A stretch of 64,000 bases of DNA from Capsaspora owczarzaki ATCC 30864 (lineage: Eukaryota; Opisthokonta; Filasterea). Shown here piece by piece: positions 1 through 64,000 of this stretch (its first letter is position 1; every line of letters starts with the position of its first letter). Below the pieces are notes generated by a model. It saw nothing but the letters and a program-made list of their open reading frames with translations, had not been told where the DNA came from and did not search any database. Both the position numbers and the translations under genes were made by a program. The stretch spans positions 1,492,690 through 1,556,689 of the forward strand of contig NW_011887292.1 in assembly GCF_000151315.2 (NCBI RefSeq), written 5' to 3'.

Positions 1-3000
1 CTGGGCGGGTTTGTCCAGCCAGCTTCTGACGCCTTCTATCCGGTCGATGATTCAGTTCATTTCTTCACGCAATACGCGCCCACCCCGACCGACCCGATTA
101 CTCTGTCTTACACTTTCACCAGTGACTCTGCAGGTAACAATGCGTGGCGGATGAGAGGAAAATTAGTTGACTGGGGTAGTTTGACATGTCTTACTCATCA
201 AATGCTCTTGTTTTTGGCTATGTTGCTTCTCCTTTCGCAGTGGTCAACATGTACACGATCCAAGCCATGATCGACAACTATGGATGCACTGGAACCCTCT
301 CAGAGTGCGCCCAACAGTCACCCGGTGCCTGGACGTTCGAAGGCTGGAATGGTGCAGCCTGGGTTGTTCTTGACTCGCAAGCTGGGCAAACCGCTTGGAC
401 CGCAGGCCAGACCCGCACCTTCGTTCTGTGCCAGCCCGTTGCCTACAATGGCTACCGTCTGCACATTACTGCCAATGCCGGTTATATTACTTGCGATGAT
501 TATCCGACGTGCTTCTCTCCGGACCCGGTGCGCAGCGGTGTTTCTTTGCAACAACTGACCCTCTATCAAGAGTGTCCCACCAACTCGTTTGGCTGCTCAT
601 CGAGCTCAAGCGCCACCCCTGTTGCCAGCTCTGCCACCCCTTCATCGACGCGATCGGTCGTTTCGTCTATTTCCTCCACTCCCTCCAGCAACACCCCGAT
701 CTCGAGCAACACTCCCTCCAGCAACACGCCCGTCTCGAGCAACACGCCCATCTCGAGCAACACTGTCGTCGTGTCGACTACTCCCAGCTCCGTTTCGGAG
801 ACCTCCACTCGTATCGTGATCAGCACCACTCCTTCTGTCACCCCTGGCTCTGTGACCCCTGGCTCTGTCACACCTTCGTCGGCCACCCCTGGCTCTGTCA
901 CACCTTCGTCGGCCACTCCTGGTTCTGTCACCCCCGGCTCTGTCACGCCTTCGTCGGCCACTCCTGGTTCTGTCACCCCCGGCTCTGTCACGCCTGGCTC
1001 GGTTACCCCCAGCTCGGCCACCCCTGGTTCTGTCACCCCTGTCTCGGTCACCCCTAGCTCAGCCACTCCTGGCTCTGTCTCCGTCACCCCTGGCTCCGTC
1101 ACCCCTGGCTCCGTCACCCCTAGCTCGGCCACTCCGGCATCCGTTACTCCTTCGTCGGCGACGCCCTCTGTTACCCCTTCGTCTGCAACGCCTTCCGTCA
1201 CTGGAGCCATCACTTGCGGTGCCAACGTCGTTGACATTTACCCTGGCGTTGCTTCAGTCGAGACGTACGACGAGCCTTATGCTGATCCAGAGCTCATCTT
1301 CTTCAACGACGAGGAGAGTGTGCACTTCTGGACGTACTATGCGCCTACTATCGAGAACCCCGTGTACCTGGGATACGCTTTTGACAGTGGAGTTGCCACA
1401 GGTGAGCCTTTTGTTTTTTGCTGTTCTGCTTCTACGTTTGCTGACGTCCGGCACAATCCTTTTTTGCGTTGCCTGACTGTCTGACTAACATTGACCCTCT
1501 TCTGCTTGTTTTCACCGCAGCCGTGAACCAGTACACTATTCAAGCGATGCTCGAGAACACCGAGTGCTCTGGCACCTATGCAGAGTGCGCTCAACAGAGC
1601 CCTGGCACTTGGACTTTTGAAGGTTTCGATGGCTCCGCATGGCACGTGCTCGACTCTCGTGCCAACGAAATCAACTGGGGAATTGGTGAAACTCGCACGT
1701 ACTCTTTCTGCCAGCCCAACGAGTATTACAGCTACCGCTTCAACATTACCTCCAACGCCGGCTATGTTGTTTGCTTCGATCCTCCTACTTGCGATATTAC
1801 GTCTCCTTTGACGTCCGGTGTCTCTGTTCAGCACATCGAGCTCGTGCAACAGTGCCCCACGAGCGACACTTTCTGCGAGAGCTCCGCGTCTTCATTCCCA
1901 TCGCCCACTTCCTCGATCGGCACTGCCACTTTCTCGACCGGCACCCCGACTTTCTCGACCGGTACTGCCACCTTCTCGACCGGCACAGCCACGACCGGCA
2001 CCCCCACTTTCTCGACTGGCACTCCGAGCGTTGTTGGCTCCGAAACTGCTTCATCGTCGCGCCCCACCGTGTCGTCCGAGCGCCCTACCGTGTCGTCAAC
2101 CCGAGTCAGCGTTTCCTCCGAGCGCCCCACCGTCTCGTCCGAGCGTCCCTCTGTGTCGTCAACCCGAATTAGTGTCTCCTCAGAGCGCCCCACAGTTTCG
2201 TCCAGCCGCGTCACTGTTTCGTCCGAGCGCCCGACGGTTTCGTCCACTCGCATCTCTGTTGCCTCGTCCTACCCTACTCCGACTGTTCCGTCGAGTTTGT
2301 TGCCGTCTGTCACCCCATCTGCGTCTTCCCCGACCCCGACAGTCTCTTCGACGCTGCCTCCTCCGATTTCGAGCTTCTTTATCGAGATCAACCCACACTC
2401 GTCGGCTACTCCATCGGCTTCCGGTTCGCCCTCTCCGACGGTCTCGTCGACGCTGCCTCCTCCGATTTCGAGCTTCTTCATCGAGATCAACCCGCACTCG
2501 TCGGCTACGCCATCGGCCACTGGTTCGCCCTCTCCGACCGTCTCGTCGACGCTGCCTCCTCCGATTTCGAGCTTCTTCATCGAGATCAACCCGCACTCGT
2601 CGGCTACGCCATCGGCCACTGGTTCGCCCTCTCCTACCGTCTCGTCGACGCTGCCTCCTCCGATTTCGAGCTTCTTCATCGAGATCAACCCGCACTCGTC
2701 GGTTACTCCGTCCGCCTCTGCGACCACCGCGACTGCTTCCGTGTCTGGCACTGCCGGCATCCGTCCTCTGGTTGCTTGGATTCCTATTCCTACCCAACCG
2801 CTCGTGCTTGGCGTTGCCTGGTCCTTTGACGTGCCCGCCGACGCCTTCAGCAGCCCGGATGCCACCGAGCCTCTCGTGTACGTTGCCACCCTGTCACCGT
2901 TGGCCGCGTTGCCAGACTATCTGTCCTTCGATACCGCTGGTCAGTTCGTGGGTCTCCCGCAAGAGTCTCTCGTCGCTCCTGGGCTTGTCACTCTGCGCTT

Positions 3001-4315
3001 GACGGCCTTTGACCAGTTTGGCCAGACCGCCAGCACCACCTTCCAGCTCGACATTACTCAATCGACCTTCGCGCCGAGCTTTGTGCTCCGAATGGGCATG
3101 GACTTCCCCTTCCCAGCTTTCGGGGCCTCCAATTTCTTCCACCTCTTCGACGACCTTGCGGCGGCTACCGCCCCGCGCAACACCACGAGCTTCTGGCTGC
3201 GCAACGCCTTCTCGGGCTCCACTGTCGTCGATTTCACGACCTTCAACAACGACCCCAGTGAAGGCTACAACCTGTACTCGACGCTTCTTGCCGGCGGTCT
3301 CGAGGGTCTTTCTGACATTGTTGGCTACGATGTCATGTACATGTACTTCCTCGACGGACCGACCACCGTCTCTCTTCCCGTCACGCCTTCTCCCTCAACG
3401 TCCGTTGAGACACCAACCACCGAGGTCGCCACGTCCACCGCAGTCACCGAGACCACCGGCACTCCGACCACTCAAGTGCCGACACCCACGACAGGTACTC
3501 CGACCACTGAGGTGCCCACCCCGACGACTGGCACACCAACAACCGCCGTGCCATCTGAGACTACTGGCGCTCCTAGCACTGTTGTGCCCGGCTCGACCAC
3601 CGCCGCCGTCAGCTCTGCCACCGCCGTCCCCACGTCTGGCGTTGCGCCTACCTCCACTGGTGCCGTCGTCTCGCCTTCGAGCGACAGCGTCGACCTTGTG
3701 GCCATCCTTGTTCCGCTCTTCATTCTGCTCTTCCTGTTGATCGTTCTCATCTACCTGGCTTGGCGCCGCAAGCGTCAGATGGAGTACCGTCCTATGGCCA
3801 CGGACGCCCAAATCCAGGCTGCAGCCCTCGCGAGCCTTGAGGCTGGCTACCGCCCAGCTGGTGGCAAGCAAGAGCCCGAGATGCAACAAGTTGAGGAGGC
3901 CGAGTCGACTGGCTCCAGTGCCGGCTCCGGCGACACCTTGTTCAAGAAGGCCCGCACTCTGCCAAACTACCAGTACCCGCCCGCCTTCAGCGGAGCTCGC
4001 GTCGCCCCGCCGGTTGTCCCAGCACCATCTACTCAGCGCGAAGCCCCAGTCGAGCCTGCAGTTGATGTCGCAGCTGCCGCTGGTGCCGCTGGTGCCGCCG
4101 CGGGCCGCACGCGCACCCTGCCACCGTATGCCGAGCCCCCAGCGTTTGTTGCTGGCGCTGGACGCACTCGTGCCCTGCCGGCTTATCAGGAGCCTCCGCC
4201 GTTCACTGACGATGCCAGCGCAAGAGGCGCTGCCCGTCCATCGCGCACGCTGCCTGCTTATGCCCCTCCTCCGGCGTACGATGACCAAATGCGTCAATCT
4301 AGCGATTTTGCATAA
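1..4315 (+). CDS. mucin-like single-pass membrane protein, dystroglycan-like layout (5' partial)
   Basis: Exons read as 1-133, 241-1401 and 1521-4315, all GT-AG, giving 1362 residues; the start lies outside the window. Two copies of a galactose-binding-like (F5/8 C-like) module occur, one about 1-580 and one about 1210-1860, with shared motifs such as TIQAM, ECAQQSPG and WTFEG. Each copy is followed by Ser/Thr/Pro-rich stalks built from short repeats. A cadherin-like (CADG, dystroglycan-type) module lies at about 2760-3065 (LVYVATLSP, YLSFDTAGQFVGLPQ). A Thr-rich stalk follows, then one hydrophobic segment at about 3691-3762 ending in a basic WRRKR stop-transfer. The cytoplasmic tail has four R-(T/A)-L-P-x-Y motifs and ends with a PPxY motif (PPAY). 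I infer a glycosylated surface receptor or adhesion protein. The domain order recalls dystroglycan, but orthology is not shown and CADG modules also occur elsewhere. Confidence 0.72.
838..1200 (+). repeat. GSVTP / SSATP coding repeats
   Basis: About 24 tandem pentads coding for GSVTP or SSATP variants, forming a mucin-like stalk between the two galactose-binding-like modules. The repeats are imperfect at the DNA level with many synonymous differences. Thr and Ser density suggests O-glycosylation. Confidence 0.85.
2053..2265 (+). repeat. (S/T)SERPTVSS-type coding repeats
   Basis: Short repeats coding for variants of SSERPTVSS and SSTRVSVSS, following an FSTGT repeat block at about 1915-2030. 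They form part of the Ser/Thr-rich stalk of the membrane protein. Confidence 0.75.
2338..2733 (+). repeat. four 99-bp tandem repeats (33 residues each)
   Basis: Four nearly identical units of 99 bp; the same decamer starts at 2351, 2450, 2549 and 2648. Each codes for a 33-residue unit with motifs STLPPPISSFFIEINPHSS and SPSPTV. The unit is less Thr-rich than the surrounding stalk and carries a hydrophobic SSFFIEI core. High identity suggests recent expansion or homogenisation. Confidence 0.9.
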
Positions 4316-4881
4316 ACCCTTGCATGCTCGGTTTCTAAGCACATTATTCCTTCGCTTCAAACCACCAAGGACAACGAAAACAACAGGCTTGTGTCGTTTG
4401 AAATACTAGCGACTCCCTTTTCGTTTGCATGCTTCCTTCCACATGCGTTCCCGTGTTTGCTTTGTTTATTTGTTGCTGTTTGTTCTAGGTTTTTGTCTTG
4501 CTCTTTGGGTGTGTTTTCTTTTTCTTTCTCCCTTTTCTTTTCCAAGTTACGTTATCTGTCAGCCTTTTCTTGTGTGTGTGTGTTGCTGTTGTTGTCGTTG
4601 ATCAGAACGTGACAACGCCATTGATATTTGCATGTGTTTGTGTTGGTCAGGATGGTGTTGCGCTTTTTGTATCAGCATTGAATAGCACGCAGCTTTTCGT
4701 CAATTGCCACACTCGCGCTTCCGATCCAACAAGTTTCCTCCCAATGAATGAGTGAAATACTGTGTCAAAGTCGGGTCTCTCTCACTTGTTCACCTAAAAC
4801 GAAGGAATCTCAAAGAAAAGGCGCAGTCAGTCATCATTCACTTTTGAACGTGAGCGACAAACAGGGGGCAGGCCACTACTC
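4316..4881. other. intergenic region
   Basis: 566 bp between the stop of the mucin-like gene and the CABLES start. It is T-rich and GT-rich and holds no supported gene. It must contain the 3' UTR of one gene and the promoter of the next; I could not assign a clear poly(A) signal or TATA box. Confidence 0.6.
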
Positions 4882-7807
4882 ATGCGCCAAAGCCAAGGCC
4901 GTCGGGCCGCCGCTTTCTCGTTCCTCTCTGGAATCAACTTGCAGGGACCCACCACCAAATCTGCCGAGCAGCCAGCAGACCCACGGGAGCCAGGCAAGGG
5001 GGGCAACAACTTTGCTGCCACCACGACCGGGTCGTCCTTGGCTGCCAGCTCAGCTCATGGGCCTCTGGGAGGCGCTGCCGACCCTGGTGCATTGTTGTTT
5101 GGAGTGCGGGCAACGGACGCGAGCCAAAAAGGGCCGGCAGCTCGTACTACGCCGCTGGCTTCGGATTTGTTTGGCGCCGGGACCACCACCAGCAGCAGCA
5201 GCGGCAGCAGCACTGGGACGACGATGGTGCTGGCGCCGCGCGGCTCTACCAACGGAGTGCCAGACACTGTTTACGACCCAGATCTGACAGTTTTGCCACC
5301 GCTCGACCTGCCTGGGCTGACCAAGAAGCAGTTCGGATTGAGCGATTCAGCGGCCACCCTCAAAATCCAACCTGTCGCTGCCGGGGCGGCCCAGCAACGC
5401 GTCGCAATGAACTTCCCGTCCGAGCAGCATGTGCCATCCGTCCAACATACTCCAGTCAGTAGCGGGGTGCAACCGCCTGCGCTGGACGCAATCACAAGCT
5501 CCAGCCCGGGCAGCAGCAGCTCGTTCGAGGCTACATCGCCTGGACGCCCAGAGGACTTGACGGACCAGGCGCATCTGAGAGGAGCGTTTCAGTCGGCGCC
5601 GATATCCATCCCCGGCGCGGCAGGCGCGGCGCAGGGCTCAGCAGGGACGCTGGGGAGAGGAGGGCGGTCGACTGGCCGCGACTCTGGTTCACCTCACGCA
5701 GGCGATAGTCTGCCAAGCGACGAATTCCACGATGATGGCGTCTCGCGTCCAATGGGCGGATACTCACTGTCGCCGCCAGCAAAGGCCTCCCCGTTCCTCG
5801 CGGGCCATTCGCCAAACAAACGGCGTCCGTCGGGCTTGCAGCTTGCCGTCAACGGTCTCGACGGCGGCAATAACGCCTTCAGTCCGAACAGTCACATCAG
5901 TCCTTTGGGACTCCAGTCTGGCAATCAGACTCCTCAAAGTGCTGGTCCTCGGCCCAAACCAGGCAAACCGCATCTTGCACAAAGCGCTCATCACACCCAC
6001 CTTTCGCACCATCTTCACGGAGTGACGCATCAGTCGCTTCATTCTCGTCACTCTCATGCACACACACACGGTCACCATGCTCATGCACACGGCCAGCACC
6101 ACGGCCAGCACCACGGCCATCACCCAAGCGCCGCTGCCTCTCATCACGGACCTGCGCATGCCGGTCGACTTGCTTCCGCCCAACGCCAGCTCTCGCGGGT
6201 TCAAGTGCTCCCGAGTGCAAGCTTCCTGGCGACCAGCGCCACCAATGGGCGCTCTGTTACCAACGCGCGCGTTGTTGTTCGGCCCCGCCAGAGCGCCCCG
6301 ATAGCAATGTTTTCCGTCCTGCGATACGATAGTGAGCGCGAGAAGAGTCGGAGCAAGCGGACTCTTGCCACCAACGACATTCGTCCTTTGTCTGACAGCG
6401 ACGATGTCGTTTCAATGTCAAGCACCGAGGGCGTCGTTGCCTCAAGCAATACTTCATCGGGGACAAGCAGCAATATTGGTGGTGCCGGCGGCGTCAGTGG
6501 CGCAGCCGGGCATCTCTCGGCAGGGTCGTCGGGCCCGATTGTCCCCATGTCGCACCGCAGTCGATTATCGTTACCGGCCTCCTCGGGCGAGTCCACTCTG
6601 CGGCCTGCCAATGCAGCGTCGCTGACCTCCCCTTCGAGCACACTTGCCTCGGCCATTGCTGCGGGCGCTGCGGCACACCCCTCCGCGCTCCACATTGAAT
6701 CTCGAATCAACCTCAGCGACTCGAAGGACATGCTCAACCCATCATTCTCCACACTGTCATTGGCAGGCTTGCTGTCGCCGCCGGTCGGCCGAAACTCTCT
6801 TGATGCGCAGGGGGCATCCGCGCCCACCCACCGCCAAATCTTGCAGCAACACGCGCTTGATGAGCCGGCCCAGGTCGGTGACCAGCACCACGCTACTCAA
6901 GGTGCTCAGCAATCCGAGCAACACCTTCCAACAGCAAGCGCAGCGGCAAAGAATGAAGACATTTCGTACTTGGCGCTTCTCAGTCCTTCCGTCTTTGTTG
7001 ACGCGTCGTCGCACTCTGTTCTCGATGTCGAGCCATACAACCCACGCGCCCTTGACGATCCTGATTTACGCATGGGCAAACACAAAACGGTGCTCACACT
7101 GCCGGCATTCATGGTCACAATCATCCCTTATGTCAATCGCTACAATCTCAAAAAAGATCTGAACGAGCAGTTCCGAGAGCGCCATCCCGACATTGACTTG
7201 ACATTCTCCAAAATGCGTAGTCTCAAGCGTCAGATGCTCGAAATTGGCGTGACGGAATGCGGGCTCGAAGTATCCACTGTAGCCAAGGCTTACGTTTTCT
7301 TTGAGCGACTGCTGTTGAAGGTACGTCGTGTCGATGGTTGCGCCAAGGTTTTGGCTTGGAGGAAGAAACAGGGAGAAACAAAGGCTGACTTTTTTTTTCC
7401 CGGTTGTTTGTCTTGTTTTGGGTTGGGTTTGGTTTCTGCTCATGTGTCTGCTTGTGCGTCCCTCAACCTTCAACCCTCAGAACAAAATTAGCAAAACGAA
7501 TCGCAAAGCTGTGGCTTCCGTGTGCTTGCTGCTCGCCGCCAAGTTCCATGACTGCAATTCGAATGCAGCACACCCACTCTTGATTGCGTTTGACAAACTG
7601 CTGGGACTTTCGCATGATGACGTGCTCTCCTTTGAGTTTCCAGTCTATGCCGCGCTAGAGTTCAGCTTGTATACGCGTATCGAAGACGTGGAACCACACC
7701 TGAGTTATCTTATCCAAGAGCTGGACTACACCGAGCCCCTTTACAACATTTCTGCGGATCGACCTGTCAGTACGACTCCTCCCGATTACTCGACTCTACT
7801 TGACTGA
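4882..7807 (+). CDS. CABLES: CABLES-family cyclin-box protein
   Basis: Exons 4882-7320 and 7481-7807 (phase 0 junction, LLLK|NKISK) give 921 residues. The N-terminal motif RRAAAFSFLSGINLQG resembles the start of animal CABLES and supports this ATG. A long disordered, His/Ser-rich middle follows. A conserved QSAPIAMFSVLRY motif lies near residue 470. The C-terminal third carries the cyclin-like fold: GKHKTVLTLPAFM, DLTFSKMRSLKRQM, VAKAYVFFERLLL, then NRKAVASVCLLLAAKFHD and LSFEFPVYAALEFSLY. Animal CABLES1/2 link CDK5/CDK2 with Abl and Wee1 kinases; whether that applies here is inference. The protein is longer than most animal forms because of low-complexity insertions. Confidence 0.88.
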
Positions 7808-7957
7808 AAAAAAAAAGAGACATTACGCATAGTTGTCGGGTGCGTGTTTGTGTGTATTTGCAATAAAATTACAATGAAAGCATCGTCGTCCATGCCAATC
7901 GAGATGGAAGCTCGCGCCAACACACCAGATAAAATGACAATCTCATTGCGACAACTG

Positions 7958-8321
7958 CTATCGGGTTCGAGGCTTGAAGTCTTGGGTGAGATCGAGGTTT
8001 TGCAGGTGGGTATTTGTGAATTTCGTGATTTTGCGAGCAGTTTGCTTCTTTGCTTTGTTTTGCTCCTAGGTATCGGTAGCCATAGGGAGGAAGACGAGGG
8101 CAGAAATGAAAAGAGAACAACCCCCCACCATGGTGAGCAACTGCGCGTCTGCAGCAAGCATCACAAACGAACAGAACAAAAAAAAATCATGCAAGTTCGC
8201 AAACAATACCTCAACACTATTGGGCAAAGCCACTTTCAGGGGCTGTAGTTGGGCAGCTCGAAGTTCCGCGTCCACGCTAAGCGGAAGTTGGATTTTCGAC
8301 CATAAATCCTTGAACTCTATC

Positions 8322-8356
<35 letters not shown>

Positions 8357-9705
8357 GGAGAAACCATTATCAACACAGGTGCTCAACCACGAACTTGCCA
8401 GCCATCGATCGAGGCGCATACCTTCATCAACATCAACCCGCAGTCGAGGGTCGTTGTAGAATAGAATCATTTCGGTCCCTTTGGTTGGCTTCAGGACATA
8501 AATGCGGTTGTCAGCTTGAAGTTGCTACATTCGTCAAGGCATGGGTGTGTGGGGGGGGGAGTGCACATGGATGCAGGCGCGTGTGTAAGCAGGCTGCTAC
8601 TCAGCACACCCTACCGCCAAAAAAAAGAAGAAAAAACAAAAAAAAAAACCCCCAGTTCAACCACGGAAACACAAGTACCATCACGTCGTCAGCGGCTTCG
8701 CGATAGCACTGCAGCAACTCGGACTGCTTTATCCCGCCTAGACCTTGCATGTAGTAGCTGCGCAACAGCTCAAGCAGCTCGTCTTTGCTACCGACGGCGT
8801 ATTTAGGCTAGTCGGAACAGAAGGAGTTGGGCGATGAGATGAGTAACACACGCAACGACACAACGATCGACATGGCACAGGAAAGGCTCACCTTGTATCG
8901 AAACTTGCCATCAACGTGATTGATGAGAATGTTGCCCTCGAGTCGGTGTCGCATGTCGTCCAGCTCTGCAGGACTGAGCACACGCTCGCTGACGCGTGCA
9001 AGCAGTTCGTCCAACGAAAACTCTGTTGCCGCATTATCGTCCTGAACGAGACACACGGAATAAACAACAAGTGAGCGCGCTTCCAAGTACCAACCATACA
9101 GTCATTGGGAGGCAATTCTACGCACTCTGGCCAAATGGCGGTCTCGGAGATGGGTCACGATTCGCTCACACAGCCGGACCAGATTGGATGAAACTGTGCA
9201 ACCAAAAGACACAGACATGGGGGGGACGTCAGCAACCACACAACGCAAACGAACTCGAGTTGTTCGTGTTCGTACGACCAAGTTTGATGACTATTGCGAC
9301 CCAAGCACTACAAGAGCTCCTCCACCCATCCACCATGCCATCGTGTGTGAACTCACCCTCTGCCGCGCGCTGCTGCTGAGCTTGGCGGATGAACTGCCCT
9401 CCGCGTGGCTCCGAGTTGTTTGTCAGGCTGCTGAGCAGGCTGGGCAGCCCACCCGGTCGCTGCCCCTGCTGCCCCTGCTGCTGCTGCTGCTGCTGGTCGG
9501 CCTGCTGAGCTGCTGATGACGACGACGACGACGCAGCCGACGAGCCCTGCAGCATGGATGCCAGCGACCCGATGGGCGTGATGGTCGTCCCTGCCATCAC
9601 TGGCACCGGTCGCGTTGGGAGCATTGCAGACGACGCGACGGCCGACCGACGAAACTGCTCGCGTTGCCGCGCAAGCGACTCAGCAGCCTGCGATCGCGCG
9701 TCCAT
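7958..9705 (-). CDS. GTF2E2: transcription initiation factor IIE subunit beta
   Basis: Seven exons on the minus strand: 9705-9357, 9193-9126, 9041-8892, 8807-8679, 8524-8422, 8316-8210 and 8065-7958. All are GT-AG with consistent phases and total 337 residues. The first winged helix covers EFSLDELLARV and ILINHVDGKFRYKPKYAV. The second covers DELLELLRSYYMQGLGGIK through VLKPTKGTEMILFYND. Then come VDVDEEFKDLW and a basic C-terminal tail (KAKKQTARKITKF), matching the order of human TFIIE-beta. It acts with TFIIE-alpha in the RNA polymerase II preinitiation complex to recruit TFIIH. The N-terminus has a Gln/Ser-rich stretch. An in-frame ATG at 9747 is an alternative start. The start lies 206 bp from the divergent C2H2 gene. 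Confidence 0.92.
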
Positions 9706-9911
9706 CCTCTTTGTTGTATTCGGTTCAAAAGGGGGAAAAAAAAACAATGGGAGGTTGGGGGGGGGGGAAGGGAGAGACGAGGCTCAGTGAGAATGAATCA
9801 AATGGAATAAAAAGGACTGCAATACGAAACAAACAGCTCCATAGGCACTGCAACAAGGCAGGCATTAGTGCATTGCTGTCACTTTGTTTGATTTCACTAT
9901 TCATCCTCTGT

Positions 9912-12329
9912 ATGGCTGTCTCAGATCTCAAAGCCGGCAGTCCTCCCCTTGTTTTTGAGCCTTCGCAGTCGATTCGCACCACCTCGCCTCGTTCGCTTTC
10001 CATCGCGCTCATGGCACCACAGCCACCGACGACTGGTGGTGCCGGTCTTTCGTCTTCGTCTCCTGCTGGCTCTGCTGCAATGCTGTCTCCAATCGAGGCT
10101 GCTGCGGCTCTGCTACCGCAGCGTATCGTCCTCCACGCGAGCGGTTCCAATGCCGGCTCGCCTGCCGCGACGCTGCTGCAAGCGTGGCTTCCCGCTGGTA
10201 CCACACAATGTACGGAAACGACCTACAGCAATAATGTGTGTGTTTGTGCATGGACTTTGGAGTGCGTTTGGGGAAAATGACCTCGCTCGCGACCACCGAA
10301 CCTCCTCACGTCCTCACATGGACGGCATTGACGACCAAACATCCAGGATGAACATGAGTTAGGATGGACAAACAATCTTACTTGCATCATGCTTTGGTTT
10401 TTCAATTCTGTTTGTTGTCTTGGGCTAGATTCGTTGCTCGAGCCGTTGACCCCGACGCCACTCTCGCTGCACAACCCTCCTTCCCTCGGCAAGAACATTG
10501 CCGCAATGGCTGCGACGAACAATCTGATTGCTTTGCTTGCTCGAGGAGCAGCATCCAATGCATCGTCATTGTCAGCAACTTCTTCTCCGACAAGAATTGG
10601 AGCAAAATCGCTCGCGCTGTTGGCCGGCACACCCGGAATCAGTAGTGCTGGTAGTGCTGTTGCTGGACTCCGCTCGCCTCCAGCAGCGCAACAGCAGCTT
10701 GCTTCGTCGTCGTCGTCGTCGTCGACGCCAGTCACATCGCCTGCACCCTCGCCCCAACGGGCCGGAGCATCGCTATTCTGCACAGTGTGCCGCAAAAAGT
10801 TTGGCTCGGAGGCAACTTACTCCACTCACATGTCCTCCAAGCACCCAACTGGAGGCCCAGCTGCTGCCTCATTGGCATCCGCTGCTTCGCCCAAGGGAGG
10901 CAGAGTCCTGCAGATGCCCTCACCGCCGTCGCCGTCGCCGGCAGGACCAACCACTCCGACAAAAGAAGCTCTGCGCTCGGCATCCTCGTCAGCCGCGTCA
11001 CCCGGCTCGCCAGCACCGACGATACTCTCTCGTACAGCGCAGTCTCCCGCCACAGCGCCATCAGACGAGCCCGCGTTGGGAGAAGCACTCCTCGATCAGC
11101 GGAAAGGCCTCTCGCGGCTGAGCGCTGGCGACTTGGAGACCGCCGTTCGTCTGCTTCACTCTTCCAGCTTGGTATTTGCGCAACGCGGTTGGATTAGCGA
11201 TGCGGCGACCTGCATTGGGGCTTTGTTGTCGTTACCTGTTACAACCTCGTTGCCGGATTCGCGTTTCGCGTACTTGGTGCAGCTAGCACGTGCCTTTGCT
11301 CCTTGTGATTTCCAGCTTGCGAGCTGTCTCTACCGCGGCGCATTGCAACAGCTTGTTCCTGACGTGTTGATAGAGCGCTTATTGGTAACCAAGGTGCTTG
11401 CATGGTTGCATGCTGGACCAAAAACTTACCCATTCTGATGGTGTTTTTTTTTTGTTGTTGTTGTTTTTTTTTTTTGTTTTGTTTTTTTGTTTTGTTTTTT
11501 GATTGTCGCTGGCGCCACATTTTGTCCGCTTTAGGCGATCACTGCACAGAATACCTCATTAGATCAAGTTCTCGAAGTGGCGGCAAGCGGTTACCAAGCC
11601 ATCGTCCCATCTGCCTTGACTGGACTGGACGTGAACGCTGCCTTGGCCGAGATTGGCTCCTTTTTAAGCCTCTGCGAAGTTCATCCCGTTTCTGTGGCTA
11701 TAATGCACATGCAGTTAGCCGCAAGCAAGCTCGAACGCCGCTGGACTAAAGTTCACTCGACAGCAGCCGCCCTCGGCCAGATTTACAAACTGAACGGAGG
11801 CGCCGCAGGAGGTGCCCGCTCATCAGTCAGCCCGGTGGTCGACTGGCCCGTGAGAAGTCTTCAGCTCCAGCTGGTAGCTTTTGAAGCGTCATTGGATCAG
11901 CAGTGCCTTGCCAGTGCTGGCTTGTCGCTGCTGAACGCGCTGCTGCAGGCTGTTACGCTCCACGACTCGGTTGCGGCGCACGATATTGTTACTTCTCGAT
12001 CTGAAGCATGGTTTGCGCGGCGTCCGAGTGCTCTCGTCAACCCAGACCAGCGCCTGGTCGACCAGCTGAGCGAGTGTCTGTCGTTCTTGCATTTCCTCAT
12101 GGAACAGGCCGTCACCTCGTTCGGCTCGCTTGACTGCCTCACATCCAGTTCCGTGCGGGACGAGGCGTCCGTGTTGACCACACGACTGGAGTGTGCCATC
12201 GATCATGCCGTGGGCCTGAGCAACGAGCCGTATGCTGAACAATTTCGCGTGACCGTTCGACGCAACCAAGCCACTCCGACGGACATTCTGATCGTGCTAA
12301 GCAATGCTATAGCTGGCGGGGCCATGTGA
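9912..12329 (+). CDS. C2H2 zinc-finger protein of unknown function
   Basis: Exons 9912-10209, 10429-11384 and 11535-12329, about 682 residues. The second donor could instead lie 12 bases downstream at an AAG|GTGCTT site; both keep frame. One C2H2 finger is visible (FCTVCRKKF...YSTHMSSKH, spacing C-x2-C-x12-H-x4-H), flanked by Ser/Ala/Pro-rich segments. After residue about 230 the protein becomes globular and probably helical (GDLETAVRLLHSSSLVFAQR, LPDSRFAYLVQLARAF, LGQIYKLNGG), as in TPR or other alpha-solenoid proteins. I do not recognise the family. One finger plus a helical domain could mean an RNA- or DNA-binding scaffold, but that is a guess. Confidence 0.7.
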
Positions 12330-12923
12330 GCACCCCCATCACTCATGCGTTATGACATTCGTTAACATTAAGCTCTTGTTCTTGCGATGATCTGTCGTCT
12401 TGCTCACTGTCATCGTCATCGCTGTCCACCACCATCATCATCATCATCATCATTGTCATCATCATCATCATCATTGTCATCATCATTCTCGTCCAAATCA
12501 AACAGTACTCCAAGGATTCAGTTTTTTTTTATTCTTGGCGCCAATTTCAATTGCCGCTTTCGTCGTCCATTCCCTCAGTTCTCAGTCCGCACCCCCCTTC
12601 CCTTTCCCTGCGCGTCCATCTGTCCGAACACCGAGTGCGTATGTCTGATCTAATTGTGCTTTCCCCCCCCCCCATCATTTGCCATGCAACGCCAACGTGA
12701 CACGCGGTTCATGAGCGTTGAGAGAGGTCGAACGGACGGACGCTGAGATGTCTTGGCATTGCTGACCATCTCTCTGTCTCTCTCTCTGTCTCTCTCTCTG
12801 CTGTTGGACACACAGGACCAGATCGGCCTTAGTTGTTTTGCTTTGTAGGAAGTGGAAAACAAAACAAATCCCTAACCGAGCGTCGACAAGCATAAACGGC
12901 GGTTGAAACAAACACACACACAC
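12330..12923. other. intergenic region with CAT and CT repeats
   Basis: 594 bp between two plus-strand genes. It holds an imperfect (CAT)n microsatellite at about 12413-12490, a C run near 12662-12673 and a (CT)n-rich stretch near 12770-12800. No supported gene. Confidence 0.6.
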
Positions 12924-14379
12924 ATGGAAGGAGCTGCAGCATCATCTTCGCCAAGACCGCCGCAGTCGCCGCTAGCCGTGCCGTACCATGCTCGATCAGG
13001 GCTCGGACTGCTCCTGCCCAGCGCACGGGAGCAGCAAGACACCAGGCAGGGCAGGGTGACTGCGACCGGCAGCAGCAGCACCGCGACCAACGCCACCAGT
13101 GCGCACTTGGCCGCCACCACTCCCGGAAGCAGACCGCCTCCGCCCGCATGGGCTCACATGCTGGGTGGTGGACTTGGAGGCACGCTTGGCACGGTTGCCA
13201 CGAGTCCGCTCGAAATTATCAAGACGCGCATGCAGTCGTCGCAGCACCGCTCCGACCCACGCGCCCCTCGGACGATTCGCACTGCGCTGCTGCAGCTATA
13301 TCGCGTCGAGGGACCTCGAGCACTGTTCCGTGGTCTTGTTCCGAATCTCGTGGGCGTCGCACCGAGCCGATCCATCTACTTTTTCTCCTACTCCAAGGGC
13401 AAGGAATGGGTCTCAGCGCTGGTGGACGACAAGAGCAGTCTCGTTGTGCCCGCTGGCGGCGCTATTCTCGCCGGTGTTTCAGCCTCCACTATTACCAATC
13501 CCATTTGGCTCGTTAAGACGCGACTGCAGCTCGAATCTGAATCGATGCGTCGAGTCGCTGCCGCAAGCACCACCACCACCACGTCTCTCACTGGCGGTGC
13601 ACCCCTGGCTACCGCACAGCCTGCACAGGGACTGATTGCGGGTACCATTCGTTGTGTGCGCGATGTGTACCGGCGCGAAGGCATTGTTGGGTTTTACCGC
13701 GGCATGAGTGCGTCGTATGCCGGCACTTTGGAGACCATCATCCAGTTTGTCATTTACGAGCGCCTTAAAGAGTTTGCGGCTAAAGTTCGCGCCGACTCTG
13801 CGGATGTTCTAATGACCACGCCACAACTTTCAACGACGACAGATTCTGGCTGGGAGTCTGACGACAGCGCGTTTGGCCAACGAGAATCAACTCAGTCACT
13901 TCCCAAGCACCGACTGAGCGCCCAGCCTTCGGCAGCCGTGCCATCGAATGCCGAAACGAGCAAGTCCCTGCGAGATTTTGTCGAGTACACAACCATTGCT
14001 GGTGTTGCCAAGCTCGTGGCGTCTATTTCAACCTATCCTCATGGTGAGTCGTCTTGTTGGGGGGGGGGTTGTCTTCATTTTATTTTGTTGTGAGGTTGTT
14101 TGTGTGATCGATCGGTCGACTCATGCGGGTTGTTCTCGTTCTCAATTATTATTATTATTTTTTTTTCTGCTTGCAGAGGTCATTCGGACACGATTGCGCG
14201 AGAAACCTGTTGGGAATGTTGCCAAGTACCGCGGCTTTTTCCACTGTCTGGGCAAGATTGCAATCGACGAGGGTTGGCGTGCTCTCTACAGCGGCATGCC
14301 TGCCCACTTGGCGCGTGTCGTACCCAACACGGCCATTATGTTTTTAACCTATGAAATCGTTGTTCATTTGGCTCAATGA
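12924..14379 (+). CDS. mitochondrial carrier, pyrimidine-nucleotide type (SLC25A33/36, Rim2-like)
   Basis: Exons 12924-14043 and 14177-14379 give 440 residues; an in-frame ATG at 12903 is possible. Three carrier repeats are visible with Px[DE]xx[KR]x[KR] signatures: SPLEIIKTRMQ, NPIWLVKTRLQ and YPHEVIRTRLR. The motifs GVAPSRSIYFF and TNPIWLVKTRL are characteristic of the SLC25A33/36 and yeast Rim2 branch, which exchanges pyrimidine nucleotides across the inner mitochondrial membrane. The C-terminal VPNTAIMFLTYEIVV also fits. The protein is about 100 residues longer than human members, owing to a Ser/Gly/Thr-rich N-terminal extension and an acidic insertion of about 60 residues before the third repeat (around 13800-13970). 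Substrate is inferred from family motifs. Confidence 0.9.
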
Positions 14380-14518
14380 CGTTGTTGTTGTTGCTTTCTT
14401 TTCTTTGCTCGCTTGCAAGCTAAGTAATATATTTGTAATTTTTCGCCAATGCGGCAACAATGATTGAATCAAGAAATTGGTAGACTGGACGTTACAGGGA
14501 CAAAGATTTTGGCAACCG

Positions 14519-16210
14519 CTACCTCCGAGTCGATTGCCGCGATGTCTGCGCTCGGCGCTCTTTTGCCGACATCTCACACTCGCGCGACCATGCGCTGAGC
14601 TGACGCTGGTCATCGATGACAATCAGGCCGGCAAGATAATCTTTGACTGGATTCGGCACTACAATGGGTGAGCCATCAAGCTCAATTGGAGTGCCCACAG
14701 TGGTGCGGCGCCGACGCACCGCAGGAAGCAAGCTGTCGATAGCGCACAGGGCACATGTGATTCAAGCATGAGCCAAAAGAAAAGAAAAGCGACTGAAGGT
14801 CAAGAAAACCCGATACTGGGTTGGCAAAACGTACGTTGTGCTGTCGTAAGGCGTCGAGCGGAAAGGATCGAGCGAGCGAATCGCACGGCTGATCATGCGC
14901 AAGAGATCAAAATTAATGCGGCCCTCGATCACGCTGTCGTTGCCCTCGCGCATGAACGTCAAATCCTTCATGAGTAGGGCTAATCAGAGCAGGCATGCAG
15001 GACAGTCCGAATGGCACAACCGCAGGTAAGCTTGTGAAAACTATTTGAACAACCCGAGAAAAACAAAAAAATCTGAAATGCCAGAGAACGCTTACGGAAG
15101 AAAGGAATGGCAGGAGGCGCGGTCTGCTGAATCAACGTGCGGTACGCCTTCATGTTGCGAGATGGATCCATGAGCATTTGCATTTCCTCAAGCTCGGCCA
15201 CAAGGCGGGCCGGTACTTTCTGCGATCAGGGCAAGAAAGTTCGGGTCGGTCAGTACACACCAAAAGCTACACCGAACAAAAAAAAAACGGAAAAGCTCCA
15301 AACGCACCTCCCAGGTTTCGTGTAGCCGTGTCACCGCCACATTGTCCAAACCGCTCAGTATCGCAAATGCCGCATTAAAGTTGTTGCAAGACAACAAGTC
15401 CTGTGTGTGTTTGGAATTCAAAGAGCACCCAAGGTGTACGCAAATGAGCAACTTATCGAAACCGTGGCATCCTCGAAAACAAAAGGAGGCATTCGTGGCT
15501 CATACCTTGGCGATGGTAATAAACTTTTTAATCACGTTGACTCGCCGAATGGTGTTCTTGGACGAGCACACCTCGGTAACAACCCAATAGTTGAGCTGCA
15601 GCCATGAGTCAATCAATCATCATCAAAAGGTGACTTGGTCAGTGCACAGGCACCCAAGCAAAACGAACAAGAAAACACCTGAATTTAGCAAAAGCTTACT
15701 TCGTTAAAGCGCTGCATGAACATGAGCAAATTGGAAATGTCCTTGCCCTGGTGTCGCCACAGCAGAGTAATGTACTCGATACTCTCGGTGCTTGAGAACA
15801 AGTGATAATCCTGCAGCGTGATGTGACGTGCGATGTCTCGTTCGTCCATCTCAAGAAGCATGTTTTCACGAGCCGAGTCATGCAGGCCTGCCGGCAGTGG
15901 CGCGGGTTTGAGGTCTTCCTCATCGATCGACTCTTGCGCAACCACGGCCTTGGACAAGGTCTTTTTGGACCGTGTGACGTTCACACCAGAGCCTGAATCG
16001 CCAAGTCGGGGTTGAATCACCCTCTTTTTGATGTACAGACGGCCATTCAGCGAAAGCTGGCTCGCGAGGGACACGTCCCCGTCCGGAATGTCGCGTTGAT
16101 CTGAACAAGCGAATGAAAAGATGAGCCACCAGCATTGCATTTGGCAAAAAGTGGCAAAAGTCAAGCAAGAGACCAAGACAGAAAAGAAATGTGCAGAGAA
16201 TGGGGGGGGG

Positions 16211-16241
<31 letters not shown>

Positions 16242-19230
16242 GTACCTCCGCTCAGTTTCACTTCAACAAGTTTGTAGGTTGAAGGGGCGTCAGTGATATT
16301 GAACTTGGTGATGACGTTTGCAACCAGCTCTTGAGCACTGGTGGTCTTCTGGATGGCCACCGTCTTGTAAGACTCGTCGCTGCGATAGACACGCACGACA
16401 TCTGCTCACGCGTCCATCCAACGCATCCAGAACCACACAAAACAAACAAACAAAAACGAAAAACAAGAACTAGAACATGAGAATTTTCCGCAAAACACGA
16501 AATCTGCAGACGAAACGTTCGGGTGGGAAACGCACCCATGTCGGGACCACCTCGAACAACCGAGGCCACTGAAGCCTTGCGCTCGTAGAGCAATGGGTTG
16601 TTGCTCTTTCGCTCGCGCCGCTGGGAGGCTTTGAGCGTGCCGCGGAACAACTTGTCCGAGTTGACCGAGCTGTGCATCGGAGGAATAAACAACTTGGGCA
16701 TGCTGTCAGGCGTGACGCTCAAGCTGCGTGTGCGGGTTTTCAAGCTACTGCGCGGAATCTCGGGCGATGCGGCAGCACTAGCACTCCCGGTGTACAGGGC
16801 AGTGGTGGAATGCGACGTGTGCCCAAGCGAGTGTGTTGCATTCGACGGTCTTGCCGATGCAGCCCTGTAAGCGAGCGAGAAGCAGAGTGAGGGGGAAAAC
16901 GAAGGTAGAGTGAGTCAAAGAGAAGGAATGGACACGGAATTATTTTGGACGGCGCTTCAGAAACGCACGCAATTGTATCCAACTCGCTCCGAAGCAGATC
17001 GTGCTCGGATGCGAGCTTGTCCCTCTGCAGAGACTCGACAAACCGATCCAACGCAGTGGAGAGCGCTCGATCTGACTCAAAGTCGTTAAAGTAGTAGCGA
17101 ACCCAGGCAAAAATGACTCCGACAATTTTGGAACGAATGGTTGCCACCAGAATCGGCGAAATGAGTTGGTTGGCTGGAGCGGGAGTTTGGAAGCGTGCGC
17201 TCAGCGCAGTCCAGAGCTCCATTGGCGTCATGAACGTCCGGAACATGAGCAGGAAATCTTCCAAAAAGTGAACATCGCATTCATCTTCTTGGCTAACCAG
17301 GTAGCTCACTAGCTGATCTCGCATTGCGCTCATCACTACAAATCTGTAAAGGTGTTCCAAAAGCACCAACGACGACAACAAGCGGGAAAAGTAAGCAAAG
17401 AACAAAACCACACTCTGTTCGAGCGGACAACATGATGGTTTGTGAACGTGCCCTTCTCGGTGCTCTCCAGGTCGTCGCTCCATCACCATAACAATCGCAT
17501 TGCTGGAATCGCGCACTATTCTCGTGTTCGAAGCAGCCTCCTGGAGAACAAAGTGAAGGCTGTTAGTACTTTCATCTCCTGCATACAAAATCGGGGAAAA
17601 GTGTGCTATTGTTGGACACACCTTGAAAACAGTCTCAAAGTCTGCATGATGAACCATCAAAAGCTGGCACTCGTCCTCCTTTGTTATGATTGTCACCGGC
17701 CTAGGCACAGATGGCGATGAAAGGTCAAAACAAAATTCGAACAGCGTCAGGATCCGATGGATGTCGCAAACTCACCATGGGCCAGGGTACTTGACAAGAT
17801 TCTCGCCAAAGGATTCTCCAGGGCCCAACGAGCACACCGTGGTGCGATTGACAACGACTTCAACTGAGCCCTGCGCGAGAATGTACCAGGTGGCGCCCTG
17901 GGAGCCTTGTCGCACAACTATTTTGGTTCAACACGACGAAACGTCAGAGGGGGGAGGGGAAAAAACCAGGGGGGCACCAAACAACTCGAGAAGCAAGAGC
18001 ACAAAAAATGTCGCAAAAGATCACGTACCAATGTCACCGGCGTGTGGAACCACCTGAAAGCGAGTGATGGCCGCCAGACTACGCTTTTCTGCTGGCGTCA
18101 GGTCTGACAAGGCCTTGAGTTGGTTGAGCTCTTGCAGAATGTCAAGTAGATCGTCTTCCGTGCGCTCAGAGACCCTGTGCAAAAAAGACCCGATTGGCAT
18201 CCGCACCAGAAATAAGCATTTGTCGTCAGAGCAAGCATTTTCGTCAGAGAATGGTGCGCTAATGGCTGTGCAGCTCAATCGAACTCACGGCTTCATGAAT
18301 CGCTCTTGCAAAGTCGGGTCAACACGAGGTGAAGGGAGAATTGAACGGCCCTCCGGCAGCGGATCGCTCATGTCGCCGTGTGAATTGTCCACCGTAATCG
18401 CAATGGAAGGAGGTCTGCTCCTGGCAGAAACTGTTCCGACGGGGAGGATGGGTTTCTTCGGTTCCTGAATGATGTAGACCAAAATGTGAGCCGCCTCCAC
18501 GATTGTGATTCACAGTCAGCGACCGCGTATGTTCTTTGGGCTTACAGATTCGGCGGCAACGATTGGGGTTGTAGGATTCGATCCTGACGGACTCAACCCA
18601 CCAGGTAGGCCTTGGAACTTGCCGGACGACGACGTGCGAATCAGCTTGGACACTGAGTCGTTGGAGCGCCTGCCAAATCCAGCCTGTGGCCGCATCGGGG
18701 ACCGCGGTGACCTGTCCTCGTTGGACATGGCGTTCATCTGCATTTCCAACCAGGCAAAGCAAGGTCAGATCGTTGTTATTGTTGTCATTCACGGCAGCAA
18801 AACGAAAACACACCTCGTCCAGGAGATGCATCTCCATCATGCCCTTGAACTCGGCACGACCAATTTTGACGAGATCGCAAGCAGTGATGGTGCGGATCGT
18901 CGAGCTGGCCGGCTCGTCCGTCATGATTGCCGTGTCACCGAAGCCCTGGCCCTCGAAGAGGCGAGCCACCTCTAATGGGTGGGAGGTGTCGTCGTCCTCG
19001 TCGTAGACGGTGACTGAGACGGCACCGCGCAAAATTCCGTACCAGAACGCAACATCGTCCGCTTGGCTAAACACCACAGTGCCCGGCGGAAGGGACTCGA
19101 CAGTGACTGTCGCCGCAATAGTGTGCAGCCGGGCGCTTCGCAGCTTGGCCAAAGCGTGCAGTTTTCGCAGAGCAGTGAAGATGATGTCGTCGGCGTCTTC
19201 CGAGCGCTCCGCCGGTCTGTCCGGAAGCAA
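14519..19230 (-). CDS. Rap-type guanine nucleotide exchange factor with two cyclic-nucleotide-binding folds (5' end unresolved)
   Basis: Multi-exon minus-strand gene. Well-supported exons include 19216-18814, 18737-18546 and 18464-18289, with later pieces at about 18180-18030, 17930-17776, 17700-17640, 17330-16970, 16870-16540, 16400-16250, 16100-15705, 15600-15505, 15400-15310, 15220-15105, 14970-14835 and a last exon ending at the stop at 14519. Order: first cNMP-binding fold (LPPGTVVFSQADD, GQGFGDTAIM), Ser-rich linker, second cNMP fold (ATWYILAQGSVEVVV, PGESFGENL), RasGEF-N (FLEDFLLMFRTFMTP), Ras-association fold (YKTVAIQKTTSAQELVANV), and CDC25-type catalytic domain (ITLQDYHLFSS, LNYWVVTEVC, AVTRLHETWE, KAYRTLI, INFDLLRMISRAIR). 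This is the EPAC/PDZ-GEF class; I see no DEP or PDZ domain. The ATG at 19230 may instead be internal, because an acceptor lies at 19217. Confidence 0.82.
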
Positions 19231-20145
19231 TGAAGGAGGAGGTTGAAAAATCAGCCAAACGAAACACCAACAAGGGCGGAGGGGGGGATGTTCGGACTGT
19301 TATTGGGGTTGATGTCGAACTATTGGACTTTGTCCTTTCTCCTTTAGGTTGCGACGCGGTTTCGCTCAAATCACCACCAGCACCACCACCAGCGCCACAA
19401 TAGCAGCAGGCGCTCTTGTGAAGCAGCCCCTGTGAGATGATGGGTAGAGCTGGCTGGAAGAGGGCGGGCCATTATTTTTTTTTTCGCACCGAGCAACCGT
19501 CCCGCCCCCTTTTGCCCCGGTTGCGGTGTGGAAGGGCTCCCAGCACCCTGGGGGAGGCGGGGGGGGGGTGCCCTCCACCCCATGCTGTCTTCTGGTGTCT
19601 GCTCTAGCAAGCGACGGTATCCGTGACGAGGTCGCAAGCGATGGAGCAAGGACACAAGCCGAAGTCTCAGGGTACACACATGCACAATGTGGAGCTTTCT
19701 ACCGCCATGCGATGCACGTGTGGACGCCGCGTTGGTCGCTTGCCATCCAAAAGTCCCCACTGAGCAGGTCGCGCTGTCATTCTTCCGGGGGCGGGATACG
19801 TTCGTCACTCGGTCGTGTCATAAAAAGCGGGCTTTCAAGCCAGCTGGTCGCGATTCAACTCAAACTCACACTCACTCACGCACACACACACACTCTCTCT
19901 CTCTCTCTCTCTCTCTCTTCGCCACTGCTACTCGGTCCGCGCTTCCGTGCACCAGCCAACAGGACAAGTGTGAGATGATGGAAGGGGCGCTGGGTCGCAA
20001 ACTGGACAATGGGCAACGCGGCGTACGGGAGGGACAGGGCATTCAGGATGTCTGCGAATGGGTGCGCGCCAGCGCCGCCAAGCACCGAGCCGGCGTTGGG
20101 AGCGAGCTGGGCCGAGCTTGCGATCGGAGGGACAATGGGTCTCAT
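19231..20145 (-). other. possible 5' exons of the Rap GEF gene
   Basis: A minus-strand open stretch from an ATG at 20145 reads MRPIVPPIASSAQLAPNAGS and on to about 19940, with coding-like composition. It is followed by a GTGCAC that could be a donor, but its phase does not match the acceptor at 19217 unless another exon intervenes. The rest holds G/C runs and a CA/CT microsatellite at 19881-19918. I cannot complete the join. Confidence 0.3.
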
Positions 20146-21252
20146 TGTGCGTCGGTCGTTTGATGTTGAGATGACAGCAAATCTCGAGCAGGAGGAAGAA
20201 AGGAAAAAAAAAAAAAAAGAAAACAAAAAAAAAAAACAAGGAATGATGAATGCACAGCTTCAATCGTTGCATCGAGCGACGATCGTTTGAAGCAACGAGC
20301 AGCAAAAAGCGATGGAGATAAGGACTTGTCGTCGAGTGTTGAAGCAGGTGTTTTTTTTTGCGTTGGTTGGTGTGCCGGGAGCGAGAGAGCGGGGGGAGAG
20401 GCCGCCGCTGAACGGTACAGAGTTGAGCGGTACATCTCCAATTTTGGGTTTTGGTGGTGACCATATCTGGGTCTGGAGGGTAAAACAATCTGCGTTGGTT
20501 GGTTGGTGGGAGGCAGTGTGCCGATGGATTGCGGGACTCTGAGCATCGCGGAATATACCCTTCAAGTTTTGTTGCCTGTTGCATTGACGAAAATGGAAGA
20601 CAAAGGCAAAAGGAACGGAAAACAAACGAACGGTTCGGTTTGGAATCCCAAATTCGACATTCCGCGCGTTCCAACAATGCGTGCGTCAGCCCAGAATTCG
20701 AAACACCGACCATGAAAACATTTTGAAAAGCACGACAACCAAACACGGAATGAGTCATATGGCAGTGCTCGAGACGAGCGGGCATCAGCATTTAGCATTG
20801 GAGACAGAAAACTTGGATGCGCGCGCAAGCCAAAAACAAGCGAATTGAACTGACAAGTAACAAGAGATTTGCATTTAAAAAGTTTCTAACAGAAAAGATA
20901 CAGTCACAAAGCTCGGAAAAGAGAGAGCGAGGGAGAAAGAAAACCAAACAACAACAAGCAAAAATGTCGCTCTATCAAACACGAAGCAGAATAACCGAGA
21001 AAGTACCGCCGCCGAAGTTCGCGGTAGAGCACACGCAGTGTCAAAAGGAACATCAAGTCAATCAAGAAAAAGAATACAAACACACACACAAGAGCAATAA
21101 GAACGGAAAACAAACAAAAAAATCCTCGTCATGAAACCGACCAGGGAAAACGACCCCGCAACGCCCGACTAGAACTTAATAAAAGCATGTATGTGGCAGC
21201 TTGCAGCATACAATTTTTAAAAAAAAATACGCAAGGCGTAGGATTGGCTCTT
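20146..21252. other. intergenic region, no supported gene
   Basis: About 1.1 kb with A runs at 20206-20238, T-rich patches and only low-complexity open frames. An AATAAA occurs on the plus strand near 21178, but I see no plus-strand gene that would use it. It probably contains the Rap GEF promoter and the 3' flank of the LicD-like gene. Confidence 0.5.
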
Positions 21253-22841
21253 TCATACAGGCCGCCCGAAAAGTGTCATGGTGATTGACTCTTTGCAGTC
21301 TTGCAGCCGGACCTTCTTGTTAACCATATAGTTGGCTCCAAACCGCGTTACGAGGATTTGGTGGAAGTGCCGCGGGGCGTACAACGAGTGAGGGCCGAAA
21401 GGAACTTTGACTGGCGGAAAGAAATCCTCCACCAAAAAGTCGCCTCCGTGGACAAAGCGCATCTTTTTCTGGTCTTCCAGCTCAAAATAGTGGAAGCTGT
21501 CAATGTGTGGACTGAGCGTGTCTACACCTAGAGACCGATCATATACGCGCAGCACGTAGCACCCGTCGTTGTATTGCATCTGTGAGATGAGCCACGGGTG
21601 GCTCTGGAAGAGATCGTACGCCCGCTTGAGGTCCTTGTGCAAAATGTTGATATCGACGTCCGAGTCGTGTGGCAGCATGCCCTGGTTTCGTGCGGCGCCC
21701 AGTAGTGTCCCTTGGTCGAGAAAGTATGGAATATCGTGTTCTTCATACAACCGCGCCACCTCTCCGACTGTTGGAGTTGTGTTTTGTGACAGCAAGTCAG
21801 GGAGGATGACGAAACGCAAGTGAGTGATGGACATCCAAGCATCGAGGAGGACAAGCAGCTGATGGTGTAAAGTAGCAGCATTTTGGAGCAAAGCACGCTG
21901 ACGACGCTCAAAGGGACGACTACGCGCAGAGACACACACATTCATGACGACTGGATTGTGCATCGAGGCACGCGTCCCACAATTCATCCCCACCCCACCC
22001 CCTCCTGCTCCTTGAGCCCCACAGCCACAGCCACGAGCAAGTCAAAAGGAACACGAGCGAGCGAGCGAGCATTAAAAAAAAAAAAAAGTAGGTGGCGAAA
22101 GCAACACCTCTGCGCGCTCTGGGAACGCGTCGAGCTCACACGGCGACCTCCTTGTATAGAATGAAAAGGAGGGTTGAAGCATCGGCGCACACCGAGACCG
22201 AGCCGGGCGCCGTGACAGAGAACACAGCAAGCGTCAGAAAGAAGGAAAAAAAAAAAAAAAAAAAAGCAAAAAAAAAAAAAAAAAAAAGCCACGGCGCAAA
22301 AAAAAAAACAAAAAGGACCGCCTTGGCTCGCTCTGCTGCTGCGGCTGATGTGGAGCGATGCGGAGGGTTGCTGTGCAAAGAAACAAAGAGACAGCAAAGC
22401 TATGGCGCGAGTGCGTGCGGCGGTGGAGGCGGGGAAAGAGGCGACCGCAAGGCATCAGGCGTTTTTTTTCTTTCTGTTTTTTAACAGCAAGCCGAACACA
22501 CATTTCCCCAAACCCCCACGCCTCCCACGGCATCCGAGTACGCACAGGGCTCAAGCAGCGGTGGCAACAAGAACAGCGCTAGTTGCCCACGAAACCGTCA
22601 ATCCAAAAAGACAAACCACGTTCACACCAACGCAAGAAACGAAAAAGCAGGAAGAAGAAGGTTGTTCCAAAAAACAAAACCGACCAATTTTGTAGACCGA
22701 GTCTTGATAGAACTTTGGCGTTGTGCAGTCATTGACCATCATCCAGTAGATGGCGAGGATCCAGTTGTAAAAGTAGCAGCAGAGGACAAGAAGCACTGCG
22801 AGCGTCGTCACGACGCGCGATCGCGTCAGCAACCGAGCCAT
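21253..22841 (-). CDS. LicD/fukutin-family type II membrane protein (internal exons unresolved)
   Basis: The C-terminal exon (stop at 21253, running back to at least about 21810) carries the LicD nucleotidyltransferase-like signature: IPYFLDQGTLLGAARNQG followed by PHDSDVDI, where the DxDxDI-type acidic residues should bind metal. The start exon is inferred from the ATG at 22841. It codes for a short basic N-terminus followed by one hydrophobic segment (VVTTLAVLLVLCCYFYNWIL), a signal anchor placing the catalytic domain in the Golgi lumen. Between them the DNA is rich in A runs (22237-22310), which are T runs on the sense strand and look like introns. LicD enzymes transfer phosphocholine; fukutin and FKRP transfer ribitol phosphate onto alpha-dystroglycan. 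The substrate here is unknown. Confidence 0.65.
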
Positions 22842-23013
22842 GAGCGTGAGAGTTGTTTGTTAGGGTTGTGGCGGGTCAGGGAGAAGTAAGTATGGCTGGG
22901 AAAAAAAAAAGTGAGAGGAAATTATGAAGAAAAAAAAACTGAGACTGCGACTGAGGCTGGGAGTGAGACTGAGAGTGAGACTGGTGAGGGTAATTACAAG
23001 GACAGGGATTTGA

Positions 23014-23132
23014 TTAGATTGGAAGTGGAGAAGTTAGCGGAGGCGGCGCATCTTTAGTCATTTTGAAGAAACCGTCGTTCTTGGTCATGAAAAAGCTGGG
23101 CATCCACCCTTTGTCATGGACGGGTATGTTCA
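23014..23132 (-). CDS. possible terminal exon of an unrecognised small gene
   Basis: The minus strand reads NIPVHDKGWMPSFFMTKNDG and on to a TAA at 23014-23016, preceded by an AG acceptor at 23133-23134. Composition is coding-like and unlike the neighbouring low-complexity DNA. A 25-nt upstream exon (23337-23313, IDFNASTP) would join in phase, but such a micro-exon is weak evidence. I could not trace a start codon and do not recognise the protein. Confidence 0.35.
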
Positions 23133-23915
23133 CTGATGATCCCAATATTCCGAAAAGGTAAAAAGCGTGATAGCAAGTGGTTGGTGCAAAGAGGGAGGTC
23201 AGTAGCCTGACTGAGTGGACGAGGTACCAAAAAAACCAAAACGACGCTCTTTCTTTTGTTGTTGTTTTTTGTTTGGTTGATGTGTTAGGGACCTCTCATG
23301 CAGATCTCGAACCTGGAGTTGAAGCGTTGAAGTCAATCTGCAACAAAACAAAATGGGGTTTGTGTGTTTGCGCCGTAGCATCATTTCCTTTGGTGACTCG
23401 CTCTGGCTGTAGGCTCCTGTTGTTTCCTTGTGAGTAGATTTGGTTGTTTTTTTTTTTTTCGGTGTGCTATTCTTGCTCCTCGCGCGTGCGTTTACGAGCT
23501 GACCCAAGAGAGCTGGTGTCAGCGTACCCTCGTTGCCGCTATTTCGCCTCACCCCATCCTCGCCCTCCCTCCTCCTCCTCCTCCTTTTCCCTATTTTCGT
23601 CGTCTGGCTTTGTCATTATTTTGTGAGCTGCCTTGCCTCCTTTTTTTGGGTGTCGTTTGGTGCGTTCGTGGCCACACACTCGGCTTCAACAACGCGACGA
23701 TTCAAAAACACAACGATGGCCACAAACGATCGGTTTCATCCGTAATGTTGACGTCAGAGCGGATTTGCCTTTAAAAGGGCGGCCTGTTTCGCATTTTTGA
23801 TTCTTCACTCCTCTTTTATTGTTGCTTCAGTCTGCGTTGACATTGTCAGCAAAGCCCTGCCTTACAAGTTTCACACACGAGCTACACACACCAAGTCAGC
23901 TTCCCCCTTCAAACC
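23133..23915. other. upstream region of the SPFH gene
   Basis: 783 bp with T runs and no clear gene apart from the possible micro-exon at 23313-23337. A TTTAAAAG element near 23771-23778, about 140 bp before the SPFH ATG, could be a TATA-like core element. Parts may be 5' exons of the minus-strand gene ending at 23014. Confidence 0.4.
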
Positions 23916-25987
23916 ATGGGCTTCAAAACTATCATCGAAGGCCAGCGTGTAAGGACCCAACTTTGTTTTTTTTTTTTTGTTTTTTTTTTTTTTTTTTGCT
24001 TTTGGTTTAAATCTCACTGTGGCTCAACTCCCTCGCTTGTTGCCGCTGCGCTCGGATGTCCTTGTTTGCTTTGCTCGATAGGCCATCATCACCAACGTGC
24101 AAGGTCGCTCCACGATCGTCGAGGGCCCCACTCGGGTATGTGCACAGACTCTGCCTTTTGTTTTTTCATTTTTCAAATTCCTGCCCCTCCTGCTAAACCC
24201 ACACCCCCTCCTTTGACTTGTCTCGTTGTGCCTCGTCTGGTCTTGTCGGTCGTATCTCATCTTCCTGTCGTCATTGACACACTCCATCCATCACAGGTCT
24301 TCCTCTTCCGCAAGCAGTTCCGCCTGCTCAACCGCTACATTGCGGATCAGTCGCACTACCTTGTCATTCGCTACCACGACGGTAATGTCAAGCACACTCA
24401 GGGGTACGCACAGCTCATTTCTCTTGTCGATGGTTGATATTGTCATTACGATGGATGGCGGGGGCGGCGCGTTCAGGTGTGATGCGGTTTGTTCGATTTT
24501 TGGCTGATTCATTGTCGCATTCTTTTCTTTGTCTGTTTCCCTTCTACTTTGCACAGCCCAACCTCCGAGTTTGGCAACCCAATTGAGCACGAATCAATTC
24601 AAGTCATGCCAGTCATTTCGTTGGACGCCAACGAATGCCTCGTCGTGTACAAGCAGAACGATACCAACAAGGTGCTTCGTCGGATTGTGACTGGCCCTCA
24701 GCTCTTTGTTCCTGCACCCAGCGAGTGGCTGCACGACTTTGTTTGGCACGGATCTGCTCCAAACGACAAGGCGCACAAGATTCCCGGAGCCACCAAATTC
24801 ACCAAGCTGCGAGTGAGTCCTGCTGCTTCTGCCAAACCAAAAATGTCATGTTGCAAATTCATACCGTGCTGTCCAACTCACTCACGTTCCAACCTTCCAG
24901 ACTGTTCCAGACCAGTTCTACTTTAACGTGCGGGATGTCCGCACTGCCGACGATGCCCTCATCACCGTCAAGCTCATGCTGTTCTTCGAGCTCACCGACA
25001 TTGAGACCATGCTCAACACCACCCACGACCCTGTTGCGGACTTTATCAACTCGAGCACCGCCGATGTCATTGCGTTTGCCTCGCAGCTGACCTATGAGCA
25101 GTTCTTGGAGAACACTGGTAAAGTTTGCAAGGCTGTTTTTGGTGTTCTTTCCTCGTCGTTCTCGCTGGTCTGGTAAAGTATGCAAGGCTGTTTTTTGGTG
25201 TTCTTTCCTCGTCGTTCTCGGTGGTCGGCTCACCCGAAATTGAGAGCTACAAGCAACTTGTCACTCGTGCTCAGCGCATTGGCTACAACATGACCAAGGT
25301 TGAGAGCTACAAGCAACTTGTCACTCGTGCTCAGCGCATTGGCTACAACATGACCAAGGTACTGTACTGGTTGCTGATTGTCTGCTTGTTGTCATGAACA
25401 TGGTCGTATGTCCTCAAACTCATCCAAAAACGCGCCCAACATCAAACAAAAAAACGCAGGTCGTCTATCGTGGATACCACGCCAGCGACAACCTCCAGGC
25501 AATGCACGACAGCGCCATTCAAGCTCGCACACGTCTGCGCCTGGAGGCCGAGACTGAGGCCCAAAAGCAAGAGTTGGCCGATCTCAAGACCCACCGCGAG
25601 CTGGAACGCAACCGAAACATGCAAAAGATCGCCCGCGAGGATGCTGATCACAAAATCGCCATGGAGCGTGATGTCCAGAAGGCTCGCCTTGAAGCCGCGG
25701 CCAAGCAGCACGAGCAAGACCTCCAACAAAAGCTCAAGAACCAGGAGCTCGAGTTGGACATTAAGGCGCGAATCTCGACGCTCGACATTGAGTCTGACCG
25801 CAAGAAGCACGAGCTCACTCTTGAGATGCAGCAGCGCACGAATCAAGACAAGGCTGCCTTCTTTGAAAAGCTGCTCAAGATGGATGTCGACCTCACCAAA
25901 TACTTGGTCTCCCAGTATCAACACCCTGATCGTATCATTCGCGTTGACGGCGTTCCTTCCGGCAACGTTCATGTCCATGAAAATTAA
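23916..25987 (+). CDS. SPFH/Band 7-like protein with long coiled coil
   Basis: Exons 23916-23948, 24082-24135, 24297-24403, 24557-24812, 24901-25117, an exon containing the 60-bp duplication (ending at 25298 or 25358), and 25460-25987. The N-terminal half has vault-shoulder/SPFH-like strands (GRSTIVEGPTR, VFLFRKQFRLLNRYIADQS, DANECLVVYK, VTGPQLFVPAPSEWLHDF) and DALITVKLMLFFELTDIE. The C-terminal half is a charged coiled coil beginning ARTRLRLEAETEAQKQEL, as in flotillin, prohibitin and major vault protein. I infer a membrane-microdomain or cage-forming scaffold; the subfamily is not recognised. The exon after 25117 lacks a usable AG acceptor in the required phase where coding resumes (about 25226), just where two tandem duplications lie, so the assembly or the gene is disturbed there. 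Confidence 0.7.
25115..25225 (+). repeat. 55-bp tandem duplication across a splice donor
   Basis: Two copies, 25115-25169 and 25170-25225, each beginning CTGGTAAAG and including the donor GTAAAG. They differ by two substitutions and one T in a homopolymer. Confidence 0.9.
25241..25360 (+). repeat. 60-bp in-frame tandem exon duplication
   Basis: Two identical 60-bp copies, 25241-25300 and 25301-25360, coding for ESYKQLVTRAQRIGYNMTK plus one residue. Each copy ends AAGGT, so both offer a potential splice donor. Use of the first donor would remove the duplicate from the mRNA. Confidence 0.92.
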
Positions 25988-26150
25988 GGCCAACCGAAAA
26001 AATATTCTTCAATTCTAGCTTGTTTGTTGCATGTGCGGTTTCGTTTCTTTGTTTTCGTTTCTTTGTGTTGTTGGATTATTTTGGCGCCGTCGTCGAATGC
26101 TGTCCTTAAGTTGCGATTGTAAATGAATCTCGATGTGTAAGCAAAAGGTA

Positions 26151-26210
26151 CATTTTCTATTTCTTTGACAGAAACTGTCGCATTTTCTATTTCTTTGACA
26201 GAAACTGTCG
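26151..26210 (+). repeat. 30-bp tandem duplication
   Basis: Two identical 30-bp units, 26151-26180 and 26181-26210, in the 3' flank of the SPFH gene. This is the third short tandem duplication within 1.1 kb. Confidence 0.9.
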
Positions 26211-26316
26211 CTTGTTGAAATTACAATGGAACCAAAATCTTCTTGCAAATGTTTTAAAAAAAAAAAGTCAACCAGCCAAAAAAAGAAAAATGCCATCATA
26301 ACTTCTTCTTCACCAC

Positions 26317-27125
26317 CTATGCAGATGGCAACCACCCAAGGCGATGCTCAGATGCCGCATAGTTCAACGGACTTGCACCACCAAGGAAGACGGGGAGACT
26401 GTCCGCCGGCACTTGGGCGCGGAGCTCTTTCTGCGAAACAAAGTGGATCTTCTGGATGGTCTTTTTGCTGAGGAGCGATCGGACGGCGTACCAGCATGCA
26501 TTGAACATCCAGGGCGCATCGACCAGATAGCAAGCACCCAAGCGCTCCGGGTAGTAGCTGGAGAGCAACGAGAACATGTCGCGGGTCAACTGCACATCAT
26601 TGTTCGCCATCGAGTAACCGCGAAAGTCAATCACCAGGGTGAAGGCCTCGCTATTGGGAGCAACGCCATTGCCACTTGTTGTCAAAGGGTCTGCGGGTGC
26701 AAACAAGGCGTCGTTGTACGCCTTGGAGGAGGTGGCCGTCTCAACGAAAAGAACGACCATTCGCAAAAACTTTTGTGCGTCCGTCTTCTCTGGAAGATTT
26801 TTGGCAATCGAGAACACAATGATGGGCCGCCCGAGCTGATCGCGCTTGTGGAAAAACATGGTGCCCTTCACAAGCTCGCTTGCTACGTCGGCCGGCGTGG
26901 TCAAGTGAGGCCGAAACACATCATACCATGAAAAGAACTTTGAGTACATTTCTGTTGCGCGCCGACTGTCGTAATCGCGAGCGCGCAGAAAGCGCGTGAG
27001 CGTGGTGTCGTCCATAGGTGCATACTCGGGCTCGTACTTGGTTGGTAGCGCGCCGGCTGCGTGACTGTGGTGCTTGCCGTGATGCGGATGATGATGTGAG
27101 TGATGCGAGTTATGCGAATGGGTGT

Positions 27126-27160
<35 letters not shown>

Positions 27161-28995
27161 TGGAAATCGCGCTCGTGTTGCTGTCGAAGCTGAACGGCCG
27201 CTGTGCGCAGGGCCAACAGTGCATTCAATCGAACTTCTTCTTCCTTGGAGGGAGCCTCGGCATCGAAAAACTCGTCTTCATCGTCGTCCTCTTCGTCCAA
27301 GTCTCGCACGTCCGAGTCAAGCATGCGGGAACCGTCGGCCTCCAAATCAGCCGCTGCAGCATGGTCATCCTGACGAACACTGTCTGCCGAGGTGCGTCTT
27401 GGTAACGATGCATGTTGTAGCGACGCAGCAGAAGAGGAAGAAGAGGTCGCAGCACCTGCAGCGGAAGAAGAGGCAGATGACAAAGGAGCCACGACAGCTG
27501 CAGAGGTGGAGGAGGCAGCAGCAGCAGCGGCGGCAGCGGCGGCGGCGGCGACAGAGGCGGCAGAGGCGGCAGAGGCGGAGGCGGCAGCAGCAGCAGCATT
27601 CTGCTGGTGACGTTGAGCATGTTGTTGTGGATCGTGGTGCTGATGCTGTTGTTGGGAATGCGGCTCGGCCATGTCGCTTCCACTCGTGCTACCTGGAGTA
27701 TTCCGCCTTCGTGACGCAGCAGAGATGGAAAACTGCCGCATGCGCGCGCGATGGCGATTCTTCATGTCCTGGAGCTCGTCGTACTTTTCGGTGAGCAAGC
27801 CCAGTTCGACGCCCGTCTTTCGAAGCTCGCTGTGGATCTGATTCAGCGACTGCCGCTCGGGATCGTTTGCCAACCGCGTGGCCCATGTCGTTGAGAGCCG
27901 TTCGAGCGCACCATTCACGCCGTGGAACTTGCTCATGACGGCACCCGACGTTGCGGCGAACGTGTCGCTATGCCGCGTTAAGGCGTCGACATCGACTGTT
28001 GCCTGGCCTTCGACAGCAGCCACATAGCTCGATGGCTTTGTAGACGCCTCAATGTCGCCAAGAGCCTGCAGCAGTTGGCCCGCGACGCCCAGCAGCGACT
28101 CAAACTGCGCGCGGAGTGCTTCTGGGTAGAGCGCCGGGTTGTCCTCATGCGGCGAGCTGCCATCGCGGCCAACAGCACCACCAGCTCCCCCTGCGCCTCC
28201 TCCAAGCAACAGAGACGCACTTTGTCCGCCCAGGCCTGTCGAGAAGGCGGTGGACGAGCTGGAGGCGGCCTGCGACCCGGCCGGCTGCGCGCTCACAATC
28301 GCGCCGCTGGACGACGAGGCTGCAGCAGCTGCTGCCGTAGCGGCGGCGGCCACAGAGCCAGCTTGCTTGAGCGTCTGCAGGGCTTGGACCCACTGGACCC
28401 AGTCCGAGTCCGTATCGGTGCGCAGGTGGAAGGCCTGAACGAGATCGCGCAATATGATGAAGCGCGTTCGGTTTGGCTGCCGACCCGCCGAGCCTGCGTC
28501 CGCCGCGCCGCTGCCGCCCGTGCCGGTGCCTCCGTTTGCTGAAGCCGTCGGGCTTGGGCTCGTCAGACCGGCCTGGTGGGGTGCGGACGACGGCCCAGAC
28601 GCAGACGCGGACGCGGACAACGGCCACAATGGAGCGGCATTGGACGCGTCGGCGCTGGGCGACATGGCCATCGCCTCGAGCGCGTGCTGCGGCTGACTAG
28701 GGTGGGCACTGTGAGGATGCGTCTGGTGCTGATGTTGGTTGGCGTGGTGGTGCGGGTCTGCTGGCCCTGATGCAAAGGCGATGGCTGGAACACCGCCGCC
28801 TTGGAGCTCAAGCACCGTCCCTGCTGCAGCCACGTTGATCGAGCCCCGGCAGCCCTTGCCGACATCGTTGCGAGACAGGTGGTACGACAGAATGCCAGAG
28901 CGGGAGAGGATAAAGTAGCGCTTCTGCCACCCGTCCACAAAGTTGGTCCACTTGAGCAGCGGGCCCGAAATGATGGCACCGCGCTCGTCCGTCAT
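26317..28995 (-). CDS. PH domain plus Sec14 (CRAL-TRIO) lipid-binding protein
   Basis: Apparently a single exon of 892 residues; upstream in-frame codons lack conserved sequence, so the ATG at 28995 is preferred. An N-terminal PH domain opens with ISGPLLKWTNFVDGWQKRYF and closes with DSDWVQWVQALQTLKQ, interrupted by a His/Ala/Ser-rich insertion. A helical middle follows (VNGALERLSTTWATRLANDP), then long Ala, Ser and His tracts and an acidic stretch. The C-terminal Sec14 domain starts LTRFLRARDYDSRRATEM and continues FFHKRDQLGRPIIVFSIAK, TLVIDFRGYSMAN and YPERLGACYLVDAPWMF. Such proteins move or sense phosphoinositides or other lipids at membranes. A PH-before-Sec14 order with an OSBP-like PH domain is uncommon, and I do not know a named orthologue. 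Confidence 0.85.
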
Positions 28996-29224
28996 CGTTC
29001 GCCCTTCTTCTCCCCGCTTTCGACTGCAGTGAGGTTGGACAATGACAAAGGACAGGAAGAAGAAAGGACTGAACCATTGAATGACCAAAAAAAAAAACGA
29101 TGGATGCACACCTCAGTCGCTCATTCAACTCGTGAACTGCTCGTCATTGAAAAACGCTGGTCAAGTTGGTTTTGTTGGTTTTGTATTGCGTGGAACACGA
29201 ACGCACAACAACAAAATGGCGGCA

Positions 29225-30747
29225 CTACATCTTGGCACCAAGCAAATCCGTCACAACACCACCGGTAAGCGACTCGGCAATCTCCTCGAGAGCAGTCTCA
29301 GCCTGCTCGCGGGTCAGCAGGGCGACCGTGCGGAAGAGCTTGAGTTGCGTGTCGTGCAGCGAGCGCTTCACTCCCGAGGTGCCGCTTGCAGTGACTGGCA
29401 GCGCAAAGGTATAGGACATGGACGCGTGCTTGACAAAGATCTCGTCTTCCGGGTTGACGTACTCGAGTGGAACGCTGGCGTCGGGCTTGGAAATGACAAT
29501 GTTGGCGCGCTTTGGCTTGGCAGCAGGCTTCTTGCCTGACGCTGCGGCAGCGGCTGCAGACTCGGCCTCGACTTCGTCGTTGAGAAGCGGCAGGTCCTTG
29601 TACGCCTTCATGACAAACAGGTAGTGGGAAAAGTCGAATGCTTCGCCGTCCTCGAGCGCGAGCTTGATTTGCTGATGCAGCGAGGCGTGCAGCGGAGGCG
29701 CAAGTTGGAAGGGAATGTTAATAAAGCGCTCGTTGATAATCAGGCCGACATGGCCTTGGCTGCCTTCCAGAATCGGGGCGAGGCGAGTCGCCATGTTGTT
29801 TGGTGCATTCGCGCACTTGGACAGCACATAGTGGCGTATTTGCTTGATGCAATCCAGTTCCTGTTCAAAAGAGTAAGGTCAGCAATGTACATCAACAAAC
29901 CAAGACAGAAACACACGCGCAGAGCAGAGGGCCCCCAAAAAACCCAAAAGCGTTGCCACCTTTCACACTCAAAAAAAAAAAAAAAAAAAAAAAAACCCTC
30001 GCGTTGCCGAACGCCACATACCTTGTGTGTTTGCATATTAATCACGGACATGACACCGTAAATTTCGCCGTAGGCATCCACCACCTTGATGACGCTTCCA
30101 ATGTCTTGCTGGGCAGCCTGTGCGAAGAATTGGACAAAACGAACCTGAGCTCGAACGGAAACCATTACATACAAAACCACGAGCGTAATCTGCAACACAT
30201 ACCTGTGCCACAACAGTGTCGGCAATCTCTGACGTGTTGATGGTATTCACTCCAAGGAACCAGTGCTCCAAGATGGCCTTGATGCCGAAAAAGTCGGCTT
30301 CTTCGGGACCGACCGCGTCAAACTCGACCTGGATCTCTTCCTACCATCGCAATCCAAAAGTCGGGAACGAACAAACAATCCGCCATGGATGAGAACCAGC
30401 GTTCCAATAATCCCTTTCTGTGGCAAAGTGCATCAAAAACAAGCCCAGTAGCACTGCTGTCGCGCAGCCCACCGCCGCAGGATCGAGAGCGAGCATCTCT
30501 TCTTACGTCTGGTCCAACAAGCTCCTCCATGCCATCCTCATCGGCGCCATCGTCCTGACCATTGTCATCGTCGTCCTCGGCATCATCGTCGTCGTCGGCA
30601 TTGTCAGCATCGTCCTCGTCTTCGCTCGCTTGGTCTGCGCTGGCCTTCTTGCCACGAGCACCTCGTGGAGCTGCAGCAGCGAGATCAGCGTGCTTTGCTC
30701 CAGCCGACGCTGCGGACGACTTTTGCTTGCCAGCGCCACCAACTGAG

Positions 30748-30778
<31 letters not shown>

Positions 30779-30983
30779 ACGACGACGACGACGACGTCGA
30801 GGGAGCCGCGGCGGACGACGAGGAGCGCGTCGGTGCAGCATCAAACTCTGGCTCGCTGTCCGATGTGTGGTACCCAGCGTCGTCGTCCTCGTCCTTGGAC
30901 GGGTTGCGTTTCGATGTGCGGGCCTTGGTGCGACGGCCTTCGTCGCTCTCCGATGCCGGGCGTTTCGTTGGTCGGGCAGACAT
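29225..30983 (-). CDS. BCCIP: BCCIP-family protein (Bcp1-like)
   Basis: Exons 30983-30507, 30340-30203, 30117-30022 and 29860-29225, all phase 0, giving 448 residues. The N-terminal about 155 residues are disordered: basic, then Ser and Asp/Glu runs. The conserved body begins IQVEFDAVGPEEADFFGIK and AILEHWFLGV, followed by QDIGSVIKVVDAYGEIYGVM, HVGLIINERFINIPFQLAPP, the YLFVMKAYKD helix and a C-terminal KLFRTVALLTREQAE. Human BCCIP binds BRCA2 and p21; yeast Bcp1 chaperones ribosomal protein Rpl23 and acts in nuclear export. Either role is inferred from family. A 24-base A run in the last intron is a T run on the sense strand. Confidence 0.92.
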
Positions 30984-31168
30984 GTGAGTGTAGCCAACAG
31001 GAACGCAAAAATGAAGTGAAATAGCAGACTGAGCTGGCGAGAGGTGAAATTTAATCAGAATACAACACACCCAAAAACACGCATACGACGAGCTCGCACA
31101 ATGAATCTTGCAGGGAGATGGGTGAGGAAAAGGGGGAAAAGTTTGGCACACTGGCAACAAAAATGCGC

Positions 31169-33191
31169 TCATTTCTTGCCCTTGCCCTTCGCAGGGGCGG
31201 CGGCGGGAGCAGCTGCGGCTGCTGGTGCGGCCTTTGCGGGCTTCTTGGATGGCTTCTTGGCGGCTTTTACTCGAGGGGGCCGTGGGGTTTCACGCGAATC
31301 TGGGTGGAAGGCAACGTCGTATGCGGGCGGGGTCTGCGCGTAGAGAAGATACGAGTCGAGGGTGGTGGACTGCACAGACGACCAGACTTTGAATGCAGTG
31401 AGGTCTGGTGTTCGCTTGACAGCAAAGCTGACCTTGCGAATCGTCTTGTCCATGTCAAACGCAAATCCTCGCGCAGTGACAGCTTCGGCGGCAATGTCGG
31501 GCACGACATTGACGGTGAACGGGCCATGCTTGACCTGCTGGTCGGCAGCCACCTTCTCGTCGAGAAGTCGCTTGAGCGAGAGCTGGTGGCCAGCGCGGCC
31601 AATGGCAGCGTCGTGGGCAGCGGCAGTCAAACTGTCGTTGGCCTTTTCGAGCTGTCCGACAGTCAATCGTTGAGTCAGAACATCGATAGTTGCTTGTGTT
31701 TTGTGCACCGCCGAGCGAAGCGTGTGAATGCGTTCTCGCGTGGCAGGAGTCGCTGATGGCGACGCGGCCGCGCGCTGCGAGAGGGCAGTAATTGTCTTCC
31801 GCAAAGCGGCAAGGCGCAGATGCTGCGCCTTCAAGAGTTCTGAAAGCTCCCCTTCTTCGGCAGTTGCTTGGGCCGGGGACACTGAGCGGGCAAGAGGCCG
31901 AGGAGTGTGCAGCTCCAGCTCACGCAGACGCTCTGCAGTTGCCTTGGCGGACAGCCTGCCGGTGGCTGGATCAATCTCACTGGCCGTGTCGACGCTAAAA
32001 TCAAGCGTCTTGTTGACAAGGTCAACACCAGCAAGGAAGGGCTCGGCGGTGACCGTCGCGCCAAAGCTGCTTGTTGTTGGCTTTGCGTCGTCCGCTACTT
32101 GTTGCAGCGCTTGGGCAGCTTGGCTCACTAGAGTGGGATCGAGAGGCTGGTTGCTGTCCTGCAGCTTGCCGGCTTTCAGCTCGGCAAGGAGAGTGGCAAC
32201 CTCATCGTCATTGTAGAGGGAGCCGGCCTGAAGGCTTGTTTGGTCGATCGCCCGGAAAACCTCGACGGCAGTGTCCACAGCAAGAGCGCTGTCCGTTTGG
32301 GCAGCAGCGTACTGCGACTCGTTTGCTTGAGCTCTCCTTTCGGCCTGCTGCAGGAAGGCGAACGCGGCTTCGGCCGACACGTTCTGGTTGGTCGCACCGT
32401 GCTCGAGCATGGTATCGGGAGTTTGGCGATACTGCTGCTCGAGAAGAGCGTGTCGGACATCTTCCGGAGTGGGAATCGACTCGTCCTCGATCGACTTGTC
32501 AATCTCAAAGTCGCTGATTCGGTTGATCTGGTCGATAATGAAAATGACCTCGGGCGAGAGGTTTTTATGCGACACGGCGGCTACTGCGCGCCGATCGCTC
32601 GACTGGAGGTGCTTGCGACGGCTTTGCTCTTGGATCAGAGTGCGAACCACGGCGGCGTGCACCACTTCGGTCTGCGTGGGGAAGTGGCGAGCAGCGAGCA
32701 CTTGGGCGAGCTGGGAGAGCGACTCAAACTGAGAGTCCGTCCACACGGACGGGATTTCAGCGGCGGCACCCGTTTCAGAAGCCACGGAGGCCACAGGAAC
32801 GGCGCGACGGCGGTTGGGCGAGGCGACCTGCTCGAGCGGGATGAGGAGGCGATCGAGCAAGGTCACAGCAGAGGCTCTGGTGGCACCACCACCGCCGCCA
32901 ACACTACCACCACTACCACCAGCGGCAGCGGCAGCAACAGCCGCAGTGGAAGTCACGTACGATGCCGACGCAGCTGCCGAGAATGACGCCGGCCGGGCGA
33001 GCGACTAGCATGCGGCGAGAGAGAGATCTCGACATGTGCCGAGCGCTGCACGGTGCTTGTGTTGCTGCTAGTGCTAGTGCTGGTGTGGATGGCGCTGGGG
33101 CCATGCTCATCAGAGGGCCCGCGCTGAGGCCAGTCAGCGATGCAGCAGACGCACCGCCAGCGCGCAACAGCCGAGCATTGGAAGAAAGCAT
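31169..33191 (-). CDS. unrecognised protein, probable mitochondrial targeting sequence
   Basis: A large open frame (32,956 down to the stop at 31169, about 595 codons) has no ATG at its upstream end. An upstream exon with ATG at 33191 codes MLSSNARLLRAGGASAASL and later HMSRSLSRRMLVARP: Arg-rich with few acids, typical of a mitochondrial presequence. The two must be joined near 32,880-32,960, where GTACGTGA is a strong donor, but no acceptor gives the right phase, so the junction is unresolved. The body is helical and Ala/Gln-rich (LARSVSPAQATAEEGELSEL, VNVVPDIAAEAV) and ends in a basic KKPSKKPAKAAPAA...KGKGKK tail. I do not recognise a family. The start lies 233 bp from the divergent U2AF1 gene. 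Confidence 0.6.
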
Positions 33192-33214
33192 TGAAACAAA
33201 AAGCAGAGAGAGAG

Positions 33215-33246
<32 letters not shown>

Positions 33247-33424
33247 TTGAAGTTTTGGTCGAGTCAAAAAAAAAAAAAACCAATAACAATGGCTTTTATT
33301 CTATGATCAAGTTGATCAACACGATACAACGATCGTATTCGTGTCTTAGAAATCTAGTCCCAGTTCCTTCCAAGTTTGTTGCTGAGCAGTCCAAGTTTTG
33401 TTTTTTTGAATACTTTTCGAAACG

Positions 33425-34508
33425 ATGGCTGAGTTTCTATCGTCCGTCCACGGCACTGAGAAAGACAAGTGAGTGCAAAAAAATTTGGTTGGCGGAGGGG
33501 GGGTTTGTATTTTGACGTTGTTCTTCATTACAACATGACTGAGTGAGCGAAGAAGTGTTGAGGGAGTGAAAGCGAGTGAATGAATATTGTGCGCAATGGA
33601 AAGGCAAAAAAAAAAAAAAAGCTGCGATCTAACGTTGCTTTGACGTCTTTGAACGTCGACCGACCATCGTCCATGCATCTCATCGCTCTGTCATTCGTTT
33701 GTTTGTTTGTTTGCTTGCTTGCTTGCTGTTGTCCAGAGGCAACTGCTCGTTCTACTTCAAGATGGGCGCCTGCAGACACGGCGCGCGGTGCTCTCGCCTG
33801 CACATCAAGCCGACATTCTCGCCGACCATCCTGCTGCCCAACTTTTACAAGTCGCCGTACCCAAACCCCGCCAACCCAGAGTCCGGGCCGATCGACCCGG
33901 AAACGATGCTAGCCTCACAGGACCACTTTGACGAATTCTACGAGGACGTCTTCACAGAGATGGAGGAAAAGTACGGCGCCGTCGAGGAGATGAATGTCTG
34001 CGACAACCTTAGCGAGCACCTTGTTGGTAACACATACGTCAAGTTCCGACGAGAGGAAGACGCCGAACGTGCTGCCGAGGTAAATGAGCGAGAGATAGCG
34101 AGAGGGGGGAGGGAGAGAAAAAGCGATATATCGTGCGTTGTGTTTTGTTTTTGCAATGTCTTTGTTGCTCACTTGCTTTGCTCTGTTGTCCCATCCCTCT
34201 TCTTTTTCTTCTTCTTCTCTTCTTTTGCTCTCGCTGTTGCTCGACCTTTGCTGACATAGGACCTCAACAACAGATGGTTTGACGGCAGAGTCGTCTCTGC
34301 CGAGCTCTCCACCGTCACCGACTTTAACGAAGCGTGCTGCCGTCAGTATGACATTGGGCAGTGCAAGTTTGGCGGATTCTGCAACTTTATGCATATCAAG
34401 CCCATCTCGAAAGAGTTGCGGAGGGAAATTTATGGCCCGTCTCGGGATCACCGACGACGAGAGTCTTCTCGCTCTCGCTCGCGCTCGCGCTCGCCACGGC
34501 GGCGTTGA
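33425..34508 (+). CDS. U2AF1: U2 snRNP auxiliary factor small subunit (U2AF35)
   Basis: Exons 33425-33468, 33737-34079 and 34260-34508 give 211 residues. The start MAEFLSSVHGTEKDK matches the very conserved family N-terminus. The first CCCH finger is NCSFYFKMGACRHGARCSR. The UHM-type RRM has TEMEEKYGAVEEMNVCDN and GNTYVKFRREEDAERA. The second CCCH finger is CRQYDIGQCKFGGFCNFMH. A short Arg/Ser tail ends the protein, without the Gly-rich run of the human form. U2AF35 reads the 3' splice-site AG with U2AF65. The introns of this gene and its neighbours show the T-rich 3' ends this machinery recognises. Confidence 0.96.
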
Positions 34509-34782
34509 TTTTTCAGTTTGAAGAGGGGAGGGGAGAGAAAGAGAGAGAGAGAGTGTGTGTGTGTGTGTGTGTTGTATGAAATGCTTGCCTGCTCGTATGC
34601 CTGTGTGTCTGTCGATTTTTGTGTTTGTTCCAATTCTGATTTTTTTTTTTTTCGTTGTTGTTGTTTAAAAAATTCTTCGTTTCTCGAGGCACTGTTCTCA
34701 GCATTCCAAAAACCTAGTCACAGCGATCAGTGTATCAAAATCTTTACTGAGCAATCCAAACCTGCACGAATCAACACGATCA

Positions 34783-35230
34783 TCAAAGCAGAGAGTCTTC
34801 CGAGGCCTCATCCTGCGATGGCACATCAGGAGTCGTCTCTTCGGCAGGGACTGCGTCGGGCAGCGGAGCTGATTCAGCGGCCGCATCGGTGACTGGGTTG
34901 GCATCAGGCTGAGCTTCGTCGGATGCCTGTTCTGGCAATGGCTCGGCTGCAATGGTAGAATCGGGAGCAATCTCGGGCGCGTCGGCTTGCTGAATGGGCT
35001 GGTCTTCCGCTGGCGATGACTCTAGAGCGGGTGCCTCGACGGGCGCAGGTTGTTCAGCAGCAGCGGCAGGCTCTGGTGCAGCAGCGGCAGGCTCAACAGC
35101 GGCAGGCTCAACAGCGGCAGGCTCAACAGGTGCTTGCTCAACAGGTGCTTGCTCAGCAACTGCAGGCTCTGGTTCAACAACTGCAGGCTCTGGTTCAGCA
35201 ACTGCAGGAGATGCTTGCGTTCTTGGCGGT
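34783..35230 (-). pseudogene. shifted-frame C-terminal extension of the coiled-coil gene
   Basis: Directly after the stop of the coiled-coil gene at 35195, an overlapping minus-strand frame stays open for about 145 codons to a TGA at 34783. It codes for Glu/Pro/Ala repeats (EPAVVEPEPAVAEQ, VEPAAVEPAA) and an acidic tail. Composition and repeat type continue those of the upstream frame (LAPEQASVPVADLAPEQ). A single-base insertion or deletion near 35220-35240, or an unseen splice, would join them. It could be a sequencing error, a real frameshift or chance. Confidence 0.45.
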
Positions 35231-38200
35231 GACTACCTCGACAGCTGCGGGTTCTTGGGCAGAATCCTGTTCGGGTGCAAGATCTGCGACAGGGACAGAA
35301 GCCTGTTCGGGTGCAAGATCTGCGACAGGGACAGAAGCGTTATCATCGGCTGCAGGAGCTGCCAGGGACAAGTCCACTGGAGCGTCAGCGAGCGGTGTCG
35401 CGGTGGTCAGAACAATCTCGACCGAGTCGGGATGCGACACGTCCACGTGAGGATGCTCACGCGACGACGGTACGCGAGCCGCGTCAGTCACGGTGAGGAC
35501 GCTCGCGCTGTCTGTGAGCGACTGGGCAGGAATCTCGTTTGCCGGGTGCCTTGCAGGCGTGGATGGGGCGGACGCCGTCTCGAGCACAACCTCAGCTGGG
35601 AAGCGGCGAGTGGCATAGTCGGGCGTGCGCGGCTCGTCTCCGACGCCGAGAAGACCCTGCAAGCGCGCCACTTCGGCACCCATGGTGTCCATGCTCTCCT
35701 GAAGGCGAATGTTCTTCAGGGTCATGTCTTCAAGCAGCGACTGGAATCGCTTGTTCATTTCAAGGCAAAGCGAAAGCGTGATGGTGCTGTCTTGCTGCTT
35801 GCTGCCAAACATGGACGCCATCATGCCCTTGCTCTTGGAGCGCTGCTCGCGGTCGTAGTCAAACTTTTCAGGTGTGAGCGTGCCCATATCCTCGCGAGCA
35901 AAGTAGTGCTGGAGAATCTTGGTCTTTTGAGCGACTTGGTCTGTGATGGTGCAAGTGCAACAGCAGATCGGTCTCGTTCAGAAAAAAAAAAAAAGCACAA
36001 CACATCAACAATGTTCATTCCGTCGCCTCCACCCCGCCTCCCTCCCTCCTTCAAAGAAATCATCGCCCCTCAACATACCAGTGAGTGCCTTTGCGTGGTC
36101 CTCCAAGAACGACACCTTTTCTTCACGGCGATCCAGGCGCTTTTGGAGATCAACAACTCGCTGAAGAAGGAGCTTGTTGTCTTCCTCGAGAACGCTCATC
36201 TCGCTCGTGTTGTCGTCGATAACCATGCTGCCGGGGCGTCCGTTGTGCGACGGCGATGGCGGAACGGAATCCTCTTCGATGAGCATCGAGGTGCGTTGGG
36301 AGCCGCCATTGTAGCCGTCGTGCAATCCAGGATGATGGTGCGAGGGAGTCGCAGGCACGGACGAGGTGAATTCAGAGGTACGAGACATGCTCGAGAAGGA
36401 GGACTGGCGACCCAACGACGAGCCGCTGTAAGGAGAGTGCGGCGCTGTTGGGTTGTCGAGGTCGGCGGCTCGCTTTTGGGCAATTTTGAGCTGCTTGGCA
36501 AAGTCTTTTGCCTGCATTGCCATCTTGCGATGCAGAATCTGCTTGTCGACTTCACCATCCGCCAGCTTGGTCGTGAGCTCTTGAATCTGTTCATTGGAGC
36601 TCGTGATGGCTGTCTCGTGATCGTGCACGGCAGTCGCGTACGCTTGTTGCAGCTCGGCGTGCGTGGCCGTCTACGGGAGAAAAGTCAGAGCAAAGATACA
36701 AGCATAATTCAAAATGAGCGTTCGAGAGACAGAGAGAGAGCATATCACAAAAATCTTCCAGAGATCGTTACCAGCTGCGAAACCTGCTCTTCCAAATCAG
36801 AAATTTTGGCATCCCGCTCCTCCAGCGTGGCCTGCAGTCGATCACGAGTACCGGTGACCTCCTGCAATGTAGCGGCGGTAGTTGCAGCTTCCTCAGTCAT
36901 GGTACTGACAGTCTCGGTGAGAGCCTGCTTGTCGGTTTCAAGAGCAACAATGGTTGCGTTCGCGGTGGTGAGATTCTGCTCCAGTGTGCTGATGGTGCCT
37001 TCCAAGCCCTGGATTTTCGCGTTGGCGTCGAGGAGTTTGGAGTCCAGCTCAAACTTGGTTGCTTGGACAAGCTCCAGCGTGTTGACGCGCTCTTCCAGCA
37101 GCTTCTTGTTGTCGAGGAGCATTGTCACTGTCTCCCGCTCTTGCTCCAATTGCTGCTGCATCGACGTGTTGGTCTGCTGCGCTTGAGCAAGCTGCTGCGC
37201 GTTCGTTTCAGCCAGCGTCGTGGCGTCCTTGATGCGGCCCCACAACAGATCGCTCTCCGTCTGGCCACGCTCGAGCTTTGCTTTGTGCTCCGAGACTTCG
37301 CGGTCACGCTGCTCCAGCTCCTGCTGCTTGGTCTTTTCGGTTTGCTGGAGGCTCTGCAGCGTTGACGTGTAGGTTGCGCGAACGGCAGCCGTCTCTTCTT
37401 TGGACTCGGCCAGTTTCTTTTCAGACTTGGCCAGGTTCTGCTTGACCTGGTCGTGCGCCTCGACTTCGCTCTGCAGCCGAGTCTGCATCCACTTGACCTG
37501 AGTGGTGGCAGCTTCATGCTCGTCAGTCTTTTGCTTGAGCGACGCGGTCAAGTCGGCAACCGTCTTGGTGAGTGTTTGGCACTCTGCCACCGATGTCGCA
37601 CACTTGTCGTCCAGACCCGCGACGCGTTCACTCAAGCGCATGGTTTGGGCAACAAGCTCGCCCTCCGATGTCTCGAGCGACTCCTTGGCTTCGCGCAGCT
37701 CGGCCAGCTCCTTTTGCTGCTTCTCGTTGGTCGCTCGCAAGGCGGCCAGCTCGGTCTCCGAAGCCTGGCTCGACGTCTTGCTCAAGGCCTGGGCCGCAGC
37801 GTACTCTGTTTGGCGAGCGTCCAAGTCTGCCTGCAGACCGTCCTTAGCGGCACGCGCCTCCTCGAGCGACTTTCGAAGCTGCTCCATCTCGCGGACGAGT
37901 TCGGCAACGGCACCTCCGCTCGCCGTGCTGCCATCCGCATTACCGGCCGCAGAAGGGGCTGACGCTGCCGCTGTCGAGTCACCCGAAGGAGCGTCTGCAG
38001 AAGAGGCCGCGCCGTCCACAAGAGCAGCGGTTGCTTGAGTCCCGCTACCTGCCATCAAGGCGCGCTTTTCGAGTCTCTCCTGCTCCAGTGCCGACTGGAG
38101 CGTGGCCGCCTGCTTGGCGGTGGCGGCGTGGGTCGTTTCGAGCTTGCTCAGCTTATCTGCTGCTTGCGTGTGCGCCTGCTGCTCGCGGGTCAGTGCGGCC

Positions 38201-38733
38201 AGGGTCTCGTCCAGCTTTGTTTTGTTGGCCTTGCTCTCTGGTCGCAGCTTTTTGAGCTCCGTGTCCATGTTCCGGAAATCGTCGGTGAGCGTGTCGAGCC
38301 GCTTCTTGAGCTGCGTCTTCTCGGCCAGAATGTCGGCGACCTTGACCTTCTTGTCCTTGATCTGCTGGAGCTCCTCGAGCTGTGCCAGCTGGCCAATGTA
38401 ACGCTTTTCCTTCTCGGCAAACTCGTACTTGGCCGTCTTGAGCGAGACCAGCTCGTGCTGCATCATTGCAAACTCGTCGATCGAGATGGTCATTGTGTTT
38501 GGGCGCGCGGCCGGAGCAGCTGGGGTTGCGGCAGACGCAGACGCAGACGCATCCGACTGCGGAGGGGCCGGTTCTGATGATGCTGATGATGCTGCCGAGG
38601 ACGACGACGACGACGGCGGCGCCGCCACCGCACCAGCAGCAGCAGCATCCGTGGTTGTTAACGCAGTTGCTGCTGAAGTGGCAGCCGGATCGCTGCTGGT
38701 CGCTGCGCTGGAAGCAATCGTCAAATCCGCCAT
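35195..38733 (-). CDS. long coiled-coil protein, CCDC186/CCCP-1-like
   Basis: Exons 38733-36772, 36670-36079 and 35940-35195 give 1099 residues. After an Ala/Ser-rich N-terminus, nearly the whole protein to residue about 660 is heptad-rich coiled coil (Gln, Glu, Leu, Lys). A Ser/Pro linker is followed by another coil (LEEDNKLLLQRVVDLQKRL) and a globular C-terminal motif: VAQKTKILQHYFAREDMG, then SKGMMASMFGSKQQD and CLEMNKRFQSLLEDMTLKNI. This last block resembles, from memory, the conserved C-terminus of CCDC186 (CCCP-1 in nematodes), a Golgi/RAB2-associated tether in dense-core vesicle maturation. That match is moderate. The family may instead be a generic golgin-like tether. Confidence 0.7.
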
Positions 38734-38997
38734 CGTGACTGGAAATTAAAAAAAAAAAAACAATAAAAGAAATAAAAGAAATAATAAAAAAATTGAAAGA
38801 AAAAATTGAAAGAAAAAAAAATATGCACAAAGACTGGATTTGACTTTCTTTTTGAATGTCAAACTGTTGTTCTCAGACAGTATGAGAAACTGCTGGTCGT
38901 GTGACGGTTGAAATTGATGAAACAAAAGAAAACGAGCAAAAGAAGAAGAAAGATCCTGCCTTGACAGGCAAAACTCTACACCAAAGAAACAAAAAAA

Positions 38998-41900
38998 CTA
39001 AAGCGCAGGCTCAAAAATACATGAGGACAGGACACGGTGGAGGCGTTGGCGGGCGTTTTGGACACGAGAGCGTGCCAAAGCATTGGTCTTGCTGGGTGGA
39101 ATAATGCTTCCGCTGGTGTGAATCTTGGCTGGCCCTTGAGCCAGCACTTCAATCCACGCCTCGCATTCAAGCACATTGACCTCTGCACATTCCACGGTTG
39201 TCCCATCGAGCAGTGTTTTTGTTGTGTAATGCACACTGATATCTTCGAGCCCACTCTGCGGCGTCATTGTGTGAAGAGTGTTAGTTTGCCAATCTTGAAG
39301 GCTCGTGCTGAACGTCAGCCGAGAAACAGACAACAAAGAGGCTTACCTCAATCAACCGCTGCACAACAGCCCTGGGCTCAATTCGATTGTTCCGGTTGTT
39401 GAGAGTCGCATCGAAAGGCCGCGCGGAAGAGCTTGGTAAAGAGTCTAGCAGAATGACGTTGTCGCGAAACGAGAGCACACCATGGACCGCGGCAGTGGCC
39501 ACGCCAGGCCCGGTCATGCGAGGAATGATGGAAGAAGCAAGCTGCAGGCGCGAGGGTGGAGGGGGGGGGAATGCGGGTGTGGGGGACAAAACAGACCCAA
39601 CTGAGTGAATGCGCACACACCCAGAAAAAAAATCAGAAAACATTGCAGAATGATCGAGTGCCAACCTGGTGCGAAACTTGAAGACGACAATCTCTGTTTG
39701 TCGATGGCATTCTAATGGTATCTCCGTGCTCAAGAATGTGCACTGCTGGAGGGGAGAGAGCAGCATGGAAATTCTGCTCCAGATCCGAGGTCAGATCGTA
39801 GATGGCCGACCGTTGATCGGATTTGCCAGGTAGCAGCAACACAATGTTGGATGGGATTAAATCTGGGCGAACATTCTTGAGAAGTGAGCCAACGTCGGAC
39901 GTGGCTAGCCGGCGATCGAGTGGAATGTACGAGACGGCCATTTGCAAAGGCTGGAAGGGCTGCAGCAAGTCCTCTGGCTGGTAGCTCGGGTCTGAACCAA
40001 GTGAGAGCAAGAAAGCAATGCATTCGCGGTGTTGAAAGGGTCAGTCAGTGATTGAGCCCAACACCAACCACACTCGCTCGCGGCCACTACGTACCAGTCA
40101 AAATCGTCATGTTACGCGAGTCGTTGCCCCAGAGGCGAAGAAAGTGCAGCGCGTCACCAAAACGCAATGAAGGATGACTAGCAAGCACGATGCATTGCCG
40201 CTGTAGAAACACAGCCGGAACGGCGGGAGTTGTCAAGGAACGAACGGATGCAGCAACGGTCGCAACTTGGTGCAGCTTTTGGCTGTCAATCCACTCGACA
40301 TGAGGGAATGGGTTTTCAGGGAGATAGACCTGCTCTTGTCGCTCGCTGGCTAGCCATTCCGACATGATGTTGGCGAAGGCAACGGCGGCGTTCGCTTCGG
40401 GAGACACCAAGTAAATCGGGACGCGCGCCAAGTTGGCTGCAATGAGCGTATGGTGGACTGCCTCGATGAGCTCGAGCGTAGCAACGGAGGCTGGTGTGCA
40501 AGGCAGCAGGACATTTCCGCCTTGTTGTAGAGAGTGAACTGTGCAATTGTCGACGCAAGCAAAAGTCAGAACGCCTCGATCACCCCAGTTTAGCAGCTGT
40601 AAGCGCCGGGGAGCTGCGTACCTATTGTCGAGCAAACTTTTTGGGTCGCGTCGGAGTATGGCAAGGGCGCGGCAGGGTTGAGATCGGCCACGACCAGGAC
40701 GTCAAACTTCGAACCAGGCGCCATGATAGACCTGGGAGGCAAATTGGACAACGGGTCTTCGCTCGCCACCCCAAGGTGCAATGGGCTCATATCAAACGCT
40801 TGGGCGTGGAACTGTGAGCTCGGCAGCGATGTTGCGGCCATGTAAAAAACCTGAGCCATCCAATTTACAAGCATGAGTATCATCACGCCGGACGGGCAAT
40901 TCTCCTGGGACAATTTTGCGCGCGTACTCGTTCGGTGGGTGTCTCAATCACCCAGTTGCAGCAACCAATTCCAAATCCAGAGCTTGTTGGTATTATGTCG
41001 CACAGATTGTACAGGTTCTGCTCATCACACATGGCATTGAGTTCGGAAACAAATGCTTGCCTGCCTGCTACAACATCAAAAAACAACGCAGCTTCAGCTC
41101 AGATTTTCCTTGGCTTACCACACGTTGATTGAAACTCAAGCGGTGAATTTTTGAAATGCATGACTCGAGCTCGGCAAGGCTGTACCACGACGCACAAAAC
41201 GCGGGCAAAGTAATGTCGAAATGCTCGGTAGCAGTCGCAGCGTGTGCTCGGCCTGTAGACCAACTGCTGCCATAGCCGGACTGTACGAAATGCTTGGTCA
41301 CACATCGCATTGTCTCTTCCATGAGTAATCTGAAAGTGCACGTCGCGTTGAGCGACACACAGGGGGAAAGTGAGATGCGGCGGAGCTGCAAAGCGCAAAA
41401 ACACGGATTGAGCAGCATCGCCCAATTACCGCGCAAATGGAACCGTGGCATCGGTGGCATAAACTCGTCCGGCAAATGCAGTGCGCTCTGTGACAAACGG
41501 AAGCGCCTGCATGGCTTGTGGACTCGAGATCAAGATTGCATCCACGTCGGCCATGTCGACTGCGAACAGGTCTGTCGGGATGACCGCAGCTTGCAGGCGC
41601 TCCGCCGTTGCCTCGGTGGCACGGCCAAGAAGTCCATCTGTAGTCTTGTTGTTGCCTGGGATGGTTGACTGGAACACGGACGCCTTCGGAGACGACGATG
41701 CGCTCGCATCCAGCCACCGCGTCGACTCGAACGCTGCATCCAATACCGAGCATTGCAAAAAAACAAAACACGGGATGCAGAGCAAAACGCGTTATGAGTG
41801 TAGTGAGCTACGGATTCCACGACCATCCCTACGATTGCGACCGTCGCAGCGATCGGGAGGGCGGGGGGGAGCAAAGCCTCACCGCAATCCACCAGCACGC

Positions 41901-42051
41901 AAGTCTCGCCGAAACGCAGCAGCACGCATGGTGCGGATGGACGCATCCCGGCACAGTGCTGTTGTTCAATGGAAGATCACAGTGGGAGGATGAGCAGAAG
42001 ATCTCGCGAGAGGATGGCATCGGATGACTCGCATTGGCTTACCAGCTCCAT
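38998..42051 (-). CDS. INTS9: Integrator complex subunit 9
   Basis: Ten exons: 42051-42043, 41958-41883, 41733-41430, 41329-41119, 41017-40928, 40850-40622, 40538-40095, 39991-39666, 39541-39347 and 39255-38998, giving 713 residues in consistent phase. Metallo-beta-lactamase plus beta-CASP fold: CVLLRFGETCVLVDCG, DVDAILISSPQAMQALPF, GRVYATDATVPFARLLMEE, TSSGFGIGCCNWVIE, LQQGGNVLLPCTPAS, QVYLPENPFPHVEWI and LASHPSLRFGDALHFLRLWG. No HxHxDH zinc motif is seen, as expected of the inactive partner INTS9; INTS11 is the nuclease. The C-terminal domain for INTS11 binding is present to the end (IFEPAL). Integrator cleaves snRNA and other RNA polymerase II transcripts. The first coding exon is only nine bases; one donor (39666-39665) is a weak GTTGGC. 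Confidence 0.95.
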
Positions 42052-42316
42052 TCTCTCGACTCTTCACTCTCAATCGTTTAGAAGGGGGGGGGGGAAATGA
42101 AAGGGAGTGACAAAGCGCCAAACACGTCCAACAATAAACAGTTACAATCTTGTATTAAAACCAGCATCACAGGAACACACACATAGAAACCAAGAGAAGA
42201 GGGAAAAAATATGCAAAAAACCACCAATCGCATCTCAGCAACAGCCGGAACGTGGCAAAGCAGGGGGGCAGTCGTGTCATCAAAGCAATCAATCGTAACG
42301 AGCTCCAAGGCGACGC

Positions 42317-43874
42317 TCACTTGAGTTGGGTTACCAATACAGCGGTGAGAATACCGGCAACGATCAAAACAATCACAAGCAGACAAATCATCTTGCTTCG
42401 CGCCTTTTTCTGCTCGCCAAAAGAGGATGAACACAGCAGTCGAATCAAAGGTTAGAAATGAGGGATTATCTCGTAACGCAAACAAAAAAAATGAAGCCGA
42501 GAACCAAACAAAAAAAGAAGACACACCTGGTACGTGGCAGCGCTCTCGAGTTGCTCGCGGCCTTGCTCGACATGGGAATGCACCTGATCAATGTTGCCTT
42601 CAATAGAATCTGGAATCAAGGTCATACAACAACAAACGAAGGGGAAAAAAATTGAGTCGGCACCAAGCCTTTGATTCCGTGTAACAACAAGCAACCCCAT
42701 ACCAAGCATTTGGCCTTGGTCGTTGATCATGGCACCAAGATCCTTGAAGATTTCGTTGACTTCGATAATGGTGGACTCAATTTCCTTGATGCCGCGCTCG
42801 CGCTCTTCAATCTGGTGCTCGTTGTATTCGACCTCATTATCCAGTGCCGAAATCTGGTTTCTGCAAGAAAAACAAGCAACACGACAAAAAAAGGGGGGGA
42901 GAGAGCAATGAGCATTCGTAGACATTGGACAGCGCCTCAATCAAAAATCACACCACACACACACAACTGCCACTTACTGCCGATCATTCAAAAGTCGAGT
43001 GTCTTCGCTCATATCCTCGTCAAACCCAGGGTGGCCGCTGTGCGAGTCGGGCACAATAGAGTGTGCGCGGTGCTTGGCGACATCGGCCTTCTCCTTGGAG
43101 GCAGCGAGCTTCTCGACGTCGGCAAACGAGCGCAGGGCCGTCTGCAAGTGGGAGGACAGCTTTTGCTGCTGCTGCTTGCGGCTGCGTGCCTCGTTGGCCG
43201 AGCCGCCGTCAATCAGACCAAGCTGGCGAATGCTCTGGCCTGCCTCGCGCGCAAGGCGTCGTGTGGCATTCTGGACGGTGTGCATGCGCTCTCGGACCTC
43301 GGGGGTGTCCTTGGCCGTTCCCAGCAGGCCGACCATCCGTTGGAGGGAAATGACGTTCTGGGTGATTTGGGTAATGTTGCTGCTCACTCGCTCGTTGAGG
43401 GCGACATAGTTGGAATCGCCGTCTGCACCGCGCGGCACTGTAGGAGACCCAAAGAAAAAAACGGGGCAGGTTGACGAGGAGGTCAGTGAGTGGAGGTCAA
43501 GCTGAATGCTGAACGCTGAATGGGGAGGGAAAGAATGGGCTTTTGTCTGTTGAGTGTGCTTCTCTCGTTTGATCCAGCATTTGATCGCCATGCTGGTTTT
43601 TGCATTGCTTATTGAAACTTGTTTCCATTGCAATTGCACTGACATAAACCATCCCATAGTCACAAATCATCATGTGGGTCGGAACTTTTTAAAAAAATAA
43701 TAAAAGCGAGGGTGACGCGAGATTACGAGCGCCTCGTCGTCGGTCGAGTCAAGGGCTACACCCGAGCGAGCGCGTCAAGCAAGCACGAGGGCGGCTCTTA
43801 GAGCACAGAACCATATCGGGGGAGTGGGGGTGCTGGACTGGCACAATAGAAGAGGAAGACTCAAAAAGCCAATT

Positions 43875-43912
<38 letters not shown>

Positions 43913-44521
43913 GAAACGAAAAGCCAGGCGTTTGGTTGGTAGCAACTGTCCCAGGCAGTCGTCAGAAGTGGGGAAGGAGGAGGACAGCCACTGCAGCACC
44001 CTACTCTTGCGAGCAGTGTGAGGCAAGCGGGTGTTCGCCTCCCTCCTGCCTTTTCCTTTCAACCGCCGTACAGCCGAAGGTTGTCGTTATGCTTTTTTTT
44101 TTTCTGCTTTTTTTTTTTCGTTTTCCTCGTCTTGCTTTCAAGCTCTTCTTTGTCGTCGTGTTGGGGAGCCAAGGCACTCCCCCTCCCCCGAGGGACGGTG
44201 TGGCTGCAATCCCATACAACGGCACAAACACGCACTGCTGACTCTCTGTCTGCATCAGCGAAGCGAGCTTCGAGTCAGACAAAACGCCGTGCTTTTTTTT
44301 TTTTTTTTTTTTTTTATGTGAGTCCTCGTTTTGTTTGCTTGTGCTCCCTTTCTCCCTCCTCCAGTGGGCGCGGGCGCGTGCGGCGTGTAAATGCTAGTAT
44401 AGCGTGCGAAACGCTTACTGGAACGCATCGTCATCGCACCTGAGCTGCCGGAAGGACCGCCGAACGATCCGCTTGCGCTGCCAAACTGCCGCCCAGAGCC
44501 CAAACTATCGCCAAAACTCAT
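42317..44521 (-). CDS. Qa-SNARE, syntaxin 7/12 (Pep12) type
   Basis: Exons 44521-44419, 43437-42978, 42860-42703, 42609-42527 and 42409-42317 give 298 residues. A Gly/Ser-rich N-terminus precedes the Habc bundle (ITQNVISLQRMVGLLG, RRLAREAGQSIRQLG). The SNARE motif runs from ERERGIKEIESTIIEVNEIF through DLGAMINDQGQML and DSIEGNIDQVHSHVE, with the central layer Gln in NDQG. It ends QLESAATYQKKARSKM, then one C-terminal membrane anchor (MICLLVIVLIVAGILTAVLV). This closely follows syntaxin 7/12, which drives endosomal fusion. The first intron is 981 bp, much longer than others in the window, with T runs on the opposite strand, so the first exon is less certain. Confidence 0.9.
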
Positions 44522-44702
44522 TGTCGCTCAAGAGAAAACCAAAATGGATGACTGAGACAGGTCAGACAACCAATGCAAGTGAAGAAACGCGCTCTACTGC
44601 ACCTCGATGAGCGTGGAGAGCAGAACAACAAGGATAATTGACAACAGACGAACAACGCAACATCGGGGAGGGGGAAAAAAAAACAAAAACACGCTACTCC
44701 AT

Positions 44703-47700
44703 TTACTCATCTTCCTCCTCCTCCTCTTCTTCATCATCTTCATCGTCGTCGTCGTCGTCGTCGTCTTCGTCTTCGTCTTCGTCAGAATCCTCTTCGTCGG
44801 ACCATTCATCCTCAGAGTTGTATGGAGGGAGATCAAACCGAATGTTGGCTGGACGAGCGGGATGCCGGTCCTTTTTATCCGCGCCGTCCGATGGCACGCG
44901 AAGAATGCTCGGAGACGGCTGCTTGTTGCGATCAAAAGCAATAATGGGTCCTGGAGCTTCCAGCGGGATGGCCACAGGAGCGGCAACAACAGCTGCCGGC
45001 GCATCGGCAGACGGAGTCGAGGCAGGTTGCTCGACTTGTGCAGTGCTCTCTTCAACCGACGGCACAAGCGATTCAGATGGCGTCGCAAAACTATCAGCGC
45101 TGTCCTCTTCGTGTCTATTCGTGGGCTCCGACGATGCGTTCGCCTCAATCTCTTCCGAGTGCATCACGCTGGTGATGAGCGACGGGCGCGTGGATTCCTC
45201 GTCTTCAGCTGGTGCATTGTCCGACTCGATACCATGGGCAGCTGTAGTTGCGTCGGGCTCGGCATCCTCAGCAACGTCGGGGTGAGGAGCTTCAGTTGAC
45301 TCGGGCTCGGCCGACGGCTCGGGCTTCTTGCCACTGTCAGATCGGAAAGACGAGGTGGCCGAAGAAATGTCAGCGGCAGACAGGTCGCCTTCGGAAAGAA
45401 TGGAGGTATCGCCGGCGCCATCGAAGGCGGCATCGAATGGATCGTCGACTTCGAACGGGTTGGAACTGGAAGGAGAAGGCAGACCCTTGTTGGTGGAGGT
45501 GGCACCCGTCGACGCCTGGGCAAACGGATCTGCAGTTTCAGTGGAAGACGCATCCGCCACCTTGAACGACGACTCGAACGGATCTTGGTTGTCGGAAACG
45601 GCCTCGTCAAACTTGGTATCGAAAGGATCCTGCGCAGTCGCGGCAGAAGCGGTGTTTAGCGGTGCGCCACTGAAGGCTGAATCAAATGGATCTTGGGCGT
45701 TCGTGGAAGCAGCGACGGGTGCGTTGTCGAAAGCAGAGGCGAACGGGTCGACAGCAGCATGCCCAGCAGCAGAAGGTGCAGCGAACGCATCGAATGCATC
45801 AAACTTGTCCAGACCTGCTCCAGCCGAAACAGCAGGCTGAGGAATTGGCTCGACTGTAGGCAGCGTTGCAGTGTTGGCAGGAGCTGCTGGGGCGGCAGCA
45901 GGTGCAGGGTTGGGGTTTGAATCCGACCGGGGCTTGGTTGTGCTAATCGAAAAGCGAATGTTGGCGACACCATTGTCCTCATCTTCGTCGGAAGAGGACT
46001 CTACATCACCATCGCTGGCGTTGAACGAGCGACGGACGGGTTGCTTCACCTTGCGAGACGCGACGGGCTGCTCCAAGTCAATCTTGAATCCGAGCGACGG
46101 AGCTCCAGCGGTCGAAGCGGCGCTGGTGTTTGGCGCCGACGCTGCTTTTGGTCGCGTCCGAACAACGGCAGGCCTGGGCGCTTCGGTGGCGGTCGAGGCC
46201 ACCGATGCCTTGGATGTCGCTGGCGCGCTTGCTGCTGCGACTGCTGATGCACCACCAAACATGCCTTGAACAACGCCCTGAGTCTGTAGTTGCAACAAGG
46301 TATCGCCCCGCACCAACGAAAAAGGCCCAGCGTGAGTCAAAAGAACGGCACAAAGTGTCGACATGCATCTGCAGACTCCGATTTCGCACCTTCAACTCTT
46401 CGAGCGACTGCACGAGCTTTTCCTTTTCGGCTGTCGCCTGCCGTGATTTGGCACGGGCCATTCGCTCAATGGCGGCTTTGTGATAGGCAGCCTTGACAAA
46501 GCGACGAGCGCTCTTCAGATCCTGCTGCGCAGTCGCTTCCTCTGCCTGTGTTTCGAACGCAACGCGCTGTTCGCGCGCCTGTTGCTCCTTGGCATTGGCC
46601 ATTTCGACAAGCGCCTCCATTTCTAGCATGTTTTCCTCGGTAGCTACGACCTCTGCGCCGAACACAGCTTCGGCAGCGAGGCGGGCGGCGTGCTCCTCGA
46701 CCAACTTGGCAAAATGCCGCAGTGCTTGTTCCTCGAGCATGAATCGCTCCAGCTCGACCTCCTCTTTCAAGGCGTCTCGCTCGTCGATGGTCAGCTCGAT
46801 TTGCTGTTGCAGGAGCAGTTTTAGAGGAGCCAAACAGAACCCAAACAAAAAAAACCAGTGAGACAACCACCATCCAACAATTCAATCCAAATTCGCGTGA
46901 TCGACTCGTCAAAGTGAAGTGTTTGATTTGGAATCGTTCGATCCTTTTCTCGCTCTCGTTCGTGCAAGCCAAGAAAGCAAGCAGGTTTTTTGATGTGTTT
47001 TCGGCACATTCGGATGCTCGGGAATTTTTTCAAACCCCAAAGAAACGGAGTGCGACGATGACGGAACAGAAAACAAAGGGGAAAAAAACCAAAAAAACCA
47101 AAACCGAAAAAAAAAAAAAAAAAAATCACCGCATCCCTAACAACTCGGGCTTACATTGCTCTTGTCATCGGCGCGGGTGGACGAGGCCTCGGCGCGTGCT
47201 AGCTGGACCTCGGCATGGCGTCGCTTCTTACGTCGCTCGTGGCGATCCTTCTCCTTGCGATTCTCGCGGCGCATGCGCTCGGCATCAAACAGGGAAAAGT
47301 AAAACTCGCTGGCTTGCTCGTCAACCGAGCCCTGGTGCTGCAGCGCGGTTGGGCTGCCTGCCGCATCGCTGGCAACCGCCGCCACAGCTCGGTTGACCGG
47401 CACGGCGATTGCAGCGGACGACGCAGCAGCAGCAGCAGCAGGCTGGCTTGCCGCAGTCCGTGGTGGGGGAGTGGGTGCTTCGTCGCCGTCGCTGTTCACG
47501 TTCGGTGCAACTGCTGCCAATGGCGGTAGCTGTGCGTTCGGCTTCCCGTTGTTCTTCTTCTTGTCCTTGTCCTTGTCCTTGTCTTTGCTGTTGTTGGCAT
47601 TGGCGTGGTTGGTGCTGGCAGCAGGTGGAGGTGCGAGCGTCGACTGCCGTGAGAGCTCGAGCAGAATGCCCTGCACCCACTGCTCCATGTCGCTCTCGTC

Positions 47701-48039
47701 GGCGGCCGCAAAGTAGACCTCGCGCATGTGTGTGTCGCCTCCCTTGACCGGAGGGAAGCACAGCTTGAACAGCGTGGCCTGAGTCATGCCGAGCTTGGCC
47801 AGAGTGTCAATGTCGTCGACAATCTCAACCATCGCCGAGCTCACGTCCAACATGAGCTTGGCCGGAGTGCCGTGCTCCTTGCTCTCAAAGTAGTACAAGT
47901 GGCTGCCGCACAGCGACATCCAGAACCGCTTCCACGATTTCGACAGGAAGCCCGCCTGCAACGACAGCAGAAATCCCTGTCGTGCAGGCGGAGGCAGACT
48001 CTGCCGCGTTACCTTGCTGCGCGGCGCGACAGCAGTCAT
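44703..48039 (-). CDS. PH, coiled-coil and DPF/NPF endocytic-adaptor-like protein
   Basis: Exons 48039-47155, 46803-46390 and 46283-44703 (all phase 0) give 959 residues. An N-terminal PH domain spans residues about 20-130 (QAGFLSKSWKRFWMSLCGSH, DESDMEQWVQGILLEL). A Lys/Asp and Ala-rich linker and a charged helical region (FDAERMRRENRKEKDRHERR) lead into exon 2, a coiled coil (LTIDERDALKEEVELERFML). Exon 3 is disordered and carries a DPF cluster: DPFASAFDNA, DPFDSAF, DPFDTKF, DPFESSF, DPFAQAS and NPFEVDDPFDAAF. It ends in a tail of Asp and Glu. DPF/DPW motifs bind the AP-2 alpha-adaptin ear, and NPF binds EH domains. I infer a clathrin-endocytosis accessory protein; I know no orthologue with this order. 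Confidence 0.8.
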
Positions 48040-48341
48040 CGTTTTCTCCTAGCGAATGAAAGACGAAGAATAAAGACGAAGATAAAAGACACAGAGATTG
48101 AAGAGAGAGCGAAAAGTTCACCACAGAAAGCATTGATTTTGTTCTCATTCTTTTCTTCATTTCCTCAATCCCGTCCTCCGCGCCTACTTCTCAGTGTACG
48201 ACAAGTCCACCACTCCTCCTCGTGTCGGTCTGGCTCCTTCTCGCCACCCTTAAACCGAAAGGCGCACGTCGCTGTTCTAGCGCCGCCCGGTCGATGCGGC
48301 ATTGATTTTGACACAGGTTGGGTTGTTTTGGCGACTTGGTA

Positions 48342-48456
48342 CTATCCCGATCATTAAATTTCGACCCCCCCTCTTTTTTTCACTTTTTCGCCCTCCCTGG
48401 GACCTGTGTTGCTTTCCGTCTCGCCCGCGGAATGTTCATTCATGGTACGGTGTACC
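48342..48456 (+). repeat. left terminal inverted repeat of the Tc1 element
   Basis: 115 bp, ending GGTGTACC, matched in reverse complement by 49905-50019 with no difference seen. Confidence 0.92.
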
Positions 48457-48649
48457 GAACGTCTGATGAACACCGGGAGCGGGGGTTGTGAGTCATATCA
48501 GAGCAGCAGCGAGCAAAATAAAAAATATAAGGAAACTCAAAAAATTCACTTTTCCCGCCCAAATTTTGGTTTGGGTTCAGTCTTTTTGTGCGCATGACTC
48601 GCACACGCAGTCAGTCCACGTCCCGCGTGGCTCCCAGACAGCCCCCGGT

Positions 48650-49741
48650 ATGGCTGCGTCAAACTTCACCAAAAAGACCGCTGCCCGTGCNNNNNNNNNN
48701 NNNNNNNNNNNNNNNNNNNNNNNNNNNNNNNNNNNNNNNNNNNNNNNNNNNNNNNNNNNNNNNNNNNNNNNNNNNNNNNNNNNNNNNNNNATCGCCACCC
48801 AGCTTCACCTCCCACGTTCTACAGTGATCAGCATCACCCAACGTTTCTCGGGAAGGGCGACGACGAGCGACAGCCCCCGCCCCGGTCGCCCCAGCAAGCT
48901 CAAGTCATTTCACCGCAACAACATTGTAGCACAGATCCTCCTCGATGAGTCCGACACCGCACCCGAAGTGGCCGCCACTATGCGCACATTGTCCAAAGTT
49001 CGTGTCTCTCCATGCACGATAAGAAGGGTGCTGCATGGTGCAGGACTTGTCAACGGAGCGAAGGTCAAAAAAGCCCTCTTGAAAGAGACACACAAAGAGC
49101 GACGCTTGGCCTTTGCACTCGCTCATCAGCATTGGACCGTCGATGACTGGCTGAGGGTCGTCTTCTCCGACGAGACTGCTCTCTATCTCTACAGGAACAA
49201 CAACGGTGGTCGTGTATGGCGTCTGGTTGGCGAAACGTTGACCGATCGATGCGTGCAGGGCACGGTCAAGTTCGGCGGTGGCCATATCAATGTTTGGGGC
49301 GCCATCTCTCGTTTCGGAATTTCGCTTTTCTGCGAGGTCGGCGACGTCATGAACGGCGACACCTACCTCTCAGTTTTGGAGAGCGAGTTGCTAGCAAGCA
49401 TTCGCGTGTGGAACAACAAAAACGAGATGATTTTCATGCATGACAATGCCCCTTGTCACAAAAGAAAAGATGTGGCGAAGTGGTTCGAAACCAATCAGAT
49501 CACCGTCCTGGACTGGCCTGCGAACTCTCCCGACCTCAACCCCATCGAAAATGCGTGGAACATGGTCAAGAACAAGATCTACCAGGAGAGGGAGATCAAG
49601 AGCAAGGCCGCGTTGTGGGAACGCTTCCAAGCGGTCTACGAAGAAGTGCTCACGCCAGAGGTCTGCCGCGATCTCATTTCATCGATGCCGCGCCGCATTC
49701 AAGCTGTGATAGATGCCAATGGTGGTTATACCAAGTACTGA
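48650..49741 (+). CDS. Tc1/mariner transposase (DD34E)
   Basis: The frame begins MAASNFTKKTAARA, enters the 100-N gap and resumes with the second helix-turn-helix (LPRSTVISITQRFSG) and the GRPSK hook. The catalytic domain follows: VVFSDETALYLY (first Asp), IFMHDNAPCH (second Asp) and PDLNPIENAW (Glu). There are 34 residues between the second Asp and the Glu, so DD34E, typical of Tc1. The frame is open from the gap to the stop with no internal stops, so it may be active. The N-terminal DNA-binding region is not visible, and whether the gap length keeps frame is unknown. Enclosed by the 115-bp inverted repeats. Confidence 0.93.
   Translation: MAASNFTKKTAARXXXXXXXXXXXXXXXXXXXXXXXXXXXXXXXXXXIATQLHLPRSTVISITQRFSGRATTSDSPRPGRPSKLKSFHRNNIVAQILLDESDTAPEVAATMRTLSKVRVSPCTIRRVLHGAGLVNGAKVKKALLKETHKERRLAFALAHQHWTVDDWLRVVFSDETALYLYRNNNGGRVWRLVGETLTDRCVQGTVKFGGGHINVWGAISRFGISLFCEVGDVMNGDTYLSVLESELLASIRVWNNKNEMIFMHDNAPCHKRKDVAKWFETNQITVLDWPANSPDLNPIENAWNMVKNKIYQEREIKSKAALWERFQAVYEEVLTPEVCRDLISSMPRRIQAVIDANGGYTKY
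48691..48790. other. assembly gap of 100 N
   Basis: Exactly 100 undetermined bases within the transposase gene. A round 100 usually marks a gap of unknown size rather than a measured one. Confidence 0.98.
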
Positions 49742-49904
49742 AGTGGAGCGAAGGCGCTGCGACACGTTGTTTGTGTGCCATGTAATGCTTTGTGAAAATT
49801 GGGCAAAAAATCCGCTCTTTTTCTGTTTTTTTGAGTTTCATTTTTGTCTGTTCTCGCTTCGAATCTTAACTCCCAGCCCGCTGCTTCACTTCTAAAATGT
49901 GTCT

Positions 49905-50019
49905 GGTACACCGTACCATGAATGAACATTCCGCGGGCGAGACGGAAAGCAACACAGGTCCCAGGGAGGGCGAAAAAGTGAAAAAAAGAGGGGGGGTCGA
50001 AATTTAATGATCGGGATAG
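49905..50019 (-). repeat. right terminal inverted repeat of the Tc1 element
   Basis: 115 bp, the reverse complement of 48342-48456. It starts 163 bp after the transposase stop codon and abuts the TA at 50020-50021. Confidence 0.92.
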
Positions 50020-50021
50020 TA

Positions 50022-50553
50022 GATGTGCATGGAAATAAAAGCCCGGAACAACATGCCTCAACTGATGCACCACAATAGTGTGTGTTGATTGCGCTTGTTT
50101 TGAATGCCACTTGGCCAGCTGTGTTTGTACCAAAAACCCGAACCGCAGAGGACACGGCTACAAAATCATGCGAACACAAGATGGTGCACGAGCTCGTCGA
50201 GATTGATGGACAAAGTTTCGACCTGGAGTCGAGGTTCACCCGTCCACGAATCCCTCAGTCCCTATGGTTGAATCTCTGATGTATTCATATCATTGTAATG
50301 AACCTGTATCCAGAAGGAGGCGGAAGGAAAGTCGATCAGGGGGGTCAGAGTGAGAATTCTACTGCTCCTTTGCCTCTCTCAGGCCTCTTCCCGTCGCCTC
50401 TCCGACTACCCTATTTTGTGATACATGTGTTTCTACTGCAAGTAACGAAACAGGTAGATCTAGACCGGAACATTATTACCATTTTTGCACATTCGCAGTG
50501 TTTGTTTGTTTGTTTGTTTCTGAGCAGAGTTTCCTGCCACTAGTGATACATGG
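50022..50553. other. flank between the transposon and the ankyrin gene
   Basis: 532 bp with no supported gene. A short plus-strand frame (50082-50279) lacks family features. A T-rich stretch with (TTTG) repeats at 50501-50520 just before the ankyrin ATG may be 5' UTR or intron tail. The gene's promoter should lie here. Confidence 0.5.
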
Positions 50554-52947
50554 ATGGTGGAGGATTGCTACCAATCGCTCTGGCGGCCGTACCCCGTCGC
50601 ACGGCTGCCGCAGCTCACGGCACATATTGTCGAGGACCACCCCACGCCCGGATGCGCGACCGTCACGCTCACGTCGTCGGACGAGGCCGCCGTGCCGTCA
50701 AGCTCGTTTGTCGCTGACTTTGCGACGCTGGCCAAGTGCGAGGTCGGTCGCGAGTGCCTCGCTTCCATCCAAACAATGCTGCTCGAGAACCAGCCAGCGC
50801 ACCTGCAGCTGCTGTTCCGCGTCATGGCAGACAGCCCGCACAAGACCAGCTACGCCGCCTGGGTCGCGACGGGCGAGGCCATCCTTGCAGACATGGACGC
50901 TGCATCTGCCGCATCTGCCTCTTCCTCGACCACAACCACGGCTCAAGAGACACAGGCTCAAGGGACGCAGCCGCTCCCTCAACTCGACACCCCATCGCCG
51001 GCAGTTGTGGCCGCGAGCCTCGCCACTCCGACGACCGAGCTGCTCGCAGCATCGCCCACATCGTGGTATCCACACAGCCGCACGCTCATTCGTGTCAAGA
51101 GGCACGAGAGGTTTCTCCTGAGCAAGAATCATGGTAATTGGGACGACGGCATCGAACGCTCGTACGCTGACCTGGCATTGATGGCCTTGCGCGTGCTCGC
51201 CTACTACTGGCACGCCGGCCGCTTACCATTCGATCGCTACCTCATCCAGACTGCGGATGTTCCCACTCGACTTTTGAAGCTGGGGCGCGATGTCGCTCCG
51301 AAACAGATGCTCGCTGAGATTGTCGAATGCCTCAACCAGCTCGGTCTGCCCTTGGACGAAGGCATGATCGACGGCACAAACGAAGCGCATGATGTGTACG
51401 CTCTGCCGCATTTGCGCCTCTACCCGCGATTCGACTGGGACGAGTGGCAGACATACCAGCTGACCTGCCCCCTCCTCGTCCGGCACCTCTTCCTGGCTGT
51501 CTGGCACGGTGACATCCCCATCCTGAGACAGAAGCTCGGCGAGCTATCGGCACTTGTTGACAGCGGCGCTCCGCTGCTGCGCCAGGCGCTGCCGAACCTC
51601 CCCTTTCAGTCAAAGAGCGACGTCCCTGCATCAGTGTTGAGCGATATCGTTCAGAGAGTGTGTTTTGATGACACGCCGCTCGATCAGCGCTCACGGTGGT
51701 GGTGGTATCCGCCCAAGAGCAATACTGGCGCTGACCGCACGCTCGCCTCTGTGCTGACCGGCGAGCTGCTTACGAGTTGCGTCTCGCGCTGCCAAACCAA
51801 CGCTGTCACGCTCCTGCATCTCGCGGTGCTGCGGCGCCATGCTGATGTGATCCGCATCCTGGTGACGGAGTGCGGCATGCCCGTCGAGCTCGGCCTTTGG
51901 GCCGCAGTGCGGTATGGCCTCGTCGACATGGCCCGGCTGATGGTGGAACTTGGGGCGACACCGACCCGTTTTCTTCTTGATGGGGTCGTTCGCAACCTCG
52001 ACTGCGACATGCTCCGCTTCCTTGTCGCGGCTGGCGGCGTCGTCACGGCCCGGGAGCTCACCGTGTACACCCTTGAGCACGACATCCCACGCGCTGACTT
52101 CCTTCAGGCGTTGCTTGAGCTCGGCGCGCCCATCGACGCTCAGGTGCCGGCTTGGTACTATTATCGGGCTTCTGACCGTACAAGACCACATCTCGTCGAT
52201 CTGCTGCCTCGCCTGGCTGCCAAGAGTACGCGCATCGTCCCGCTGCTGCTGTCATACGGGGTGCGGAGAGGAGCACGAGCTGCACTGCAACACGCTCTCC
52301 TCGCACGCGATCTGGAGGTCTTCCGACTGCTGCTGCAATCCATCCCCATATCCGAGCTTGATATGCATCTGTGGACCGAGTTTATCCCCCGGTGGCTACC
52401 CGAGTCATTCAGGCCACTCTCGCCAGCTGAACAAACCCGTTTCATACTCGCGATCGTCGAGTACGGGCTGCCACTGCCCAGCGCCCTTCCCGCTGCCGAC
52501 GGAACCGAGTTTGACTTGTTCGCCAACCGCAAATCGTACGACCTTGCTGGACTCTCGAACACCGAGAAGAGCATTTACCGAGGTGCGCAGTTCGCTGCGT
52601 CTTTCGTTGCCTTCAGCGAGGACACTGCGGCCATTCGCATGCTCATTGACCACGGCAACGGCGCACCCTGGCTTTTGTTGCTTTGTGCGTCTGTTCGGCC
52701 TGAGTGCCCCGACCAGTTGCTCTGCCAAAACGTTGAGCTGCTTATTTACGCCCTGTCGCGACTGGAACACGATGCGGCTGCGCTTGTGAGCGAGCTGTGT
52801 TTGCTCGAAACAGCTTGCGAGTTACGTTCGGCCAGTTGTGTTCTCCTTTTGCGGCTACTTGGCATTCCAGTCAACTATAGCCGAGAAGAGTTACTTGCCC
52901 GGTTTCGCGCTGCGGTCGGTCCAACCTCGCTGCAGCGCGGACAGTGA
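50554..52947 (+). CDS. ankyrin-repeat protein
   Basis: Single open frame of 797 residues. The N-terminal about 270 residues contain a Thr/Gln/Ala-rich linker and a conserved-looking RVKRHERFLLSKNHGNWDDG segment. From residue about 310 there are degenerate ankyrin-type helical pairs: VRHLFLAVWHGDIPILRQKL, LLHLAVLRRHADVIRILVTE, LWAAVRYGLVDMARLMVELG, NLDCDMLRFLVAAGGVVT and FLQALLELGAPIDA. No enzymatic domain is seen. Ankyrin proteins of this style form multi-copy families in some protists. GC content is higher than in neighbouring genes and there is no intron. A protein-interaction scaffold is likely, partner unknown. Slightly upstream in-frame starts cannot be excluded. Confidence 0.8.
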   Translation: MVEDCYQSLWRPYPVARLPQLTAHIVEDHPTPGCATVTLTSSDEAAVPSSSFVADFATLAKCEVGRECLASIQTMLLENQPAHLQLLFRVMADSPHKTSYAAWVATGEAILADMDAASAASASSSTTTTAQETQAQGTQPLPQLDTPSPAVVAASLATPTTELLAASPTSWYPHSRTLIRVKRHERFLLSKNHGNWDDGIERSYADLALMALRVLAYYWHAGRLPFDRYLIQTADVPTRLLKLGRDVAPKQMLAEIVECLNQLGLPLDEGMIDGTNEAHDVYALPHLRLYPRFDWDEWQTYQLTCPLLVRHLFLAVWHGDIPILRQKLGELSALVDSGAPLLRQALPNLPFQSKSDVPASVLSDIVQRVCFDDTPLDQRSRWWWYPPKSNTGADRTLASVLTGELLTSCVSRCQTNAVTLLHLAVLRRHADVIRILVTECGMPVELGLWAAVRYGLVDMARLMVELGATPTRFLLDGVVRNLDCDMLRFLVAAGGVVTARELTVYTLEHDIPRADFLQALLELGAPIDAQVPAWYYYRASDRTRPHLVDLLPRLAAKSTRIVPLLLSYGVRRGARAALQHALLARDLEVFRLLLQSIPISELDMHLWTEFIPRWLPESFRPLSPAEQTRFILAIVEYGLPLPSALPAADGTEFDLFANRKSYDLAGLSNTEKSIYRGAQFAASFVAFSEDTAAIRMLIDHGNGAPWLLLLCASVRPECPDQLLCQNVELLIYALSRLEHDAAALVSELCLLETACELRSASCVLLLRLLGIPVNYSREELLARFRAAVGPTSLQRGQ

Positions 52948-52952
52948 CGGAA

Positions 52953-53271
52953 ATGCTGATGGAGCCTTGGGCGCAAGTCTGGATTGCCATGCGTGAGTGC
53001 TGATGAGTGAGCATGCCGCTGGTTGACATGGCTTTGGGCGGTTGTGCTGTTTGCTTGCTGACAACGAGGGCTGCTTTGCTATTTTCGTTTTTTTTTGGCA
53101 GTCACTCCCCCCAAGATGTCGCTGTTGAATAGTGCTCGCCGGGCGCTCTTCCGCGCGCCGCAGCCGTTGCGCCGGTTTCTGTATGATGACGCCCAGCATA
53201 CGTTTGGCGATTTGTACGAGCCGATTCCGCCGTCGTCGGAACTACTCGCTGAGGCACGCGTGGAAGTATGA
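52953..53271 (+). CDS. possible very small protein, Arg-rich N-terminus
   Basis: An ATG at 53116 opens a 51-residue frame, MSLLNSARRALFRAPQPLRR and on to LLAEARVEV, ending at 53271. Its amphipathic Arg-rich start looks like a mitochondrial presequence. An acceptor (TTTTTGGCAG) ends at 53101. An upstream exon 52953-52992, ending at a GTGAGT donor, would join in phase and extend the protein to 69 residues (MLMEPWAQVWIAML...). Splice signals on both sides support a transcribed gene. Family unknown; small respiratory-complex subunits look like this. Confidence 0.5.
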
Positions 53272-53426
53272 GGTGCGCCTTTTGCTTGGACAATCATTTT
53301 GTTAGAATATTGTCTTCAAAAAAAACCAACAACGCAGCAACATCTCAGCAAATGCGACAACGCAGAAACATCTCAGCAAATGTGAAATTGAAAAACAAAA
53401 CTCAAAAAACGCACAATACAGATACA

Positions 53427-53438
53427 AGAGAGAGAGAA

Positions 53439-53505
<67 letters not shown>
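53427..53505. repeat. (GA)n microsatellite
   Basis: Nearly pure GA dinucleotide tract of about 75 bp with one GGG interruption near 53440, in an intergenic stretch. Confidence 0.97.
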
Positions 53506-53507
<2 letters not shown>

Positions 53508-53512
53508 TACAT

Positions 53513-53901
53513 TTATGTGCTGTCCATGGGTGTTGGGGCAGAGACGTCGTTGGCATCATTGTCTAGCTGCTTTCGGTCTTCCCATTGGCAGCTTTGAACG
53601 CATTCCGTTGCGACAAACAACTTGCGCTTGTCGGATTGGGAAATCTTTTGGAGATGCTCCAGATGGTTTCTTGCGGTGGTGTCTGCGGTCGGGCCTAGAT
53701 TCGTTAAACCAGCCTTGAGATGACTCGTGAATGCGGTCCAGACTGTTGTGGTTCGGCTTCGGCATCGCACACCGCTTTGTCCAAACCACTGCAGTCGCAC
53801 TCGCACTTCTGCGGACCTTTTCGATCCTTGAGATCGCCAACAAAGTCCGGGTCATTGCCGTTTCTTTGTACCTCTTTCCTTTTTCCTTTTTGCTCCTTCA
53901 A
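53513..53901 (-). CDS. possible small gene, frames not joined
   Basis: On the minus strand the frame ending at 53513 is coding-like (HLKAGLTNLGPTADTTARNH, KRKLFVATECVQSCQWEDRK). Two other frames upstream also look plausible: one opening at 53901 (DPDFVGDLKDRKGPQKCECD) and one at 53855 with a presequence-like MTRTLLAISRIEKVRRSASA. No donor/acceptor pair I tried joined them in phase. It may be a small intron-containing gene or chance. No family recognised. Confidence 0.3.
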
Positions 53902-54151
53902 AATAAAAATATGAAAACAATCACTGATCCGGTCTCAGTTTAGTCGTCGTTCCGTTGTGAGTCGTTTTTGTTTTTGGGGTGTGCTTCGGCGAGCATGAAT
54001 TGAACAAAGAAAATCTAACAGGGATGGAGGGAACGCCGCCACTTGGGCTGCAAAAGAGAATTGCTGGGGGAAAAAAAAAAAACAAGTCAATGATTCGGGT
54101 TGTATTTTTGTACAAAAATGCATTGTCGAGACACTCGCGTTGTTTGGTTTT

Positions 54152-56024
54152 TTAGTACGGAGTGTTGTTGATGAAGCTGGTGAGCATGGCCAGCGCATTC
54201 TTGGGCTGCGAGTAAGGAACCATGTGGCTGGCGTCGTTGACGACGAGCTTGGTCAACGAGCTGGCAGACTTGTACCAACCGGCAGCCACGCCATCGACGT
54301 ACCAGGTGGTGTTGACAGCGTTGTTGAACTGGTCCTGGAACGGCCAGTTGATCTCGGCGGCGTACGCGGCGGTGCCGAGGTAGTTGCAGATGAGATCGTT
54401 GCCGCCGTTGTAGAGCAGAACGCGAATCTTGGCGAGAATGCCGGGGAGAAGCTTGAGCGAGCTGCGCTCCGAGTCGTCGATGAGGGCGAGGTGCGGCAGG
54501 TTGTTGCAGCCAACCCACTTGTGCTGAGTGGCCTGGAGCTTCTGCTTGACAGACTCCGAATCGAGGTACTTGGTGAGGGCCTTGTTGAGCGGGGTGGTGG
54601 GATCGCTCTTCTCGTTGATGTCGTAGACATCGCCAATGCCGCCTTCAAGAGTGAGGGCCTCCAGCATGGCGTTGCCGACCACGGTGGCGGGCACGTACAG
54701 CTTGGCGTCGAGAAGCGCCTTGTACAGCACGTACGAATCGTCGTAGGCATCGCGTTCGAGGGCAGTGATGCGGCCGTGCTCATAGAGGAACTTGGCGTTC
54801 TGGCCAGTCTGGTAGTAGGGGGACAGCCAGCCGTTGCCAATGCCAATGCCAGCGAGGTTGAGCGTGTTGGTCTGCTGCAGAATGTAGTTGGCAATGTGGG
54901 GCACGTAGTGGCCGCCGTAGCTCTCGCCGAACAGGAAGAGCTTCTGCTTTGCGTACTCGGGGTGGCGTTGGAAGAAGGTGGTCAGGGTGATGTAGGCTTG
55001 GCGGGCGATTTCTGCAACGAATTATTGGCGCGGTGTGAGAAAAACACTGCTCGTGTCGGAAGGAAGGGTGGATCCGCAAAAATGCATCCAACTTACCAGC
55101 CTCGTTCACGTCATAGCCGAGCGGGCTGTTGGTGTACGAATAGCCCGTTCCGACGGGCTATGCGCAGCAAGAGCCAAAGGTCATAAAATCAGAACCGTGT
55201 TTTACATTTTCATACAGCATTGATTGATTTCGAACGTTGGCTTACCTGGTCAATCCAGAGAACGTGGGCGTTGTTGTTCCACGAGTACGGGTTGAAGACG
55301 AATGTCTCGTTTTCCAGGATCATGTACGGGCCGTTCTCGATAAACCTGGCAGTCAAAAAAAAAAAAAAAAAACCACAGTCAGTGAAACAAAGAAAATCTG
55401 AGCAAAAAAGAAATAGGTAAATAAATACAACTCCACATTTGAAAGAAGACGACAACCGGAATAAAGCTCATAATGGACAACAGTTGATGGCTTGAAAAAA
55501 AAAAAGCAACAAATCGAAAAAATAAAATAACAAAAGTCAAATAAATAAAAAATGGAAAAAATGAAAAAAAAAAAAAAAAGGAAAAAAGAGTCAACCTCGC
55601 AAATTGCGATTGCGTCGCTTCAGCCACATGACTTTGAGATAAAGGAACTGAAGAGCCCGGCTTGCAAGGCGCAGCAGAGGCGCAGCAGCGGGATGAGAGT
55701 GTGAGTGTGGATGGAGATGCAGACGCACAGGCCGAAGAGAGAGCTGCAGCCGGGGCCGCCTTGGAACCAGACGACGACGGGATCGGTCGCCGGAGTGGCC
55801 GAGCGCGACTCAAAGAAGAGGTAGTAGAGCGACGAGTCGTAGACACTCGACACGTTCGCAAAGCCAGAGTAGACGTTGGTCGAGTTGAGCGAGCCAATGC
55901 CATCGAGGTAGTCCACGCGCACTTCGCGGTTGTCGGCAGTCGGGCGCGGGATGGCAAGCGACGAGGCGAGTCCAGCCACACAAGCAACAGCAGCCACCAC
56001 GGCCAAGAAGGCAGTCCGCTGCAT
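54152..56024 (-). CDS. serine carboxypeptidase (peptidase S10)
   Basis: Exons 56024-55729, 55345-55246, 55157-55097 and 55011-54152 give 438 residues. The signal peptide is [20 protein letters not shown]. The oxyanion region is [20 protein letters not shown], followed by [20 protein letters not shown]. The nucleophile Ser is in [14 protein letters not shown], the Asp in [14 protein letters not shown] and the His in [10 protein letters not shown], so the triad is complete. These enzymes act in lysosomes/vacuoles or are secreted, and remove C-terminal residues at acid pH. Specificity cannot be told. A run of 17 A before the second exon is a T run on the sense strand. Confidence 0.95.
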
Positions 56025-56467
56025 GATTTGAAAGAAGAAAGAAGAAGAAAAATGAATGAGTGAATGAATGAATGAATCGAGGGAATGGATACAAGGAACA
56101 ATAAAAGGGATTCGAGTACAGTATCGACCGATATTGCGAGAGTCAGCAAGGGAATGGGAAATCGCCGCTGTTTGGCGTTGCAAGGCGGGGAGTTGATCTG
56201 TGCGGCGCTATTTTAGTTGCACATAGTCGCACTGTTGTGGATTTGGATTACTCGTGTGTAGTGCTTCGTTAGCTCAGTCTGAGTTTTTTTTTCGGTTTCG
56301 TCTCCTCCAAGTTTGTTGGAACCCTTTAGAGCGTTGGATCTTGGCGGTCCCCAACGCACACTCTATCCCTCAATCCCCATTTCGCTATTACAGCACATAC
56401 CAAAACCGCGCTGCTTATCTGATATTCGAAATCCCCAAAAGCTTTGACCAAAACCTAGAGAGCAGAG
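56025..56467. promoter_or_regulatory. divergent promoter region, carboxypeptidase / HMG-CoA reductase
   Basis: 443 bp between two start codons pointing away from each other, so it should drive both genes. Tandem ATTC/GAAT tetranucleotides lie at about 56052-56078. No TATA box or known operator recognised. Confidence 0.5.
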
Positions 56468-58287
56468 ATGACCAAAGCTCATCTTCCGTCAGCGTTGGCC
56501 GCCGATGTCACTTTAGGACGACCGACCGAGTCGCCGACCCTCGTAGCAGCAGCAGCAGCAGCAGCAGCACCGATGGACGCGACGCTGCCTGTGACGGCTG
56601 CGCTCAAACCACTGACGGCGACGACCACGACGACGACGACGACGCAGCAGCCAGCTGCCCACCCCGCGCTGTGGACGGGCTTTTACAAGAAGACTGTGGA
56701 CGAGCGCCGCGATCTGCTTGCACTCGCCTTCCCGCGGGTCCCGCAGCCTGCATTCGATGGCCTGGACGAGACTGCTGCAGACAACATGGTCGAGAACTGC
56801 ATTGGGTATGCAATGCGCGTTATTGCAGCTCGTTCCCATGTGACTGCAATTCACACGGTTCTCAGAACCTGAGGGATTGTTGGACATGGTGGTTGATATG
56901 TCGTCACCACTCGACATGATTGCACCCTGATTGTGGCATTGATGTCAACACTCACACTCATCGACTCGACTAAACATGGCTGTGACCTCACACAGAACGA
57001 TCGGGCTGCCAGTTGGGTTAGGTGTGAACTTTGTCATGAACGGCCAACCCTTCGTCGTACCAATGGCAGTGGAAGAGCCGTCCGTCATTGCAGCCGTTTC
57101 CGGCGTCGCCAAGCTGCTCGCGGCGCATGGCGAGCCAAAGGGCTTTGTGGCGACTCACAGTGAGCGAAACATTGTGGTTGGCCAAGTCCAACTGCTGGAC
57201 ATTCCGGATATGGCAGCTGCCGAACAAGCAGTGAGTTCACCGCTTGCGTTTTGTTTGTATTGTGCATTGTGGCTTTTGTGGTGGTTTTCTTTGTTGAGAT
57301 GGACGATCGGCTGGATGGATGGCAACAACCTCATTTTTTTTTTTGTTGTGTTTGATCCGGCACAGATTGCTTTGGAGAAGGAACAGCTCATCGAGCTCGG
57401 CAACATGTTTTGCAAGAACATGGTCACCCGCGGTGGCGGTGTTTGCAACGTGACGTTTCGAAGAGTTTACTTGACCCCGCGAAGGCGAAACGGGAACGCA
57501 GTGGCTGTTTCTGTCGTTCCGGTCTGCTTGGTCGTTGAGATGCATGTGGACGTATGTGACTCGATGGGCGCCAACTGCGTCACCGGTGTGGCTGAAGGCG
57601 TTGCGCCAACGCTCGCGCGGCTGACCAACGGTCGGGTGGGCGTGCGCATTTTGTCCAACCTGACCATGGATCGGATAGCCACGGCCTCCTTCCGCATTCC
57701 AACCCGCGCCATGGCATACAAGGGCTACTCGGGTGAGAAGGTGGTGCAGTCCATGCTCGAACTGTACCAGTGGGCTGACAATGATCCCACTCGCGCCTGC
57801 ACCAACAACAAGGGCGTCATGAATGGGATTGACGCCGTTGCGCTCGCTACCGGGCAAGACTTTCGTGCGCTCGAGGCCGCTGCTCACGCCTATGTTGTGG
57901 CTCAGCACGGCCGCTACGCGCCTTTCAGTAAGAATTTGTCGCAACTTTTTGCCCACATCGGGCTTGTAAGCGAACCTAAGAACTAAAAGTGTTGTTTGCT
58001 TTCCGCTTGTGCAGCTGAATATTGGCTGGAAGATGACGGTGCAACGTTTTGTGGCCAGCTTTCCCTTCCAATGCCGGTGGGTGTGTTTGGTGGTCCCCTG
58101 CGCACCAATGCTGCCTACCAAAATGCGCTCCTGCTGCTGGGCAACCCGAGCGCCAAGACCCTAGCCATGGTGAGAAAGGGGGAGGCCTTGTTGTTTGACG
58201 GTGTCGCCATACGTGAACGTTGCTGAACGACATTGCTTTGTTCTCGCTCGCTCTCTCTCTCTCTCTCTCGCTCTCTCTCTCGCTTTC

Positions 58288-58372
<85 letters not shown>

Positions 58373-60261
58373 CACACACACACACACACACACCGCAGAT
58401 TCTGGTCTCGGTTGGTTTGTGCCAAAATTTCGCAGCCATGCGGGCATTGTCAACAGAAGGCATCCGTCGGGGTCATATGGCGCTGCATGCTCGTAACATT
58501 GCCATTGCCGCTGGAGCGCCCTCTCATGCTGTTCAAGAAGTGGTTGCCTTCATGATTGCCACCGACCGAATCACCGTGGTCGCGGCCTCCGAGTACCTCA
58601 AGGCGCATGCCATTCACGCAGAGCTCTTTCGAAGCGAAAAGGAGCGCCTGCAGCTCCTTTATCAGCACCAATTGGCGATGCCTGGGCTCCTGCTGCCCCA
58701 TGCTGACTCGTCAGCTGTTGAGACTGCTGTCAACGCGACGGGCAATCTCCCCAGCGGCAATGATGCCGTGGTTGCCCCGAGCACGTTCCTGTACGAGGAA
58801 GCATTCAGTTCCACAGTGCCAACGGCAGACGGCGCGCCGGGCAGCGCACGCATGACATTCAACGTTGCGTTCGAAACACTTGGCGACACCCCCGAGTATG
58901 TCGTTTTTGACCAAGATCGCGAAAACCCGCTGACCTTGGCGCTCTTTGGACGTCGTGGCCACTCCTGGCTCTCGGCAGTCATGCGTTCGCTCGACACGTT
59001 GCGCCTGCCCTCGCCTGGCCCGCCTCGCGCCAACTTGCACGTGGTCAAACGGCTCAAAACACTGTCCATCTTGATGAACATTCTCACTCGCCAGCTCATG
59101 ATTATCAATTCTGATGCCACCCGTCAAGTGCTCGGCCTTGTACTGGGAAGCAAGCGCAAGCATCGACTCCCGACCCACGCCAACGCTGAGGTACCCGCAT
59201 CGACGACTCTGCTTGCTCCACGCTCTGTCGATCCGGCGGCTGGGGTGCACAGCGGCATCTCGAAGGAGTCCCGCCCGACGTTGTCTCTTCAACTTGCAGG
59301 CGCATCTTCCGAACCCGCGGAAACGCGCGCACTCCTGCAAACCAATCCACGGCCGGCCCTGTCCAGCCCAAGCTTTGTGTCGTCGCCCGCCACGTTTGCT
59401 CATCCAAATTCCGACCATCCTCTTGAGCATGACGGGGCGACTGAGTCCGAGCGCGAACGCTCCTTGCATCTCGACACTGTCCGGGAGATTGTCAAGCTGC
59501 GCTCGCACGAGCTGCGAGTGGGACTTCCCCTTCTTTTGTCGCTTTGGCACGTGTTTGAGTATCGCGTGGAGCAAGCTGCTGGACCCGCGCGGGACTTTGC
59601 TCGGCTCATTCTTGACGAGCAGTCCCGCGTTCTTTCGTCCTTGATTGCCAATCCTGCTGCGACAACCGTTGGAGGTGATTTCTGCGCTGCCCAGTCTGAA
59701 TCTGGACCTTTGTCTGAGCGCTTGCTTGCAGAGAACAAGCGGGAGTACGACATTGAAGCACTCACCGACTTTCTGGGCACCCATGCCAAGCGCTTCCATG
59801 TCACCCTCTTCCTCCTCTGCGATGCTCTTGCCGACCACGAGTCGCGCTGGTCGCCGCCGCGTCTTGCTCGGCTTTGCCGTGTTGGGCGCTATCTCGAATG
59901 GCAAGGCGCCATCGTCCACGACATTGCACGCCACGACCGCGATCGCCACGATGGTACGCCCAACGCTCTTCTGTATTGGCTGCAATTGCCAACTCGAGAT
60001 CGTGCCTCCGCTTCGGGTACTGTGACGGATGATTTGGTGTCAGAGTTTGTGCGTGTCGCGCTGTTGACGTGCGCCGAGCAAACTGCAGACTTGTTCGACC
60101 AAGAGGAGGACAGTGATGTGAATGACAGCTCTGAGAATCCAGTCTTTACTCAGTCTTCGGTCCGCGAGGCATTGAACAATATTCGCACCCATTACGGCAA
60201 GGCGGAGCTGTTTGCGCGCGAACAACAGCATTTGCGGGAGGAACGCGCTGCGTCGAGCTAG
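56468..60261 (+). CDS. class II HMG-CoA reductase with long C-terminal extension
   Basis: Exons 56468-56805, 56996-57230, 57366-57927, 58015-58169 and 58399-60261, consistent phase, 1050 residues. After about 60 low-complexity residues comes a bacterial-type (degradative, MvaA-like) HMG-CoA reductase: [51 protein letters not shown] (catalytic Glu), [47 protein letters not shown] (catalytic Asp), [20 protein letters not shown] (catalytic Lys) and [20 protein letters not shown] (catalytic His). The fold ends near residue about 500. A further stretch to residue 1050 follows, with no motif I recognise in the last about 440 ([40 protein letters not shown]). There is no membrane anchor, unlike class I. 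Class II enzymes usually prefer NADH; direction in vivo is unknown. Confidence 0.92.
58291..58392. repeat. (CA)n microsatellite in an intron
   Basis: About 100 bp of nearly pure CA dinucleotide, preceded by a (CT)n stretch at 58250-58282. It fills the last intron of the HMG-CoA reductase gene almost to the acceptor at 58398. Confidence 0.97.
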
Positions 60262-60444
60262 CTGTGTTTAAATTGACGCTTGTAACAAGTTTTTTGTACT
60301 GTAAAATCTATGTATCATCATTTAAATGCTACTTCCGTCGTGGCATGTGATCAATTGCTGCACGATTGAAAAACACATTTTTTTTTAATTGTGGATGAGG
60401 GGAGCTTTCCTAAATTTCACAATCTACCCATCTGGTCACACCTT

Positions 60445-61440
60445 TCACAAAACGAACGCTTTTGCTGAAGGGTTTAGCCCTTTGGTGGACTTTTGAGACT
60501 GGGGAGCAGCAGCAGTCGAGACGGCAGGAGTCGATGTCTTGTAGCTGTAGTAATCGTCGTCGTCGTCCGCGGAATTCACCACATGTGCTGGCTGAACAGG
60601 AGTCGCGACGACTGGTGCTGGGGCTGGGACTGCAGCTGGTGCCGGGGCGGAATGCTGCTGTGGAGCGGCGCGGTGAGCGGGAGCGGGAGCAGAGTGATGC
60701 TTCGGACGTTGCTGCGCTTGCTGAGGAGCAGGGTCGCTGCTGCGATAGCTGTAGTAGTCGTCGTCATTGCCATCAGAATTATCATTGGCTGCGACCTGGC
60801 CGGGAGCTTGAGTGTACACGGGCGCTGGGCCGTAATCTTGCGGCGCAAACTGCGGATACTGGCCGTACTGCGGGAACTGCTGTGCGTACTGTGCGTACTG
60901 GGCATACTGGGCGTACTGGGCGTACTGGGCGTACTGCTGCTCCTGCATGTACTGCTGCGGCGGCATTCCGTACATTTGTCCCTGTTGTTGGTTGGACCAC
61001 TGGTTGTTGTTCCAGTCCGGGTTGGGCGGTTGGTACCAGGCAGAATCTGAGGGGTAGAGCGACGCATCGTCGCCGTAGAACGCCACCTCTTCCTCTGCAT
61101 GCAACTCTGCAAAGCATTGCTCAATCAGGCGTTGCTCGTCGTCGTCGGGAGCGGCCGTGGAGAGCGTCCTGGCCAGCTGAGCCTTCGAGGCGCTCGAATT
61201 CGAGGTCGCTGCGGCAGCGCTGCTTTGTTGCGTCTTCGGGGCGGGTCCAGCCGCGTTCGAAGGGGCGGGCGCTTGCTTGCTTGACATGCTTGGAGCAGCA
61301 GCAGCAGCAGCAGCAGCAGAGTCGTGCGTGGGGTCTTGCTGGGCGTCCTCAGAGTCGAGCTGCCGAAGAAAGTCCTGTTCAAAGCCCTGCTCGTCCATCA
61401 TCCACAGGAACTCTTCGAAATTTGGTTGTTGGCTTGCCAT
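60445..61440 (-). CDS. PAIP2-like poly(A)-binding-protein partner
   Basis: Single exon, 331 residues. The C-terminus is STKGLNPSAKAFVL, a good PAM2 motif (consensus LNPxAxxFxP-like), which binds the MLLE domain of cytoplasmic poly(A)-binding protein. The N-terminus NFEEFLWMMDEQGFEQDFLR and a segment near residue 105 (QRLIEQCFAELHAEEEV) resemble the PAM1 region of human PAIP2, which contacts PABP RRMs. Between them are a Tyr/Gln/Ala-rich YAQ repeat and two DDD(D)YYSY(R/K) boxes. PAIP2 represses translation by displacing PABP from poly(A); this protein is over twice its length. The function is inferred from motif pairing. Confidence 0.75.
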   Translation of the reverse strand: MASQQPNFEEFLWMMDEQGFEQDFLRQLDSEDAQQDPTHDSAAAAAAAAPSMSSKQAPAPSNAAGPAPKTQQSSAAAATSNSSASKAQLARTLSTAAPDDDEQRLIEQCFAELHAEEEVAFYGDDASLYPSDSAWYQPPNPDWNNNQWSNQQQGQMYGMPPQQYMQEQQYAQYAQYAQYAQYAQYAQQFPQYGQYPQFAPQDYGPAPVYTQAPGQVAANDNSDGNDDDYYSYRSSDPAPQQAQQRPKHHSAPAPAHRAAPQQHSAPAPAAVPAPAPVVATPVQPAHVVNSADDDDDYYSYKTSTPAVSTAAAPQSQKSTKGLNPSAKAFVL

Positions 61441-61893
61441 GGTGTAGGGTTGGGTTTTGTTTGGTTTTGTTTGTGATGCCTTGGTTGTGGGTTAGGAGGG
61501 ACAAGCAGAGAAAAGGAAAAGAGAGGAAAAAGAAAAGAAAAAGAAAAAAAAAAAAAGAGAGACTGAGACTTGCATTGTGAAAAAAAAAATGTGATGAATT
61601 GTGCTTGTTCTGTTACTGTGTGGCTTTGTTTCAAACCCAGCACCACTCCACCAGGCTCACCAGGCTCACACAGCCAGACGAAATAAGGGTGAAGCTGCAC
61701 CGGATTATCGCTCAAGTTCCTGCGCTTTCTGCGATTTTCTGCGATTTTCTGCGGATTGGCTTCTGTACTTGGCTTTCAACGCCTGGACAAGTTCAGTGCT
61801 ATGCGTTGCTCAGAGCAACGACAAGGATCGGGACAAAAAAGGAACCACAGTCCAATGAAAACAACACACAGCTCAAGATTCAGCCAGTCAGCA
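61441..61893. other. intergenic region
   Basis: 453 bp between the start of the PAIP2-like gene and the stop of ACMSD, both minus strand. It holds an A/G-rich purine tract at 61495-61562 directly upstream of the PAIP2-like ATG. No supported gene. Confidence 0.6.
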
Positions 61894-63838
61894 TCAGCAA
61901 GCGCGATTGGCAGCAAACTGCTCGACATTCAAGCCCAGAAACTCGAGCGCATTCAATCCAAGTAGCCGACGCTTCACGTGGTCATCGAAATCGGGAATGC
62001 TTTCAATCAGCTTCCCAGGCTCAAGCTCGCCTAGAGGGAAGGGATAGTCCGTGCCAAGCGCAACCTTGTCCACGCCAATCAGCTTGACCAAATACCGCAG
62101 GGCATTGGCGTCGTGCACGAGACTGTCGACCCAAAAGCGCCCAACATACGAGATCGGTGGCACTGGAGGGGAAGAAAGAGGAGCAGGAGTACGCAAAAAA
62201 AAAAAAAAAACAGTCAGAACAATCAACAGGAACAGGAAACCCCATCTTTCCTCGACTGCAGTACTCTCGCCTCACGCACGCACACAGGTCATGCAATCCA
62301 AGACATACCGTTGTTTGTGGTGGCGCAGATATCAGGCCGTGCATCGAAACCATGTTGAATCCTGCCAACAGTGAAAGGAAACGAGCCGCCGCCATGGGCA
62401 AAGCAGACCTATCAAAGTCAGACGGCCATGCATTCAAGCACCACAGGTGTCGAGTTAGGCTGCAGGTGTTTGGCGGAAGGGGTGACAACGAAGCAAGCGC
62501 ATTGCAAATCTCGCCAAACCTTCAATCGCGGGAACTGCTCAAACACGCCGCCGAAAATCATGCTGCAAATGGCAACGGTAGTTTCTGTAGGCATGCCAAT
62601 CAGCCATGGGAACCAGTACTTGGACATGCGGCCTCCAGTCTCCATGTCCCAGGGGTGCACAAAAATTGCCGCGCCGAGTTCCTCAGCAGCCTGAACACGG
62701 GTCGAGCGAGCAAAGTAAAACCGGTACGTGAGTGTGCATCCACAAAGTTAGAGTGTGATGTTCAAAACAAGGGGGTGGGGGTGCAACGGTTATCAAGTTG
62801 GAAATCAGCTGTGGCGCTTTACCGCAAAAAAGGGACGCAACTCGGCAGCGTCCAGGTTCCAGTCATTCACATGTGAGCCGATTTGGACTCCGGCAAGCTT
62901 GAGATCTACCATGCAGCGACGGAGCTCCTTGATTGCCATTTCTGAGTTTTGCAGCGGCACCGTGCCAAGGCCGACAAAGCGAGTTGGGTTTTTGGAGACT
63001 TGCTGCAAAACCAAACAAAAACGTTCGTTGAGGGATTTGTTCGTCCGCCCAGCACCTCTCAAGCGACCGGTGTGCATAATGGCATGTAGACCTTTTCTTG
63101 CAAATCCGAATCACCCATCCATCTCATGCTCACGGCACGCAATAGGACCATCCACACACAAAAAAAAAAAAAATACACCCAACTCACCTTGGCAATATCG
63201 TCGTTGAGGAAGACGGCCAGGTCCAAGGCATCCTCGGGCTTGGCCCAGTAGCTGAACATGACGGGGATGGTCGACAGGACTTGGACGTCGACGTCGTGGC
63301 CATCACACTCGCCGAGCCGCGTGGAGGCGCACCAGCAGTTGGACTCAATCACCCGGAAGGTCGTTCCGTCCTTCATCATGCGCGCCTTGCCCTGGGACCG
63401 ACGAGGACGATGATGACGATGACAATGATGACGATGATGATGACGGTTCATGCAAAAGCAGAGCAAAGCACGCGAGACGGGTGAGGATTGTTGACAATGG
63501 TCAAAATTGGAGCGACGGCAAGTAAACCACGAGTCACTCAAAAGTCACACGAAGAAGGACGAAGCGGTGGCCATGCCAATGGCGTGGCAATGCATGTGTG
63601 GGGTGCATGGATAGTGCACGGCGGGTCTGCGCAGTCGGGCGGTGCGCGCGGTGCAGCGTTCACATGGCTAGCTGTCGGCAATTCAATTCGTTGGTTCTTT
63701 GCTCTTCCAAGTAAGTCGATGTACCTTCTCAAAGTGGTCGAGAGACACCCAGCCGCCGTAGCCGTACTTTTCCTTGAGATCGGGCCATGTTTCGGGCAGA
63801 ATGTGTGTGTGGATGTCGACTTTGAGGGGACGGCTCAT
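61894..63838 (-). CDS. ACMSD: 2-amino-3-carboxymuconate-6-semialdehyde decarboxylase
   Basis: Exons 63838-63725, 63391-63188, 63002-62823, 62690-62520, 62408-62309 and 62162-61894 give 345 residues in consistent phase. The metal site starts VDIHTHILPETWPDL (HxH). Family blocks: YGYGGWVSLDH, TIPVMFSYWAKPEDALDL, RFVGLGTVPLQ, GVQIGSHVNDWNLD, IFVHPWDMETGGRMSKYWFP (metal His), VCFAHGGGSFPFTVGRIQHG (His) and VALGTDYPFPLGELEPGKLI (Asp). The enzyme decarboxylates ACMS in tryptophan/kynurenine breakdown, diverting carbon away from quinolinate and NAD synthesis. One donor (aag|gtttgg at 62519) is weak. Near-complete colinearity with the animal enzyme makes the call firm. Confidence 0.96.
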
Positions 63839-64000
63839 CGCGTGTTGAGCTGCGTGTTAACAATGGAATCAAGACTGAGCACACGATAGGCATAAGCAGA
63901 AGATAGAACCGTTCCTACGAAGCACACAAAATAATGCATAGGTCCGGTCAACGCTTGGGAAGAGTTCAGGGACGAGGGTCTTGTTGGCCAAAGGGGGAAA

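Follow-up and report, generated by a model that had tools for sequence, protein, structure and literature searches.

Sterol and isoprenoid synthesis is controlled at HMG-CoA reductase, which is also the target of the statins. Among the described systems close to the one presented here are the eukaryotic class II enzymes of PMC4784904, the accessible part of which reports that every demosponge examined has two HMGR genes, one of them clustering with prokaryotic sequences, that Capsaspora owczarzaki has both classes of the enzyme and that some fungi have class II genes, and suggests a transfer of class II into the opisthokont ancestor followed by later loss. Because of this report a class II enzyme is no novelty among these lineages, and the claim of an earlier sequence-only reading of the locus, that class II is mainly bacterial and archaeal, is too strict. 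The C. owczarzaki gene analysed here shares with those genes a eukaryotic setting in which class II stands beside class I; it carries a long C-terminal extension, of which the accessible part of PMC4784904 makes no mention.

The bacterial class II enzymes (P. mevalonii, 1qax; 6dio; S. pneumoniae, 5wpj) have in common with this protein the catalytic domain and its catalytic residues, the lack of a membrane domain and the GHMALHARN flap region, and are 39–46% identical to it in a five-row alignment. By comparison with them, the four introns, the low-complexity N-terminus and the extension of about 545 residues are found only in this gene, and its protein has an insertion of 12–14 residues after TPR. 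Eukaryotic class I enzymes (the organism's own gene on contig C8; human 8pkn) belong to the same superfamily and to the same Pfam family, PF00368, but differ in having a membrane domain and class I motifs, and stand on the opposite side of the tree at 100/100.

Gene structure and catalytic domain

The gene occupies C1:1549157-1552950. The contig measures 3.79 Mb, the genome 27.46 Mb in 29 contigs, and the features of the gene are listed in Table 1 in the coordinates of the window, by which we mean the whole stretch of 64,000 nucleotides that was analysed. The CDS is 3153 nt long and encodes 1050 residues and a stop. Four introns had been proposed from the letters of the DNA, and all four are GT-AG, with splice sites inferred from homology and the open frame.

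Table 1. Features of the class II reductase gene and its surroundings (positions in the window)
Feature	Position	Strand	Description
Class II HMG-CoA reductase gene	56468-60261	+	5 exons, 4 GT-AG introns, 1050-residue product
Exon 1	56468..56805	+	start codon, low-complexity N-terminus of about 62 residues (Ala, Thr runs), reductase domain begins
Intron 1	56806..56995	+	190 nt, phase 2, GT-AG
Exon 2	56996..57230	+	reductase; VEEPSV with Glu140 (= P. mevalonii Glu83)
Intron 2	57231..57365	+	135 nt, phase 0, GT-AG
Exon 3	57366..57927	+	reductase; cofactor helix CKNMVTR (aa 207-213), Lys340 motif, Asp356
Intron 3	57928..58014	+	87 nt, phase 1, GT-AG
Exon 4	58015..58169	+	reductase
Intron 4	58170..58398	+	229 nt, phase 0, GT-AG; CT and CA microsatellites
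CT/CA microsatellite runs	58261-58395		fill most of intron 4, right before its AG
Exon 5, whole	58399-60261	+	reductase end, then C-terminal extension, stop
Exon 5, first part	58399..58623	+	reductase end: GHMALHARN, His456 (= P. mevalonii His381), C-terminal flap region
Exon 5, second part	58624..60258	+	C-terminal extension, aa 506-1050
Repeat-containing open frame	60448-61491	-	348 residues; tandem YAQ-type repeats, two DDDYYSYKTS-like stretches; no Pfam family matched
Amidohydrolase	61897-63110	-	PF04909; at least 3 exons

The genes around the reductase include a serine carboxypeptidase on the minus strand (PF00450, 7.2e-57) and the amidohydrolase, which lies in three open pieces, two of them above the cut-off, and which by eye we take to resemble aminocarboxymuconate-semialdehyde decarboxylase. 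G+C across the window ranges from 0.49 to 0.59 in 4 kb blocks. Two 90-base targeting arms for the Capsaspora coYki gene, taken from PMC9170242, have no match in the genome, in which a 90-base control stretch from the window is found; the arms derive from a single gene, and the lack of one contig would also account for this result. Most class II enzymes are bacterial, and a bacterial contaminant or a mis-joined gene might therefore be suspected here; however, the gene has four spliceosomal-type introns, its neighbours are eukaryotic with split frames, and its position inside a 3.79 Mb contig excludes a stray bacterial contig, so that we regard such an origin as extremely improbable.

The assignment to class II, proposed in the sequence-only reading, is borne out by several comparisons. 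The protein matches PF00368 over aa 77-461 (1.3e-90, Pfam) and the class II model TIGR00532 of NCBIfam over aa 70-461 with 281.3 bits against a curated cut-off of 259.95, and scores far under the cut-off with the class I models (TIGR00533, 23.9 bits against 441.8; TIGR00920, 17.2 bits). Eleven distinct PDB sequences match at E <= 0.001, and the closest solved structures are class II enzymes, 6dio (2.6e-84) and 1qax (1.4e-83). In a tree of 38 rows (6 class I and 32 class II) the classes split at 100/100 with the gene on the class II side and not inside class I, the branch connecting the two classes being saturated (length 5 on each side). We judged the question of class on this tree in place of a 123-row tree, which had lost four class I rows to a length filter and in which the two class I sequences of this genome were poorly aligned (branches of 10).

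The MvaA-like catalytic motifs anticipated earlier are all present in the translation. Equivalents of the catalytic P. mevalonii residues Glu83, Lys267, Asp283 and His381 are retained as Glu140, Lys340, Asp356 and His456, and these four columns are invariant across 121 aligned class II rows. Hydropathy and translation likewise agree with the expectation that there is no membrane domain: only some 62 residues of low complexity lie ahead of the catalytic part, and the 19-residue stretch of highest hydrophobicity (Kyte-Doolittle mean 1.98, from aa 237) falls within the catalytic domain. The conclusion that the predicted product is a soluble class II HMG-CoA reductase holds.

Cofactor helix and prokaryotic relatives

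The accessible part of PMC13370337 gives the motif Dx(V/L)xxxL for NADH-using class II enzymes and (H/Y)xSxxxR for NADPH-using ones, and describes a third, 'undefined' group that includes a promiscuous enzyme. The cofactor helix of this protein departs from both motifs. Compared with the NADH motif it has Cys for Asp, Asn for Val/Leu and Arg for Leu, and of the NADPH motif only the Arg is matched, with Cys207 and Asn209 occupying the places of His/Tyr and Ser. Among the 121 aligned class II rows the NADH motif is present in 28 and the full NADPH motif in 10; the rest have the final Arg only (54, this gene included), the final Leu only (16) or neither (13). In the 38-row tree the final Arg occurs in 17 of the 17 other rows of the 18-row set to which the gene belongs, and is absent from all 14 class II rows beyond that set. 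The helix leans to NADPH and to mevalonate synthesis, without the full motif, and the preference is a predicted one. Because Cys207 and Asn209 depart from the NADPH motif, and because the 'undefined' group in the accessible part of PMC13370337 contains a promiscuous enzyme, cofactor use may be mixed.

It had also been suggested that the enzyme could mean mevalonate catabolism, and the absence of an NADH-type cofactor helix disfavours this. If the enzyme ran mostly as an oxidase of mevalonate, like that of P. mevalonii, it would convert mevalonate and NAD+ to HMG-CoA, for use of mevalonate as food. The best NCBIfam model carries the name 'degradative', and the P. mevalonii enzyme is among the two closest solved structures. 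However, TIGR00532 covers class II generally and its name is therefore weak evidence; the helix lacks both the Asp and the Leu of the NADH enzymes, unlike the 28 rows that carry their motif; and the tree sets the gene apart from the P. mevalonii group, although grouping the two is not rejected (p-AU 0.24). We consider a mainly oxidative role quite improbable.

A scan of GTDB contigs returned at least 588 stretches matching the search pattern, at least 585 of which were confirmed, and the best 80 loci were kept. The top matches among these best 80 of at least 585 are from Myxococcota, Deltaproteobacteria and Chloroflexi, at 41–46% identity, and in the best-hit phylum a relative (E <= 1e-20) is present in 138 of 188 genomes. 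The 38-row tree puts the gene into a set of 18 class II rows on a starred branch (97/99), together with Myxococcota, Bacillota and a group of kinase-fused enzymes described below, and separates it from Chloroflexota, archaea and the group of P. mevalonii; within the set the gene is placed in a 16-row fork lacking resolved order. A tree of 81 of the 121 class II rows (40 were dropped, three of them long or odd branches) joins it to eight Myxococcota-type rows at 94/86, and in the 123-row tree Myxococcota are nearest too (aLRT 83), the branch being unstarred in both.

Four rival placements of the gene were tested and none is rejected: p-AU is 0.24 for a grouping with NADH-type Pseudomonadota, 0.248 for archaea, 0.0769 for Bacillota and 0.073 for the kinase-fused group. 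Its end branch is long, from 1.55 to 2.4, and could also mean relaxed or altered function. It is likely, judging from the position of the gene among bacterial enzymes in the trees, that it is an old acquisition from a prokaryote; the lateral transfer proposed in the sequence-only reading is to that extent upheld, while the trees, with an end branch of 2.4 in the 81-row tree, name no donor.

The C-terminal extension

Aligned with this protein, bacterial relatives stop near aa 500-517, shortly past the flap region, and the extension is therefore about 535–550 residues long; we take it as aa 506-1050. The earlier description of a long C-terminal extension in frame with the reductase is confirmed as far as aa 1050. 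Exon 5 is a single open frame with 620 codons to the stop, and each of the other five frames has 3 to 20 stops. G+C at second codon positions is low in the reductase (0.449) and equally so in four of five extension segments (0.427–0.463), a signal that marks these four as coding. The codon-position signal is broken at aa 691-790, where second-position G+C is 0.590, and aa 681-790 are low-complexity-like; the sequence on either side, at about aa 560-680 and 780-1050, has a globular look. AlphaFold2 run from the single sequence places helices at about aa 617-679 and 779-1049 with coil between them, at a pLDDT of 36.8, a confidence so low that this layout proves nothing.

The extension could be a non-folded, fast-evolving and largely disordered tail that arose by read-through into downstream sequence. 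The low-complexity stretch with its lost codon signal would be accounted for in this way, as would the absence of any relative among the sequences searched and the pLDDT of the single-sequence model. However, the other four segments carry a reductase-like codon-position signal within a 620-codon open frame, two stretches look globular, and AlphaFold2 from a single sequence often fails for real domains. Such an origin seems to us unlikely.

Searches with the extension gave no relative. Against PDB sequences phmmer found just weak, biased matches (the best, 0.0071, to an engineered protein); in Pfam the only match was MFS18, at 0.56, and no NCBIfam model gave a meaningful score, so that the HMM searches suggested by the sequence-only reading returned no match. 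Within its own genome the extension matches nothing but itself, the viral contigs gave no match, and tblastn against the 80 fetched bacterial and archaeal loci gave E 6.9 or worse. By eye, aa 905-945 can be read as terpenoid-synthase-like; the spacing between its two Asp-rich pieces is far too short and nothing supports this reading, which we rejected. No mention of a eukaryotic class II enzyme with a C-terminal extension was found in the accessible parts of the open-licence literature searched, and the extension is the part of the gene that looks new.

Long C-terminal partners in one frame with the reductase do occur among the bacterial relatives. Of the 80 fetched class II loci (the best 80 of at least 585), 15 have a tail of 303–355 residues (L015, L017, L027, L032, L036, L037, L042, L052, L055, L057, L058, L066, L068, L074 and L075), which by eye looks like a GHMP (mevalonate-kinase-like) kinase; Pfam was positive for both of the two tails, of the 15, that were run. 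Between 13 and 15 of these loci cluster in the trees (100/100 in the 81-row tree), in a group that spans Pseudomonadota, Calditrichota, Planctomycetota and Actinomycetota. L063, from a Myxococcota MAG, has a 1579-residue frame starting from position 1119 of the locus, in which a class II reductase is followed by sequence that by eye is prenyl-synthase-like and possibly also squalene/phytoene-synthase-like. In the remaining loci of the 80 the tail is at most 65 residues.

These fusions to kinases and prenyl synthases raise the question whether the extension, too, is an additional enzyme domain that works on the product or further along the isoprenoid pathway. The bacterial GHMP kinase fusions (L015, L074 and the 13 others) resemble this gene in architecture, and differ from it in that their partner has no similarity to the extension. 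Neither Pfam nor a profile of the 15 kinase tails finds a kinase in the extension (full-sequence score of -1.6 with hmmsearch --max; probability of 0.9% with hhalign), and no Pfam, NCBIfam or PDB entry reaches a meaningful score. Notwithstanding the precedent offered by the 15 loci and by L063, we give a second enzyme a low probability.

We base a possible regulatory or docking role on the position of the extension behind the flap and on the lack of any enzyme signature. The extension joins directly on to the C-terminal flap, a mobile element that covers the active site on closing, and our tentative proposal is that it is not a second enzyme but a helical domain controlling how the flap closes, how the enzyme assembles or where it is placed.

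Three reductases in one genome

PF00368 matches three genes in the genome: the class II gene on C1 and one each on C8 and C11. The sequence-only reading had recommended a search for a class I gene, and the gene on C8 (about 292-296 kb) is one, animal-like in character. Its main exon matches TIGR00920 in two stretches with 524.3 bits, below the cut-off of 778 when this one exon alone is scored, and in the 38-row tree the human row is its sister (98/99; 64% identity over 209 columns). Residues 92-243 match the NPC1 model TIGR00917 with 42.5 bits, which we take to reflect a sterol-sensing domain.

The third gene, on C11 at about 131400-135400 (L008:1122-3437, minus strand), has a class I-type catalytic domain fused in frame to a phosphotransferase-like (kinase-like) domain, which scores above the cut-off with both APH (6.1e-12) and EcKL (1.1e-10). 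In the 38-row tree its partner is a bacterial class I row (95/79); both are long branches and the join may be false. The mevalonate kinase model TIGR00549 matches pieces of the genome with scores short of its cut-off (102.7 at best, against 163.05), and it also matches in 13 of 14 control genomes.

We think it probable, on balance, that an ancestor of this eukaryote acquired a prokaryotic gene for a soluble class II HMG-CoA reductase, and that the gene later gained introns and a C-terminal extension of about 545 residues, giving a cytosolic, NADPH-leaning second reductase. The enzyme would reduce HMG-CoA to mevalonate in the cytosol, with a leaning to NADPH, and would be free of the membrane domain through which the class I enzyme is controlled. 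More speculatively, the extension may be an undescribed helical domain that makes the captured bacterial reductase a separately regulated, membrane-free source of mevalonate, in an organism with three evolutionarily distinct HMGRs, each with its own partner domain.

The presence of this gene contradicts the claim, in the accessible part of the 2026 preprint PMC13370337, that only bacteria and archaea have class II, and it bears on the proposal in the accessible part of PMC4784904 that class II entered the opisthokont ancestor. A class II enzyme, a class I enzyme and a reductase-kinase fusion in one eukaryote allow one to ask how the pathway is divided among membrane-controlled and soluble enzymes. 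The main interest lies in the extension together with three unlike reductases in one genome, and the gene raises the question whether a captured bacterial enzyme has been put under eukaryotic control by way of a new domain.
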